Source of the DNA: Gemmatimonadota bacterium
Lineage (GTDB): Bacteria; Gemmatimonadota; Gemmatimonadetes; Gemmatimonadales; Gemmatimonadaceae
Direction: 5' to 3'
Assembly (NCBI GenBank): GCA_021413975.1
Contig: JAIOPJ010000054.1
Span: 124,001-188,000, forward strand
Length of the DNA: 64,000 nt
Of this stretch, positions 1 to 64,000 are shown in pieces (position 1 is the stretch's first letter; every line of letters starts with the position of its first letter). Made by a program: the position numbers and the translations under genes. A model generated the notes under the pieces. That model had not been told where the DNA came from. It saw only the letters and a list, made by a program, of their open reading frames with translations, and ran no database searches.

Positions 1-1
1 G

Positions 2-1063
2 ACGATCGACCTCGCCACGCTCACCATCGGCGTGCCGCGCTACACCGACGATCAGCTTGCGGCGCTCGAGCGCACGGCCATCGTGCCCACGCGCCCTGCA
101 CCAGCGCGCGCGATCCCGAACCCCGCCGTGATGACCGCGGTGGAGAAGGTCGCCTTCTACAAGAGCGAAGGCGTGGCGGTGGTGATGCAGACCGACGGCA
201 ACCGGATGGGCGTGGTGCCCGGCTATTCGCGGCCGGGCTCGGGGCAGGACCGTTGGTCCGCCGAGGGAATGCGCAACTCGCCGCCGATGATGGTCATCAC
301 GCCCGAGCACTACAACCGCATGTACCGCATCCTCAAGCGCGGCATCCCGGTGAAGGTCGAGGTCGAGGTGCGCAACCGGATCGGCGACCGCGTGGAGCAG
401 GCGATGAACATCGTCGGCGAGATCCCCGGCACCGACCCGCGCGGCGAAGTGGTGATGCTCGGCGCGCACTTCGACACCTGGCACGCGAGTCCCAACGCCA
501 GCGACAACACTTCGGGCGTCGCGGTGGCGATGGAGGCGATGCGGATCCTCAAGGCGATCGGCGTGAAGCCCAAGCGGACCATCCGGATCGCGCTCTGGGC
601 GGGCGAGGAGCAGGGGCTCTTCGGCTCACGCGCCTATGTGCGGCAACACTTCGGCGACCCGCGCGACGCGAAGGTGGGCATGAAGCCCGCCTACGAGAAG
701 CTCTCGGCGTACTTCAATCAGGACTACGGCGCCGGGCAGTATCGCGGCATCTACCTGCAGGGGAACGAGTCGGCCCGGTCGATGCTCGCTGCCTGGATGG
801 AACCGTTCCGCGACCTCGGCATGACGGCCGTCTCGAACCAGAGCGTCGGGAGCACCGACCACATCGCGTTCGACGAGGTGGGGTTGCCGGGCTTCCAGTT
901 CCTGCAGGACCGCACGCCGGGGACCGGCGGGCACACGAACGTCGACTTCCTGGAGGGGATCCAGGAACAGGACCTGATCAAGAACGCGACGATCATGGCG
1001 TCGTACGTGTACCATGCGGCGATGGCGGAGGAGCGGATGCCGCGGAAGGCACCGCCGCGTTAG
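2..1063 (+). CDS. M28-family metallopeptidase, C-terminal part (5' end outside window)
   Basis: Frame is open to the window edge (TIDLATLTIGVPRYTDDQL...); zinc-peptidase motifs GAHFDTWHASPNASDNTSG and ALWAGEEQGLFGS. Confidence 0.9.
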   Translation, partial: TIDLATLTIGVPRYTDDQLAALERTAIVPTRPAPARAIPNPAVMTAVEKVAFYKSEGVAVVMQTDGNRMGVVPGYSRPGSGQDRWSAEGMRNSPPMMVITPEHYNRMYRILKRGIPVKVEVEVRNRIGDRVEQAMNIVGEIPGTDPRGEVVMLGAHFDTWHASPNASDNTSGVAVAMEAMRILKAIGVKPKRTIRIALWAGEEQGLFGSRAYVRQHFGDPRDAKVGMKPAYEKLSAYFNQDYGAGQYRGIYLQGNESARSMLAAWMEPFRDLGMTAVSNQSVGSTDHIAFDEVGLPGFQFLQDRTPGTGGHTNVDFLEGIQEQDLIKNATIMASYVYHAAMAEERMPRKAPPR

Positions 1064-1091
1064 GCGCGCGCGGCGGACGCGCGCCCAGCGG

Positions 1092-2420
1092 CTACGCCGT
1101 TGCGCGCGCCTCGGCAAGGCTCGCCTCCAGGATCGTCATCGCCTCGTCCACATCCGAGCGCGTGATCAACAGCGGCGGCATGAACCGCACCGTGCTCGCC
1201 CCGCACGAGAGCAGGATCAGTCCGTTGTGGTAGGCGCGGGTGACGAGGTCGTCGCAGAGCTTCCGCGCGGGCGTCTTGTCCCCGGCGCCATTCACGAGCT
1301 CCATCCCGATCATGAGCCCGCGCCCGCGCACCTCGCCGATGCTCGGCTCCCGCGTCTGCCACTCGCGGAGCCGCGCCATGAAGTAGTCACCCACCGCGGC
1401 GGCATTCGCCATGTACCCGTGCTCCACCAGGTCGAGCGTCGCGATCGCCGCTGCGCAGCAGACGGGATTGCCGCCATAGGTGTTGCCGTGCGCGCCGCGC
1501 TTCCACAGCTCCATGTGCTTCTTCTTGGCCACCACGAGCCCGATCGGCATGCCGCTGCCGAGTCCCTTGGCGAGGCACATGATGTCGGGGACGACGCCCA
1601 CGTGATGCGCGGCGAACATCTTGCCCGTACGCCCCACGCCCGACTGCACCTCGTCGAAGATCAGCATGATGCCGTGCCGATCGCAGAGGGCGCGCAGGCC
1701 CTGCAGGAAGCCATCGGGCGGCACCACGTAGCCACCCTCGCCCTGGATCGGCTCGATGAGGATCCCCGCGACCTCCTTGGCCGGCACGTTGTGCGTGAAG
1801 AGGACGTTCTCGATGTAGTCGAGCACCGCCTTCCCCTGGTCGTCACCGGCGAAGATCGGCCGGTAGTTGTTGGGGTAGGGCACATGCGTCACGCCGGGCA
1901 TGGTGGGGAAGAAGCCCGCCTGCTGGGTGTACTTGCTGCTCGTGAACGCGAGCGATCCCATGGTGCGGCCGTGGAAACCGCCCAGGAAGCCGATGAAGCG
2001 CGAACGGCCGGTGACGTAGCGGGCGAGCTTGAGTGCGCCTTCGACCGACTCGGTGCCGCTCTGGCACATGAAGCTCAGCACGGGCTCGTCGCCCATGGGC
2101 TTCACCTCGGCGATGCGTTCACCCAGGCGCACCTGCTTCTCGTGCCAGTAGTCGCTCGAGATGTGGAGGAAGCCCTGCGCGGCGTCGGTGATCGCCTTCA
2201 CGACCGCGGGATGCGAGTGGCCGGTGGAGCAGACGGCGATGCCGGCCGCGAAGTCGAGGAAGCGGTTGCCGTCGACGTCCCAGACCTCGGCGCCCTTGCC
2301 GTGCGACATGGCGAAGGGGTAGTCGCGCGGGTAGGAGGGTGAGACGACCTTCGCGTCGCGGGCGATGAGGGCGACGGCGTTGGGGCCGGGGAGGGGGGTG
2401 CGGATGTGTGGGGACTTCAT
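1092..2420 (-). CDS. Class-III PLP aminotransferase (GABA/acetylornithine aminotransferase family)
   Basis: Motifs LIFDEVQSGVGRTGKMFA and CLAKGLGSGMPIG; 442 aa; 4-nt overlap with upstream gene. Confidence 0.92.
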   Translation of the reverse strand: MKSPHIRTPLPGPNAVALIARDAKVVSPSYPRDYPFAMSHGKGAEVWDVDGNRFLDFAAGIAVCSTGHSHPAVVKAITDAAQGFLHISSDYWHEKQVRLGERIAEVKPMGDEPVLSFMCQSGTESVEGALKLARYVTGRSRFIGFLGGFHGRTMGSLAFTSSKYTQQAGFFPTMPGVTHVPYPNNYRPIFAGDDQGKAVLDYIENVLFTHNVPAKEVAGILIEPIQGEGGYVVPPDGFLQGLRALCDRHGIMLIFDEVQSGVGRTGKMFAAHHVGVVPDIMCLAKGLGSGMPIGLVVAKKKHMELWKRGAHGNTYGGNPVCCAAAIATLDLVEHGYMANAAAVGDYFMARLREWQTREPSIGEVRGRGLMIGMELVNGAGDKTPARKLCDDLVTRAYHNGLILLSCGASTVRFMPPLLITRSDVDEAMTILEASLAEARATA

Positions 2421-3175
2421 GTGACACCTTGGTTGGGCAGCGTGATCCGAACGCGAGCCGCATGCGCACGCGTGGTGCGTGCGTGCAGATCGCGGAGTAC
2501 AAGTAGTTCATCGGCCGTCGGCGGCGCGATCGTGGCAAGCGCAGCCGCCACGCGCAGCGGCCACCCACACGCCGCCCGCACCTGCTCGACCGCCACCCCC
2601 TCGTACAGCGCCACGAGCACCATCTCCCGGGTGGTGACTTCAGGCTCCAACACCCCGAGATCCGTGATGATCGCACTCGGCCGCCCCGCACTCGTGGTGA
2701 AGTCGAGCTTGGGAACGAACGTCCGCGCCGACTGCTTCATCACCACGAACACCTCGCGCGCCTGCGACGCGATCTCGGGCGCCCCGCCCGACCCGGGCAG
2801 TCGCACCGCGGGGTGCGCATACTCCCCGATCACGGTGCTGTTGAGGTTCCCGAACCGGTCCACCTGCGCCGCCCCCAGGAACCCCACATCCACGCGCCCG
2901 CGCTGCAGGTAGTGCGTGAAGATCTCCGGCAGGGGGATCACGCTGCGCGCCGTCTCCGCCAGCTCGCCGTCGCCGATCGAGAGCGGCAGCACGTTCGGTC
3001 GCGTCCCCACCGTGCCCGACTCATAGATGAGCACCAGGTCGGGCGCATGGGTGAGCCGAGCGAGATTGCACGCCGCGCTCGGCAGGCCGATCCCCACGAA
3101 GCAGACCGCACCGTTCTTCAATCGCCGCGAGGCGGCGATCGTCATCATCTCGTCGGGGGTGTAGTCCGCGCTCAC
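2417..3175 (-). CDS. CoA-transferase subunit beta (GctB/Type I CoA-transferase family)
   Basis: MSADYTPDEMMTIAASRRLKNGAVCFVGIGLPSAACNLARLTHAPDLVLIYESGTVG; GTG start at 3175 in a GTGA overlap with subunit A. Confidence 0.88.
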   Translation of the reverse strand: MSADYTPDEMMTIAASRRLKNGAVCFVGIGLPSAACNLARLTHAPDLVLIYESGTVGTRPNVLPLSIGDGELAETARSVIPLPEIFTHYLQRGRVDVGFLGAAQVDRFGNLNSTVIGEYAHPAVRLPGSGGAPEIASQAREVFVVMKQSARTFVPKLDFTTSAGRPSAIITDLGVLEPEVTTREMVLVALYEGVAVEQVRAACGWPLRVAAALATIAPPTADELLVLRDLHARTTRAHAARVRITLPNQGVT

Positions 3176-4026
3176 TCTGTCGCCCCGACGCTGCGGAGGA
3201 ACCCCGCGTGATCCGCGGTCCCGAGCACATGCCGCTCCATCCAGGCCAGGAACGTGTCGCGCGACCGCGCGATCTCGTCCCACGCCAGGTAGAACGCATT
3301 GTCGCGCGCATAGTGCCCCAGCGCGTACGAGGGATACGCGCCCCCCGGCACCTCGGCGATCGCCGCCACCTGCCAGCCGGGGATCACGAACGCGTTCATG
3401 GGCGCGTCGATGGAGTCGACGATCCTCTCGACGGTGACCACGAGCGTGCGCGCCGCCATCGCCGCCTCGCGGCTTGCGCCCACGATCCCGCGAAGCAACA
3501 CATTGCCCTCGCGGTCGGCGGCCTGCGCGTGTAGCACCGTCACGTCGGGGGTAATCGCCGGCAGCGCCGTGAGCACCTCGCCCGTGAAAGGGCAGGTGAC
3601 CTGCGAGATGCGGGCGGGGTTGGCCGCGGGCAGGTCGGTACCGGTGTAGCCGCGCAGCACCCCGAACGGCAAACCGCTGGCACCAGCCGAGTAGCGCACG
3701 GCCATGCCGGCATGACTGTGCTCATCGATCGCCAGGGCGTGCGGCCAGGCGTGCTCGATCGCGTCGCGGAGCCGGTGCAGCGACCCCACTCCCGGATTGC
3801 CGCCCCAGGAGAAGGTGAGCGCCTTCGCGCAGCCCATCCCGATCATCTGGTCGTAGATCAGGTCGGGCGTCATGCGCACGAGCGTGAGGTCGCGGCGGCG
3901 CTGGCGGATGATCTCGTGACCGGCGGCGAACGGGATGAGATGCGTGAAGCCCTCCAGCGCGACCGTCATGCCGTCCTGCACATGCCGCGCGATGACGTCG
4001 CGCAGCGGCATCACCTGCGTGCTCAT
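3172..4026 (-). CDS. CoA-transferase subunit alpha (GctA-like)
   Basis: MTVALEGFTHLIPFAAGHEIIRQRRRDLTLVRMTPDLIYDQMIG...; paired with subunit beta. Confidence 0.88.
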   Translation of the reverse strand: MSTQVMPLRDVIARHVQDGMTVALEGFTHLIPFAAGHEIIRQRRRDLTLVRMTPDLIYDQMIGMGCAKALTFSWGGNPGVGSLHRLRDAIEHAWPHALAIDEHSHAGMAVRYSAGASGLPFGVLRGYTGTDLPAANPARISQVTCPFTGEVLTALPAITPDVTVLHAQAADREGNVLLRGIVGASREAAMAARTLVVTVERIVDSIDAPMNAFVIPGWQVAAIAEVPGGAYPSYALGHYARDNAFYLAWDEIARSRDTFLAWMERHVLGTADHAGFLRSVGATE

Positions 4027-5573
4027 GGCGTGACCGGATCCGCGTCCACGCGGAGATAGCGCGCGAGATACCCGTGCAGCACGGGCGCTTCGTCGGCGGC
4101 GTACTCGTCGGCGCGGAGCGACGCGGGCATGGACGACCAGGCGCTGGTGGCGTCGATCGGTGCGAACGGGTCGGCACGCTCCATCGCGCCGGCGAGCGCG
4201 CGCGCGAATCGTGCGCCTTCGTCGGCAGTCCCATGCACCGGCACGCGGGAGGTGCGGCTGAGGCCCCTCACCATGCCGATCGCGCCCTCAGGGGTGCGGT
4301 ACCGCCGCAGCATGAGCAACGGCAGGAGCAGCTCGCGTCCCCAGCAGGGATGCCCGTCCCGCGCGACCTCGGCCAGGGTGGGCGCCACGAAGTGGCCGGC
4401 GCCCCGCCCATGGTCGCTCAGCGTCTCGCCGCCGAAGTGCACGTGGGCGCCCTGTTCGTGCAGCTGATGCGCCACCTGGCGGTAGTGGCCGTGATCGTCC
4501 GCCGACACGAGCGGACCGATCTCCGTCTCCGCGAGCCGGGGATCGCCGACGCGCAACGCGCTCGCGATCGACCCGAGGCGCGCGATCAGCGCGTCGGCGA
4601 CCTCGTGATGGACGATGAGGTACGACGGTGCGTCCGGTCGCTGCCCGGTGAGCCCGAATGCGGCACGCGCGATGCTCGCCGCAGCGGCACTGACGTCGGC
4701 GTGCGCGGTGACGATCCGGGCCGACTTCGCCGTGAACTCGGCGATGCAGGGCCGCGGCGGGTGCGACGTCCACATCATCTGCGAGAGCGGGCGACCCGCC
4801 GACCGCGCACCGGTGAAGGTGGAACCGGCCACGCGGACGTCATCGAACATCGCGGTGCCCATGTCCTTGGGCGCGCCCGAGATCAGGTTGAACACGCCGG
4901 CAGGGATGCCGGCGTCGCGGATCATCTCGGCGAAGATGCGCGCCGCCCACGAGTTCTCCTCCGCCGACTTGAGCACCACGGTGTTCCCCGCGAGCAGTGC
5001 CGCTGCCGCGGGGGCCGCGCCGCACGCGAGCGGGTGGTGGAACGGCGCGAAGACCGTCCATGCGCCATGCGCGACCATCCGCGAATCGGTGCTGGCGCGA
5101 CCGGCACGCCCGGCGACGAATCCGTGGGTCGCCCACTCGTCGCAATAGTTCGAGATGAGCTCGGTCGTGCCCCACACCTCGCGCAGGGCCTCATGGCGCG
5201 TCTTGCCCGCCTCGAGCGTGAGGATGGCCGCGAGCTCGTAGGTCCGCGCCTCCAACTGCTCCAGCACCCTTCGCAGCACGCCGCGCCGGTCCGATTCCGA
5301 CGTTTCGGACCAGGCGAGCGCTGCCGCCTGCGCCGCACTGATCGCCAGTCCCACCTCGATCTCGGTCGCCGCGGCGAAGTGGCCGAGCACGAGGCCGCGG
5401 TCGGTCGGCGAGTGCTGCGTGCGGAGTCGGCGCGCGCCGAGGTCGTCGCCGCCGATCAGGAGGCCATAGCTCGCCCCCAGTCGCGGCCGGAGGTCGGCGA
5501 GCGCGGCCTCGAACCGCGCGTGGTCGGAGGCACGCAGCGGGGTGAGGGTGGGATCGGCCGCGGGACTCGTCAC
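4023..5573 (-). CDS. Aldehyde-dehydrogenase-fold protein, predicted catalytically inactive
   Basis: ALDH scaffold LLAGNTVVLKSAEENSWAARIFAEMIRDAGIPAGVFNLISGAP recognisable, but GQKCS is GQRPD and WNFP is FHHP. GTG start at 5573 inferred from GTGA overlap. Confidence 0.85.
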   Translation of the reverse strand: MTSPAADPTLTPLRASDHARFEAALADLRPRLGASYGLLIGGDDLGARRLRTQHSPTDRGLVLGHFAAATEIEVGLAISAAQAAALAWSETSESDRRGVLRRVLEQLEARTYELAAILTLEAGKTRHEALREVWGTTELISNYCDEWATHGFVAGRAGRASTDSRMVAHGAWTVFAPFHHPLACGAAPAAAALLAGNTVVLKSAEENSWAARIFAEMIRDAGIPAGVFNLISGAPKDMGTAMFDDVRVAGSTFTGARSAGRPLSQMMWTSHPPRPCIAEFTAKSARIVTAHADVSAAAASIARAAFGLTGQRPDAPSYLIVHHEVADALIARLGSIASALRVGDPRLAETEIGPLVSADDHGHYRQVAHQLHEQGAHVHFGGETLSDHGRGAGHFVAPTLAEVARDGHPCWGRELLLPLLMLRRYRTPEGAIGMVRGLSRTSRVPVHGTADEGARFARALAGAMERADPFAPIDATSAWSSMPASLRADEYAADEAPVLHGYLARYLRVDADPVTP

Positions 5574-6919
5574 GAAGCGCCTCGGGCAGCGGGGAAGTGC
5601 TTCGCGAGGAGTCGGTCGAGCAGGGCGAGCGAGCCGACGAGATCGGGTTCGGTGATCACGAGCGGAGGCGCCAGCAGGAGCAGATTCCCGCGCGTCGCGA
5701 ACGAGACGCCCGCCTGCAGACCGTCGCGCACGAGCGCGCCCAGCGCCGGTGGCGTGCCCGGCCACTCCGACAGCGGCGCGCGCGTCCCACGATCGGCGAC
5801 GAGCTCGAGCACCGCGAAGAGACCGTGCCCGCCGCGCACATCGCCGATCACGTCATGCCGCTCCTGCATCTCCCGCAGCAGGTCGAGCATCACCCCGCCG
5901 AGCCGTCGCGACTGCGCGATCAGGTCTCCGCTCGCGTATGCCTCGACCGCCGCGACGCCGGCGGCGCAGGAGAGCGGATGACCGCAGTAAGTGAGTCCGG
6001 TGTGGAGCATCTCGTGCTCGAACCGTTGCGCGACCTCCGCCGAGAGCACCACGGCACCGAGCGGCAGGTGTGCTCCGGTCAACCCTTTGGCGAGCGTCAT
6101 GACGTCGGGCCGGCCCGCCTCGCCATGGCGCTGCCAGGCGAACCACTCACCGCACCGGCCGAACCCGCTCATCACCTCGTCGGCGATCAGCAGCGTTCCC
6201 GCGCGCCGCGTGACCTCGCGCAGCGCGGGCCAGTAGCTGTCTGGAGGCACGATGCCATTGGTGCCCGAATCGACCTCCATGAGCACCGCCGCCACCTCGT
6301 GCGCCCCCTCGCGCGCGATCAGCTGCTCCACGTGCTCGGCGGCGCGCAGGCCGCACTCGGCGTCGGTGCCGGGCCCGAAGGGCGAACGGTACGCGTACGG
6401 CGGCAAGGCGTGGATCACCCGCTGCGCCGTGGGGTCCGAGGCCGCACGGGTGCGCGTGTCGCCCGAGTACGCCATGGTCGCGTAGCTGGCGCCGTGGTAC
6501 GACCGGTCGCGCGCGATCACGAGTCCACGCGCCCGCCCCTGCGCCTGCCGCGCGAACTTGACCGCGTGCTCGTTGGCATCGGCGCCCCCGAGCGTGAAGA
6601 AGACGCGCCCGCCGGTGAAGCCGCTCTTCTCCAGCAGGAGCTCGGCGAGACGGGCGCGCGGCTCCGACCCCCAGGCGTTCGCGATGTAGCAGAGCCGGTC
6701 GGCCTGCGCCTTGATCGCGTTCACCACGGCCGGATGCTGATGCCCGAGATTGCAGCACTCGGACTGGCTCGACATGTCGAGGAAGCGCCGTCCGTCGGCG
6801 GTGAAGAAGTACGCCCCCTCGCCGCCGACCACGGTCGGGGCATCCCAGCGGTCCTGCACGGTCCAGCTGTGCAGGACCGTCTCCTTCTCGGTGAGGTGGG
6901 CGCTCGTACGGGCACTCAT
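5570..6919 (-). CDS. Class-III aminotransferase (omega-amino acid/taurine-pyruvate type)
   Basis: LLIADEVMSGFGRCGEWFAWQ, LAKGLTGAHLPLGAVV; ATG at 6919 chosen because downstream homology begins MSARTSAHLTEKETVLHSWTVQ. Confidence 0.9.
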   Translation of the reverse strand: MSARTSAHLTEKETVLHSWTVQDRWDAPTVVGGEGAYFFTADGRRFLDMSSQSECCNLGHQHPAVVNAIKAQADRLCYIANAWGSEPRARLAELLLEKSGFTGGRVFFTLGGADANEHAVKFARQAQGRARGLVIARDRSYHGASYATMAYSGDTRTRAASDPTAQRVIHALPPYAYRSPFGPGTDAECGLRAAEHVEQLIAREGAHEVAAVLMEVDSGTNGIVPPDSYWPALREVTRRAGTLLIADEVMSGFGRCGEWFAWQRHGEAGRPDVMTLAKGLTGAHLPLGAVVLSAEVAQRFEHEMLHTGLTYCGHPLSCAAGVAAVEAYASGDLIAQSRRLGGVMLDLLREMQERHDVIGDVRGGHGLFAVLELVADRGTRAPLSEWPGTPPALGALVRDGLQAGVSFATRGNLLLLAPPLVITEPDLVGSLALLDRLLAKHFPAARGAS

Positions 6920-6990
6920 GGAGCGGAATATACGGTCCCTGCCGCCGCGCGCATTGCGTGCCCTCGCAGGGTCGGCCACCTTTCGCCGAC

Positions 6991-7782
6991 ATGTCACCCG
7001 TTGCCGCTCCGACCGCGACGTACCGCGCACTCACGCGCGCGATCTCGCCCCGCATCGTGGAGTGCGAGCTCACGCACCTCGAGCGGCTCCCGATCGATGT
7101 TCCGAACGCGCGCGCACAGCACGCCGCGTACGCGCGCGCGCTCGTTTCGCTCGGGTGCGCCGTGGAAGAGGTGGAGCCGGCGCCCGATCATCCGGACTCG
7201 GTCTTCATCGAGGACACGGCGGTGGTGCTCGACGAGATCGCGGTGATCACGCGTCCCGGCGCCGAGTCGCGGCGCGGCGAGACGGCGGCCGTGGAGCGCG
7301 TGCTCGCGCCGCTCCGACCGCTGGCGCACATCAGGGCGCCGGGGACGCTCGACGGCGGGGATGTGTTCGTCGTCGGCAAGCGCGTCTTCGCCGGGCGCAC
7401 CGGCCGCACCAATGACGAGGGGATCGCGCAGTTGCGCGCCGCGCTCGCGCCGCACGGTTACACGGTCGAGGCGATCGACGTGACGGGCTGCCTGCACCTG
7501 AAGACCGCGGTGACGGCGGTGGACGACCGGACCGTGCTGGCGAATCCGCAGTGGATCGACCTCCGGGCGCTCGCCGGAGTGGATGTCATCGAGGTCGACC
7601 CCGCGGAACCGATGGGCGCCAACATCGTGCGCGTGGGCGAGGCGCTGCTCTATGGCGCGTCGTATCCGCGAACGCGCGCCCGGCTCGAGGCGCGCGGCCA
7701 TCGGCCCGTGTGCGTCGACGCGTCGGAACTCGCCAAGGCCGAAGGGGCCGTGACCTGCTGCTCGCTGGTCCTGCGCGCTTGA
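6991..7782 (+). CDS. ddaH: N(G),N(G)-dimethylarginine dimethylaminohydrolase / amidinotransferase-fold hydrolase
   Basis: DSVFIEDTAVV, GTLDGGDVFVVGKRVFAGRTGRTN, GCLHLKTAVTAV, GANIVRVGEALLY; C-terminal catalytic-type Cys in EGAVTCCSLVLRA. Confidence 0.88.
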   Translation: MSPVAAPTATYRALTRAISPRIVECELTHLERLPIDVPNARAQHAAYARALVSLGCAVEEVEPAPDHPDSVFIEDTAVVLDEIAVITRPGAESRRGETAAVERVLAPLRPLAHIRAPGTLDGGDVFVVGKRVFAGRTGRTNDEGIAQLRAALAPHGYTVEAIDVTGCLHLKTAVTAVDDRTVLANPQWIDLRALAGVDVIEVDPAEPMGANIVRVGEALLYGASYPRTRARLEARGHRPVCVDASELAKAEGAVTCCSLVLRA

Positions 7783-9977
7783 GGGTCCGTCCGCTGGTGT
7801 TGCTCGCGCTCGCCGCGGGAGTGAGCGAGGCGCTCGGCGCCCAGCAGCCCGCTACGCCTGCGAAGCTCACCGGCGTGCTGATCCCCGCCGGCTCGGTCGC
7901 GCCCGTCCTGGACGGCCGGCTCGACGACGCCATCTGGCGCACCGCCAAGCCGATCGACGATCTGCGCCAGCGCGAACCCCTCGAAGGAATCGCCGCCACC
8001 GAACGCACCGAGGTGCGCGTGCTCTTCGACGAGACCACGCTCTTCATCGCCGTGCGCGCCTTCGACAGCGAACCCGGCAAGGTCGTCGCGCGCATCCTCG
8101 AGCGCGACAAGGTCATGCTCGCCGACTTCGACGGCACGCCGCAGTTCGGCGGCGACGACGGCATCGCGCTCCTCATCGACGGCCTGCACGACCACCGCAA
8201 CGCGATGGTCCTCGCCACCAACGCCAATGGCGCCGAGTTCGACGCCCTGCTCACCGACGAGGGACGTGAGTTCAATGTCGATTGGCGCGGCGTCTGGCGG
8301 GTGGCGGCGGAGCGCACCGCCGACGGGTGGACGGCCGAGTTCGCGATCCCGTTCCGGTCGCTGCGGTACCGGCCGGGCGACGCCGAATGGGGCTTCAACG
8401 TCTACCGGATGATCCGTCGCAAGAACGAGGAGGTGCTCTGGCAGGGCTGGACGCGTGACGGTGGCGGCTTCGCGCGCGTGAGCCTTGCGGGCCATCTCGA
8501 TGGGCTCGAGAACCTGCCGCGCCCGCGCCGCAACGTCGAGGTGCGTCCCTATCTGCTCCTGGGCGCCGATCGCGAGCGCGACGAGGACACCGGAGTGCTC
8601 GTGGACACGCCGCGGCGCGGCATCGGCGGGGAGATGAAGGCACAGGTGGGGCCGGGACTCGTGCTCGACGCCACCGTGAACACCGACTTCGCGCAGGTCG
8701 AGGCCGACAACGTGCAGGTGAACCTCACGCGCTTCTCGCTCTTCTTCCCCGAGAAGCGGGAGTTCTTCCTCGAGAACGCGGGCGTGTTCGACTTCGGTGC
8801 GCGCGAGCTCTTCGGGCCGCCGCCCTTCCTGATGTTCTTCTCGCGGCAGATCGGCATCGCCGAGGACGGGCCGGTGCCGGTGCTCGGCGGCGCGCGGCTC
8901 ACGGGGCGGATCGGCGACCAGACCGTCGGACTGCTGTCGATGGTGACCGACAGCGCCTTCGACCAGGGCGTGACCGCGTTCAACGTGCTGCGGCTCAAGC
9001 GAGACATCGGCGGCAACAACTACATCGGTGCGATGGCGACCGACCGGCGCATGGGCCAGGACTACAACACGGTCGGCGGCGTGGACTTCAGCCTGTGGCC
9101 CACGCAGGCGCTCAACATCCAGGGCTTCGCCGCGCAGACGACCACCGGCGGCGCGGGCGGTGACGGAGGGGCATCCCGCATCGCCGTGAGCTCGCAGACC
9201 GGGCGCTACGGCTTCAACCTGCAGCACCTGCGCATCGGTCCCGACGCCGACGCGCAGCTCGGCTTCATCACGCGCAACGACATCCAGCAGACGGGCGGCA
9301 ACACCCGGCTCACGTGGCGCCCCAAGGCGCTCGGCCTGCGCACGTTGAACTGGCTCAACTTCAGCGACTACGTCGCGCGGCTCGACGGCGTGCTCCAGGA
9401 CTGGCGGTTCGCCAACGCCATCGACCTCAACTGGAACGGCGGCGAGAACATCACCTACTACCACCGCGACGGCGCCACGCGGATCGACGAGGCCTTCGAC
9501 ATCGCCGACTCGCTCCCGGTCCCGGTCGGCGCGTACGACAACGGGGTCGACGGCTTCTTCGGCTCGAGCAATCCGGCGCGGTCGGTGGTCCTGAACGCCA
9601 ACGGCGAACGGAGCACGACCTTCGGCGGCGTGCTCACGCGCCTGACCGCCGGAGTCACGCTGCGCGGCGGAAGGCACCTGGCGCTCGGCGTCGACGGGAC
9701 GCGCAGCTGGGTGAGTGTGCCGAGCGGATCGCTCGTCGCCGACATCCTCTCCACGCGGCTCGCCTGGACCTTCACGACGCACCTCTTCCTCAACACGCTC
9801 GTCCAGTACAACGGACTCGACCGGAACGTCTCGGCCAACATCCGGTTCCAGTACATCTTCCGCCCCGGCAGTGACCTCTTCCTCGTCCTCAACGAGGATC
9901 GCGGCGATCCGACCTCGATCTCGCGTTTGCAGGGGCGGGGAGCACGGATCAAGGTGACGTACCTGCGGCGGCTCTAG
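7779..9977 (+). CDS. CBM9-like/DUF5916 family outer-membrane protein
   Basis: VLDGRLDDAIWRTAKPI...; NTDFAQVEADNVQVNLTRFSLFFPEKREFFLENAGVF is a DUF5916 signature; TTG start inferred (TTGA overlap with upstream stop). Confidence 0.85.
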   Translation: MRVRPLVLLALAAGVSEALGAQQPATPAKLTGVLIPAGSVAPVLDGRLDDAIWRTAKPIDDLRQREPLEGIAATERTEVRVLFDETTLFIAVRAFDSEPGKVVARILERDKVMLADFDGTPQFGGDDGIALLIDGLHDHRNAMVLATNANGAEFDALLTDEGREFNVDWRGVWRVAAERTADGWTAEFAIPFRSLRYRPGDAEWGFNVYRMIRRKNEEVLWQGWTRDGGGFARVSLAGHLDGLENLPRPRRNVEVRPYLLLGADRERDEDTGVLVDTPRRGIGGEMKAQVGPGLVLDATVNTDFAQVEADNVQVNLTRFSLFFPEKREFFLENAGVFDFGARELFGPPPFLMFFSRQIGIAEDGPVPVLGGARLTGRIGDQTVGLLSMVTDSAFDQGVTAFNVLRLKRDIGGNNYIGAMATDRRMGQDYNTVGGVDFSLWPTQALNIQGFAAQTTTGGAGGDGGASRIAVSSQTGRYGFNLQHLRIGPDADAQLGFITRNDIQQTGGNTRLTWRPKALGLRTLNWLNFSDYVARLDGVLQDWRFANAIDLNWNGGENITYYHRDGATRIDEAFDIADSLPVPVGAYDNGVDGFFGSSNPARSVVLNANGERSTTFGGVLTRLTAGVTLRGGRHLALGVDGTRSWVSVPSGSLVADILSTRLAWTFTTHLFLNTLVQYNGLDRNVSANIRFQYIFRPGSDLFLVLNEDRGDPTSISRLQGRGARIKVTYLRRL

Positions 9978-10028
9978 CACCCCGGCACGCCGCGGTAGAT
10001 TTCCGCATGTCATGCGCGAGGGACCGTC

Positions 10029-10646
10029 ATGCCCGCTGAATGGGACGACCGCTGGACTCGCTCCGCCCGGGCGCTCGGCATCGACACCGACGTACCCGAG
10101 CGCGACGCGGTCCTCGCACGGTATGCGGAGCCGCACCGCCGGTATCACACGCTGCGGCACCTCGACGAGTGCTTCGTGCGCCTCGAACCGGTGCGCGCGC
10201 ATGCCGAGCGCGTGGGCGAGCTCGAGATGGCGCTCTGGTACCACGATGCGGTCTGCGATCCGCTCGCCAACGACAACGAGGCGCGCAGTGCCGACCTCGC
10301 GGTCCGGGCCATGCGACGCGCCGGACTCGGGGGAGCGGCGTGCGACCGGGTGCGCGCCCTGATCATGGCCACTCGGCACGATGCGCTCCCCGCACCGGGC
10401 GATGCGGCGCTGCTCGTGGACGTGGACCTCGGGATCCTCGCGGCGGAGCCGGCGCGATTCGACGAGTACGAGGAGGAGATCCGCGCCGAGTACGCCTGGG
10501 TGCCGGGGCCGCTCTTCCGGCGCAAGCGGCGCGAGGTGCTCCGCGGGTTCGTCGCGCGCGAGCGGATCTATGTGAGCGGGGTGTTCGATGATGATGAGCG
10601 TCGGGCGCGGGAGAATCTGGGGCGGTCGATCGCGCGGCTCGGGTGA
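10029..10646 (+). CDS. Predicted HD-superfamily metal-dependent phosphohydrolase
   Basis: YHTLRHLDECF, LEMALWYHDAVCDP, LIMATRHDALP motifs; 205 aa. Confidence 0.82.
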   Translation: MPAEWDDRWTRSARALGIDTDVPERDAVLARYAEPHRRYHTLRHLDECFVRLEPVRAHAERVGELEMALWYHDAVCDPLANDNEARSADLAVRAMRRAGLGGAACDRVRALIMATRHDALPAPGDAALLVDVDLGILAAEPARFDEYEEEIRAEYAWVPGPLFRRKRREVLRGFVARERIYVSGVFDDDERRARENLGRSIARLG

Positions 10647-10723
10647 ACGGCGGTCAAGGGCAGTCGGGTGAAACCATCCCCGACCCCTGCCCCGTACACG
10701 GAGTCACCCCAAGCCCCGACTCC

Positions 10724-13150
10724 ATGACCGCCTCGATCCGCGACCTCCAGCTCGGCTTCCGCACCCTGCGCAAGAGCCCCGGCCTCACGCTCGTCGCCAC
10801 GATCGCCCTCACCTGCGGCATCGGTCTCACCACGATGATGTTCAGCATCATCTACGGCGCGCTCATCAAGGGTCTCCCGTTCGAGGAGGGCGACCGCATC
10901 GTCGCCGTGGGCCGGGCCAACCCCGAGCGCGACATCGAGCGCGGCAACATCCCGGTGCAGGACTACGCCGACATCGCCGCGCAGCAGAAGAGCTTCTCGC
11001 AGTTCGGCGCCTGGACCTCGGGCACCATGAACGTGAGCGGCACCGAGCGCGCCGAGCGGTTCTCGGGGTCGTGGGTCACGCACGATCTCTTCGCCATGGC
11101 CGGGGTTCGTCCGCTGCATGGCCGCGCATTCCTCCCCGGCGAGGACACGCCCACCGGGGCCCGCGTCACCGTGCTGGGCTACGACATGTGGCAGACCCGC
11201 TTCGGCGGCGCCACGAGCGTGCTCGGCACCACGATCCGCGTGAACGGCGTGCCGTACGAAGTCGTCGGCATCATGCCCGACGGCTTCGCCTGGCCCAACA
11301 ACGATCAGCTCTGGCTCCCGATGCAGACCGATCCGCTCGTCGGCGTGCGCGGGGAGGGGCTCTTCCTGAATGTGGCGGGCAAGCTCGCCGTCGGGGTGAC
11401 GGCCGAGCAGTCGGCCGCCGAGCTCACGACGATCATGCAGCGGCTCGGCGAGACCTACCCCGAGACGAACAAAGGCTTCGCCGCACTCGTGACCGATTTC
11501 GTCGAATACTTCATCGGACCAGAGCCGAGGCAGTTGCTCTTCACGATGCTCGGAGCGGTCTTCTTCGTCCTGCTGATCGCCTGTTCCAACGTGGCGAACC
11601 TGCTGCTCGACCGCGCCGCCCATCGCTCCAAGGAGGTCGGCGTGCGCTCGGCGCTGGGCGCGTCGCGCAGCGCGATCGTGCGGATCTTCCTCTCCGAGGC
11701 GCTCATCCTCGCCGCACTCGGGACCGTCTTCGGCGTGGCGCTCGCGAAGGTGGGGATCGACGCCTTCGGCCGTGCGATCGCCGACTCGCAGCCACCCTTC
11801 TTCATCACCTTCGGGCTCTTCCCGCCGGTGCTCCTCTTCGCGATCGGCATCGCGGTCGTCGCGACGCTCTTCTCGGGGCTCATTCCCGCCTTCCAGGCGT
11901 CGCGCCCCGACATCGCCGAGGTGCTCAAGGACGAATCGCGCGGCGCGTCGAGCCTCAAGATCGGCCGGATCAGCCGGGCGCTCATCGTGTTCGAGATCGC
12001 CCTCTCGTGCGGCCTGCTCGTCGCGGCGGGTCTCATGATCAAGAGCGTCTCCAAGACGCGCAACATGGACACCGGCTACGAGATGGCCAGTGTCTTCACC
12101 ACGCGCGTCGGCTTTCCCTCGGCGTACACCGACACCGTGGCGCAGCGCCTCTTCTTCGAGCAGCTCGGGGAGCGGGTCGCCGCCCTGCCGGGCGTGCAGG
12201 CGGCGACGATCGCGTCCGGACTCCCCGGCGCGCAACAGGGCCTGAACGGCGACCGCTTCTCGCTCGAGGCGGCGACCTACGCCACCGATCAGGAACGCCC
12301 GCGCACGCGATGGATCTCCGTGACGCCCGGGTTCTTCAGCACGCTGGAGATCCCGCTGCGGAAGGGCCGCCTGTTCGAGTCGAGCGATCGCCTGGGCGCG
12401 TTGCCCGTCGCGGTCGTCACCGAGCGTTTCGTCGAACAGCACCTCGGCGGCGGCGACGCACTCGGCAGGAGATTCCGGTTGGGTGGCGCCGAGAGCAAGG
12501 AACCGTGGATCACGATCGTGGGCGTGGTGCCGAACGTCTTCGGCGGGGACCCGCAGGAACCGTTCCCCGCGGTGGTCTTCCGGCCGTTCGAGCAGGCGCA
12601 TGCCAGCTTCGCCTACATCGCGGCCCGCACCGCGGGTGGCGCATCGCCGATGGTGCTCGCCGATCCGGTGCGCGGCGTGGTGGCCTCGCTCAACGCCGAC
12701 ATCCCGACCTACTGGCCGATGACGCTCGACGCGGCGGTGGCCCAGCCGTTGTGGTTCATCCGCGTGTTCGGGACGATGTTCATGATCTTCGGCTTCGTGG
12801 CGCTCTTCCTCGCGAGCATCGGGCTCTACGCGGTGATGTCGTTCTCGGTGAGCCGTCGCACGCGCGAGGTCGGCATCCGCATGGCGCTGGGGGCGACCGC
12901 GCGCGACGTGGTGCGCCTGCTGATGTCGCAGGGCTTCATCCAGATCGCGCTCGGCCTCGCGATCGGCCTCGTGCTCGCTGGGCTCATCGCGCGCGTGATG
13001 AGCGTGGTGCTGTTCGACGTGCAGCCGCTCGATCCGGCGGTCTTCGGTGGTGTGGCCCTGACGCTCGCGCTCACCGGGACGCTCGCGTGCCTGCTGCCGG
13101 CCCGCCGGGCGACCACGGTGGATCCGTCCGACGCGATGCGGAGCGAGTAG
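10724..13150 (+). CDS. ABC transporter permease, ADOP/MacB-FtsX type
   Basis: FRTLRKSPGLTLVATIALTCGIGLTTMMFS; FtsX blocks ACSNVANLLLDRAAHRSKEVGVRSALGASR and SRRTREVGIRMALGATARDVVRLL. Confidence 0.9.
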   Translation: MTASIRDLQLGFRTLRKSPGLTLVATIALTCGIGLTTMMFSIIYGALIKGLPFEEGDRIVAVGRANPERDIERGNIPVQDYADIAAQQKSFSQFGAWTSGTMNVSGTERAERFSGSWVTHDLFAMAGVRPLHGRAFLPGEDTPTGARVTVLGYDMWQTRFGGATSVLGTTIRVNGVPYEVVGIMPDGFAWPNNDQLWLPMQTDPLVGVRGEGLFLNVAGKLAVGVTAEQSAAELTTIMQRLGETYPETNKGFAALVTDFVEYFIGPEPRQLLFTMLGAVFFVLLIACSNVANLLLDRAAHRSKEVGVRSALGASRSAIVRIFLSEALILAALGTVFGVALAKVGIDAFGRAIADSQPPFFITFGLFPPVLLFAIGIAVVATLFSGLIPAFQASRPDIAEVLKDESRGASSLKIGRISRALIVFEIALSCGLLVAAGLMIKSVSKTRNMDTGYEMASVFTTRVGFPSAYTDTVAQRLFFEQLGERVAALPGVQAATIASGLPGAQQGLNGDRFSLEAATYATDQERPRTRWISVTPGFFSTLEIPLRKGRLFESSDRLGALPVAVVTERFVEQHLGGGDALGRRFRLGGAESKEPWITIVGVVPNVFGGDPQEPFPAVVFRPFEQAHASFAYIAARTAGGASPMVLADPVRGVVASLNADIPTYWPMTLDAAVAQPLWFIRVFGTMFMIFGFVALFLASIGLYAVMSFSVSRRTREVGIRMALGATARDVVRLLMSQGFIQIALGLAIGLVLAGLIARVMSVVLFDVQPLDPAVFGGVALTLALTGTLACLLPARRATTVDPSDAMRSE

Positions 13151-13179
13151 CTTTGCGGGGCCACCAACCGAGGCCCCGC

Positions 13180-14256
13180 ATGCCAATCGATCGTCCGCGT
13201 CGCACTTCGCCGATGGCCATCTCGTTCGTGGTGATGGCCGTCGCCGCCTGCTCGATGAAGTCACCGGCGCCCGTGCCCGTCGCCGTGTCCCGCACCGCGC
13301 AGGTGAGCGGCACCACGGCGCTGCTCATCGCGGTGAGCGCGGTGAGCGACTCCGTCGCGTGGGCGAGCGGTGCGGGCGGCACCTGGATCCGTACGACGGA
13401 CGGCGGCGCCACGTGGGCCACCGGTCGCGTCCCCGGAGCCGACTCGCTCCAGTTCCGCGATGTGCATGCGCTCGACGCGCGCACGGCCTGGCTGCTCAGC
13501 ATCGGCAACGGCGCGGGCTCGCGCATCTACCGCACGACGGACGGCGGAGCCGTGTGGACGCGGCAGTTCACCAATCCCGATCCGAAGGGCTTCTACGATT
13601 GCATGAGCTTCTGGGACGCGCGGCGCGGCATCGTGATCGGCGACGCGATCGACGACGCGATGGCGGTGCTCCTCACGGCCGACGGCGGCGAGCACTGGAC
13701 GCGGGTGCCGACCGCATCGTTGCCTCGCGCGGGGGCGGGTGAGGGGAGCTTCGCCGCGAGCGGCACCTGCCTCGCCACCGGTCCGCAGGGCCGCGCGTGG
13801 ATCGTGATGAACACGCCCGCGCGTTCACGCCTGATCCGCACCGCCGACTACGGACGCACCTGGGCGGTGGAGACGCTGCTGATCACGACGCACGAGGGGA
13901 GTGGCGCGCAGTCGGTGATGTTCCGCGACGCGAAGCACGGTGTGGTGATCGGTGGCGGCTACGGCGTGAAGGCGGGGGACACGCTCGTCGCGATCACGGA
14001 CGACGGCGGCGAGACCTGGCGGCCTCGCAGCGCGCCCACGTTCAAGGTGGGCACGTGGGGCGGGAGCTTCGTGCCGGGCGCGCGCACGCCGACCGTGGTG
14101 GCGGTGGGGCCGAACGGGAGTGCGTGGAGCGCGGATCTGGGGGGCAGCTGGGTGCCGATCGACAGCGCGAACTACTGGGCGGTCGGTTTCTCGCCGGGGC
14201 GCACCGGCTGGGCGGTGGGCACGCAGGGCCGGGTGACGCGCCTCAGCGGTTGGTGA
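13180..14256 (+). CDS. Ycf48/BNR-repeat secreted protein (oxidoreductase-like)
   Basis: Repeated WIRTTDGGATW / IYRTTDGGAVW / LTADGGEHW / AITDDGGETW; signal peptide ending VVMAVAACS (lipobox-like). Confidence 0.82.
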   Translation: MPIDRPRRTSPMAISFVVMAVAACSMKSPAPVPVAVSRTAQVSGTTALLIAVSAVSDSVAWASGAGGTWIRTTDGGATWATGRVPGADSLQFRDVHALDARTAWLLSIGNGAGSRIYRTTDGGAVWTRQFTNPDPKGFYDCMSFWDARRGIVIGDAIDDAMAVLLTADGGEHWTRVPTASLPRAGAGEGSFAASGTCLATGPQGRAWIVMNTPARSRLIRTADYGRTWAVETLLITTHEGSGAQSVMFRDAKHGVVIGGGYGVKAGDTLVAITDDGGETWRPRSAPTFKVGTWGGSFVPGARTPTVVAVGPNGSAWSADLGGSWVPIDSANYWAVGFSPGRTGWAVGTQGRVTRLSGW

Positions 14257-14288
14257 GGCCGGTCAGCTCCCGGTGACGCGCCTCAGCG
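14232..14288. repeat. 17-bp direct repeat GGTGACGCGCCTCAGCG (14232-14248 and 14272-14288)
   Basis: Two identical copies 40 bp apart, spanning the 3' ends of two convergent genes. Confidence 0.85.
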
Positions 14289-14636
14289 CGCGGTCACCTT
14301 CGCGCGCGCCGTGGTGAGATCGGCCTCGAGCCGCCCGCACATGATCTCGCAGAGGGCCAAGACATCGTCGTCGGCCAGGGCATAGTGGACGAAGAGTCCC
14401 TTGCGCGTGCGCGAGAGGAAGCCCGCCGTGTGCAGCTGCTGCAGATGCTTGGAGAGATTGCCCTGCCCGAGCCCGGTCTGCTTGACCAGTTCGGTCACCG
14501 TGAGCGGTCCGTGCTCTAGGGCGTGCAGGATCGAGAGGCGTGCGGGCTCGGAGAGGGCGCGGAACCTGCCGGCGACCATCGCGAGCAACTCGGGCGTCGC
14601 GGCCCGGCGCGGCTGGATCTTGGTCTTCAGGGCCAT
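14283..14636 (-). CDS. ArsR/SmtB-family winged-helix transcriptional regulator
   Basis: FRALSEPARLSILHALEHGPLTVTELVKQTGLGQGNLSKHLQQLHTAGFLSRTRKGLFVHYAL; Cys pair LCEIMC in last helix. Confidence 0.92.
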   Translation of the reverse strand: MALKTKIQPRRAATPELLAMVAGRFRALSEPARLSILHALEHGPLTVTELVKQTGLGQGNLSKHLQQLHTAGFLSRTRKGLFVHYALADDDVLALCEIMCGRLEADLTTARAKVTAR

Positions 14637-14715
14637 GGTGTGAAGTAACGTAGCAGGGTGGATCGGGGGCAGGGAGCGGGGTCCCCCGACAGGATGGCGA
14701 GGGAAGTCACCCTTG

Positions 14716-14762
14716 CGGGATGCAATAAATAGGGATATGCAGTATATAGCATATGCATCCCG
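14716..14762. promoter_or_regulatory. Nested dyad, candidate operator between arsR-type gene and divergent ORF
   Basis: Outer arms CGGGATGCA (14716-14724) / TGCATCCCG (14754-14762); inner ATATGC (14735-14740) N8 GCATAT (14749-14754); AT-rich island in a GC-rich genome. Confidence 0.65.
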
Positions 14763-15817
14763 TCCCGTCACGGCCCCCTCCGTCGGCCCTGCGCCGCCTG
14801 CTCCTCGCCACCGCCCTCGTGGCCGATGCCGGCACTTCGGTCGCGGCGCAGTCGCGGGCCGCCGCACCCGCACGATGGTCGATCGTGACCCCCGCGGGAG
14901 CACTCGCCTGGTTCGACCTCATGGCCGGCCTGCGGCTCCCCGGGGCGGGGGCGTTCCCCCTGGTCGACGTCCGTGACCGCGCGATCGCGCCGGCGGACCG
15001 GGAACTCGCGGACGCGCTCGCCCGCACGCGCGAGAGCGAGATCCTGCACTTCGTGCCACTCTACCATCCGTCCGCCGACCGCGCCGCGCTCGCCGCAGCG
15101 CTGCGAGGTGCGGCCGCCTCGCCACCGCTGGTGCCCACGCCACGCGCCGAGCTGCTCGTGGGGGCGCTCGCGCGGTCGCTGGCGGGTGAGCTGCGGAGCG
15201 CGCGCCTGCACGAACTCGCGGCGGCCCTCGAGCGACGACCGCCGGTCGTGCCGCCCGCACCGGCGCGCATCGCGCGCCTCCAGCGCGAGCTCGACTCGCT
15301 GTATCTGCCGGCTCTCGCTCCCTGGCTCGCGCTCGAGCGCCTCGACGGCGGCCGCCTGATCGTCGCGCCGGGCATCGGCACGGAGGGACGGATCTTCTCG
15401 GGGACGCAGGACCGGTCCGACAATCAGGTCGCGGTGGGCGACTTCGCCGCCGATGCGGACCCCACCGCACCACTGCTCGCGTTCGTGCGCGAGCTCTGCT
15501 TCCCTGCCGTGACCCGTGCCTCGCAGGGTGTCGCCGGCTTCGATGCCTCGAACGTCGACGGGGCGCGCCGCGCGAGCCTGGCCGCGGTGCGCTGCGGCGC
15601 GGCGCTGCTCGACGCGCGACTCCCCGCGCGTTCCGACGCCTATCGCGCCTTCTGGTCGAGGCGCGCCGCCTTGGCGTCGCCGTCGCCGTCGGCTCGCCCC
15701 GGCGAGCGGCGCGCCGCGAGCGCGCTCCGGGCGGACTTCGACCGCACCTTCCCCGCCGACGCGGACATCGCCGCCGCGCTGGATCGTGCGATCTCCCGCC
15801 TCAAGGAGGTCCGATGA
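14753..15817 (+). CDS. Hypothetical secreted protein (no recognised family)
   Basis: 354 aa with signal peptide (LLLATALVADAGTSVAAQ); coding composition; divergent from ArsR gene. Confidence 0.75.
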   Translation: MHPVPSRPPPSALRRLLLATALVADAGTSVAAQSRAAAPARWSIVTPAGALAWFDLMAGLRLPGAGAFPLVDVRDRAIAPADRELADALARTRESEILHFVPLYHPSADRAALAAALRGAAASPPLVPTPRAELLVGALARSLAGELRSARLHELAAALERRPPVVPPAPARIARLQRELDSLYLPALAPWLALERLDGGRLIVAPGIGTEGRIFSGTQDRSDNQVAVGDFAADADPTAPLLAFVRELCFPAVTRASQGVAGFDASNVDGARRASLAAVRCGAALLDARLPARSDAYRAFWSRRAALASPSPSARPGERRAASALRADFDRTFPADADIAAALDRAISRLKEVR

Positions 15818-15891
15818 GCAGTCGCGACCGCTTGTCCCGCTCCCGCTGTTCTCCCGTCGTGCCAACTCCCTCATGTCGGAGGCGCGTTCCC

Positions 15892-17214
15892 ATGCGCAGA
15901 TACTGGTCCAAGGCCCTCGTGGCCATCGCCGTCCTCGTCGCGCCGCACGTCGCCCGCGCGACCGATGGACATCTCCTGCACGGTGTCGGCGCGGTGAACT
16001 CCGCCGTCGGCGGCATCGGCATCGCCACCAACGCGAGTCTCCTCGGCGCCTTCTACCACAATCCGGCGGGCCTCGCCGCGTTCGACGGCACGAATCTCGA
16101 GATGGGATTCGAACTCCTGAAGCCCGATCGCACCGTGAGCTCGACCTACGGTCCCATGTCGGGTTCCACCACGAGCGACGCCGACTGGTCGCCCATCCCG
16201 GCGTTCGGCTTCAGCACGAAGCTCGCGAACGGCTTGGTGATCGGACTCTCGGGACTCGGCATCGGCGGCTTCGGCGTGAACTACGCGGCCGATCCGACCA
16301 ACCCCATCCTCATGCCGGCACCGAACGGTTTCGGCCAGGTCTACTCGAACTTCCAGCTGATGAAGATCTCGCCGGCGCTCGCCTGGAACGCGACCGACAA
16401 GTTGCGGATCGGACTCGCGGCGAACATCGACTGGGAGGCCTTGGCGGTGACGCCGATGCCGATCGCGGCACCCGACTACGATCCCGGCCCGGACCTCACG
16501 CCCGGGACGCTCGACGACCGCTCGTTCTATCCGTCCGCCGCCGCGGCCGACGCGGTCTTCGGCTTCGGCTTCCAGGCCGGCCTGCAGTACGCGCTCACGC
16601 CCAGGATGACGCTCGGCCTCGCGTACAGCTCGCCGCAGATGTTCAGCGACTTCCAGTTCCAGATGACGCATGCGAACCCCAACCTCCCGAACTTCGGGAC
16701 GGCGCGCACCGTCACCTTCCGCATGGATGTGCCGGCGATCTACGGCGCGGGGCTCGCCTGGTCGCCGAGCGATCGCCTCGCGCTCGGTCTCGACGCGAAG
16801 TACGTCACCTACTCGAGCACCAAGGGCTTCGAGGCCAAGGGGTACAATCCCGACGGCTCGGTGAAGGGCTTCGGGTGGGAGGATATCGCGGTGGTCGCGG
16901 TCGGCATGCAATTCAAGCCGAGTGACCGGTTCACCATCCGCGGGGGCTACAACTACTCGCAGAACCCCATCCCCGACGAACAGTCGATGTTCAACATCCC
17001 GGCCCCCGCCGTGGTGCAGCATCACGTGACCGGCGGCATCGGGTTCGCGATCAACTCCAGCGTCGACTTCAACCTGAGCGCCTACAAGGCGCTCGAGAAC
17101 TCGATCACCGGTGCGATGTACCGTCCGGCCGCCGTCCCGGGCACGTCGGTGAAGAGCGCGATGTCGGAGACGTCGATGCTCATGGGCTTCACGATCCATC
17201 CGGCGAAGGACTGA
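15892..17214 (+). CDS. OmpP1/FadL/TodX-family outer-membrane transporter
   Basis: ATDGHLLHGVGAVNSAVGGIGIATNASLLGAFYHNPAGLAAFDGTNLEMGFEL; ATG at 15892 precedes a signal peptide. Confidence 0.9.
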   Translation: MRRYWSKALVAIAVLVAPHVARATDGHLLHGVGAVNSAVGGIGIATNASLLGAFYHNPAGLAAFDGTNLEMGFELLKPDRTVSSTYGPMSGSTTSDADWSPIPAFGFSTKLANGLVIGLSGLGIGGFGVNYAADPTNPILMPAPNGFGQVYSNFQLMKISPALAWNATDKLRIGLAANIDWEALAVTPMPIAAPDYDPGPDLTPGTLDDRSFYPSAAAADAVFGFGFQAGLQYALTPRMTLGLAYSSPQMFSDFQFQMTHANPNLPNFGTARTVTFRMDVPAIYGAGLAWSPSDRLALGLDAKYVTYSSTKGFEAKGYNPDGSVKGFGWEDIAVVAVGMQFKPSDRFTIRGGYNYSQNPIPDEQSMFNIPAPAVVQHHVTGGIGFAINSSVDFNLSAYKALENSITGAMYRPAAVPGTSVKSAMSETSMLMGFTIHPAKD

Positions 17215-17253
17215 CGCCGGGAGCTGCGGGCCCCGGTAAGGCCCGTGAGGGGA

Positions 17254-17297
17254 AGGACGAAGCCCCCGGCGGAGTGATCCGCCGGGGGCTTCGTCCT
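17254..17297. terminator. Bidirectional intrinsic-type terminator hairpin
   Basis: Perfect 19-bp stem AGGACGAAGCCCCCGGCGG / CCGCCGGGGGCTTCGTCCT with 6-nt loop AGTGAT between convergent genes. Confidence 0.85.
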
Positions 17298-17326
17298 GCT
17301 GCTGCCGCGGGGTGGGGGAGCCGCGG

Positions 17327-17866
17327 TCAGCCCTTCTTGAACTCGGTCGGGAGGAACCTGACCACCGCGATGAAGATCTCGCCGACCACGAGCGCCACGA
17401 GGATCGACGGCAGGTGCAACACCTCGGGGAGCGTGATCTTGCCGAAGTTCGCGATCTTGATGATCGGCTCGACGAGCGTCGTGTAGGTGAGCGTGAACGC
17501 GAGGGCGCCGACCACGCCGCCGAGGATCGCGACGATCGCGTCCTTGCGCCCCTCGCCGATGCCCACGACGCAGGTGCCGGGGCAGTAGCCGCCGACGCCG
17601 AAGCCGACGCCGAAGACCAGGCCGCCGAGCAGGACGCCGACCACGTAGGTGGGCTTCACGTCGAAGTGGAGGAGCTGCGGGATCACCAGCGACAGCGAGT
17701 AGACGACGATCATGCCGACGGCAATGGTGAGCGCCATGAACTTGATCACCGAGATGTTCTCGAGGCGCAGGTTCCGGGCGATCATCGCCGGGCTCGAGGC
17801 GCGGACGCGCTGGATGAAGAAGCCCATCGCGACGCCGATCAGGATGGACAGGAAGGGGATGAGCAT
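17327..17866 (-). CDS. YeeE/YedE (DUF395) half-transporter, second half
   Basis: GLVFGVGFGVGGYCPGTCVVGIGEGRKDA; membrane protein, 179 aa. Confidence 0.87.
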   Translation of the reverse strand: MLIPFLSILIGVAMGFFIQRVRASSPAMIARNLRLENISVIKFMALTIAVGMIVVYSLSLVIPQLLHFDVKPTYVVGVLLGGLVFGVGFGVGGYCPGTCVVGIGEGRKDAIVAILGGVVGALAFTLTYTTLVEPIIKIANFGKITLPEVLHLPSILVALVVGEIFIAVVRFLPTEFKKG

Positions 17867-17868
17867 GG

Positions 17869-18441
17869 TCAGACCCCCGCCGCGCGGCGGTTGCTCAGCA
17901 TCTTGGCGGACAGGATGCCCGTCGTGAAGACGCCGAGACCGAAGATGAACCCGCTCACCGAGAGCTGGGTGATGCCGGAGATGATGTGGCCGCTGGTGCA
18001 GCCGCCGGCGATGCGCGCCCCGACGATGATCAGGAAGCCGCCGATGAAGGCGTCGCGGTAGCGCTTGCCGGTGGTCGTCTCCCCGGGGTGGATCATCTCG
18101 CACTTGGGGGCCTTCTCGCGATTGACCTTGGCGCCGAGGAAGCCGCCGATGAGGAGGCCGAGCACGATGAAGGTCTCGGGCTTGAGGAGCGACCCCATCT
18201 TCTTCAGGTACGGATTCGACTCGGCATACGCCGGATCGACGAACTGCATGATCGCGCCGATGAAGCGCGGATAGGTGCCCGAGACGCCGATCGGTCCCCA
18301 GACGAGGATCGAGACGGCGCCGAGGAGTCCGAAGAGGATCCCGTAGAAGACCCACGGGGTCTTCTCGCTCGGCGACTCGGCGGCGGCGAATGCGGTCGCC
18401 TTGGGCGGCGCGGCGGGTGGAGCGGTGGCGGCGAATGTCAT
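17869..18441 (-). CDS. YeeE/YedE (DUF395) half-transporter, first half
   Basis: GGFLIIVGARIAGGCTSGHIISGITQLSVSGFIFGLGVFTTG. Confidence 0.87.
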   Translation of the reverse strand: MTFAATAPPAAPPKATAFAAAESPSEKTPWVFYGILFGLLGAVSILVWGPIGVSGTYPRFIGAIMQFVDPAYAESNPYLKKMGSLLKPETFIVLGLLIGGFLGAKVNREKAPKCEMIHPGETTTGKRYRDAFIGGFLIIVGARIAGGCTSGHIISGITQLSVSGFIFGLGVFTTGILSAKMLSNRRAAGV

Positions 18442-18463
18442 GGGTTCTCCTGCGTTGGGGGAC

Positions 18464-19177
18464 TTACTTCGGCGCGTTCGGCCGGCGGTCATCCGGCACG
18501 AAGCGGTCGGCATACGGCATCTTCACGGCGCGCAGTGCGGCCGCATCGAGCGTCGCGTCCTTCGCGATCACGTCGTCCTTCGCGAGCAGGTACGCGGTGA
18601 GGGCGTAGACCTGGTCGTCGGTGAGTGAACCGGGCGCGACGTGCGGCATGGCGCGCCGGATGTAGTCGAAGAGCGTGGTGGCGTGCGACCAGTAGTTGCC
18701 GATCGTATGCGGCAGCTTGGGATCGCTCGCGAACTTGAAGCCCTCGGCGGCGGGGTCGCGGCCGCTCAGGCGCGGGAAGGCGGGGGCCATCCCCTCGCCG
18801 TTCACGCCGTGGCACATGGCGCACTGAGCCTTGTAGAGCGCGCCGCCCTCGGCGACGGAGCCCGTGCCCGCCGGGAGCTCCGCGCCGTCCGGTCCGATGT
18901 CGCGGTCCATCTTCGTGATCGCGGCGGCGGTCGCACGGATGCCGATCCCGTAGTGCCTCCCGGCACCGGGACCGCCGGGGACCGCGCCACCGTCGTAGTC
19001 GGCGAAGCGCACGGGAGTCGCGCCGGTCGCCGCGCCCGACGCGGCACCTGCGGTCGCGGCGCGCTCACCACCTGTCCCGCTCGCACCGGCCGTCGCGCCG
19101 CCATCGCAACCGGCGGCCGCGAGGCTCCCGCCGAGCATCGCGCCCAGGAGCACGCGTCGCACTCGAGTCATGCGCAT
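18464..19177 (-). CDS. soxD: SoxD-like c-type cytochrome (lipoprotein signal)
   Basis: One haem motif CAMCHG; C-terminal VKMPYADRFVPDDRRPNAPK typical of SoxD; lipobox-like LAAAGC; immediately follows soxC. Confidence 0.82.
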   Translation of the reverse strand: MRMTRVRRVLLGAMLGGSLAAAGCDGGATAGASGTGGERAATAGAASGAATGATPVRFADYDGGAVPGGPGAGRHYGIGIRATAAAITKMDRDIGPDGAELPAGTGSVAEGGALYKAQCAMCHGVNGEGMAPAFPRLSGRDPAAEGFKFASDPKLPHTIGNYWSHATTLFDYIRRAMPHVAPGSLTDDQVYALTAYLLAKDDVIAKDATLDAAALRAVKMPYADRFVPDDRRPNAPK

Positions 19178-19179
19178 GC

Positions 19180-20457
19180 TCAGGTCTCCCCGTGGAAGAG
19201 GACCTTGCCGCTGCGTTCGACCTTCCACCCGACGACCTGATTGAAGTGGTAGTCGGTCCCCAGTCCGCGCTCGGCGATCAGTGCCGTGCGCGTGGGTTGC
19301 GTGAATCCCGCCTCGTCGGTCGCGCGGCTGAGCAGCACCGCCTCGCCACCCTTCCAGTCCCACATGTACTGGAATCGCACGGTCGACTTGGGGCTCGACT
19401 CGCCGAGGAGCTCGGCGTTCGCCCAACTCCTGCCGCCGTCGACACTCACTTCCACGCGCGTGACGCGACCGCGTCCGCTCCATGCGATGCCGTTCACCGC
19501 ATGCCAGCCCCGCTCGCCGATCGTGTCCGGATGCGACGGCGACGTGATGATCGACTTGGCGTCGAGTTCGAAAGTGAACTGCCGCGCCGTGCCGTTGGGG
19601 AGCGGATCCGTGTACTTGCTGGTCTCCCAGCGCGTCATCCAGGGCTGCGTGCCCAGTTCGATGCGGCGCAGCCACTTCACGTTGATGTTCCCCTCCCAGC
19701 CGGGGAGGAGCAGGCGCATGGGGTAGCCCTGCGCGGGGCGCAACGCCTCGCCATTCTGCGCCCACACGATGATCGCATCGTCCCACGCCTTCTCGATCGG
19801 CACCGACCGCGTCATGAGGCAGGCGTCGCCTCCCTCAGCGAGGAACCACTTCGCCTTGGGCTTCACGCCGGCCTCGCGGAAGAGCGTCGCGAGCGGCACA
19901 CCGGTCCACTCCGAGGTGCTCAACATGCCGGCGACCTTCTGCGCCGTCAGGTCGGGCTTGGGATCGCGGAAGGCGCCGCGGCCATTGCCCGAGCACTCGA
20001 TGAAGTACGGACGCACGACCTGCGGGAAGCGCTTGAGGTCGTCGAGCGAGAAGCTCAGCGGCCGATCCACGAGCCCGTGGATGGTGAGCGTGTGGCGTTC
20101 CGGGTCGAGCGCCGGGATCCCCGCATGATGCCGCTCGAAGTGCAGGTCGCTCGGCGTGATGTTGCCGGCGAGGTCCTGCAGCGGCGTGAGCGAACTGCCG
20201 GTGGTCTCGCCGTACGGCGCGCGCGAGGGCGCTTCGAAGGCGGAGCGGGCACCGAGCGGTGTCGTCGCGCCGCCCTGGAGCTTGGTCGCGTCGGCGGGGA
20301 CGGTGGGACGCGCGGGTGCGCCCGACGGCGCTGCGGCGCCCTGTTGTCCCCCGAGCGTGGCCGGCAGCCCCGCGAGCATGGCGCCGCCGACGGCGCCGAC
20401 CGCGCCGGCGAGCAGGTCGCGGCGCGTGAGTTCAGTGTCCTCGATCCTCTTGGCCAC
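19180..20457 (-). CDS. soxC: SoxC-like molybdopterin sulfur/sulfite dehydrogenase (Tat signal)
   Basis: TRRDLLAG Tat motif; PYFIECSGNGRGAF Mo-ligand Cys; PMRLLLPGWEGNINVKWLRRIEL. Confidence 0.9.
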   Translation of the reverse strand: MAKRIEDTELTRRDLLAGAVGAVGGAMLAGLPATLGGQQGAAAPSGAPARPTVPADATKLQGGATTPLGARSAFEAPSRAPYGETTGSSLTPLQDLAGNITPSDLHFERHHAGIPALDPERHTLTIHGLVDRPLSFSLDDLKRFPQVVRPYFIECSGNGRGAFRDPKPDLTAQKVAGMLSTSEWTGVPLATLFREAGVKPKAKWFLAEGGDACLMTRSVPIEKAWDDAIIVWAQNGEALRPAQGYPMRLLLPGWEGNINVKWLRRIELGTQPWMTRWETSKYTDPLPNGTARQFTFELDAKSIITSPSHPDTIGERGWHAVNGIAWSGRGRVTRVEVSVDGGRSWANAELLGESSPKSTVRFQYMWDWKGGEAVLLSRATDEAGFTQPTRTALIAERGLGTDYHFNQVVGWKVERSGKVLFHGET

Positions 20458-20460
20458 GGG

Positions 20461-21426
20461 CTAACGCGTGCCTCGGCTGATGACCGGCGGATTGGGCACC
20501 AGCGATCCCCGCGGATTTGCCCGCTTGATGAGCGGCGGCGCATGGAAGGCCGGGTGTCCCTTGGTGTCGTACGGGACATCCTTGGGCGCACCGCCCATCG
20601 GCCAGTCGTTCTCCTTGCCCGGCGAGTCGGGGCGCGGGTGCGAGTTGATGAACGCCGAGAGGTCGAAGGCCTCCTGGGCCGTGAGCGTGCCCGGCGCCGA
20701 CTGCGGCATGTTGTGCTTGATGAAGCTCGCCGCGCGCTCGAGGCGCGTCATGGAGGCGCCGACCGAGTAGGACTTCGGACCCCAGAGTGCCGGGACCGGG
20801 CCGACGCCCTCGCCGGTCGCGCCGTGGCAGGTGGTGCAGGTCTTGGCGGTGAAGAGCGCCTCGCCGCGGGCGACATCGCCCTCGAGGGTGTCGGGCATGG
20901 AGATGAGGCCGTCGGCACCGGCGATCTTGGTGCCGACCGGGATGTCCTTCGAGATGAAGGCCATGTAGGCGAGCAGGTCGGTCATCTCGCGGCTCCCCAC
21001 CGGGATCGCATTGCCGGCGAGCGAGCGGGTGAAGCAGTAGTTCACGCGGTCGGCGAGCGCGATCACGGCGCCGGAGCGCGGCATGTACTTGGGGAAGCGC
21101 GCATGCGAGCCGGTGAGCGGGGCCGCCGTCGGCTTGAGGCCGTCGTCCTGATGGCAGCTCGTGCAGCGCAGGTTCCCGGTGGCGTACGCGGGGAGGCTCT
21201 CGGGAGTGAAGCGCAGGAGGTAGAGCCCGCGGCGGATCGACGCCCCCATGGAGTCGTTGGGGATGTCGGCTTCGCGATGCGGCTTCCAGGCCGCCTCGTT
21301 GAAGGAGACCGCCTTCGCGTCCGCTGCGGCGACCGCGGGCGCCTTCTCGGTGGCGCATGCGGCGGTCGCGACGAATGCGGCCGCGACGATGATGCGGGGG
21401 GAACGCACGATCGAACTCCTGCTCAT
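20461..21426 (-). CDS. tsdA: TsdA-like dihaem thiosulfate dehydrogenase
   Basis: Two CxxCH motifs (CTSCHQ, CTTCHG); LPAYATGNLRCTSCHQDDGLKP; RVNYCFTRSLAGNAIP; PALWGPKSYSVGASM. Confidence 0.8.
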   Translation of the reverse strand: MSRSSIVRSPRIIVAAAFVATAACATEKAPAVAAADAKAVSFNEAAWKPHREADIPNDSMGASIRRGLYLLRFTPESLPAYATGNLRCTSCHQDDGLKPTAAPLTGSHARFPKYMPRSGAVIALADRVNYCFTRSLAGNAIPVGSREMTDLLAYMAFISKDIPVGTKIAGADGLISMPDTLEGDVARGEALFTAKTCTTCHGATGEGVGPVPALWGPKSYSVGASMTRLERAASFIKHNMPQSAPGTLTAQEAFDLSAFINSHPRPDSPGKENDWPMGGAPKDVPYDTKGHPAFHAPPLIKRANPRGSLVPNPPVISRGTR

Positions 21427-21445
21427 TGGAAGGTGGTGAGCCGGC

Positions 21446-21486
21446 GTCAGGATATCCTCTATACTCCGATACAGTAATATCCTGAC
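21446..21486. promoter_or_regulatory. Dyad-symmetric candidate operator/promoter upstream of tsdA-soxCD operon
   Basis: Perfect 10-bp arms GTCAGGATAT (21446-21455) N21 ATATCCTGAC (21477-21486), with an extra palindrome AGGATATCCT at 21449-21458; 20 bp upstream of the tsdA ATG. Confidence 0.7.
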
Positions 21487-21505
21487 TCGTTCCGGGCAAG
21501 CACAA

Positions 21506-21530
21506 CGGGGTGGGCCTTGGGCCCACCCCG
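21506..21530. terminator. GC-rich hairpin, candidate terminator of the GGDEF/EAL gene
   Basis: CGGGGTGGGCC TTG GGCCCACCCCG: wait-free perfect 11-bp stem with a 3-nt loop, downstream of the minus-strand stop at 21573. Confidence 0.65.
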
Positions 21531-21572
21531 CCAAGATGCTTCACGGTGCCGGTCCCGGCGACCCTGGCGGAG

Positions 21573-23570
21573 TCAGCCGATCTCGGGCAGCACCAGGCTC
21601 GCCCCCGGGTGACGGGCCTGATAGCGCTTGGCCCAGGCCTCGAACGCGGGGACCTCGAGCGCGCGCGCGTAGCGGAAGCCCTGCACCTCGTCGCAGCCGA
21701 CGTCGCGCAGGAAATGCTCCTGGGCCTCGGTCTCCACGCCCTCGGCGAGCACGGAGAGGCCGAGCGCGTGTGCCAGCTCGACGGTGGCGCGCACGATCGT
21801 CGCGCTGCTGGCGTGCGACTCCACGTCGCGCACGAACGACCGGTCGATCTTGAGTCGCGCGAGCGGATAGCGCTGGAGCGCGAACATCGACGAATAGCCG
21901 GTGCCGAAGTCGTCGATCGCGAGCTCGAAGCCCGACGCATGCAGCGTCCTGAGGCTCCGCGCCGCGCGGTCGGCGTCCTCTGCGAGCATCGATTCGGTGA
22001 TCTCGAGCTCCACGCGCGTCGCCGACCGTCCGGCGGCGGCGACGGTCGCGGCGAGCTCCGTGGCGAGGTCGTGCGAGCGGAATTGGGCCATGGAGAGGTT
22101 GACCGCGATCCGCAGGTCGGCCAGTCCGTCCTCGTCCCAGTGGGCGGCCTGTCTCGCGGCGCGCGAGAGCACCTGCACACCCACGGGCCTGATGAGGCCG
22201 AGGCTCTCCGCGACCGGGATGAACTCCGACGGCGAGACCTCCCCGAGTTCGCGCGAGTGCCACCGGATGAGCGCCTCGGCGCCGATCAGCGCGCCGTCGC
22301 TGAGCCGCAGCTGCGGCTGGAAGACCACGCGGAACTCGTCGTGCGCGAGCGCCGAGTGGAGTGCGCGCTCGATCGACCCGCGACGCACCGCGAGCTCGTC
22401 CATGTGCCGGTGGAAGAAGTGCATGGTCTGCCGGCCGTCGGCCTTGGCGCGGTACATCGCGAGGTCGGCATGCTGGAGCAGGTCATCGAGGTCGCGGCCG
22501 TCGTCGGGGAAGAGCGCGATGCCGACGCTCACGCCGACATGGTGCAGGATGCCGCCCGCGGCGATCGGTTCCTCGTGGACGGCGAGGAGCCGCTTGGCGA
22601 GCGCCCCGGCCTCGGCGGAGTCGTGGATCGAGCTGAGCAGGACGACGAACTCGTCGCCGCCGAACCGCGCGATCACGTCGCCGGGTCGCAGCTGCGCCGC
22701 GAGGCGCGCGGAGGTCGCGCGCAGCACCGAATCGCCCACGGCATGGCCGAGCGAGTCGTTGATGTGCTTGAAGTGGTCGAGGTCGAGGAAGAGGATGCCG
22801 ACCTGCAGACTGGCGCGATCCGCCCGCGCGATCGCGCCGCGCGCCTGCTCGATGAAGAGTTGCCGGTTGGGGAGGTCGGTGAGCAGGTCGTAGCGCGCGA
22901 GGTGCGCGATCCGTTCCTCCTGCCGGTGCCGTTCCGAGAGGTCCTCGAGCACGGCGACCGTGCAGGCCAGGGTGCCGTCGGGGCCGGGGATCGGCGAACA
23001 CGTCATATGGATGTGGACCTCGGTCGCGCCCTGCCGCACGACGAACTCGCGACGCGACGGCGTCGCCGCGAGGTCGCTCCCGGGTTCGGCCGAATCGGGT
23101 TCCGGCTCCATCAGCGATTCGAGGTGCAGGCCGACGAGGGTTCCGGCGTCGCGGCGCAGCATCGCCGCGCACGCAGCGTTCGCTTGCACGACATTCCCCG
23201 AAGCGTCCAGGATCGCGATGCCGTTCGCCGAGCTCGCGACGGCGGCGTCGTTGAGCAGCGCCCGTTCGCGCGCGGTGGAGAGTGCCTCGACGAGCGCCGC
23301 GTCGGCGTCTTCGCGCGTCGGGCCCGGCAGAGTCCGATGGCGAACCTCGTCGCGCGCTTCGTCCCGCCTGAGGAGCAGGTGAAGGACGGCCGCCGAGAGC
23401 AGGACGAACAGCGTCAAGACGAGTGCATCCCGGTCGACTCGGAAGGAGCCGCCCTGCCGCCAGAGCGCGGAGAGCAACACCCAGGTCAGGCCGAATCCCA
23501 CATAGATGCTTGGGATGCGGAGCGATCCGGCTCGGCGGCGCGGCGGGAGCGGGGGGCGGGGATTCATCAC
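21573..23570 (-). CDS. PAS-GGDEF-EAL membrane protein (c-di-GMP turnover)
   Basis: Two N-terminal hydrophobic segments; RFGGDEFVVLL (GGDEF) and GAEALIRWHS (EAL). Confidence 0.93.
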   Translation of the reverse strand: MMNPRPPLPPRRRAGSLRIPSIYVGFGLTWVLLSALWRQGGSFRVDRDALVLTLFVLLSAAVLHLLLRRDEARDEVRHRTLPGPTREDADAALVEALSTARERALLNDAAVASSANGIAILDASGNVVQANAACAAMLRRDAGTLVGLHLESLMEPEPDSAEPGSDLAATPSRREFVVRQGATEVHIHMTCSPIPGPDGTLACTVAVLEDLSERHRQEERIAHLARYDLLTDLPNRQLFIEQARGAIARADRASLQVGILFLDLDHFKHINDSLGHAVGDSVLRATSARLAAQLRPGDVIARFGGDEFVVLLSSIHDSAEAGALAKRLLAVHEEPIAAGGILHHVGVSVGIALFPDDGRDLDDLLQHADLAMYRAKADGRQTMHFFHRHMDELAVRRGSIERALHSALAHDEFRVVFQPQLRLSDGALIGAEALIRWHSRELGEVSPSEFIPVAESLGLIRPVGVQVLSRAARQAAHWDEDGLADLRIAVNLSMAQFRSHDLATELAATVAAAGRSATRVELEITESMLAEDADRAARSLRTLHASGFELAIDDFGTGYSSMFALQRYPLARLKIDRSFVRDVESHASSATIVRATVELAHALGLSVLAEGVETEAQEHFLRDVGCDEVQGFRYARALEVPAFEAWAKRYQARHPGASLVLPEIG

Positions 23571-23641
23571 GGTTCCTCTGGGATACTGCGCGTTCCCCCG
23601 AGGGGTCGCAAGCGAGCGTCACTACGTTCACATTCCCTGAC

Positions 23642-26401
23642 ATGCTTCCCCGAACGCACAATGTGATACTCCTCCTGGCGGTCGCCTGCACTTGCGTGGT
23701 GCCGGGGGCGTCCGCGCAGCGACCGGCGGATCCGGTCGCCGCGCGCGCGCGCCTGCCGCGCGCGGCCGGGCCGGACGCCCGGGCCGCCGACGTGCTGGCG
23801 GGCCTCACGCGCGAGCAGAAGTTCTGGCAGCTGTTCATGATCCCGGGCGATCTCGACAGCGCGTCATTCGACTATTCCAAGGGCATCTTCGGCCTTCAGG
23901 TCGGCGCGGCGCCGGGAGTCCCGGCGCGCGACGCCGCGCGGGCACATGCCGCGCGCGTCGACTCGGTCCAGCGCTGGTTCATCGCGCGCACCGGGATCCC
24001 CATCATCGTGTTCGACGAGGCCCTGCATGGCCTCGTGCGCGAGGGCGCGACCGTCTTCCCGCAGGCGATCGCGCTCGCCGCGACCTGGGACTCACTGCTG
24101 GTGCGGCGCGTGCACGAGGCGGCGGCGCGCGAGACGGGGAGCCGCGGGATCCGGCAGGTGCTCTCGCCGGTGGTGAACCTCGCGACCGACGTGCGGTGGG
24201 GTCGCGTGGAGGAGACGTCTGGTGAGGACGTGCACCTCACGAGCGTCATGGGGCGTCAGTTCGTGCGGGCGTTCGAGGGGCAGGGGATCATCGCGACGCC
24301 CAAGCACTTCGTGGCGAACGTCGGCGAGGGCGGACGGGACTCGTATCCCATCGACGTGAGTCGCCGCGCGCTCGAGGAGCGGTACTTCCCGCCCTTCCGG
24401 TCGCTGATCGCCGATGCCGGCGCCCGGTCGGTGATGACCGCGTACAACTCGGTCGACGGGTCGCCCGCGACGCAGAGCCCCATGCTGTTGAACGACGTGC
24501 TCAAGCGCGACTGGGGACTGAGCGGCTTCATCATCTCCGACGCGGCGGCGACCGGCGGTGCGACGGTCCTGCACCGCACCGAGGCGTCGACCGCGACCGC
24601 GATGGCGCATGCGCTCGGTGCCGGACTCGACGTGATCTTCCAGTCGTCGTGGCCGCAGCACCGCCCGTACCTGCGGGCCGTGGAGCAGGGGCTCGTGCCG
24701 GACAACGTGCTCGACGCCTCCGTGCTCCGCGTGTTGCGGACCAAGTTCGCGCTCGGGCTCTTCGATGAGGGCGCCCGGATATTCCCGGAGTCGGCGGCCT
24801 ACTGGGCCGGGCATGCGACGCACCGCGCGCTCGCACGCGAGGCGGCGCGCGCGTCGCTTGTGCTGTTGCGCAATGCTCCGGCGCGCAGCGCGCCCGGTCG
24901 CGATGCCGCGCCTCCGAGTGCCTCGACATTGCGTGCCGCGACGCTGCCGCTCCGCGCGGGCCTCCGCCGGCTGGCGGTGATCGGCGCCGACGCCGACTCG
25001 GTGCGGCTCGGCGGGTACAGCGGGCCGGGGATCGCGCCGGTGTCGATCCTCGCCGGGATCCGCGCGCGCGCCGGGACCGCAGCGACCGTGCGCTTCGCCC
25101 GCGGGCCGGGGCGACTCGCACCGACGTACGCGGTGGTGCCCGCGGCACATCTCTCGTCGTCGCAGGACGGGTCGCAGCGCCCGGGCCTGCGCGGCGAGTA
25201 TTGGGCGAACAACGCGTTCAGTGGCCCGCCACGCCTGGTGCGCACCGACGCGCAGATCGACTTCGGCTGGACGCTGAGTTCGCCGGGGCCCGGCATCCCG
25301 TATGACTGGTACTCGGTGCGCTGGATGGGAACGCTGGCCGTGCCCGCCGGCGGCGCCACGCGACTCGGCGTCGAGGCGAACGACGGCTACCGGCTCTGGC
25401 TCGACGGCAAGCTGCTCGTGGACGCATGGGAGAAGCGTTCGTTCCGCGCGCGCCTCGAGAGCGTCGCCCTCGCGGGCGGGAGCCGGCACGAGATCAGGCT
25501 CGAGTACTTCGAGAGCACGGGGAACGCGCGCGTGAAGCTCGTGTGGGATGCGGGCGTCCCGCGCGATGCCGACGCTCGCATCGCCGAGGCGGTGCAGGCG
25601 GCGCGTGCCAGCGAGGCGGCGGTGGTGGTGGTGGGGATCGAGGAAGGGGAGTTCCGCGATCGCGCCTCGCTCGCGCTGCCGGGGCGGCAGGAGGAGCTGA
25701 TCCGCGCCGTGGCGGCGACCGGCACGGCGACCGTGGTGGTCATCGTCGGCGGGAGTGCCGTGACGATGTCGCGTTGGCTCGATGACGTCGGAGCGGTGCT
25801 CATGGCCTGGTACCCGGGCGAGGAGGGCGGCCACGCGATCGCCGACGTGCTCTTCGGCGATGCCGATCCGTCGGGACGACTGCCGATCACCTTCCCGCTC
25901 GCCGAGGGGCAGTTGCCGCTCACGTACGACCACAAGCCGACCGGTCGCGGCGATGACTACCTGGACCTCACGGGGCAGCCGCTCTTCCCGTTCGGCTATG
26001 GACTCACCTACACGAGGTTCGAGTACTCCGATCTGCGGATCGAGCTCGAGCGCGGTCACGCCGGTCCGGTGGGCGGTGCCGATTCGGCGGCGGCGCAGCT
26101 GCGCGTTCGCGTCCGTGCCCGCGTGAGCAACGCCGGCACACGGGCGGGCAGCGAGGTCGTGCAGCTCTACCTGCGCGACGTGCTCACGAGCGTCGCCCAG
26201 CCGCTCATCGCCTTGAAGGGATTCACGCGCATCGCGCTCGCACCGGGCGAGTCGCAGGACGTGGAGTTCTTGCTCACCGCCGAACACCTGCGCCTGCTGA
26301 ACGAGGAGATGCGCTGGGTGGTGGAGCCCGGCCTCTTCCGCGTGATGGTGGGCGCTTCGTCCAGGGACATCCGGCTCCGAGGGGAGTTCACGCTGCCATG
26401 A
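23642..26401 (+). CDS. Glycoside hydrolase family 3 beta-glucosidase-type with PA14 insertion
   Basis: GLSGFIISDAAATGG nucleophile region; GLRGEYWANNAFSGPP...VKLVWDAG PA14; C-terminal fibronectin-III-like domain; signal peptide. Confidence 0.92.
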   Translation: MLPRTHNVILLLAVACTCVVPGASAQRPADPVAARARLPRAAGPDARAADVLAGLTREQKFWQLFMIPGDLDSASFDYSKGIFGLQVGAAPGVPARDAARAHAARVDSVQRWFIARTGIPIIVFDEALHGLVREGATVFPQAIALAATWDSLLVRRVHEAAARETGSRGIRQVLSPVVNLATDVRWGRVEETSGEDVHLTSVMGRQFVRAFEGQGIIATPKHFVANVGEGGRDSYPIDVSRRALEERYFPPFRSLIADAGARSVMTAYNSVDGSPATQSPMLLNDVLKRDWGLSGFIISDAAATGGATVLHRTEASTATAMAHALGAGLDVIFQSSWPQHRPYLRAVEQGLVPDNVLDASVLRVLRTKFALGLFDEGARIFPESAAYWAGHATHRALAREAARASLVLLRNAPARSAPGRDAAPPSASTLRAATLPLRAGLRRLAVIGADADSVRLGGYSGPGIAPVSILAGIRARAGTAATVRFARGPGRLAPTYAVVPAAHLSSSQDGSQRPGLRGEYWANNAFSGPPRLVRTDAQIDFGWTLSSPGPGIPYDWYSVRWMGTLAVPAGGATRLGVEANDGYRLWLDGKLLVDAWEKRSFRARLESVALAGGSRHEIRLEYFESTGNARVKLVWDAGVPRDADARIAEAVQAARASEAAVVVVGIEEGEFRDRASLALPGRQEELIRAVAATGTATVVVIVGGSAVTMSRWLDDVGAVLMAWYPGEEGGHAIADVLFGDADPSGRLPITFPLAEGQLPLTYDHKPTGRGDDYLDLTGQPLFPFGYGLTYTRFEYSDLRIELERGHAGPVGGADSAAAQLRVRVRARVSNAGTRAGSEVVQLYLRDVLTSVAQPLIALKGFTRIALAPGESQDVEFLLTAEHLRLLNEEMRWVVEPGLFRVMVGASSRDIRLRGEFTLP

Positions 26402-27792
26402 CACTGGATCGACGGGAGTTCCTGCGCACGGCCGTGGCCGCCGCCGCGGTCGGCACACCGGCGGCGCGTGCGCTGGCCACGCGCGACGCGGGATCGTGGG
26501 GTGCGCAGGCCGCACGGCCGCGCCCGAGCCCGAGCCAGCTCGCCTGGCAGCGCGACGAGCTCGCGATGTTCATCCACTTCGGGATGAACACCTTCACCGA
26601 CCGCGAATGGGGCGACGGCACCGAGTCGCCGCGCCTGTTCGATCCGTCGGCGCTCGACGCGCGGCAGTGGGCGCGCACGGCGCGTGCGGCCGGCTTCAAG
26701 GCGATGATCCTCACCGCCAAGCATCATGACGGCTTCTGTCTCTGGCCCACCGCGACCACTCCTCACAGCGTCGGCTCGAGTCCGTGGCGCGGCGGGCAGG
26801 GTGATCTCGTGCGCGAGTTCGTCGATGCCTGCCGCGCCGAGGGGCTCAAGCCCGGGCTCTATCTCTCGCCCTGGGATCGCAACCATCCCGCATACGGCGA
26901 CAGCGCGCGCTACCTCGACATCTACGAGGCGCAGCTCACCGAGCTGCTCACACGGTACGGCGCGATCCACGAGGTCTGGTTCGACGGCGCCAACGGTGAG
27001 GGACCCAACGGGAAGCGGCAGGTCTATGACTGGCCGCGGATGTGGGGCGCGGTGCGACGGATGCAGCCCGAGGCGGTGATGTTCTCCGACGCCGGCCCCG
27101 ACGTGCGCTGGATCGGGAACGAGCGCGGCGCGGCCGGGACCACGAACTGGTCGACGGTGGATCCGCGCATCGTCACGGCGCCCGGGGTGGAAGGTGCCGA
27201 GGTGATGCGCTCGCTGCAGGACGGCGACCGCGACGGCACCGTCTGGCGTCCCGGCGAGACCGACGTCTCGATCAGGCCCGGCTGGTTCCACCACGCCGCC
27301 GAGGATGCACGGGTGCGCTCGGTGGATGATCTCGTTTCGCTCTACTTCAGTTCGGTGGGGCGCAACTCCAAGCTCCTGCTCAACGTGCCGCCCACGCGCA
27401 CCGGTCTCCTGCACGACGCCGACGTCGCGAGCCTGCTCGGGATGCGCGCACGGCTCGACGCGCTCTTCGCGCGCGATCTCGGAGCGGGGGGCTCCGCCGC
27501 GTGGCGCTCGACAGGTGCGCACGCCGCCGAGCTCGTGCTCGAGTTGCCGGTGGCGGCCGAAGTGGGCATCGTCGATCTCCGTGAGGACATCACCGCGGGG
27601 CAGCGCGTGGCGCGTTACCGGCTCGACGCGAGCGACGGCGGTGCGTGGCGGACGATCGCGCGCGGCACGACGATCGGCGCGCGGCGGCTCGAGCGCGTGA
27701 CACGGCGGCAGGTGCGGCGGTTGCGTCTGACCGTCGAGGACGCCGTGGAGCGGCCGGAGTTCGTGCACCTGTCCTGTTTCGCCGGAACCTGA
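26398..27792 (+). CDS. Glycoside hydrolase family 29 alpha-L-fucosidase (Tat-type signal)
   Basis: AMFIHFGMNTFTDREWGDG; AKHHDGFCLWPT; EVWFDGANGEG; 4-nt overlap with GH3. Confidence 0.9.
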   Translation: MTLDRREFLRTAVAAAAVGTPAARALATRDAGSWGAQAARPRPSPSQLAWQRDELAMFIHFGMNTFTDREWGDGTESPRLFDPSALDARQWARTARAAGFKAMILTAKHHDGFCLWPTATTPHSVGSSPWRGGQGDLVREFVDACRAEGLKPGLYLSPWDRNHPAYGDSARYLDIYEAQLTELLTRYGAIHEVWFDGANGEGPNGKRQVYDWPRMWGAVRRMQPEAVMFSDAGPDVRWIGNERGAAGTTNWSTVDPRIVTAPGVEGAEVMRSLQDGDRDGTVWRPGETDVSIRPGWFHHAAEDARVRSVDDLVSLYFSSVGRNSKLLLNVPPTRTGLLHDADVASLLGMRARLDALFARDLGAGGSAAWRSTGAHAAELVLELPVAAEVGIVDLREDITAGQRVARYRLDASDGGAWRTIARGTTIGARRLERVTRRQVRRLRLTVEDAVERPEFVHLSCFAGT

Positions 27793-27822
27793 ACTTCCAT
27801 CTCAACGGTCGAGGAGCCTGCG

Positions 27823-28344
27823 ATGCCCACCAAAGCCCGCATGGAGAACGAGGAGATCGTGAAGGTGCTGAAGCGCGCGCACGACGGCACGCCCTGGCAC
27901 GGGCCGTCGCGCGGAGCGCTGCTCGCCGATGTGACCGCCGCGGTCGCGGCCTGGCACCCGGGCGCGGGTGCGCACAGCATCTGGGAGACGGTGCTCCACA
28001 TGCGCAGCTGGACCGACGAGGTCGCGCGGCGCGCGCTCGGCGGCGACTGGGATCCCATCACGGAACCGGTGGGCGGCGATTGGCCCGACGTCACCGACAC
28101 GAGCGACCGTGCCTGGCGCGAGGCCGTGGCCTCGCTCGACGCCTCGCACGCGGCGCTGGTCGCGGTCGTGCGTGCGCTGCCGGCGGCGCAGCTCGGTGCG
28201 CAGGTGGGGATCCCGGCCGAGAACCCCGACGGCAAGGGGATCTCGCATGCGAGCATGTTCCGGTCGCTCGCGGAGCACGACATCTACCATTCCGGGCAAC
28301 TCTCGCTGCTCAAGCGGCTCGCGCACAAGGCGCTGCGGCCCTAG
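27823..28344 (+). CDS. DinB-family protein
   Basis: Four-helix DinB pattern with HSIWETVLHMRSWTDEV and SLAEHDIYHSGQLSLLKR. Confidence 0.85.
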   Translation: MPTKARMENEEIVKVLKRAHDGTPWHGPSRGALLADVTAAVAAWHPGAGAHSIWETVLHMRSWTDEVARRALGGDWDPITEPVGGDWPDVTDTSDRAWREAVASLDASHAALVAVVRALPAAQLGAQVGIPAENPDGKGISHASMFRSLAEHDIYHSGQLSLLKRLAHKALRP

Positions 28345-29129
28345 AGCAACGACCTGATCCACCCTCCATCCACGGCGATGCTCTGCGCCGTGACGTAGCT
28401 CGCCCGCTCCGACGCCAGGAAGGCCGCCAGCGCCGCGAACTCGCGCGGCTCGCCCACGCGCCCCATGGGGATCTGTTGCTCCCACGCGCCGAAGGCCTGC
28501 TCGGTGGTGATCCCCTTGGACTTCGCGTTGTGCGCGGCGAGCCCGTCAAGCCGCTCCGTGCGCGTGTAGCCGGGCAGCAGACAGTTCACCGTGATATTGA
28601 ATGGCGCGACCTCGTTGGCGAGCGTCCGCGCGAACCCCGTGACCGCGGCGCGCACGCTGTTGCTCAGGATCAGCCCGTCCACCGGCTGCTTCACCGCGAT
28701 CGACGTGACGTTCAGGATGCGGCCCCAACGCTGCGACTTCATCCCCGGCAGCACGGCGCGCGTGAGATTCACCACGCTGTCGAGGTTGAGCGCGACCGCC
28801 TTCTGCCAGGCCTCGGGCGAATGACTCTCGAACGGACCCGGCGGCGGACCGCCCGCATTCGTGACGAGTACCGAGATCGGACCGAACCGCGCGACCGCCT
28901 CGGCGACCGCGCGCTCGACGTCCGCCGGCACCGACACGTCGGCGACGATGCCCAACGTCTCGGCCCCATGCGCCGCGCCGATCTCCTTGGCCACGGTGAG
29001 GATGCGCTCGGTGCGCGCGCAGATCGCCACGCGCGCTCCTTCCCGCGCCAGCTCCTCGGCGATCGCACGGCCGAGCCCCTGACTCGCCGCCGCCACGAAC
29101 GCGACGCGCCCCTTCAGCCCGAGGTCCAC
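28341..29129 (-). CDS. SDR-family oxidoreductase (FabG-like)
   Basis: GRVAFVAAASQGLGRAIAEELAREGA; NAGGPPPGPF; terminal VDGGWIRSLL. Confidence 0.92.
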   Translation of the reverse strand: MDLGLKGRVAFVAAASQGLGRAIAEELAREGARVAICARTERILTVAKEIGAAHGAETLGIVADVSVPADVERAVAEAVARFGPISVLVTNAGGPPPGPFESHSPEAWQKAVALNLDSVVNLTRAVLPGMKSQRWGRILNVTSIAVKQPVDGLILSNSVRAAVTGFARTLANEVAPFNITVNCLLPGYTRTERLDGLAAHNAKSKGITTEQAFGAWEQQIPMGRVGEPREFAALAAFLASERASYVTAQSIAVDGGWIRSLL

Positions 29130-29131
29130 GG

Positions 29132-29506
29132 CTACTTCTTGTGGAAGTAGCTGTCGGTGTGATCGAGCCAGTCCGCGCGCGGCGGACTGAAGATGTCCAC
29201 GTCGAGCGTGTCCTCCAGCGCCTCCGCCTTATGCCAGATGTTCGACGGGATGTGCAACACCTCGCCCGCCTTCACGTCGATCACCTCAGCGCCATCATCC
29301 CCCATCCAGAAACGGAGCACGCCGCTCAGGATGTAGGTGAATTGCTCGTTGTGATGCTGATGCTTGGGGACGATCGCGCCCTTCTTGAGATGCACGTGGG
29401 CGAGCATCATCTGCTGGCCGGTGATGAGCTGTCGCGAGATCTGGTCGGTGACCGTCTCGAGCGGGACGTCGGCCCAGCGGCGATGGATATGCGTAGGAGT
29501 GGTCAT
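29132..29506 (-). CDS. Cupin-domain protein
   Basis: KHQHHNEQFTYILSGVLRFWMGDD...VLHIPSNIWHKAEAL cupin motifs. Confidence 0.88.
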   Translation of the reverse strand: MTTPTHIHRRWADVPLETVTDQISRQLITGQQMMLAHVHLKKGAIVPKHQHHNEQFTYILSGVLRFWMGDDGAEVIDVKAGEVLHIPSNIWHKAEALEDTLDVDIFSPPRADWLDHTDSYFHKK

Positions 29507-29557
29507 GCGCCGAATGTAGCGAATTCGGCGCATGGCCACACCCTGCCCCTCAGCGGA

Positions 29558-30277
29558 TCACCGGCTGAGGCGGAAGACGAACTGCTGCTCCACGAGCTGC
29601 CGCACGCGCTTGCCGTTCCACTCGGCGGCGCGGAACCGCTGCTGCATGACCGCGGTGCGCACCGCCTGCTCGAACAGCGGATGCGTCGCCTCGCGGGCCT
29701 TGAACGAGGCGGGCTCCACGCGACCGAGCGTGTCGACCACGTACGTCGCGATCACGGTGCCCTCCAGACGCGACGTGCGCAGCGGGTCAGGGTACCGCGG
29801 CGCGCGCATGGCGCCGAGCGGCTTCGCAGGGTGCGCGAGGTCCTCGGCCCACATCGGACTGCCGTCGCCCTCGGGACCGGCGGGCGACGAGGGATCACCG
29901 GTCCCATCGGGCGTTCCCGGGGAGGTGGGGAGCGTGGTCCACGGGTCCATCGGCGAGGTGCCTGGCTCCGGCACCGGCGGCAGCGCGTCCGGCACCTCGA
30001 TCGGCACGACGATCGGCACGACGATCGGAGGCACCGGGCTGGGCACGCTCGGCGTCGTCGTCGGGGGCGAGGGCCGAGCGGGCGTGGTCGGCGCGGGCCG
30101 CGTCGGGACGAAGACGATATCCCTGATCGGATCCAGTTCGGCGGGATCCTCCCGCGGATCGATCGCGGTCGCCGCCAGCGCGCTCCCCACGAGCGCCGCA
30201 TGGAATGCCAACGACAGAACGGCGGCACTGCGGGTGCGTTGACGCTTGGGTGCCGACTCGAGCAGGTGGCGGAACAC
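29558..30277 (-). CDS. TonB-family energy transducer
   Basis: Single N-terminal TM, Pro-rich linker, C-terminal LEGTVIATYVVDTLGRVEPASFKAREATHPLFEQAVRTAVMQQRFRPA-like TonB domain. Confidence 0.87.
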   Translation of the reverse strand: MFRHLLESAPKRQRTRSAAVLSLAFHAALVGSALAATAIDPREDPAELDPIRDIVFVPTRPAPTTPARPSPPTTTPSVPSPVPPIVVPIVVPIEVPDALPPVPEPGTSPMDPWTTLPTSPGTPDGTGDPSSPAGPEGDGSPMWAEDLAHPAKPLGAMRAPRYPDPLRTSRLEGTVIATYVVDTLGRVEPASFKAREATHPLFEQAVRTAVMQQRFRAAEWNGKRVRQLVEQQFVFRLSR

Positions 30278-30398
30278 GTTCTCCTCCGGCGTGGGTGGTG
30301 GGACGGTCGTACCGCGACCGCCTCGATCCTTGCCTCCACGCTAGGATGTCAACCTCAACCGCTCATGACGCCGAGATGAGGAATCGGCGCGCGCTTCA

Positions 30399-32072
30399 TT
30401 AAGCCTTGGTGAGCCTCTGGAGGGCCCGCCAGAGCGGAGCATGCTGCGCGGCGGCGCGTGCCCATGGCAGTTCCTGCGCCGCACCCTTGAGCGCGACGAG
30501 CTCCCAGAGCCGCACGCGGTCGGTGGGGGACCAGCGCGCGATCTCCTTCGCGAGTGCCGCGAGGATCGGCATGAGGTGCCGCGCGCCGACCGACTCGGCC
30601 GGCGTGAGCGCCCGCACGGCCCCGGTGCACCGAGTGAGCAGCGCGCGTGCTTCCCGCTCGATCCACTCGGCGCGCTCGCGGGCCGGCACCGCCGCCAGCG
30701 CGCGCGTCGCGTGCCGACCGGCGTCGACCAGCAGTTGCTCCGACAACGGTCCCGCGCCCTCCGCGTCGGGGAGCGTGAGCACCACATCGCCGCGTGCGAG
30801 CGCGCGCAACGTGGTGATCGACGAGCGATGCGTGCGGTCCCTGGCGATGGCGGTGCGCTCGCGGTCGGCAAGGGCCGACTGTGCGGCCTGCGCAGGACGG
30901 AAGCCGAGCCGGTCATAGAACCAGTAGGCCCCCGAGGCGATCGCCTCCTCGTTGCCGGCGCCGAACTGGTAGGGGTTCACCACGAAGCGGGTGACACCGA
31001 ACATCGTGCGGAAGGCTCGGAGCGCTTGCAGGAAGAGGAACGGCGCCTCACTGCGCCGGAAGCTCTCGAAGATGTTCGCACCGGTGTTGGCCTGCGCACC
31101 GAACGGCGTGACGCCCCCGTAGCCGATGGGGACGCCATTGCTGAACATCACGTACCCGTAGTTGGCCTCGAGCGCCGAGCGATCGCCCGGCGACGCACCC
31201 AGCACACAGAGCGTCGCGCCCTCGCCGAGCGGCGCGAGATGGATCTCGCGCGGGTTCGCGTAGATGGTCGGGAAGACCTCGCGCGCGCGCGAGATGAGCG
31301 CGCCGAGCGCCGCATCGTGCCACCGCACCGCCTCGGCGCCGCGCGCGCGACGGATCCCCGGCAATGGCGTCATCACGTGCCCCACCGGGTCGCGCGGGAG
31401 CGCGCGGAACGCACTCCGCAGCTGCGGGCGCATGGGCAGGTGGTCGCGCGAGCTCGAGAGGGGCGAGTCGCCGAGCGTCCAACGCAGCGGCACCTCGGCG
31501 TCGTCGTAGAGCGTGCGCCAGGCGAGGTCGTCGTGGGCTCCCGTGGTCGGAGCGCGAGAGAGCAGCCAGGTCGCGGGATCGTCGCCACCGGCGGCCTCCC
31601 GCATCCACTCCAGCGTGCCCACCTCCCCTGACTCGAAGCGGTCCTGCTCGCTCGTGGTGAGGATCAGGTGGAGCAGCCGGTCGAGCCGTTCGGCGTCGCG
31701 CGCTTTCGGGAACGCCAGGGTGAGCGTCTGGCTGTGTCGCGCCAGCCATCGCGCGGCACCGAACATGAAGGTGTGCGTCGAGGTGGTGCCGGCCAGCCCC
31801 GAGTCGGCGAGCTGCTTCCGTTCCGGGGGCGTGAGCCTGGCGACCTGCCCGGCGATGCGCTCCAGCGCCGCGCGCGCGGCCGCGTGAATGGCGACGGCGT
31901 CAGGGAAGGCGGCGAGGAACAACAACTCGTCATGCCAGGCGGCGATCGCGGCGGCATGGCGCCAGCGGACCCGTGCGAGCGAGCGCAGCAGGGCCAGTCT
32001 CTCGGCGGTGGACGCCGACCCGAACGTCCCGCGCAGCGCGTGGAGGCGTTCGAGCCGGGCGTCCATCTTCAC
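30399..32072 (-). CDS. Uncharacterised 557-aa protein with GNAT-like segment
   Basis: FSNGVPIGYGGVTPFGAQANTGANIFESFRRSEAPFLFLQALRAFRTMFGVTRFVVNPYQFGAGNEEAIASGAYWFYDRLGFRP resembles a GNAT core; the rest is unassigned. Confidence 0.8.
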   Translation of the reverse strand: MKMDARLERLHALRGTFGSASTAERLALLRSLARVRWRHAAAIAAWHDELLFLAAFPDAVAIHAAARAALERIAGQVARLTPPERKQLADSGLAGTTSTHTFMFGAARWLARHSQTLTLAFPKARDAERLDRLLHLILTTSEQDRFESGEVGTLEWMREAAGGDDPATWLLSRAPTTGAHDDLAWRTLYDDAEVPLRWTLGDSPLSSSRDHLPMRPQLRSAFRALPRDPVGHVMTPLPGIRRARGAEAVRWHDAALGALISRAREVFPTIYANPREIHLAPLGEGATLCVLGASPGDRSALEANYGYVMFSNGVPIGYGGVTPFGAQANTGANIFESFRRSEAPFLFLQALRAFRTMFGVTRFVVNPYQFGAGNEEAIASGAYWFYDRLGFRPAQAAQSALADRERTAIARDRTHRSSITTLRALARGDVVLTLPDAEGAGPLSEQLLVDAGRHATRALAAVPARERAEWIEREARALLTRCTGAVRALTPAESVGARHLMPILAALAKEIARWSPTDRVRLWELVALKGAAQELPWARAAAQHAPLWRALQRLTKA

Positions 32073-32073
32073 A

Positions 32074-33000
32074 TCACCCGAAGATCGAGCGGGCGACGAA
32101 GAGCACGTTCGCCGGACGTTCGGCCAGGCGGCGCATGTACCAGCGGAACCAGGCGTTGCCGTAGCTGATCAGCGTGGCGACCGCGTGACCCTCGCGGCGG
32201 AAGCGCGCCTGCTCCTTCTCGCGGATCCCGTAGAGCATGTGGATCTCGTACTTCCCCTTCTCGAGCCGGATCCCGTCGGCGTAGGAGATGAGGCGCTCGA
32301 GCAGCGGGATGTCGTGCGTGCCGAGGATCGGCGTGCACTCGCCGGTCTTGGCCCAGTCGAGCATGGTGCGCGAGATCGCCTCGAAGGCCGCGTCGGTGTC
32401 GCTCTTCTTGGGGAAGGCGACCGCGGCCGGCTCGGCGTAGGCGCCCTTGACCAAGCGGATGACGGGCTTGAGCGGCCGCAGCCGCTCGAGGTCCTTCGGC
32501 GTGCGGAAGAGGTACGCCTGCAGCGCGAGGCCGGTGCTCGGGTGCTTCTTCTTCACGGTCTCGTAGAGCGCGAGCGTGCGATCGACGTAGGTGGAATCCT
32601 CCATGTCGATCCAGAGCGCCGCACCGACCGACTCCGCCTTGGCGGCGAGCGCGAGGCAGTGCTCGAGGCACTTGGCCTCCGACTGGTCCAGCCCGAGCTG
32701 CGTGGGCTTGATGCTCACCTGCGCCGGAAGGCCGCGCGCCTTGAGTTGGTCGAAGAACCAGAGGTAATGATCGCGGACGGCGTCGGCCTCGGCGATGTTG
32801 GTGATCGCCTCGCCGAGCTTGGTGAAGAGGAGCTTGCGTCCGTCCTTGGCGAGCGCCGCGCCGGCGTCGAGGGCATCCTCGGGTCGCTCGCCGGGCATGA
32901 AGGCCTTGGTGGCGCGCTTCACCACGCGGCTCTTCAAGGCGAACTGGTTGATCGTGGGGCTCTGCGCGGCGGCGAGGAGGATCGATCGGGCGATTGACAT
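32074..33000 (-). CDS. Proline dehydrogenase
   Basis: LWIDMEDSTYVDRTLALYETVKKKHPSTGLALQAYLFRT; RLVKGAYAEP; GTHD; MLYGIREKEQARF; VATLISYGNAWFRWYMRRLAERPANV. Confidence 0.92.
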   Translation of the reverse strand: MSIARSILLAAAQSPTINQFALKSRVVKRATKAFMPGERPEDALDAGAALAKDGRKLLFTKLGEAITNIAEADAVRDHYLWFFDQLKARGLPAQVSIKPTQLGLDQSEAKCLEHCLALAAKAESVGAALWIDMEDSTYVDRTLALYETVKKKHPSTGLALQAYLFRTPKDLERLRPLKPVIRLVKGAYAEPAAVAFPKKSDTDAAFEAISRTMLDWAKTGECTPILGTHDIPLLERLISYADGIRLEKGKYEIHMLYGIREKEQARFRREGHAVATLISYGNAWFRWYMRRLAERPANVLFVARSIFG

Positions 33001-33163
33001 GATCGGGGGAGATGGTGTTGGCGTGCCGGAGGGGCTCAGCGCCGCTGGCGGCACGGGATGAAAACTACTTGGGACGGACCGTTCGCGCCGACGCCGGCTG
33101 GCGCAGCCTCATGGACGCCCCGCAACTTCCGGTGCCGCAACCCTCATTGCACAGGGAGTCCAG

Positions 33164-33976
33164 ATGCACCGTCTCGCCCTTCGGGCCGTCATCGTCGTTT
33201 CACTGGCCTGCCTGGCGACGCCAGCGGCCGCACAGGCCCCGGCCGCGCGGGGCACGGTCCTGGGCGACCTCACCTGGATCGAGGCCGAGAAGCTCCTCAC
33301 GCCCGACGCCGTGGTGGTCATCCCGCTCGGCGCCGAGTCCAAGGAGCATGGCCCGCATCTCCGCCTCGACAACGACTTCCAGCTCGCCGAGTACTTCCGG
33401 GGCAGGGTCCTGACGGCGTCGAACGTGATCATGGCGCCGACGATCAACTACAACTTCTATCCCGCGTTCCGCGAGTATCCCGGCTCCACGCATCTCCGGC
33501 TGGAGACCGCCCGCGACCTCGTCGTCGACATCGTACGAAGCCTCGCCGCGTACGGCCCCAAGCGGTTCTACGTGCTCAACACGGGCGTCTCCACGCAGCG
33601 GCCGCTCGTCGCCGCCGCGGAGGTGCTCAGGGCCGAGGGGATCATGTTCTCGTTCACGAACATCCTCGAGGTCGCGGGTCCGGCCGAGGCGCAGGTGAAG
33701 CGGCAGGCACGCGGCACCCACGCCGACGAGATCGAGACCTCGATGATGTTGTACATGCACCCCGAGCGCGTGGAGATGTCCAAGGCCGTGCGCGACGACT
33801 CGCCGCAGGGCACCGGGGGGCTCACGCGGGTGGCAGGAGGGGCCGGGACCTATTCGCCGTCGGGCGTCTGGGGCGATGCCACGCTCGCGACGCGCGAGAA
33901 GGGGCGCGTGGTGGTGGAGGCGATGGTGGCGGGGATCCTGCGCGAGATCGAGGTGCTCCGCACCGCGCCGCGATAG
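33164..33976 (+). CDS. Secreted creatininase-family protein
   Basis: VVVIPLGAESKEHGPHLRLDNDF; FYVLNTGVSTQRPL; signal peptide ATPAAAQ. Confidence 0.85.
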   Translation: MHRLALRAVIVVSLACLATPAAAQAPAARGTVLGDLTWIEAEKLLTPDAVVVIPLGAESKEHGPHLRLDNDFQLAEYFRGRVLTASNVIMAPTINYNFYPAFREYPGSTHLRLETARDLVVDIVRSLAAYGPKRFYVLNTGVSTQRPLVAAAEVLRAEGIMFSFTNILEVAGPAEAQVKRQARGTHADEIETSMMLYMHPERVEMSKAVRDDSPQGTGGLTRVAGGAGTYSPSGVWGDATLATREKGRVVVEAMVAGILREIEVLRTAPR

Positions 33977-34064
33977 GGAGCGGCACGCCCGCCGCCGACT
34001 GACGCCGAGGCGGTCTCATCTCGCCCGCTATGGACTGTCACCGTGCGGCCCCTCATCGTAAAGG

Positions 34065-37000
34065 ATGAGCATTCCCCGTCTCCTCCCGTTCGCGGTCGCC
34101 GGGGCAACGGCGTTCGCCCTGCACGCGGCGCCGCTCCGCGTGATCCGTTCCACTCCCACCGGTGTCGCCGATCCGGTGACGGAGATCTCGGTCAGCTTCG
34201 ACCGGCCGGTCGCCGGCTCGATCGAGCGTGCGGTGGATCCGGCGACGGTGCTCAGGATCACGCCGGCGATCGAAGGACGGTTCGAGTGGCGCGATCCCGT
34301 GACCGTGCGCTTCGTGCCCAAGGGCCGACTCCCCGCCGACCTGCGCGTGACCGTGGAGGTGGGCACCGACTTCGCGGCGATGGACGGCAACCGGCTCGCC
34401 GAGCCGCACCGCTTCGCGTTCCGCGTGCGCGGGCCGCGGCTCCTCACGGGATCGCCGGTGGGTGAGGACGCGTCGGCGGCGCATGTGACGCCGGCGCAGC
34501 GGTTCGAGGTGGTCTACTCCGATTCGGTCGACGCGGCGCGGCTGGCCGAGGTCGCGTTCATCGAGATGGCCGCGACCTGCACGCCAAGAGTGCTGCGGAT
34601 GCGGGCCGCGGGCCAGCGGCGCATCGAACAGAAGGACGGCTGGGACTTCCTCAATGCCGGTGGCTACGCTCGCGAGCGCTCGCTCGACTCGCTCCGGCGC
34701 GTGATCGCCCTGGTGCCGCGCACGCCCGTCCCGCGCGGCTGCGCCGGCGAGTTGGTGCTCCCCGAGGAACTGTCGGCGATCGCTCCCGCGGTGCCGAAAC
34801 GCTGGGGGTTCCGGTCGTATGGGGCGCTCGCGCTCAGCAGCGCGACCTGTGCGGCGGGCGGGTGGTGCCCGCGAGGCCCGGTCTCGGTCTCGTTCTCCAA
34901 TCCGGTCTCCGGAGAACAGCTGCTGCGGTACGTGAAGCTCATCCCGGCGGTGCCGCTGGTGGTGCGCGACTCGACCGCCGTGAGCACCACCTGGGTATTG
35001 GAGGGACAGCTCACGCCACGCACCGCGTACGCGATCGTGGTCGACACCGCATTGCGCGACGTGTTCGGCCAGCGCATCACCGGCAACCCTGCTGCCGCGG
35101 TGCTGACCACCGGTTACGAGCCGTACGTGAACTATCCCTACGGCCGCCAGACGGTGGAGCGCGTGGGCTTCCGCACGCTGCCGGTGCAACATGCGAATGC
35201 CGACACGCTGGTGGCCGTGGTCGCGCCGGTGCCGCGTCGGCTCGAGAAGGAGTTCCTCGCGCGTGGCTCGTGGGGGTACGGCCAGATCTGGGACTCCGTC
35301 GCCGCACTCGGCGTGGTGCGACGGATCCCCGTCACGGCGGGGCGCGATCGCGGCTCGCTCACGGGTCTCTCGCTCCCGGTCGCCGACGCGACGCGCGCGG
35401 ATGCGCCGACGCTCTACGCGGTGAAGGTCGGCGGCAGCGCCCTCGCGAAAGGTGACGCCGGCCTCGCCAACGCGACCATCGCGCTCGTGCAGGTCACCGA
35501 TCTCGGCGTCACGGCCAGGCTCGGTGCGCAGGAGGGGATGGTGTGGGTGACCGGCGTGAGCGACGGCAAGCCGAGGGCGAACGCCGAGGTCACGCTGCAC
35601 GGGCCGGACGGCGCGGTGCTCGCGACGGCACGTACCGATGCGCAGGGGCTCGCGCAGCTGCGCGACTTCGCCGAGACGCTCGCTCCCCCCGATGCCGAGG
35701 ACGGCGAGTACGAATCGCCCGAGGGCGGTTACGTGGCGGTGCGATCGGGAAGCGACCGCGCGCTCGTGGCGGTGAACCAGTACGACGAGGACCTCAACTC
35801 GTGGAGCTTCGGTATCGGCTCGGCCTGGGGCGGTGACCGGTTCCCGATCGCCGGCGCGGTCTTCGCCGAGCGCGGGATCTACCGCCCGGGGGAGCAGGTG
35901 CATCTCAAGGCGATCGTGCGCGCGGGGCCACTCGGCGCGCTCCGTCGCCCGGCGCGCGTCGACTCGGTCCGCTGGGTGCTGAGCGACCGTGAGGACAACG
36001 ACACCTTCACGCGCACGGCCGCGCTCTCGGACTTCGGGACCGCGCAGCATGTCGTCGAGTTGCCGGCGAACGCGCCCGTGGGAACGCACCGCGTGCGGAT
36101 CATGCTCAAGCGGCGCGGCGCGTGGCGCGCGATCGCGAGCACGAACTATCGCGTCGGCGAGTACCGTCCACCCGAGTTCCTCGTGGACCTCGCCGCGCGC
36201 ACGCCCACCGGTGCGCCCGGCGGCGACCTGCGGTTCGGCATCACGGCGCGCTACCTGTTCGGCGCACCGATGGCCAAGGCGCAGGTGAACTGGGAGGCGC
36301 GCGAGGAGCGCGTCTGGCCGTGGGAGCTCAGCATCCCCGGCCTCGATGGGTGGATGATCGGCAACAACACCTGGGACTCGTCCCGCGAGAGCGGGGTGGC
36401 GGGCAACTTCGCGAGTGGCGTCGACACGCTCGACGACCGTGGCGACCGGACGATCACCGTGCGGGTGCCCGCGCGGAGTTCGGGCGTGACCTCGCGCGTG
36501 GTGCTCGCGGGGGCGGTCACCGACGTCAACCGGCAGGTGGTCGGCTCCGTGACGAGCGCGATCGTGCATCCGGCGCGCTTCTACATCGCGAGTCGCGTGG
36601 CCGGTGCGAGCTGGTTCTGGCGCGCCGACGACACGCAGCGCGTCCAGGTGCGCACGGTGCGCCCCGATGGCGCGACCGAGACCGGCGTGCGGGTCACGGG
36701 GCAGATCGTGCGGCGCGAGTGGCACCGTGTGCGCCGCGAGCGCAACGGCGTCGCCGAGATGATCGCCGAGTGGGTGACCGACACGGTCGGCACGTGCAAC
36801 GTCATCACCGCCGCCGAGCCGGTGGAGTGCGCGGTCACGCCGCGCGGCGGCGGCGTGCACACGATCGAGTTCCGCGCCGTGGACGCCGATGGGCGCGCCG
36901 CGGTCACCTCGTTCAGCCGCTGGGTCACCGGCCCCGGCTTCGTGCCTTGGAGCGACGAGACGCAGTTCAAGATGGAGCTGCTCGCCGACCGTGACCGCTA

Positions 37001-39776
37001 CGCGGTGGGCGACACGGCGACGGTGATGATCGCCTCGCCCTTCACCGATGCCGAGGCCTGGGTGACGGTGGAGCGCGAGCAGATCATCGATCAACGCCGG
37101 ATCCGCATCACCTCGGGGTCGCAGACGATCAAGGTCCCGATCACCGAGGCCTTCGTCCCCAATGCGTTCGTCTCGGTGGTCGTGGTCCGCGGGCGCAGCG
37201 CGCCGCCGGGGAAGCTCGACGACCCGGGCCGTCCGACCATGCGCGTGGGATACGTGGAGCTGCGCGTCACGCCCGAGATCAAGCGGCTGCGCGTGGGGCT
37301 CACGCTCAGCAAGCCGGACTATCGGCCGGGTGACACTGCGGTCGTGAAGGTCGCCGTGCGCGATGTGCGCGGGGTCGGCGCACGGTCCGAGGTCGCACTC
37401 TGGGCGGTGGATGAAGGCGTGCTGGCCCTCACCGGTTACAAGACCCCCGATCCGCTCGACCTGATCTATCGCCGTCGCGACCTCGGCATGCGCCTCGCGA
37501 GCAATCTCGTGTCCGTGACGCCGCAGGTGGCCGAAGGGGAGAAGGGACGTCGCGCCCCCGGCGGCGGCGGGGGCGCCGACGGTGCCGAGGTCCTGCGCTC
37601 GAAGTTCAAGACGACCGCCTTCTACCTCGGAGACGTCGTCACCGACTCGGCGGGCAACGCCGAGACACGGGCGAAACTTCCCGACAACCTCACGACCTTC
37701 CGTCTCATGGCGGTCGCGGTCACCGAGTCCGATCGCTACGGCAGCGGCGAGTCGCCGATGCTCGTCACGCGGCCCGTCGTGGCGCGGCCGGCACTGCCGC
37801 GTTTCGTGCGCCCCGGCGACACCCTGCAGGCCGGCACGGTGGTCAATCGCCGCGACGGCACCGTGGCGCAGGCGACGGTGAAGGCGCAATCCACCGGGGT
37901 GCGACTGCTCGGAGCGGCCGAACGGACGGTGGCGCTCGCCGCCGGTCGCGGAGGTGAGGCCCGGTTCCGCTACGTCGCCGTGCCGGGCGACAGCGCGGCC
38001 TTCCGGTTCGACGTGCGCTCGGCGCGCGACGTGGACGCCGTGCGCGTGGCGGTGCCGGTGAAGCCCGACTTCTTCGCTCGCAGCCACGTCATCGCCGGGA
38101 TGCTCCGCGACACGGCCACGGTGGAGTTCGCGCTGCCGGCGGGGATCGATCCCGCACGCTCGCGGATCACGATCAGCATGGGCAACACGCCGATGGCGAT
38201 CGTGCGCGGCATCCGTGGTGCGCTCAAGGTCTACGAGTACGAGTGCACGGAACAGATCTCGAGCCGGGTGACGCCATTGCTGGCGTTGCTCCGCGCCGAG
38301 GGAGCGCTCACGCCGGCCGAACGCGTGACGGCGCGCGCCGAGATCGCGCGCGGCATCGCCGTGCTGCTGGGGCGGCAGCGCGCGGACGGCGGCATAGGGT
38401 ACTGGGGATCGGGCGACTGGACGACGCCCTGGCTCACCGCCTACGCCGCCGGCGTGATCGCGGAAGCGAAGGACCTGGGGATCGCGGTGGATTCGCTGCC
38501 GCTCTCGCGTCTCACCGAGTACCTGCGGACGGCGTTGCGCGAGGCGCCGGCCGACAAGGGCCCCCTCTCATATTGGTACGATCGGCGCGCGACGCGCCTC
38601 GCCGACCAGGTGGCCGCGGCCGATGTGCTGAGCCGCCTGGGCGCAGCCGACCGGCCGGCCGAGAACGAACTGCTGCGCAACGCGCCGCAGATGCTGCGCG
38701 AGGATCGGATCCGGCTCGCCGAACTGCTCGCGCGCCGTGGCGCGACCGACGATGCCAAGCGCCTGCTCACGCCGGTCTGGGCGCAGGTCCGCATGGACGG
38801 GAGGTCGGCCGCGCTCCCCGCCGACACCACGCACTGGTACTTCAACTCGACCACGCGCGAGACCGCGCGCTTGCTCACGGCGACGCTCGCCGCCGATCCG
38901 GGGCATGCGCTCGTGGGCCCGCTCGTGGAGTGGCTCAGCGTGTCGCGCGCCGACCGGTACTGGTCGAACACGCAGGATCTGGCCGCGGCCGTGCGCGCGA
39001 TCGCGATGTACGATGCGCGCGTCCGCGCCGAGGCGCCGCGCCCGGTCGTCGTCCGCAGCGGTGCGCGGCAGGTGTTGCGCACCGTGACGGCGCGGGGCGA
39101 CACCACGTTGGCGGTCGCGCCGCTGCTCGGGCCGGTGCGCGACGAGACGCGCACGTTGCGGCTCTCGCTGAGTGCCGAGGGTGCGTCGGCGCTGCCGAGC
39201 TACTATCACGTGACCGTGAACGAGGTGCCGTTGGCGCCGCCCGTCCGTCCCGCCGACGCGGGGATCCGCGTGGAGCGCTGGTACGAGCGGTACAACGACG
39301 CGCGGCCGGTGACGAGCGTGGTGGAGGGCGAGTTGGTGCGCGTCCGGCTCCGTATCACGGTACCGGTGGAGCGCCGGTTCGTCGTGGTCGACGATGCGTT
39401 GCCGGCAGGACTCGAGGCGATCGATCTCAGCCTGCGCACGTCGGCGGTGGCGGGAGGACCGGGAGCTTCGGCCGCGCAGTCACGCGATCCGGACGCGGAG
39501 GGCGACGCGGAGGGTGAGGAGGAGAGCGGCATCGGCTACGGCCGCTACGAGGGCGGCTGGTGGTCGCCATGGGACTTCCGGGAGATCCGCGACGATCGCG
39601 TGGTCTGGTCCGCGTCGTGGCTCTGGAAGGGGACGTGGGACATCAGCTACATCGCACGTGCGACCACGCCGGGAACGTTCGTGCGGCCGCCGGCGCGCGC
39701 CGAGGAGATGTATGACCCGGGCGTGAACGGTCGCAGCGACGGCGGTCGCTTCACCGTGACGCCAAAGGCGCCGTGA
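34065..39776 (+). CDS. Bacterial alpha-2-macroglobulin with thioester motif
   Basis: 1903 aa; YECTEQISSRVTPLLALL (CxEQ thioester); AIAGAVFAERGIYRPGEQVHLKAIVR; TTFRLMAVAVTESDRYG. Confidence 0.93.
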   Translation: MSIPRLLPFAVAGATAFALHAAPLRVIRSTPTGVADPVTEISVSFDRPVAGSIERAVDPATVLRITPAIEGRFEWRDPVTVRFVPKGRLPADLRVTVEVGTDFAAMDGNRLAEPHRFAFRVRGPRLLTGSPVGEDASAAHVTPAQRFEVVYSDSVDAARLAEVAFIEMAATCTPRVLRMRAAGQRRIEQKDGWDFLNAGGYARERSLDSLRRVIALVPRTPVPRGCAGELVLPEELSAIAPAVPKRWGFRSYGALALSSATCAAGGWCPRGPVSVSFSNPVSGEQLLRYVKLIPAVPLVVRDSTAVSTTWVLEGQLTPRTAYAIVVDTALRDVFGQRITGNPAAAVLTTGYEPYVNYPYGRQTVERVGFRTLPVQHANADTLVAVVAPVPRRLEKEFLARGSWGYGQIWDSVAALGVVRRIPVTAGRDRGSLTGLSLPVADATRADAPTLYAVKVGGSALAKGDAGLANATIALVQVTDLGVTARLGAQEGMVWVTGVSDGKPRANAEVTLHGPDGAVLATARTDAQGLAQLRDFAETLAPPDAEDGEYESPEGGYVAVRSGSDRALVAVNQYDEDLNSWSFGIGSAWGGDRFPIAGAVFAERGIYRPGEQVHLKAIVRAGPLGALRRPARVDSVRWVLSDREDNDTFTRTAALSDFGTAQHVVELPANAPVGTHRVRIMLKRRGAWRAIASTNYRVGEYRPPEFLVDLAARTPTGAPGGDLRFGITARYLFGAPMAKAQVNWEAREERVWPWELSIPGLDGWMIGNNTWDSSRESGVAGNFASGVDTLDDRGDRTITVRVPARSSGVTSRVVLAGAVTDVNRQVVGSVTSAIVHPARFYIASRVAGASWFWRADDTQRVQVRTVRPDGATETGVRVTGQIVRREWHRVRRERNGVAEMIAEWVTDTVGTCNVITAAEPVECAVTPRGGGVHTIEFRAVDADGRAAVTSFSRWVTGPGFVPWSDETQFKMELLADRDRYAVGDTATVMIASPFTDAEAWVTVEREQIIDQRRIRITSGSQTIKVPITEAFVPNAFVSVVVVRGRSAPPGKLDDPGRPTMRVGYVELRVTPEIKRLRVGLTLSKPDYRPGDTAVVKVAVRDVRGVGARSEVALWAVDEGVLALTGYKTPDPLDLIYRRRDLGMRLASNLVSVTPQVAEGEKGRRAPGGGGGADGAEVLRSKFKTTAFYLGDVVTDSAGNAETRAKLPDNLTTFRLMAVAVTESDRYGSGESPMLVTRPVVARPALPRFVRPGDTLQAGTVVNRRDGTVAQATVKAQSTGVRLLGAAERTVALAAGRGGEARFRYVAVPGDSAAFRFDVRSARDVDAVRVAVPVKPDFFARSHVIAGMLRDTATVEFALPAGIDPARSRITISMGNTPMAIVRGIRGALKVYEYECTEQISSRVTPLLALLRAEGALTPAERVTARAEIARGIAVLLGRQRADGGIGYWGSGDWTTPWLTAYAAGVIAEAKDLGIAVDSLPLSRLTEYLRTALREAPADKGPLSYWYDRRATRLADQVAAADVLSRLGAADRPAENELLRNAPQMLREDRIRLAELLARRGATDDAKRLLTPVWAQVRMDGRSAALPADTTHWYFNSTTRETARLLTATLAADPGHALVGPLVEWLSVSRADRYWSNTQDLAAAVRAIAMYDARVRAEAPRPVVVRSGARQVLRTVTARGDTTLAVAPLLGPVRDETRTLRLSLSAEGASALPSYYHVTVNEVPLAPPVRPADAGIRVERWYERYNDARPVTSVVEGELVRVRLRITVPVERRFVVVDDALPAGLEAIDLSLRTSAVAGGPGASAAQSRDPDAEGDAEGEEESGIGYGRYEGGWWSPWDFREIRDDRVVWSASWLWKGTWDISYIARATTPGTFVRPPARAEEMYDPGVNGRSDGGRFTVTPKAP

Positions 39777-42124
39777 CGCGGTATCGTCGGGTCGTGGCGC
39801 TCGTTCGCCGTGCATTGCGGATCGGCGTGCTCGCGGTGCTGGCCGCGATGGTCGCGGGTGCCGGTGCGCTCGCGGTATGGGTGGTGCTCCCGTTGCCCGA
39901 CCACCTGCTCGATCCGCCGGTGGCACCGGGAGTGCGGATCCTCGACCGCAATGGCGTGCTCCTGCGGTCCACGCGCGCCGAGGACGGCACGCGTGGTCGC
40001 TGGGTGCCGCTGGCATCGATCGACCCCGACCTGATCGTCGCCTTCGTCGCCGTCGAGGACCGGCGCTTCTGGGATCATCATGGCGTGGACCTGCGCGCGG
40101 TCGCTCGCGCGGCGCGCGACGACTGGCGCGCCGAGCGGATCGTCTCCGGCGCGTCGACGATCAGCATGCAGCTCGCGCGGCTCCTCGACCCCGGCGCGCG
40201 CGGCTGGCGGAGCAAGCTCAGCGAGACCGCGTGGGCGTTGCGTCTCGAATGGCACCTGCCCAAGCAGGTGATCCTCGAGCAGTACCTCAATCGCGTGCAC
40301 CTCGGTCAGAACACCGCCGGCGTGGCCGCGGCGGCGGCGTACTACATGGGCGCGGCCGCCCACGAGCTCAGTGTCGGCGAGGCGGCGCTGCTGGCCGGGC
40401 TCGCCCACGCGCCGTCGCGCGACAACCCCGTCACGTCGCCGCGACGTGCGGTGGCACGGCGGCGCGTGGCGCTCGCCCGCATGGTGCGCGCCGGGGCAGT
40501 GCCCGAGGAGGTGGCCGCGCGCGCGAACGAGGAGCCCGCGCTCACGCGGCGCGCGCGCGCGCCGTTCCTCGCACCGCACTTCACCACGCGCGTGTTGCAG
40601 GAGCTGCCGGCCATCACCGGTGACATCACGCTCGGCACCACGATCGACGCCGCGTTGCAGAGCGAGCTCGAGGGCGAGGCACGCCAGGCGGTCTCGTTGC
40701 TCTCGGAGCGCGGTGTGAAGCAGGCGGCGATCGTCGTGCTCGACAACGCGACCGGCGGCGTGCTGGCCTGGGTGGGATCGCCCGACTTCTGGGAGCCGGC
40801 GGCGGGGCAGACCGACATGGTGACATCGGCGCGCCAACCCGGCTCGGCGCTCAAGCCGTTCCTCTACGCGCTCGCGTTCGATCGCGGCGTGACCGCGGCG
40901 ACCGTGCTCGCCGACGTGCCGACCTCGTTCACCACGGTGAACGGGACCTATCAGCCGCGCAATTACGACCGGCGGTTCCGCGGGCCGGTGCGGGCGCGCG
41001 AAGCGCTCGCGAGTTCGTACAACGTGCCGGCGGTGATCCTCGCGCAGCGCGTGGGGACCGGGGCGCTGCTGCACACGCTGCACCTCGCGGGGTTCGGGTC
41101 GCTCGCGCGCACGCCGGAGTACTACGGCCTCGGCCTCGCACTCGGCAATGGCGACGTGACGCTCATGGAGCTCGCGAACGGATATCGCGCGCTCGTGAAC
41201 GGCGGGACGTACGAGGGGTGGCACTGGCGGCAGGATGACGCCGCGGCTCCCGGCGATGGGCGGCGCGTGGTCTCACGCGCCGCGGCGACGCTCGTACTCG
41301 ATGTGCTCGCCGATCCGGCGGCCCGCGTGCCCGGCTTCGGCGTGATGACGCCGTTCGACTTCCCGTTCCCCGCCGCCGTGAAGACCGGCACGAGCCGCCA
41401 CTTCACCGACAACTGGGCGGTCGCGGTCACGGGGACCTTCACCGTCGCCGTCTGGGCCGGTGACGTTCGCGGTCGCCCCATGGAAGGCGTGAGTGGCGTG
41501 ACCGGGGCGGGTCCGTTGCTGCATCGCGCGGTGGTGCTCACCGCGGCGCGCTACGCTCCCGGCCTGCTGCCATCGCCGGCGGAGGCGTCGCTCACACCGG
41601 CCCGGATCTGCCGAGTGTCGGGTCTGCTCGCGACGACCGAGTGCCCGGGTATGCGTGAGTGGTTCGCCGCCGGCACCGCGCCGGTCGTGCGCGACGACTG
41701 GGTGCGCGCCGGCCGCGTGCGGTTGCCCGAGCAGTACGCGGCCTGGGTGGCTGACGCGGGACAGGGGTTCGTGATCGACCACGACCCGGACTGGGTCGAC
41801 CCGCGCGATCGCGTCGATGCGCCGCAGGCCGTCGGGCCTGCACCGACCAGGCCGCGAGTGACCAGTGCTCCTCGCCCGGAGCCCGCGGGTTTCCGCATCA
41901 CCTCGCCCGCCGATGGCGACGTCTACCGCATGCCGCCGGGAGTGCCTCGCGATTACGCGACCGTGGCGCTGCGTGCCGCAGGCGAGCCGGGCGAGGTCCG
42001 ATGGTTCGTGGACGGCGCGCCGCACGAGGCCCAGCGCTGGGAACTGCGACCGGGCGCGCACCTGATCCGCGCGGTGGCGGCCTCGGGGCGCGTGAACGAG
42101 GTGCGCATCCGGGTGGAGGAGTGA
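39773..42124 (+). CDS. pbpC: Penicillin-binding protein 1C
   Basis: Glycosyltransferase block VAVEDRRFWDHHGVDLRAVARA; transpeptidase ARQPGSALKPFLY, VKTGTSRHFTDNW; GTG start overlaps A2M stop. Confidence 0.93.
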   Translation: MTRYRRVVALVRRALRIGVLAVLAAMVAGAGALAVWVVLPLPDHLLDPPVAPGVRILDRNGVLLRSTRAEDGTRGRWVPLASIDPDLIVAFVAVEDRRFWDHHGVDLRAVARAARDDWRAERIVSGASTISMQLARLLDPGARGWRSKLSETAWALRLEWHLPKQVILEQYLNRVHLGQNTAGVAAAAAYYMGAAAHELSVGEAALLAGLAHAPSRDNPVTSPRRAVARRRVALARMVRAGAVPEEVAARANEEPALTRRARAPFLAPHFTTRVLQELPAITGDITLGTTIDAALQSELEGEARQAVSLLSERGVKQAAIVVLDNATGGVLAWVGSPDFWEPAAGQTDMVTSARQPGSALKPFLYALAFDRGVTAATVLADVPTSFTTVNGTYQPRNYDRRFRGPVRAREALASSYNVPAVILAQRVGTGALLHTLHLAGFGSLARTPEYYGLGLALGNGDVTLMELANGYRALVNGGTYEGWHWRQDDAAAPGDGRRVVSRAAATLVLDVLADPAARVPGFGVMTPFDFPFPAAVKTGTSRHFTDNWAVAVTGTFTVAVWAGDVRGRPMEGVSGVTGAGPLLHRAVVLTAARYAPGLLPSPAEASLTPARICRVSGLLATTECPGMREWFAAGTAPVVRDDWVRAGRVRLPEQYAAWVADAGQGFVIDHDPDWVDPRDRVDAPQAVGPAPTRPRVTSAPRPEPAGFRITSPADGDVYRMPPGVPRDYATVALRAAGEPGEVRWFVDGAPHEAQRWELRPGAHLIRAVAASGRVNEVRIRVEE

Positions 42125-42131
42125 AGGGCGG

Positions 42132-42827
42132 TCAGCTCGCCCGCACGTAGAGCGCGCCGGCCTGCTGCGCACGCAGCACCGCGAAGATCCCGGAAGGCTG
42201 GAGGATCACGCCGGGCACCAGCCACTTCCGCGCCTCCTCGGTCGCCTGCGCCTCGGGGACCTTGTCGGTGCGCTGGATGAGCGCCACGAGGTCCTGCAGG
42301 GCGAGGTTGCACGCGAGCGCGATGCCGCCGGAGGCGATGAATCGATCGAGCGCGAACGCGGCCTGTGGCTCGGGCACGCCGTCCCGCGGTCCCATCAGCG
42401 CCGGATCGCGTTCCGTCGGTTCCTCGGTCAGCGGGTGCAGCACGCCCTTCGCCTTGCCGATGCCGTAGCGATCCCAGAACCCCTGCTGCATGGCGAGGAC
42501 GATCGCATTGTGGCGGATCACGAGCGCGGTCGAGAGGTCCCTCACCGGGATGCCGAGCACCTGTTCGTACTGGCGCGCCCAGATCGTGGCACGCCAGACG
42601 CCGTATCCGCTCTCGATCTCCGGCACGTCGAACACGGCGCGGACCTTGCCCGTGAGGCGCTCCTGCCACCGGGTGTCCCACCCGCCCTGTGCTGCGCCCT
42701 GTGCTGCGCCCTGTGCCACGTCGAGCCGGAGCTCGGCGGGCATCGCGGCGAGCGCGGTGGGCATGGCACCGACCGCGATCGCTCCGGTGGCGAGTGCATC
42801 GATGAACTCCCTGCGGGTCGTGCTCAT
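42132..42827 (-). CDS. Hypothetical Tat/secretory-signal protein
   Basis: MSTTRREFIDALATGAIAVGAMPTALAA signal; 231 aa; no family recognised. Confidence 0.75.
   Translation of the reverse strand: MSTTRREFIDALATGAIAVGAMPTALAAMPAELRLDVAQGAAQGAAQGGWDTRWQERLTGKVRAVFDVPEIESGYGVWRATIWARQYEQVLGIPVRDLSTALVIRHNAIVLAMQQGFWDRYGIGKAKGVLHPLTEEPTERDPALMGPRDGVPEPQAAFALDRFIASGGIALACNLALQDLVALIQRTDKVPEAQATEEARKWLVPGVILQPSGIFAVLRAQQAGALYVRAS
42685..42720. repeat. Three 12-bp tandem units CCCTGTGCTGCG (third diverged) inside CDS
   Basis: Encodes AQGAAQGAAQGG in the minus-strand protein. Confidence 0.8.
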
Positions 42828-42892
42828 GCGGCCTCCTTCGGCTCTCGTTGGGGTCGGAGGTGCGGCAGTCGAACCTCCCCTGCGCACGGCCA

Positions 42893-44023
42893 TCACTCGC
42901 CCGGTCGCGTCTCCGCGAAGCGCGGCGCCATCAATCCCGCGAGCGACCGCCCGTGCGGGTCCTGGTTGGCCCGGACCCTGTTGACCATATCGAGCGCGGT
43001 CTCGTTGCACGGCGGCAGCGCGGCGTCGCTCGTGCCGAGCGGCGTCACGCGGCTCCCCCACTTCACGAGCAGCGAGCAGTACGTGAGGCCGCCGCCGAAG
43101 GCGGGCATGAGGATCCAGCTCCCGGGCTTCACGCGTCCGGTCTCGAGGGCCTCCACCAGTGCCACCGGCACCGTGGCTGCGCTCATGTTCCCGTACTTCT
43201 GCACGGTGACGATCACCTTCTCCATCGGGATGCCGGCGTACTTCGCCACGCTCTCGATGATGCGGAGGTTCGCCTGGTGCGGGATCACGAGGCTCACCTC
43301 CTCGGCGCTCACCCCGTGGTCGGCGAGGACCTTCACCGAGGCCGCCGCCATCGCGTTCACGGCACGCTTGAAGATCTGCTGTCCGTCGAAGTCCCAGAGC
43401 GTGTCGCCGAAGCTGATGTCGCGTCCGGCGTAGGTGCAGCCGAAGCCGCGCACGCGCAACGTCTGCCGCGCCTCGGCGTCGCAGCCGAGCACGCTGCCGA
43501 GCATCCCTTCCTCGTGGTCGCTCGCCTGCAGCACCACGGCGGCGGAGCCGTCGCCGAAGAGGACCGCGACGTTCCGGTTGCTCCAGTCCATGTACCGGCT
43601 GATCAGCTCCACGCCGATCACGACCGCGTTGCGGACCATCCCGGTGCGGATCATCGCGGTGGCGGTGGCGAGGCCGTAGCAGAAACTCGTGCAGGCGGTG
43701 TTGAGGTCGATCGCCGCGGCCTTGGTCGCCCCGAGCGCGAGCTGCACGCCGGAGGCGCTGTTGGGGCAGAGTTCGTCGTTGCTCACGCCGCCGTAGATGA
43801 CGAGGTCCAGGTCGGCGGGGTCGAGGCCGGCGCAGGCGAGGGCACGCTTGGCGGCGACGGTGGACATCTCGATCGCGCTCACATGCGACACGCGCCGCTC
43901 CTTCATGCCCGTGCGCGAGGAGATCCACTCGTCGTTGGTGTCCAGGAAGGTCGAGAGGTCCTCGTTGGTGAGGACCGCCGGGGGCATGCAGGAGCCCCAA
44001 CCCGTGATCGCGGCATAGGTCAT
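42893..44023 (-). CDS. 3-oxoacyl-ACP synthase III (FabH-like) with C-terminal extension
   Basis: LNTACTSFCYGLATA active-site Cys; PHQANLRIIESVAK; GNMSAATVPVAL; FGDGSAAVVL. Confidence 0.9.
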   Translation of the reverse strand: MTYAAITGWGSCMPPAVLTNEDLSTFLDTNDEWISSRTGMKERRVSHVSAIEMSTVAAKRALACAGLDPADLDLVIYGGVSNDELCPNSASGVQLALGATKAAAIDLNTACTSFCYGLATATAMIRTGMVRNAVVIGVELISRYMDWSNRNVAVLFGDGSAAVVLQASDHEEGMLGSVLGCDAEARQTLRVRGFGCTYAGRDISFGDTLWDFDGQQIFKRAVNAMAAASVKVLADHGVSAEEVSLVIPHQANLRIIESVAKYAGIPMEKVIVTVQKYGNMSAATVPVALVEALETGRVKPGSWILMPAFGGGLTYCSLLVKWGSRVTPLGTSDAALPPCNETALDMVNRVRANQDPHGRSLAGLMAPRFAETRPGE

Positions 44024-44117
44024 CCGGGGAAGATGAATCGTCCGGGCCCGCACGGACAGGTCTACGGTTCCTCCCCGGGAATGCCGATACTTCCGGGACA
44101 CCTTCGGTCCGGACCCC

Positions 44118-45590
44118 TTGAACATCATCCTCGCCATCTCCACCGTCGCACTCGCGGTGCAGGCCGCGGCCTGTCTCGTCGCGCTCGCGATCTCGCGGGC
44201 GCCGGGATGGCGACGCGCGAGGATCGCAGCGGTCCTCGCGGGCACGGCGGGTCTCTACAGCATCCTCAACATCCTCGGGCTGTACTCGCCGGCGACCGAC
44301 GCGACGAACGCCTGGGTGTCGAGTGGCAGACTCGGCGTGGCGGCCGCTCACGTGGCGGCCTGGATCTGGTTCTCCTACTCCGACCACGAGGGACGCTGGC
44401 GGACTGTGCCGCGCACGGTGCGCTGGGTCGTGGTCGCCCACCTGGCGCTCACGTTCCTGTTGTCGGCAACGGGGAACGCCAACGACCCGTCGCGGCTCGC
44501 GATCGTCGAGATCGCGCGGCTCGGCGTGCGATTCGTCCAGCCCGCGCTCACGCCGGGCGCCATGCTCTCGGCCGCGACCTCGCTCGGCTTCCTCTTCGTC
44601 AGTTTCGTCGAGCAGGTCCGGCAGGCGCGGCGCGGAGTGGCGGGCGCGAAGTGGAACGTCCTGGGGTTCGTGGTCTTCGTCGTCTGCGCGGTGGACGAGA
44701 TCCTCGTCGCGTCGAACGTCGTGAGTTTCATCTACCTCGCCGAACTCGGCTATCTCGGACTCGTGGTGCCGATGGTCGCGCAGTTCGTCCGCCGGTTCAT
44801 CGGCGACGCGCACCGGTTGCAGGTCCTCACCGCGGTGCTCGAGTCCGAGATCCAGGTCGCCACCGGCGAGCGCGACAGTGCCCTAGAGGCGCTCGCGGCG
44901 CAGGAACGATTCGCGGCACTCGGACGGATGGCCGGTGGCGTCGGCCACGAGATCAACAATCCACTGCAGATCCTCACGCTCAGCCTCGACGAGCTGCGCG
45001 AGACGCCGAGCGTGACCCGCGACCCGGACGTCGCCGACATGGTGGAGAGCGCCGTGGCCGCGTCGGAGCGCATCCGCAGGATCGTCGCCGGGCTGCGCAC
45101 TTATGCCTTGCCCGGCGAGCCCTCGTTGCGCGCACACGCGCCCGCGGCCGTCGTGCGGGACGCGATCGCGGCGGCGCGCCGCGAGCCAGGACCGACACCC
45201 GAGATCCTCGAGGATCTCGGTCCGGCGCCCGAGGTGCTCGTGGACCGCGAGCGGATGCTGCAGGCCCTCGGACACGCGATCGCCAACGCCGTCCGGGCCG
45301 TGTCGGCGCTCCCCGACGGCACCGGGCGCGTGGAGCTGCGCACGCGCACCACGACCGATGGCGACGCCCTGATCGAGGTCCGCGACACCGGAGGCGGATT
45401 CCCCGCCTCGGTCCTCTCGCGGCTCGGCGAGCCGTTCGTCACCACCCAGGCCCCGGGGGCCGGGCTCGGGCTCGGCGTCTTCATCATCCGCGGCGTGGTC
45501 GCCGCGCATGGCGGACTGCTCGAGCTCGAGAACGGACGCGGAGGAGGCGCGTGCGTGAGGATCCTGCTGCCCCCCGCCTCACGCGACTGA
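44118..45590 (+). CDS. Membrane sensor histidine kinase (copy 1)
   Basis: Multi-TM N-terminus; GRMAGGVGHEINNPLQILTLSLDEL H-box; DTGGGFP, G-rich ATP lid GAGLGLGVFIIRG; TTG start inferred. Confidence 0.88.
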   Translation: MNIILAISTVALAVQAAACLVALAISRAPGWRRARIAAVLAGTAGLYSILNILGLYSPATDATNAWVSSGRLGVAAAHVAAWIWFSYSDHEGRWRTVPRTVRWVVVAHLALTFLLSATGNANDPSRLAIVEIARLGVRFVQPALTPGAMLSAATSLGFLFVSFVEQVRQARRGVAGAKWNVLGFVVFVVCAVDEILVASNVVSFIYLAELGYLGLVVPMVAQFVRRFIGDAHRLQVLTAVLESEIQVATGERDSALEALAAQERFAALGRMAGGVGHEINNPLQILTLSLDELRETPSVTRDPDVADMVESAVAASERIRRIVAGLRTYALPGEPSLRAHAPAAVVRDAIAAARREPGPTPEILEDLGPAPEVLVDRERMLQALGHAIANAVRAVSALPDGTGRVELRTRTTTDGDALIEVRDTGGGFPASVLSRLGEPFVTTQAPGAGLGLGVFIIRGVVAAHGGLLELENGRGGGACVRILLPPASRD

Positions 45591-45658
45591 TCGCGGCGCC
45601 GCACTATCGTTCCGGTCCGGATTGTGGATAATACAGTCGCCCTCATGCCCGAACTCCC

Positions 45659-47131
45659 CTGAACGTCACTCTCGCGCTCTCCACGGCGTCGCTCGCCGTG
45701 CAGGCAGCCGCCTGCCTGGTCGCACTCGCGATCTCTCAGGCACCCGGCTGGCGGCGCGCCCGGATCGGGTCCGCGCTCGCGGGGACGGCGGCGCTCTACA
45801 GCTTCTTCGACATCATGGGCGCGGTCTTCCCGCGCACCGGCCTGCCGATCTCGGTGGTGTGGAGCGCGAACCTCACGATCGCGGCCGCGCATGTCACCGT
45901 CTGGGTCTGGTTCTCCTTCTCCGACGATGACGGGCGCTGGAACTCGGTGCCGCGAGCGTTGCGCTGGCTCTCGATCGGCCACGTCACGGCGACCGCGCTG
46001 CTGGGGGTGACGGGGAACGCGGTCGACCTCTCGCGGATCCAGCGCGTGCAGGTGCCCTGGCTGGGCGTGGACTTCGTGCAGCCCTCGCTGATGCCGCTCG
46101 CGACGCTCTCGGCGGCGATCTCGCTGATCATCCTGATCATCTGCTTCGGCGAGCAGGTCCGACAGGCGCGGCGCGGCGTGATCGGCGCCAAGTGGAATGC
46201 CCTCGGGTTCGCCATCTTCCTCTCGTGCGCCGTCGAGGAGATCCTCGTGGCGTCCGACGCCCTGCAGTTCATCTACCTCGCGGAAGTGGGGTACCTCGGC
46301 CTCGTCATCCCGGTGATCGCGCAGTTCGTGCGGCGCTTCATCGACGACGCGCACCGGCTGCAGGACCTGACGCTCGCCCTCGAGGCGCAGGTGAGCGTGG
46401 CCACCGGGGAGCGCGACGCCGCGCGCGAGGCATTGGCCGCGCAGGAACGGTTCGCGGCGCTCGGCCGCATGGCCGAGGGCGTCGGGCACGAGATCAACAA
46501 TCCGCTGCAGATCCTCACGCTCAGTCTCGACGAACTGCGCGAGACGCCGGCGGTGGCCGGCGACGCCGAGACGGCCGAGATGGTCGAGCAGGCGTCCACC
46601 GCGTCGGAGCGCATCCGCCTGATCGTCACCGGATTGCGGACCTACGCGATCCCAGGTGAGCGCGTGATCGAACGCCTCGGGCCGGAGGTGCTCGTGCGCG
46701 ACGCGATCGAGGAGGCGAGGGCCACGATGGGACCACTCCCGGAACTCCACGCCATCCTCGACAACGTGCCGCGGGTGCTCGTCGACCGCGAGCGGATGAT
46801 GCAGGCGCTCGGACACGCGATCACCAACGCGGTGCGGGCGGTGTCGGGGCTCCCCGAGGGCCGGCGTCGTGTGGAGGTGCGCACGCGCACGACGGCCGGG
46901 GGCGACGCGTTGATCGAGGTCCGCGACAACGGCGGCGGCTTCCCGGCGTCCATCCTCTCGCGCCTCGGCGAGCCGTTCGTGACGACCAACGATCCGGGGG
47001 CGGGACCGGGCCTGGGGATCTTCATCATCCGCGGCGTCGTCGCCGCGCACGGCGGGATGCTCGAGCTCGAGAACGCGCGTGGCGGCGGAGCGACGCTCCA
47101 GATCCTGTTGCCGCCGGCGCTGCGCGTCTAG
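45659..47131 (+). CDS. Membrane sensor histidine kinase (copy 2, tandem paralogue)
   Basis: GRMAEGVGHEINNPLQILTLSLDELRETP; colinear with copy 1; homology begins at a CTG codon (45659) aligned with the TTG start of copy 1; GTG 45698 is the alternative. Confidence 0.85.
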   Translation: MNVTLALSTASLAVQAAACLVALAISQAPGWRRARIGSALAGTAALYSFFDIMGAVFPRTGLPISVVWSANLTIAAAHVTVWVWFSFSDDDGRWNSVPRALRWLSIGHVTATALLGVTGNAVDLSRIQRVQVPWLGVDFVQPSLMPLATLSAAISLIILIICFGEQVRQARRGVIGAKWNALGFAIFLSCAVEEILVASDALQFIYLAEVGYLGLVIPVIAQFVRRFIDDAHRLQDLTLALEAQVSVATGERDAAREALAAQERFAALGRMAEGVGHEINNPLQILTLSLDELRETPAVAGDAETAEMVEQASTASERIRLIVTGLRTYAIPGERVIERLGPEVLVRDAIEEARATMGPLPELHAILDNVPRVLVDRERMMQALGHAITNAVRAVSGLPEGRRRVEVRTRTTAGGDALIEVRDNGGGFPASILSRLGEPFVTTNDPGAGPGLGIFIIRGVVAAHGGMLELENARGGGATLQILLPPALRV

Positions 47132-47532
47132 CCGGGCGGAGGCACCACCGCCGTCGCCTCGATCTCAACGACCGCGCCGGCCTCCATGAGCGACTTCACC
47201 TCCACCGCCGACATCGCCGGGAAGTGGCGCCCGAGGAGTTCCCGGTACACGGCACCGAGCGCCGGGCCCGCCGCCAGGTACTGGGCGCGGTCGGTCACGT
47301 ACCAGGTCAGTCGCACGAGATGCTCCGGGCGCGCGCCGTCCACCGCGAGGATCGCGACGATGTTGGCGAGCGCCTGCCGCGCCTGTTCGACCATCCCTCC
47401 ATCGACGAGGCGTTGCCCGGCATCCCACCCCACCTGACCCGCGACGTAGATGGTGCGGCCGCTCGCGCTCATGCCGTTCGCGTATCCGCGCGGACGCGGC
47501 CACCCCTCGGGTTGCAGCACACGGATGCTCAC
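47128..47532 (-). CDS. RidA/YjgF-family protein lacking the canonical Arg
   Basis: YVAGQVGWDAGQRLVDGGMVEQARQALANI; FPAMSAVEVKSLMEAGAVVEIEA. Confidence 0.88.
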   Translation of the reverse strand: MSIRVLQPEGWPRPRGYANGMSASGRTIYVAGQVGWDAGQRLVDGGMVEQARQALANIVAILAVDGARPEHLVRLTWYVTDRAQYLAAGPALGAVYRELLGRHFPAMSAVEVKSLMEAGAVVEIEATAVVPPPG

Positions 47533-49178
47533 TTGGTCTCCTTGAGCCGGAAGCGCTGGAGCTTGCCGGTGTCGGTCTTGGGGAGCGCGGCGACGAACTC
47601 CACCACGCGGGGATACTTGTAGGGCGCGATCGTCGCCTTCACGAACTCCTGGATCCCGCGCGCGAGTGCGTCATCCGCGGTCGTGCCGGCCTTCAGCACC
47701 ACGAACGCCTTCACCGCCTGGCCGCGGTCGGCGTCGGGCACGCCGACCACCGCGCACTCGGCGACATCGGGATGCAGCAGCACGGCCGCCTCGACCTCGG
47801 GCGCGCCGATGTTGTAGCCCGACGACAGGATGAGGTCGTCGGTGCGCGCCTTGAAGAAGACGTACCCATCGGCGTCCATGGTCGCGGCGTCGCCGGTGAG
47901 GTTCCAGCCGCCGCGCACGTAGTCGCGCTGGCGCGCGTCGTTCATGTAGCGGCAGCCGGTCGGTCCGCGCACCGCGAGACGGCCCACCTCGCCGCGCGCG
48001 AGGGGGCGCAGCGTGTCGTCGAGGATCGCGACGGTGTATCCGGGCACCGCGCGGCCGATCGCGCCGGGGCGCACGTCGGCGCCGGCCGCCGCGATGAAGA
48101 TGTGGATCATCTCCGTCGCCCCGATGCCGTCGGTGAGCTCGACGCCCGTCGCCTCGCGCCAGAGCGTGCGCGTGGCGTCGGGCAGGGCCTCGCCGGCGGA
48201 GACCGAGGCGCGGAGCGAGCGCGTCGAGAACCGCGCCGGCTCCTTCGCGATCGCGAGCGCCATGTGGCGGTAGAAGGTGGGCGCGGTGAAGGTCACCGTC
48301 GCGTCGGTCGCGGCGATCGCCTCGAGCAGCGACTCCGGGGTGGAGCGCTCGAGCAGCACCGTGCTGGCGCGCGCGGCGAGCGGGAACGCGAGCAGCCCGC
48401 CCAGCCCGAAGGTGAAGGCCAGCGGCGGCGTGCCGATGCAGCGATCGATCGCACTGAGGCCGAGCACCTGCGCCGAGAAGCCGTCGCACATGGCGATGAC
48501 GTCCCGATGGAACTGCATGCAGCCCTTGGGGACGCCGGTGGTGCCGGAGGTGAAGGCGATCAGGCAGACGTCGTCGCTCGAGGTGTCGCAGGCGGGGAAG
48601 GGCGCGGAGTGCGCGCGCATCCGGGCCTCGAGTCCGTCGGCGCCGGCGGTGCCCCAGCAGTGGATCGCCTCCGGCGCCAGCGACCCGCCCGCCGCCTGAC
48701 GCAGCTCGTCCGCGAGTCGCGCATCGCAGAGCGCGGTGCCGCACCGGGCGCGCTCGATGATGACACCGAGTTCCTTGGCGCGGAGCAACGGCATGGTGGT
48801 GACGGCGACGAGTCCGGCCTTGAGCGTGGCGAGCGACGCGACCGCCATCCACCGGCCGTTGAAGCCGCGGAGCAGCACGCGGTTCCCCGGCACCAGGGCC
48901 AGGTCATGCACGAGCACGTGGGCGAGCGCGTCGACGTCGGCCTGGAGCTCGGCGTACGTGGTGTGCGTCCATCCGCCCGCCGCGTCGGCGGTCACCAGGG
49001 CGGTGCGCGCGCCGTGACCTTCGCTCACCGCGTCGTCGAGGAGTCGCACCGCGGCGTTGAGCCGGGGCGGGTACGCATAGGGTGGTTCGAGGTGCAGCTC
49101 GGGCCACTCCGCAGCCGGGGGCAGTTGCTCCCGCGGCCAGGTGTCGAGATGCGCGCTCGGGTGGAGCGTGGGATTCAC
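47529..49178 (-). CDS. AMP-binding acyl-CoA synthetase, probable 2-aminobenzoate(benzoate)-CoA ligase
   Basis: LIAFTSGTTGVPKGCMQFHRDV; GIGATEMIHIF; SGYNIGAPEVEAAVLLHPDVAECAVVGVPD; GTG start. Confidence 0.87.
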   Translation of the reverse strand: MNPTLHPSAHLDTWPREQLPPAAEWPELHLEPPYAYPPRLNAAVRLLDDAVSEGHGARTALVTADAAGGWTHTTYAELQADVDALAHVLVHDLALVPGNRVLLRGFNGRWMAVASLATLKAGLVAVTTMPLLRAKELGVIIERARCGTALCDARLADELRQAAGGSLAPEAIHCWGTAGADGLEARMRAHSAPFPACDTSSDDVCLIAFTSGTTGVPKGCMQFHRDVIAMCDGFSAQVLGLSAIDRCIGTPPLAFTFGLGGLLAFPLAARASTVLLERSTPESLLEAIAATDATVTFTAPTFYRHMALAIAKEPARFSTRSLRASVSAGEALPDATRTLWREATGVELTDGIGATEMIHIFIAAAGADVRPGAIGRAVPGYTVAILDDTLRPLARGEVGRLAVRGPTGCRYMNDARQRDYVRGGWNLTGDAATMDADGYVFFKARTDDLILSSGYNIGAPEVEAAVLLHPDVAECAVVGVPDADRGQAVKAFVVLKAGTTADDALARGIQEFVKATIAPYKYPRVVEFVAALPKTDTGKLQRFRLKETK

Positions 49179-49194
49179 GACCGGTCCTCCGCGT

Positions 49195-50382
49195 TCACGT
49201 CGATGAGGGAGCCGCGCTCCTCGCGGCCTTGAGCACTTCACGCCCGACCAGCAGCCGCTGCACCTCGGTGGCGCCTTCGTAGATCCTCAGTGCCCGGATG
49301 TCGCGGTAGAGCCGCTCCACGACTTCGCCCACCCGCACGCCGCGTCCTCCGTGCAACTGCACCGCGCGGTCGATCACCTGCTGCGCGAGCTCGGTCGCGC
49401 CGAGCTTCGCCATGGCGGCGACGGCGGTCGTGCGCCCCTCCTGCGTGTCGCGCTGCCAGGCCGCGCGGTACGTGAGGAGCGCCGCCGCATCGAGGTCGGT
49501 CGCCATGTCGCCGATGATCGCCTGCGCCAGCGGCTGGCTCCCGAGCGTCGCGCCGAACATCGCGCGGCCATGCGCCTGCGCGAGCGTCTCGGCGAGTGCG
49601 CGCCGCGCGAAGCCGACGGCGGCGGCCGCGACCGAGGTGCGGAAGATGTCGAGCGTGCGCATCGCGAGCGCGAAGCCCGCGCCGGCCTCACCGAGCAGAT
49701 GGTCCTCGGGGACGACGCAGCCGTACAACTGCACGGTCGCGAGCGGATGCGGCGACATCACCGCGATCCGGGCGCTCGCGTCGAGGCCCGGCGTGCCCGC
49801 GGGAACGAGGAAGGCGCTGATGCCCTTCGCGCCCGTCGAGGCCGCGTCGGTGCGCGCGAACACGCAATAGAAGTCGGCGATCCCCCCGTTGGAGATCCAG
49901 GTCTTCTCGCCGTCGATCCGCCAGCCGCCGGCGACGCGCTCCGCGCTCGTGGTCATCGCGCCGGCGTCGGAGCCGGCGTCGGGCTCGGAGAGCGCGAAGG
50001 CGGCGATCGCTTCACCGGCCGCGACACGCGGGAGCCAGGCCCGCCGCAATGCCTCGCTGCCCCCCAACGTGATCGCGCCCGAGCCGAGTCCTTGCATGGC
50101 GAACGCGAAGTCGGCGAGGCCGTCGTGCGCGGCCAGCGTCTCGCGCAGGATGCAGAGCGCCCGGGAATCGAGCCCCTCGAGCGCGCCGCCCCAGGCGCGA
50201 GGCACGGTGTAGCGCAGCAACCCCGAGGCGCCGAGCGCACGCACCCAGGCACGGCAGGCGGCGTCGGTGTCCGCAGGGTCGATCTCCTGGTTCGTGACCC
50301 ACGCGGCGGCCTCTGCCGCGAGCGCGCGGTGCGTGTCGGCGAAGAAGGGCCAGGCGAGGTGCGACGGCATGGCGGCGGTCAC
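49195..50382 (-). CDS. Acyl-CoA dehydrogenase
   Basis: [45 protein letters not shown]-terminal [35 protein letters not shown]. Confidence 0.93.
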
Positions 50383-50383
50383 G

Positions 50384-51232
50384 TCAGTTCCCCTCGAACA
50401 GGGGCGACCGCTTGGCGGCGAAGGCCTCGAAGGCCCGGCGGAAATCCTTCGTCCCCATGCAGAGCGCCTGGGCCTGCGCTTCCATCTCGATCGCCTGGTC
50501 GACGGAGACGCTCCACTCCTGCTGCAGCATCGTCTTGGTCATCGCATGGGCGAACGCGGGACCGCTGGCGAGGTCGGCCGCGCGCCTGGTCGCCTCAGCG
50601 AGGAGCGCGTCGGGCTCGACGAGCTGCGTGTAGAAGCCCCAGCGCTCCGCCTCGGTCGCATCCATCGGCCGGCCGGTGAAGAGCAACTCGGCGGCGCGCC
50701 CCTGGCCGATGATGCGTGGCAGCAGCGCGCAGGCCCCCATGTCGCAGCCCGCGAGCCCCACGCGCGTGAAGAGGAAGGCGGTGCGCGTCCGCGGCGTCGC
50801 CAGCCGGATGTCCGACGCCATCGCGAGGATCGCCCCCGCGCCGGCCGCCACGCCGTCGACCGCCGCGATGATCGGCTGCGGACAGGCGCGCATCGCCTTC
50901 ACGAGGTCGCCGGTCATGCGGGTGAAGGCGAGCAGCTCGGGCACCGCCATGCGCGTGAGCGGCTCGATGATCTCGAAGACGTCGCCCCCGGAGCAGAAGT
51001 TGCCGCCGGCGCCGGTGAGGACGATCGCGCGCACGTCGGAGGCGTACGCGAGGTCGCGGAAGAGGTCGCGCAGCTCGGCGTACGAGTCGAACGTGAGCGG
51101 ATTCTTCCGCTCGGGCCGGTCGAGCGTGATGATGCCCACGCGTCCGTCATGCGCGGTCGACCAGCCGAAGTGCGTGAACGAGCGCGAGGCCAGGGGGCGG
51201 CGCATCGCGAGCATCGGATCGGGTGCTGACAT
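50384..51232 (-). CDS. Enoyl-CoA hydratase/isomerase
   Basis: [68 protein letters not shown]. Confidence 0.92.
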
Positions 51233-51717
51233 CAGGCGGTCCTCTCGAGTCGGAGGTGCTGCTTCACGGTGCCGAGCAGGGAGTGCATGGTGCGGCGTTC
51301 GGTCGCGCTGAGTCCGTCGAGGAGCTCGATGATCAGCGCCTCGTGCTGGCGCGCCATGGTGGCGAAGTGACGTCGTCCGGCGGCGGTGAGCCGCACGATC
51401 GTCGCGCGACGGTCGTCGGGGGCGGTGCGCCGCCTCACATGGCCTTCGGCCTCGAGCGCGGCCACGAGCCAGGTGACGTTCCCGTTGGTGGTGAGCGTGC
51501 CGGCGGAGAGCTCGCCCATGCGCAGGCCGTCGGGGGCGCGGTCGAGCTGGGCCAGGACGTCGAAGCGCGCGAGCGACGAGCCGAAGTCGCGCTTGAGCAC
51601 CTGGTCGATCGTGCGTTCGACCATGGTCGTGCAGGTGAAGAGCCGGAGCCAGAGGCGCAACGCCTCGTGGTCGTCGCCCTGCAGGCGCGTCTCGGGATCG
51701 AGCAGGGGCAGCGTCAC
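51232..51717 (-). CDS. MarR-family transcriptional regulator
   Basis: [65 protein letters not shown]. Confidence 0.92.
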
Positions 51718-52484
51718 ACGACCTCGCCCATCACCGTCGTGTGTTCGCCGCTGACCGTGCAGGCCGGGACCGCGTACGCGAGCACCGCCGCCGCGACCTC
51801 GTCGACCGTCGCGAGACGCTTCTGTCCCGCGTCGCGGATGATCATCGCGAGCGCCTGCTCGGCGGTGATGCCCGAGCGCTTCACGATGCGCTCGAGCGCC
51901 GTCGCCACCATGTCGGTGTCGACGTAACCGGGGCAGACGGCATTCACCAGGACCCCCGCCTCGCGGAACTCGGCGCCGATCGAGCGCGTCATCCCCATCT
52001 CGGCGTGCTTGGCTGCGGCGTAGGCGGTGATGTACGGGGCGCCACCGAGGCCGGCGACGCTCGCGACGTTCACGATCCGTCCCGCGCCGCGTGCGACCAT
52101 GCCCGGGAGCACGCAGCGGATGGCATGCAGCGGCGCGAAGAGATGCACGTCGAGCATCCGATGGAAGGCGGCGTCGTCGAGCTTCAGGAACGGCGCCGAC
52201 TCCGCGGTGCCCGCGTTGTTGACGAGAGCGAACACCGGTCCGAGCACCCCCTCGGCCTCGGCAATCGCCGTGCGCAGGGCCGTCGCATCGGTGACATCCG
52301 CGCCGACCACGGCGGTGCGCACGCCCGACCCCTGCAGCTCGGTCGCGAGCGCCGCCGCGCTCGCGGGCGTGCGCACGAGGAGCGAGACGTCCGCCCCGGC
52401 CTGCGCGAGGTGCCGCGCGATCGCCGCGCCGATGCCGCGATTGGCGCCCGTCACCAGCGCGTGATGTCCCTTCAACGGCTTCAC
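51714..52484 (-). CDS. SDR-family dehydrogenase
   Basis: [51 protein letters not shown] start in GTGA overlap. Confidence 0.9.
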
Positions 52485-54883
52485 GTGAGTTCTCCCTTTG
52501 GCGGCGCGGGCGCGGCCGCGGCGATCGCCGCGCGCTCCCGTTCCATGAGACGTTCGAGCTGCACCTTCGCGGCCCGGTACTGCGGTGGCCAGAGCGCGCC
52601 GGTGCCGTTGAAGCCGAGTCGCGCGGACTCCGCGAGGAGCCAGGCGGGATTCGCGAGATGCGGTCGTCCGATCGCGACGAGGTCGGCCCGCCCCGAGGCG
52701 ATGATCCCGTTCGCCTGGTCGGCGTCGCTGATGGCGCCCACGGCGATCACCGGCACGGGGGCCTCCTGCCGCACGCGGTCGGCGAGCGGGGTCTGCCACA
52801 TCCGACCGTAGACGGGCTTCTCCTCCTTCACCACCTGGCCCGCCGAGACGTCGATCAGGTCGGCCCCCGCTTGGTGGAAGAGGCGCGCGATCGTGACCGC
52901 GTCGTCGCCGGTGTTGCCGCCCGGCATCCAGTCGTGCGCCGAGATGCGCACCGACATCGGACGCTCGGCGGGGAAGGCCGCCCGCATCGCGCGGAAGACC
53001 TCGAGCGGGAATCGGGCCCGGCCCTCGGGGCTGCCGCCGTACTCGTCACTGCGCCGGTTGGTGAGCGGCGAGAGGAAGGCGGAGAGCAGATAACCGTGCG
53101 CGCAATGGAGTTCGAGCCAGTCGAATCCCGCCGCGGCGCCGAGGCGCGCGGCGTGCACGAACTCGTCGCGCACGCGATCCATGTCGGCGCGGGTCATGGC
53201 GCGGGCGCGTTGCGAGATGCCCTTGAGGTATTCCGTCTCGGAGGGCGCGATCAGCGGCCAGTTGCCGTCGGGGAGCGGCTGGTCGATGCCGTCCCACATC
53301 CTCCTCGTGGAGCCCTTGGCGCCGGCGTGTCCGAGCTGGAGTCCGATGCGCGCCGGCGAGTACTCGTGCACGAAGCGCACGATCCGCGCCCACGCCTCGC
53401 GGTGCGCCTCGGTCCAGAGACCCGGGCACCAGGGGGTGATGCGCGCATCGGCGGCGGGGCAGGTCATCTCCGTCATCACGAGACCGGCGCCGCCGGTCGC
53501 GCGTGCGCCCAGGTGCACGAGGTGCCAGTCGCTCGGCGTGCCGTCGGTGTGGGCGCTGTACTGCGCCATCGGCGAGACCACCACCCGATTGGGCAAGGTG
53601 CAGCCGCGGACCGTGTACGGCGTGAGCAGGGGCGGGACCGACGCCGGGGAGTCGCCGGTCCCGCTCGCCGCGTTAACCGCCGCACCATCGTCGGCGGCCC
53701 GCTGCGCGAACCAGCGCTCGAACGCCGCCACGTACGCGGGGTCGCGCTGCCGCAGGTTCTCGTGCGAGATCCGCTGCGACCGCGTGAGCAGCGAATAGGC
53801 GAACTGCTCGGGTGCCAGCGTCGCGTAGCGGTCGACATGCTCGAACCACTCGGTCGAGTTGCGCGCGGCGTTCTGGAGCTTGAGCACCTCCACCGCACGC
53901 TCGGCCTGGTACCGCTCGAGAGCCCCGCGGCGGTCCTGCGGCGTGGCGGCGATGCAGGCGTCGAGCGCGATCGCATCCTCTAGGGCTAGCTTGCTGCCGG
54001 AGCCGATCGAGAAGTGCGCGGTGTGTGCCGCATCGCCGAGCAGCACGAGCGGCACGGTCCCCCGCGCCGTGACGAGGTAGTGCACCCACTGCGCACAGGT
54101 GATGCGGGGGAAGCGGATCCACTGCGCCGAGCCGCGCAGGTGCGCCGCGTTGCTCATCAGCGGTGCCCCCGCGAGACGTGCCGCGAAGAGCCGCTCGCAG
54201 TACGCGATCGACTCGGCCGCATCCATCCGGTCGATCCCGGCGCGCTCCCAGACCTCCTGCGGCGCCTCGACGATGAAGGTGCTCATCCCCTCGTCGAACT
54301 GGTACGCATGCGCCTGGAACCAGCCGTGCTCGGTCTCGACGACGTCGAAGGTGAAGGCGTCGAAGGTGCGCGGCGTGCCGAGCCAGGTGTAGCGACAGCG
54401 CCGGAGGTCGGTGTCGGGCTTGAAGGTGCTCGCGTACCGCTCGCGGATGCGGCTGTTGATGCCGTCGGAGGCGATCACGAGGTCCCAGTGCTCGGTCGCG
54501 ACGAGCGCTTCGAGGTCCACCGGGGTCTCGTGCTCGAACCGGAGCACCACGCCGAGCGCCTCGCACCGCTGTTGGAGGATGCGCAGCATGGCCTTGCGGC
54601 CGATGCCGCTGAAGCCGTGCCCACCGGAGCGGACGGTGCGGCCGCGGAAGTGCACCGCGATGTCATCCCAATGGTGCAGGGCGCGGGCGATCTCGTCGGC
54701 ACTCGCCGGATCGGCGGCCCGGAGGTTCGCTACCGTCTGGTCGGAGAGGACGACCCCCCAGCCGAAGGTGTCGTCGGGGCGGTTGCGCTCCTGCACCTCG
54801 ACGTGCGCCCGCGGGTGACGCCGCTTGAGCAGCAGCGCCGCATAGAGTCCGCCCGGACCGCCTCCGACCACCAGCACGCGCAC
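52481..54883 (-). CDS. Fused FAD monooxygenase / old-yellow-enzyme: 2-aminobenzoyl-CoA monooxygenase/reductase or salicylyl-CoA 5-hydroxylase family
   Basis: N-terminal VLVVGGGPGGLYAALLLKRR + VLLGDAAHTAHFSIGSGSKLALEDAIAL; C-terminal OYE RVVVSPMAQYSAHTDGTPSDWHLVHLGARATGGAGLVMTE ... GFDWLELHCAHGYLLSAFLSPLTNRRSDEYGG. Confidence 0.9.
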   Translation of the reverse strand: MRVLVVGGGPGGLYAALLLKRRHPRAHVEVQERNRPDDTFGWGVVLSDQTVANLRAADPASADEIARALHHWDDIAVHFRGRTVRSGGHGFSGIGRKAMLRILQQRCEALGVVLRFEHETPVDLEALVATEHWDLVIASDGINSRIRERYASTFKPDTDLRRCRYTWLGTPRTFDAFTFDVVETEHGWFQAHAYQFDEGMSTFIVEAPQEVWERAGIDRMDAAESIAYCERLFAARLAGAPLMSNAAHLRGSAQWIRFPRITCAQWVHYLVTARGTVPLVLLGDAAHTAHFSIGSGSKLALEDAIALDACIAATPQDRRGALERYQAERAVEVLKLQNAARNSTEWFEHVDRYATLAPEQFAYSLLTRSQRISHENLRQRDPAYVAAFERWFAQRAADDGAAVNAASGTGDSPASVPPLLTPYTVRGCTLPNRVVVSPMAQYSAHTDGTPSDWHLVHLGARATGGAGLVMTEMTCPAADARITPWCPGLWTEAHREAWARIVRFVHEYSPARIGLQLGHAGAKGSTRRMWDGIDQPLPDGNWPLIAPSETEYLKGISQRARAMTRADMDRVRDEFVHAARLGAAAGFDWLELHCAHGYLLSAFLSPLTNRRSDEYGGSPEGRARFPLEVFRAMRAAFPAERPMSVRISAHDWMPGGNTGDDAVTIARLFHQAGADLIDVSAGQVVKEEKPVYGRMWQTPLADRVRQEAPVPVIAVGAISDADQANGIIASGRADLVAIGRPHLANPAWLLAESARLGFNGTGALWPPQYRAAKVQLERLMERERAAIAAAAPAPPKGELT

Positions 54884-54925
54884 GTCATGGCTCCTGTGGG
54901 ATCGCGGCTATGGTACGGCAGAATG

Positions 54926-54939
54926 CTTGAAGTTTCAAG
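54926..54939. promoter_or_regulatory. Palindrome CTTGAA-GT-TTCAAG, candidate MarR operator
   Basis: Perfect 6-bp arms, 2-nt spacer, 42 bp upstream of the first ATG of the CoA-dependent aromatic operon. Confidence 0.6.
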
Positions 54940-55084
54940 TAACGAGCGATCATGCCCGGCGGCGGGATCCGGTGCAGGGCCTCCCGGGCCGTTCGATCGG
55001 GTCAAGGGAGGGTGCTGTGCGGGGCGGCTCGGAGGTACCTTTCGACCCGATGACAACCAATCCACCCTCGGACCGCGTTCGCTG

Positions 55085-55693
55085 ATGGCGACCTCACGTG
55101 GAGGACGCGGACGGCGGCGCGGTGGTGCCGCGTCGGCCGCGGCCACGCCCGCGGCAGCGTCGGCGAGTCCCAAGAAGAAGCGGCGGCGCGGCGGCGGAGG
55201 CGGCGGAGGCGGCGGAGGCGGCGGAGGCGGTGCCGCCCGCCAGCCGCAGCTGACCTCGGTGCCCACGGGCCGTGCGGCGTACGTCGAGACCCGCCGTTGG
55301 CTGCTCGAGCGATTCGGACCCACCTGCGCCTACTGCGAGCGCATCGTGCCCGAGCGCACCATCACGCTCGATCATGTGACGCCGCGCCGCGGCCAGACCG
55401 CCTACGACCGGCGCGACAACCTCGTCCTCTGTTGCAAGGTGTGCAACGCGGCGAAGGCCGACAAACCGATCCTCGTCTTCCTCCTCGGGAATCGGGCTCG
55501 CGTGGTCGCCCTCTTCAAGTACGGCCAGCATCTGAGCCATCAGCTCGTGGAGATGGTGAAGGACCTCATCCCGCCCGACGAGTGGCCGGCGATCCCGCCG
55601 CCGCACAGCGCCGGCCGGCCCAAGGGACGGAAGTCCTCGCGCGAACTCTTCGGCCCCGACGATCGCGGGCCGTCGCCCTACCTCGACGTCTGA
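55085..55693 (+). CDS. HNH endonuclease with basic N-terminus and 14-Gly linker
   Basis: CAYCERIVPERTITLDHVTPRRGQTAYDRRDNLVLCCKVCNAAKADK; KKKRRRGGGGGGGGGGGGGGAA. Confidence 0.88.
   Translation: MATSRGGRGRRRGGAASAAATPAAASASPKKKRRRGGGGGGGGGGGGGGAARQPQLTSVPTGRAAYVETRRWLLERFGPTCAYCERIVPERTITLDHVTPRRGQTAYDRRDNLVLCCKVCNAAKADKPILVFLLGNRARVVALFKYGQHLSHQLVEMVKDLIPPDEWPAIPPPHSAGRPKGRKSSRELFGPDDRGPSPYLDV
55190..55231 (+). repeat. In-frame GGC/GGA tandem repeat ((GGCGGCGGA)4 plus GGCGGT-like end)
   Basis: 42 nt = 14 consecutive Gly codons in 9-nt periodicity. Confidence 0.9.
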
Positions 55694-55736
55694 CCATCCT
55701 GCCGCGCCCCTCGGGCACGGCGCCGAGACCACGCCG

Positions 55737-56123
55737 ATGTCGATCCGCTACGTCCTGACCGCTGCCGCACCCTCTCCGGCCGGTCACTACTCGCAGGCCA
55801 CGGTGCACGGCGGTCTCGTCTACGTGGCCGGACAACTCCCGCTCGACCCCGTCACGCGTGAGCTCGTCCCCGGCGGGATCGAGGAGCAGACGACGCGCAC
55901 CCTCGCGAACGTGCGGGCGGTGCTCGAGATGTCCGGGAGCGACCTGGCCCACGTCCTCAAGATGAATGTCTACGTCAGCGACATCTCGCTCTGGGGCGCC
56001 GTCAACGCGACCTACGCGGGCATCATGGGTGAGAGCCGTCCGGCACGGGCGGTGATCCCCACGCGCGAGCTCAAGGCCGGCTGCCTGCTCGAGATCGACT
56101 GCATCGCCGCGCTCCGTGAGTGA
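55737..56123 (+). CDS. RidA/YjgF-family reactive-intermediate deaminase
   Basis: SQATVHGGLVYVAGQLPLDPVTRELVPGGIEEQTTRTLANVRAVLE; ESRPARAVIPTRELKAGCLLEIDCIA with Arg retained. Confidence 0.92.
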   Translation: MSIRYVLTAAAPSPAGHYSQATVHGGLVYVAGQLPLDPVTRELVPGGIEEQTTRTLANVRAVLEMSGSDLAHVLKMNVYVSDISLWGAVNATYAGIMGESRPARAVIPTRELKAGCLLEIDCIAALRE

Positions 56124-57240
56124 CCTGAGCGCGCTCCCCACGCCGAGCCTGCTCGTCGACCGGGCGCGGGTCGAGCGCAATGTCGCGCGGATGGGCGCTC
56201 GGATCGCCGGACTCGGCGCCGCCCTTCGTCCGCACGTCAAGACCCACAAGAGCATCGAGGTCGGGCGACTGCAGGCCGCGGCGGGGATGCGCGGCATCAC
56301 CGTCTCCACGCTCGCCGAGGCCCGCGCCTTCGCGGCGCACGGGTTCGACGACATCACGTACGCGGTGCCGATCGAGCGGGGGAAGTTCGACGCCGTGGCG
56401 GGGATGAACGCGGCCGGCACGCGACTCGGCGTGATCACCGACGACATCGCCGTCCCGGGTCCGCTCGGCGAGGCGGCACGCCAGGCCGGCGTGACGATCG
56501 ACACCTGGGTGAAGGTCGACTGCGGATACCACCGCTGCGGCGTGGATCCCGAGGGGCCGGCCCTGGCGGAACTCGCGGCGCGCATCGGCGAACGCACGCA
56601 CCTGCGCTTCGCCGGCATCCTCGCGCACGCGGGGCACTCGTACCAAGCGCGCGGCGCGGCCGCGATCCTCGCGGTCGCGCGCAGCGAGCGCGACGTGATG
56701 GTCGCAGCGGCGGGGCGGCTCGCGGCGGCCGGCGTGCCGGTGCCCTCGGTGAGCATCGGCTCGACGCCGACGGCCGCGCATGTCGACCATCTCGACGGCG
56801 TGACCGAGGTGCGCACCGGCAACTACGCCTTCTTCGACGTGACGCAGGTGGCGATCGGCAGCTGCGCGCAGGAGGACTGCGCGCTCTCTGTGCTCGCGGC
56901 GGTCGTGCATCGCGACACGTCGCGCGGGAAGGTGATCCTCGATGCCGGGGCGATCGCGCTCAGCAAGGACACCGGGATCACCGATCCCGACGGCGTGACG
57001 CACTTCGGCCGGGTGCTCGACCTCGAAGGGCGCGACCTCGGGCTGCGCGTGACCGGTCTCTCGCAGGAGCATGGCGTGGTCGGGGTCGGCGACGACGCCC
57101 TGCTGACGCGCCTCGGCGTGGGAACGCTCGTGCGCGTGCTCGTGAACCACTCCTGTCTCACCGCGGCGCAACACGCCGAGTACGTGGTGTGCGACGGGCT
57201 GCAGGTGGTCGACCGCTGGGTGAACCATCGCGGCTGGTGA
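56116..57240 (+). CDS. DSD1-type PLP enzyme (D-serine dehydratase / D-threonine aldolase family)
   Basis: LRPHVKTHKSIEVGRLQ PLP-Lys region; C-terminal VNHSCLTAAQHAEYVVCDG with HxC metal site; GTG start overlapping ridA. Confidence 0.88.
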   Translation: MSDLSALPTPSLLVDRARVERNVARMGARIAGLGAALRPHVKTHKSIEVGRLQAAAGMRGITVSTLAEARAFAAHGFDDITYAVPIERGKFDAVAGMNAAGTRLGVITDDIAVPGPLGEAARQAGVTIDTWVKVDCGYHRCGVDPEGPALAELAARIGERTHLRFAGILAHAGHSYQARGAAAILAVARSERDVMVAAAGRLAAAGVPVPSVSIGSTPTAAHVDHLDGVTEVRTGNYAFFDVTQVAIGSCAQEDCALSVLAAVVHRDTSRGKVILDAGAIALSKDTGITDPDGVTHFGRVLDLEGRDLGLRVTGLSQEHGVVGVGDDALLTRLGVGTLVRVLVNHSCLTAAQHAEYVVCDGLQVVDRWVNHRGW

Positions 57241-57265
57241 GGAGGCGCGGGCGGGGCGCGTCCGG

Positions 57266-57295
57266 CCGGCTCCCGTGCTGAACAGACGGAGCCGG
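57266..57295. terminator. Hairpin CCGGCTCC N14 GGAGCCGG
   Basis: Perfect 8-bp stem between two plus-strand genes; no clear U tract. Confidence 0.45.
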
Positions 57296-57312
57296 GTTCG
57301 CGTAGTGCACCC

Positions 57313-59817
57313 GTGACCCATCGACGAATCGCCGCACTCGCGGCCCTGCTCTGCCTCTGCGGTCCGGTGACGGGACGCGCCCAGACCACCGGGCGCGGCG
57401 CCACCGCCGCGCGCGCCGTGCGAAGCACGGGCACCGTGCGGCTCGACGGCCGCGCCGACGAAGCGGTCTGGCGCACCGCGCCCGTCACCGACGACTTCCG
57501 GCAGTTCTCGCCGGGCGAGGCCGTGCCCGCGCGCTTCCGTACGGTCTTCCAGGTCGCGTACGACGACCGCACGCTCTACGTGTTCCTGCGCATGTACGAT
57601 CCGCAGCCCGACTCGCTGGTCGCGCTCCTCAGCCGGCGCGACGTCCGCACGCCGTCGGAGTGGATCAAGGTCGTGATCGACGGCTTCCACGACCGGCGGA
57701 GCGGTCTCCAGTTCATGGTGAACCCCGCCGGCGTGAAGCGCGACGCCACGATCTTCTCCGATGCGGGAGAGGACTCCGCCTGGGACGGCGTGTGGGACGT
57801 GGCCGTGCAGGTGGACACGCTCGGGTGGACGGCGGAGTTCGCGATCCCGTTCTCGCAGCTGCGCTACGATCCGAGTGAGGAACTGACCTTCGGATTCGGT
57901 GTCTGGCGTGACGTCGCCCGGTTCGGCGAGCGCGATGCCTGGCCGGTCTATCGCACCTCGCTCGGCACCTTCGCGTCGCAACTCGGCGACCTCACCGGCA
58001 TCTCGGGCATCGGGCGCAACCGCCGGCTCGAGGTCATGCCCTACGCCGTCAGCAAGAACGTCACGCAGCCCACGGTGGGCGGCTGGACGCATCCGCAGCA
58101 GCAGGCCTACGGGCTCGACCTCAAGGCGGGACTCACCAGCAATGTCACCGTGGACGCGACGATCAATCCCGACTTCGGACAGGTCGAGGCCGATCCCGCG
58201 GTGCTGAACCTGAGCGCGTTCGAGGTGCGATTCGAGGAGCGGCGTCCGTTCTTCCAGGAGGGCGGCAACCTCTTCCGCTGCGGCGGCCCCTGCGAGGGGA
58301 TCTTCTACACGCGCCGGCTGGGACGCGCCCCGCAACTCGCGACGAGCGACCGTGACCCGCGGTCGAGCACCATCCAGGCCGCGGCCAAGGTGACCGGGCG
58401 CTTCTCCGGCGGAACGCAGTTCGGGATCGTGGCGGTGCAGTCGGCTCGCGAGCGCGGCATCGCGGGCCAGACGATCGAACCGGCCACCACGACGCTCGTC
58501 GGGCGGCTGGTGCAGGACTTCCGCGGGGGACGTTCGCAGCTGGGGACGATGGTCACCGGTCTGACCCGCGACCTCGACGCGGGGACCGAACCGTACCTGC
58601 GGCGCGACGCCTACACCCTGCTGCTCCAGGGGTATCACCGGTTCGCCGAGCGCTGGGAGGTCTCCGGCTACGCGGGGCGCTCGACCGCGCGCGGCAGTGC
58701 GGCCGCGATCGCGCGCACGCAGCTCTCGAGCGTGCACTACTTCCAGCGCCCCGACCACGAGGAACGGTACGATCCCACCCGGACGTCCATGGATGGAGGG
58801 GTCACCTCGCTGTCGATCAAGCGGTTCGCGGGCCGCGTGCGGTGGGAGACCACGGGGCGCTACGCCGAGCCGGGGACGGAGTTGAACGACCTCGGGTTCG
58901 TGCCGCTCGTGAACGACGGGATGATCAGGAACCAGCTCTCGGTCTCGTCGCTGGTGCCGACGTCCTGGTACCGCCGCGGCAATGCGGTGCTCTCGCTCGA
59001 GAATCACTGGACGACCGGCGGCCTGCCGACCGGCGCCGCCGCGACGGCCCACGCGGCCGCCGAACTCGCCAACTTCTGGAGCGCGTCGTTCACGTACACG
59101 CTCTCGAACCTCGGCAACACCATGTGCGTCAGCTGCGCGCGCGGCGGTCCGCTGCTCCGGGTGTCCCCGTACCATCGCATCTCGGTCACGTTCGATGGCG
59201 ACGCGCGCAAGGCGATCGTCCCGGAGCTGGACTTCCGGATCGCGAAGGGTGACGAGGGCCGGTCGTGGGCGGCACAGGTCTCGACGGGCGTGCTCGGGCG
59301 CGTCGGGTCGCGCACGTCGCTCGAGGTCAAGGGGAGCTTCGAGCGCCGCTCCGACGACACCCAGTGGGTGCGCAACCTCGGCGCGACCTTCAGCGACACG
59401 GTGCACTACACCTTCGCCGCGCTCGGTCAGAACATCTTCGTGCTGGAGACGCGCGCGAACGTGACGCTCACGCCGGCGCTGAGCGTGCAGCTCTACGCGC
59501 AGCCGTTCGTGGCGACCGGGGCCTTCAGCGATTGGCGCGAGATGGTCGACGCGCGCAACGCGTCGTACGCCGCGCGCTACGCGCCGTACGGCGGCGGGGC
59601 GACGCCGGCGGGGTTCAACCAGAAGCAGTTCAACTCCAACGCCGTGCTCCGCTGGGAGTACCGGCCCGGGTCGGTGCTCTTCGTGGTCTGGCAGCAAGGG
59701 CGCAACGATGCGCGTGATCCCGGGACCTTCGAGGCGGGGCGCGACCTGCGGAACCTGTTCTTCACGCATCCCGACAACACGCTGCTGGTGAAGTTCTCGT
59801 ACTGGTTCAATCCGTAG
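57313..59817 (+). CDS. CBM9-like/DUF5916 family outer-membrane protein (second copy)
   Basis: VRLDGRADEAVWRTAPVTDDFRQFSPGEAVPARFRTVFQVAYDDRTLYVFLRMYDPQP; INPDFGQVEADPAVLNLSAFEVRFEERRPFFQEG. Confidence 0.9.
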   Translation: MTHRRIAALAALLCLCGPVTGRAQTTGRGATAARAVRSTGTVRLDGRADEAVWRTAPVTDDFRQFSPGEAVPARFRTVFQVAYDDRTLYVFLRMYDPQPDSLVALLSRRDVRTPSEWIKVVIDGFHDRRSGLQFMVNPAGVKRDATIFSDAGEDSAWDGVWDVAVQVDTLGWTAEFAIPFSQLRYDPSEELTFGFGVWRDVARFGERDAWPVYRTSLGTFASQLGDLTGISGIGRNRRLEVMPYAVSKNVTQPTVGGWTHPQQQAYGLDLKAGLTSNVTVDATINPDFGQVEADPAVLNLSAFEVRFEERRPFFQEGGNLFRCGGPCEGIFYTRRLGRAPQLATSDRDPRSSTIQAAAKVTGRFSGGTQFGIVAVQSARERGIAGQTIEPATTTLVGRLVQDFRGGRSQLGTMVTGLTRDLDAGTEPYLRRDAYTLLLQGYHRFAERWEVSGYAGRSTARGSAAAIARTQLSSVHYFQRPDHEERYDPTRTSMDGGVTSLSIKRFAGRVRWETTGRYAEPGTELNDLGFVPLVNDGMIRNQLSVSSLVPTSWYRRGNAVLSLENHWTTGGLPTGAAATAHAAAELANFWSASFTYTLSNLGNTMCVSCARGGPLLRVSPYHRISVTFDGDARKAIVPELDFRIAKGDEGRSWAAQVSTGVLGRVGSRTSLEVKGSFERRSDDTQWVRNLGATFSDTVHYTFAALGQNIFVLETRANVTLTPALSVQLYAQPFVATGAFSDWREMVDARNASYAARYAPYGGGATPAGFNQKQFNSNAVLRWEYRPGSVLFVVWQQGRNDARDPGTFEAGRDLRNLFFTHPDNTLLVKFSYWFNP

Positions 59818-59843
59818 GGAGCCACGGTCGGGGGAACTGCGCT

Positions 59844-59993
59844 CACCACCGGGGCACAGAGGACACCGAGAACAGCTGCGAGTTCTGTCGAGGCGCGCAT
59901 GAGGGAGCATGCGGCTCCGGTATCGTCAGCGCCCACGGTGGTCCGGTACCCGACGGACTCGCACGTCTCGGTGCCCTCGGTGCCTCGGTGGTG
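59844..59993. repeat. Long imperfect inverted repeat in intergenic region
   Basis: CACCACCGGGGCACAGAGGACACCGAGA (59844-59871) pairs 25/28 with TCTCGGTGCCCTCGGTGCCTCGGTGGTG (59966-59993), extended by GCGAGTTCTGTCG/CGACGGACTCGC; inner hairpin CGCATG-AGGGAG-CATGCG. Confidence 0.75.
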
Positions 59994-60052
59994 AACGCCG
60001 GCGCCGTTCGGCCCCTGATGCGAACCGACCGGACGCCGCATATTCCGCCCCC

Positions 60053-61720
60053 ATGCCACTCTTCCCGGACACCACGCGCGACGCCCGTCGCGTGATCCTC
60101 GCGTCGTCACTCGGCACCGTCTTCGAGTGGTACGACTTCTATCTGTACGGCTCCCTCGCCGCGATCATCAGCCGGCAGTTCTTCTCCGGCGTGAATCCCA
60201 CCGCGGCCTTCATCTTCGCGCTGCTCGCCTTCGCGGCCGGCTTCGCGGTGCGGCCGTTCGGCGCACTCGTGTTCGGGCGGCTCGGTGACCTCGTCGGCCG
60301 CAAGCACACCTTCCTCGTCACGATCGTGATCATGGGCGTGTCGACCTTCGTCGTCGGCGTGCTCCCGTCCTACGCCTCGATCGGCATCGCCGCGCCGGTG
60401 GTCCTGATCCTCCTGCGCCTCCTGCAGGGGCTCGCGCTCGGCGGCGAGTACGGCGGCGCGGCGACCTACGTGGCCGAGCATGCGCCGCACGGTTCACGCG
60501 GTGCGTACACCTCGTGGATCCAGACGACGGCGACGCTCGGGCTCTTCCTCTCGCTGCTCGTCATCATGACCTGCCGCATCGTGCTCGGGACCGAGTCCTT
60601 CGAGGCCTGGGGGTGGCGCATCCCGTTCCTCGTGTCGCTCCTGTTGCTCGGGGTCTCGGTCTGGATCCGTCTCAAGCTCGACGAGTCGCCCGTCTTCAAG
60701 GCGATGAAGGCCGAGGGCACGCACTCCAAGGCGCCGCTCACGGAGTCGTTCGCCAAGTGGCCCAATCTGAAGATCGTGCTGCTCGCACTCTTCGGTCTCA
60801 CCGCAGGCCAGGCGGTCGTCTGGTACACGGGGCAGTTCTACACGCTCTTCTTCCTGACCCAGACGCTCAAGGTCGATCCGCAGACGGCGAACATCCTCGT
60901 CGCGGTGTCGCTGCTGCTCGGCACGCCCTTCTTCGTGGTCTTCGGATCGCTGTCGGACCGGATCGGCCGCAAACCGATCATCCTGCTGGGATGCGCGCTC
61001 GCGGCGCTCACCTACTTCCCGCTCTTCAGGGCGCTCACGCATTACGCCAACCCCGCGCTGGAGTCGGCGCAGGAGCGCGCGCCGGTGGTCGTCGCGGCCG
61101 ATCCGGCGGATTGCTCCGTGCAGTTCAATCCCGTCGGCACCAGCAGGTTCACCTCCGGCTGCGACGTGGCCAAGGCCGCGCTCGTCGCGCGCGGCGTGCC
61201 GTACTCCAACGAGGTGTCCGCCGCCGGGAGCGTCGCCGAGATCCGCGTGGGCGCGGTGCGGATCCCGTCGTTCGTCGCCACCGCGCCGGACGCCACGGAG
61301 CGCCGCGCGTCGTTCGCCGCGGCCCTCGGCACGGCGCTCAGCGACGCCGCGTACCCGGTGAGCGCCGATCCCGCGGGCATCGACAGGCCGATGGTCGTGT
61401 TCGTCCTCTGGATCCTCGTGATCTACGTGACGCTCGTCTACGGTCCGATCGCCGCGATGCTCGTCGAGATGTTCCCCACGCGCATCCGCTACACGTCGAT
61501 GTCGCTGCCCTACCACATCGGCAACGGATGGTTCGGCGGATTCCTGCCGACGACCGCGTTCGCGATCGTCGCGGCGAAGGGGAACATCTACGCCGGGCTC
61601 TGGTATCCCGTCATCATCGCCAGCATGACGTTCGTGGTGGGCGCGCTCTTCCTGCGGGAGACCAAGGACGTGGACATCATCGGGGATCGCACGCCGCGCG
61701 GCGCGCGAGCGGACGGCTGA
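60053..61720 (+). CDS. MFS transporter, metabolite:H+ symporter (MHS) type with large insertion
   Basis: SLGTVFEWYDFYLYGSLA; GRLGDLVGRKHTFL; ~110-aa non-TM insertion ESAQERAPVVVAADPADCSVQFNP...ADPAGIDR. Confidence 0.9.
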   Translation: MPLFPDTTRDARRVILASSLGTVFEWYDFYLYGSLAAIISRQFFSGVNPTAAFIFALLAFAAGFAVRPFGALVFGRLGDLVGRKHTFLVTIVIMGVSTFVVGVLPSYASIGIAAPVVLILLRLLQGLALGGEYGGAATYVAEHAPHGSRGAYTSWIQTTATLGLFLSLLVIMTCRIVLGTESFEAWGWRIPFLVSLLLLGVSVWIRLKLDESPVFKAMKAEGTHSKAPLTESFAKWPNLKIVLLALFGLTAGQAVVWYTGQFYTLFFLTQTLKVDPQTANILVAVSLLLGTPFFVVFGSLSDRIGRKPIILLGCALAALTYFPLFRALTHYANPALESAQERAPVVVAADPADCSVQFNPVGTSRFTSGCDVAKAALVARGVPYSNEVSAAGSVAEIRVGAVRIPSFVATAPDATERRASFAAALGTALSDAAYPVSADPAGIDRPMVVFVLWILVIYVTLVYGPIAAMLVEMFPTRIRYTSMSLPYHIGNGWFGGFLPTTAFAIVAAKGNIYAGLWYPVIIASMTFVVGALFLRETKDVDIIGDRTPRGARADG

Positions 61721-61725
61721 CGCGC

Positions 61726-62517
61726 GTGCGCTCGTCCCGGCCGTTCCGGCTCCTCGTCGCGCTCGCCGCGTTCGCCGTCGCCCGTGCGCCCGCGGCGCGC
61801 GCGCAGTCGCCGTCGCCGCTGCCTCCGGCGGATCCCGCCGGACCATCGTCGGAGTCGCCGCCGCCGGTGCCCACCGCGGCCCTGCGTCAGCACGGAGCCG
61901 TGGAGATCTGGGGCGGTCTCGCGCAGGCGTCGCCACAGTGGGGCCTGCTCGGTGAGGCCCCCGACATGCGCTTCGGCCAAGTGGCCGTCCGGCTTTCGCG
62001 CGCGCTCGGCGCGCCGCCCGCCGCGGGGGAGCTGCCGGCGTTGGAGTGGACCGTCGACCTGATCCCGTTCGCGCGGCTCTCGCCGTCCCTGGTCAGCCTG
62101 CGCGGGACCGGCCAGCCCTGCCTGACGGCCGTGCTCTGCGTGCTGCGGCCCGCGGCGCGCAGCGGTTCGTCCTTCTTCCCCCCGGGGTCACCCGTCGGCT
62201 TCGGCTTCACGCCGATCGGACTCACGCGCCGGTTCAACCGCGCGTCGCACGTCGCGCCGTTCGTGGGCGTGACCGGCGGGGCGCTCTGGTTCGACCGGGC
62301 GGTGCCGACGACCAAGGCCTCACGCTTCAACTTCACCGCGAGTGCGGAGTTCGGCCTGAGGCTCGGGCCACCCGGCGAACCCGGGATCACGCTGAGCTAC
62401 CGTTTCCATCACATCTCGAACGCCGGGACGGCGGGAGAGAACCCCGGCGTCGCCTCGCATCTCTTCTCGGTCGGGATGCACCGGCCGCGCTTCGGCGGTC
62501 GACGCGACGGGAAGTGA
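61726..62517 (+). CDS. PagL-like acyloxyacyl hydrolase (lipid A deacylase family)
   Basis: Signal peptide; C-terminal LSYRFHHISNAGTAGENPGVASHLFSVGM with PagL-type HxSNA...NPG motif; GTG start. Confidence 0.75.
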   Translation: MRSSRPFRLLVALAAFAVARAPAARAQSPSPLPPADPAGPSSESPPPVPTAALRQHGAVEIWGGLAQASPQWGLLGEAPDMRFGQVAVRLSRALGAPPAAGELPALEWTVDLIPFARLSPSLVSLRGTGQPCLTAVLCVLRPAARSGSSFFPPGSPVGFGFTPIGLTRRFNRASHVAPFVGVTGGALWFDRAVPTTKASRFNFTASAEFGLRLGPPGEPGITLSYRFHHISNAGTAGENPGVASHLFSVGMHRPRFGGRRDGK

Positions 62518-62523
62518 GCTCGC

Positions 62524-64000
62524 TCAGCGCTTCGGCGCCGGAGAGGTGCCGGACGCCGTGCCGGACGCCGTGACGGACGCCGTGCCCGATCCAGCGGGCG
62601 CGCGGAAGGTCTCCCGCCCGCCCATGACCGTGAGGACCGGCTTCGCGCGGAGCAACGCCGCCGGGTCCACGCCGATGATCTCCTCCGAGAGCACCACGAA
62701 GTCGGCGAGCATCCCCGGTGCGAGCACGCCGAGCTCCTGCTCGCGGAAGGCGGCGTAGGCGGCGTCGCGCGTGTAGTGCCGGAGCGCCGCGTCGAGTCCG
62801 ATCCGATGCTCGGGGAACCACCCGCCGGGCGGTGTGCCATCGGGCATCTGCCGCGTCACCGCGATCGAGATGCCGAGCATCGGGTCCATCGAGAAGACGG
62901 GATAGTCGCTCCCGAAGGCCTGCACCGCGCCCGCGTCGTCGATCTCGCGGAAGGGCATCGCGTGCGACGCACGCACGGGGCCGAGGATCGGCGCGTAGTT
63001 GGTCAGCGTCGTCTCGTCGGGCCCGGCGAAGATCGCCTGCGACGACGCGATCACGCCGAGTCTCGCGAACCGCGGGATGTCCGCCGGATCGGGGACCTCG
63101 AGATGCTCGACGCGATGTCGGCGGTCGCGCGCGCCATTGCGCGATGCCGCCGCGCCGAACGCGTCGAGCGACATGCGGATCGCCCGGTCGCCGATCGCGT
63201 GCAGCTCCACCTGGATCCCCGCGCTGTCGTAGCGCGTCACGGCCTCGGCGAGTTCCGCATCGGTGAAGCGCGGCAGGCCGGTGCCGCCTCCGATCGCGTA
63301 GGGGGCGAGCATCGCCGCGGTGCCGGCGTCGACGGTGCCGTCGATCATCCCCTTCGCGATCCCGTAGCGGAGCAGGGGGCCTTGCTCGCCGTCGCGCAGC
63401 GCGACGTACGCGCGGAGCGCCGAATCGCTCGCGTCCTTGCCGAACGGCACGGCGATGCGGAAGCGCACGAGCATTGAGTCCTCGGCGATCGCGCGCTTGA
63501 ACGCCCTGGTCTCCGACGGCGAGAGCGCGTTCGCGAGCTGGAGTGCGGTGAGTCCGAACGCTGCGGCGCGATGCATCTCGTACCGGAGCGCGGCGTAGAT
63601 CTCGCCCTCGGAAGGATCGGGGAGTTGGCGGCGCACGAGCGCGCTCGCGGTCTCCTGGAGGAGTCCGGTCGGGGTGCCGTCGGCATCGCGGATGATGGCG
63701 CCGCCGGCGGGCTCCCGCGTCTCGGCACTCACCGCCGCGAGCGAGAGGGCACGCGAGTTGGCGAGTGTCTGGTGGCCATCGCGATCGGTGAGGACCACCG
63801 GCCGGTCCCCGAACGCGCCGTCGAGATAGCGGCGGTGCGCGACGTTCCGCGGGAACATGTCGGGCGTCCAGCCGCGTCCGGTGATCCAGGCGTCGGGCGG
63901 AAGCGTCGTCGCGAACTCCTGCAGACGGCGCACGACCTCGCGCTCGTCGGTGGCGCCCACGAGGTCGGCGGTGCGTCGCGTGGGGAGATGCCAATGCGCG
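62524..64000 (-). CDS. YtcJ-like amidohydrolase (5' end outside window)
   Basis: ITGRGWTPDMFPRNVAHRRYLDGAFGDRPVVLTDRDGHQTLANSRAL; VELHAIGDRAI; FGSDYPVFSMDPMLGI; frame open past 63960 to window edge (AHWHLPTRRTADLVGATDEREVV). Confidence 0.9.
   Translation of the reverse strand, partial: AHWHLPTRRTADLVGATDEREVVRRLQEFATTLPPDAWITGRGWTPDMFPRNVAHRRYLDGAFGDRPVVLTDRDGHQTLANSRALSLAAVSAETREPAGGAIIRDADGTPTGLLQETASALVRRQLPDPSEGEIYAALRYEMHRAAAFGLTALQLANALSPSETRAFKRAIAEDSMLVRFRIAVPFGKDASDSALRAYVALRDGEQGPLLRYGIAKGMIDGTVDAGTAAMLAPYAIGGGTGLPRFTDAELAEAVTRYDSAGIQVELHAIGDRAIRMSLDAFGAAASRNGARDRRHRVEHLEVPDPADIPRFARLGVIASSQAIFAGPDETTLTNYAPILGPVRASHAMPFREIDDAGAVQAFGSDYPVFSMDPMLGISIAVTRQMPDGTPPGGWFPEHRIGLDAALRHYTRDAAYAAFREQELGVLAPGMLADFVVLSEEIIGVDPAALLRAKPVLTVMGGRETFRAPAGSGTASVTASGTASGTSPAPKR
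62546..62581. repeat. Three 12-bp tandem units GTGCCGGACGCC at 3' end of amidohydrolase
   Basis: Encodes the low-complexity tail GTASVTASGTASGT. Confidence 0.8.

Follow-up and report, generated by a model that had tools for sequence, protein, structure and literature searches.

Within the window analysed here, a stretch of 64,000 nucleotides from a Gemmatimonadota genome, an operon of aminotransferase and CoA-transferase genes includes a gene for an aldehyde dehydrogenase (ALDH)-like protein in which the catalytic nucleophile is replaced. Has this protein been recruited to another task, or is it the remnant of an enzyme that is being lost? A preliminary description of the sequence had predicted a dead ALDH in an intact, translationally coupled reading frame and had proposed for it either a repurposed pseudoenzyme or a different chemistry. 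The reading frame, its strand and all the motifs quoted in that description were found in the sequence, and the prediction of a dead ALDH in such a frame is supported: the Cys-less state recurs in orthologs, and the coding sequence is still under purifying selection.

The ALDH-like gene and its active site

The coding sequence (4023..5573, minus strand) starts with GTG and encodes 516 amino acids, as identified from Pfam, the translation, AlphaFold2 and fold matches. A single Pfam family was found, Aldedh (PF00171), with 257.4 bits against a gathering score of 23, and the AlphaFold2 model (pLDDT 81.5, pTM 0.85) shows the ALDH fold with good confidence along most of the chain; both sequence and fold place the protein in the ALDH superfamily. 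The nearest folds are P5CDH/RocA and the ALDH domain of PutA, with a TM-score of 0.8 to P5CDH structures. The best NCBIfam models are likewise of the P5CDH type and lie far under their cut-offs, with 198.8 of 648 bits for NF002852 and 181.7 of 659.65 bits for TIGR01237, which leaves the protein outside the P5CDH/GSALDH families as curated. P5CDH-type models are again the top-scoring ones for an intact ortholog (L010, 378 of 648 bits). Because these scores fall far below the curated cut-offs, the models assign a type without establishing a substrate. ALDH16 proteins carry two ALDH domains per chain; the 516 residues of the window protein form one. A two-ALDH-domain protein of the bacterial ALDH16-like kind is encoded elsewhere in the same genome (L004, G000:C1:168132-170306), its first domain with a Cys (GQVCCAGS) and its second apparently degenerate.

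In the ALDH mechanism, the catalytic Cys forms a thiohemiacetal. In the window protein, the loop that carries this Cys in competent enzymes, G(Q/N)xCS, reads GQRPDA (GGG CAG CGA CCG GAC GCA, 4646..4629, minus strand), with Pro313 (codon CCG, 4635..4637) at the Cys position, and the oxyanion-hole motif P(W/F)NFP reads PFHHP (5045..5031, minus strand), with His179 (codon CAC, 5037..5039) at the Asn position. In the HMMER alignment with GsPutA (4nm9), 'gqrpda' falls on GQKCSA and 'pfhhpl' on PWNFPL. Pro313 and His179 thus align to the Cys and Asn of solved ALDHs, as the preliminary description had proposed from the letters GQRPD and PFHHPLA, and the alignment to ALDH structures places no other Cys at the nucleophile position. 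The protein has four Cys residues (144, 184, 276 and 410), none of them in the catalytic loop; a relocated nucleophile was rejected, the loop being Cys-free and Cys276 occurring also in intact orthologs. A sequencing or frameshift artefact was rejected too, given that Pro and His recur at these sites in an independent genome of the genus, G006 (L009), whose reading frame is likewise intact.

Other active-site residues survive in the window copy, including the two Glu residues reported earlier: the general base Glu279 (codon GAG, 4737..4739) within CIAEFTAK, and Glu414 (GAG, 4332..4334) of the E(I/M/L)FxP motif within GRELLLP, together with the cofactor-site Lys202 (AAG, 4968..4970) within LLAGNTVVLKSAEE, all on the minus strand. 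Further erosion had escaped the preliminary description. The cofactor motif FTGSxxxG has become FTGARSAG (4794..4817, minus strand), with Ser replaced by Ala, GGK has become TAK, and nearly all family-conserved positions are gone from the C-terminal 70 residues. Oxidation of aldehydes through the ALDH mechanism is almost certainly beyond this protein. By its sequence it is a pseudoenzyme, with its catalytic residues lost and its reading frame kept by selection, albeit relaxed.

A Cys-free active site might nevertheless use the remaining Glu and Lys for different chemistry, for example as a hydrolase, a lyase or an imine-forming site, and the presence of Lys202, Glu279 and Glu414 speaks for this. 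Against it, G006 has Gln in place of Glu279 and Asp in place of Glu414, the FTGS motif is eroded in both copies with Pro, and no pocket residue was gained and conserved beyond the shared Pro and His. Since the two copies are degenerating at different sites, a new chemistry seems highly improbable.

The operon and its variation across the genus

The ALDH gene belongs to a series on the minus strand with short overlaps, in the order AT1, ALDH, CoA-transferase subunit A (CoAA), CoA-transferase subunit B (CoAB) and AT2. AT1 (5570..6919; start codon uncertain, with a longer reading frame from 7030) is a PRK06062-like class III aminotransferase, CoAA (3172..4026) is of the glutaconate CoA-transferase type, CoAB (2417..3199) retains the Glu nucleophile motif YESG, and AT2 (1092..2420) is a class III aminotransferase above the PRK05769 cut-off; both aminotransferases retain the PLP Lys. 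The overlap of the ALDH frame with its neighbours, from which translational coupling had been proposed, is present at both ends and measures 4 nt (5570-5573 and 4023-4026). A dimethylargininase-like (DDAH) gene (6958..7782, plus strand) is divergent from the operon and is a constant neighbour of the locus across the genus. The PLP Lys and the CoA-transferase Glu of the partner enzymes are also preserved in G011, a genome discussed below. Among the more distant relatives whose neighbourhoods were read, most carry the same set arranged as aminotransferase-ALDH-AT2-CoAA-CoAB, and their ALDH is intact.

A PcaR/PcaU-family IclR regulator is located between the DDAH gene and the operon in G003, G007, G010 and G016 (L033 7994-8866, L064 2409-3380, also L034 and L036; the two scanned exceed the TIGR02431 cut-off), which suggests an oxo-acid or dicarboxylate as end product. 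It is absent at the locus in the window, G006 and G011, and this loss fits a rewired pathway in their clade. A route from beta-lysine to 3-oxoadipate, with two aminotransferases, an ALDH, a CoA-transferase and a PcaR-type regulator, was considered for the operon; lysine 2,3-aminomutase (TIGR03820) was found in none of the 17 genomes of the genus, and for this reason the substrate was not assigned to that route. Gene content varies in other respects as well. An OYE/mycofactocin-system-like flavoprotein lies 3' of AT2 in G010, G007 and G003 (L033 13504-15591; L034, L063) and is absent from that position in the window. AT1 is missing in G010 despite an intact ALDH (L033), and in related families its position is occupied by another class III aminotransferase, of about 30-35% identity; AT1 seems to have been exchanged independently of the state of the ALDH.

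The ALDH gene occurs in six of the 17 genomes and in three states. It is intact in G010 and G007 (PFNFP and GQKCS; the G007 copy was read across two contig ends). In G003 and G016 the loop reads GQKHS, with His for Cys, and FTGS, GGK and the C-terminal GWKGSG motif are altered. The window and G006 share GQRP and PFHHP, with Pro for Cys. Outside the genus the Cys is kept in 34 of 34 orthologs read, which together with G007 and G010 makes 36 genomes, and all four Cys-less orthologs fall inside the genus. A scan of genome contigs recovered distant relatives only.

In the closest operon-bearing relative of the window, G011, whose operon proteins are 83-92% identical to those of the window, the ALDH gene is gone and the remaining operon is kept, with CoAA directly after AT1. 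Its AT1 ends in SATP-stop and the window ALDH in PVTP-stop; that is, the G011 AT1 finishes in frame on the last codons of the window ALDH, and its stop overlaps the CoAA start in precisely the way seen for the ALDH stop of the window. Such a junction is the signature of an in-frame excision of about 1.5 kb. As G006 branches outside the pair formed by the window and G011, yet has the same Pro and His, loss of catalysis before deletion is the simplest order of events. AU tests on the ALDH and on the concatenated partners did not separate a single from a double loss of the Cys.

The His-type ALDH of G016 occurs at the locus without aminotransferase and CoA-transferase partners, which could be elsewhere in this 83% complete genome. 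In place of the CoA-transferase genes, the next gene encodes an APC basic amino acid/polyamine antiporter (L064 4961-6322), and the same antiporter is found after AT2 in G003.

Rates of change and the fate of the gene

Between the window and G006, the ALDH proteins are 51% identical, versus 75-85% for AT1, CoAA, CoAB and AT2, and in the intact pair G007-G010 the values are 86% for ALDH versus 81-88% for the partners. The ML distance between the window and G006 is 1.105 for ALDH versus 0.21-0.50 for its operon partners, a rate about 2-5 times theirs in the Pro type. Pairwise codon ML for the same two genomes gave a dN of 0.373 for ALDH, 0.193 for DDAH, 0.161 for AT1, 0.130 for CoAB and 0.089 for both CoAA and AT2. 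The omega of ALDH is 0.119 (likelihood-ratio statistic of 148 versus omega = 1) and that of the partners 0.02-0.04 where dS was estimable; with dS saturated (about 3) and the Pro-type lineage sampled by two genomes, these pairwise values are approximate, comparative rather than calibrated. By segment, omega is 0.10-0.15 in the three main segments (residues 1-445) and reaches 0.18 in the last 70 residues. GC by codon position is normal and no stops occur, while neutral simulation to 45-54% identity produced about 3-6 stops (P(no stop) <= about 0.05). A neutral pseudogene is disfavoured by omega and by the stop simulation. The window ALDH is thus under relaxed but real purifying selection, which sets it apart from normal enzyme genes and from neutral pseudogenes alike.

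The same selection bears on the idea that the reading frame is kept solely because its translation links AT1 with the CoA-transferase genes, and that its product is inert. The 4-nt overlaps at both ends would suit such a translation spacer, as would the direct overlap of the AT1 stop with the CoAA start in G011 after removal of the ALDH. However, purifying selection at the amino-acid level (omega well under 1 over residues 1-445) exceeds what upkeep of an open frame calls for, and a 1.5-kb spacer is readily removed, as happened in G011; a spacer is accordingly improbable.

Degeneration is broad. Among 171 outgroup-conserved positions, defined on intact enzymes, G010 keeps 147, G003 128, G016 118, the window 82 and G006 77. 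In the Pro type, the catalytic loop and the FTGS cofactor motif are among the losses, and so is nearly every C-terminal position, those around GAWPGxQPFGGWKGSG included. The disordered C-terminus of the AlphaFold2 model was not taken as strong evidence of decay, as the model of a His-type control (L011) also has low confidence at residues 480-505 and the feature is not diagnostic.

Could the protein be a stable non-catalytic subunit of an aminotransferase complex, with a scaffold, substrate-binding or regulatory role for which it is selected? The intact reading frame, an omega of about 0.10-0.15 in each of the three main segments and the identical Pro and His in two species argue for it, as do the intact-like rate of the His-type copies relative to DDAH and the precedent of ALDH16A1, an ALDH that is non-catalytic and has roles in protein binding (PMC10650815). 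Set against these are the deletion of the gene in G011, where the other operon genes are kept, the rate of 2-5 times that of the partners, the retention of about half of the family-conserved positions, with C-terminal ones nearly all lost, and the different ways in which the window and G006 copies degenerate. Such a subunit is doubtful for the window gene, and the proposal of a repurposed pseudoenzyme or a different chemistry was not borne out for this copy.

The His type behaves differently. ALDH/DDAH distances are 0.335/0.429 for G003-G016 and 0.177/0.241 for the intact pair, a similar ratio, and in the His type a long stem branch precedes this intact-like rate. It is possible, if only tentatively so, that the His-for-Cys orthologs, and perhaps the Pro type of the window, are repurposed ALDHs, with fast change at the loss of the nucleophile followed, in the His type, by enzyme-like constraint. 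The position of the G016 gene, without operon partners and with a PcaR-type regulator and an amino-acid antiporter as neighbours, would then suggest a role in sensing, in binding or in a new catalysis. The His type is a more credible candidate for a stable new role than the window gene, and a conserved repurposed clade is likelier for G003 and G016 than for the window gene.

For the window copy, decommissioning is the rather probable course: a dead, still-translatable ALDH with a weak, dispensable remaining role. This is favoured over a newly essential scaffold because a sister genome dropped the gene and because its degeneration is wide-ranging as well as uneven. The ancestor would have been a working P5CDH-type ALDH of an aminotransferase/CoA-transferase operon. 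In this genus the need for ALDH catalysis may have lapsed, after which, in the ancestor of the window and G006, the nucleophile would have changed to Pro and the oxyanion-hole Asn to His, followed by erosion of cofactor and C-terminal motifs. The Rossmann/catalytic core presumably still folds and may serve a weak non-catalytic role, either accessory or binding beside the aminotransferases or just in keeping the coupled operon translated; this role would be dispensable, given that G011 keeps the operon without the ALDH. Any remaining oxidation step might be carried out by another ALDH or be bypassed. Two observations count against decommissioning. For a gene being lost, omega is low at 0.12, which argues for a real remaining function, and decay is incomplete, the window copy having kept Lys202, Glu279 and Glu414.

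Significance and relation to known systems

In one genus, the same operon gene is found intact, with Cys changed to His, with Cys changed to Pro, and deleted, and the partner genes provide an internal clock. The series makes two questions testable: what a metabolic enzyme is still kept for once its catalysis is gone, and whether a pseudoenzyme is an end point or a step on the way to loss. It also has a practical side: automated annotation would label the gene an aldehyde dehydrogenase, adding a pathway step that is probably absent. A search of open-licence PMC texts returned nothing on this operon and no example of a bacterial catabolic operon in which one genus spans the steps from intact gene to deletion.

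Among known systems, P5CDH (L-glutamate gamma-semialdehyde dehydrogenase; RocA and the PutA ALDH domain) provides the best NCBIfam, PDB-sequence and fold matches to the window ALDH, which differs from it in lacking the nucleophile Cys and the oxyanion-hole Asn and in scoring below the curated cut-offs. Long PutA proteins carry a Cys-less C-terminal domain of the ALDH superfamily, a non-catalytic module for assembly or channelling; that domain is part of a fusion protein, whereas the window ALDH is a free-standing gene. Human ALDH16A1 is an ALDH pseudoenzyme without catalytic residues (PMC10650815), and the window protein resembles it in having the ALDH fold without them. Unlike ALDH16A1, the window protein is single-domain, of the P5CDH type, encoded in a bacterial operon and in possession of the general-base Glu. 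ALDH pseudoenzymes were thus already known from ALDH16A1, and what would be new here, going by the open-licence texts searched, is the graded series within a single genus.
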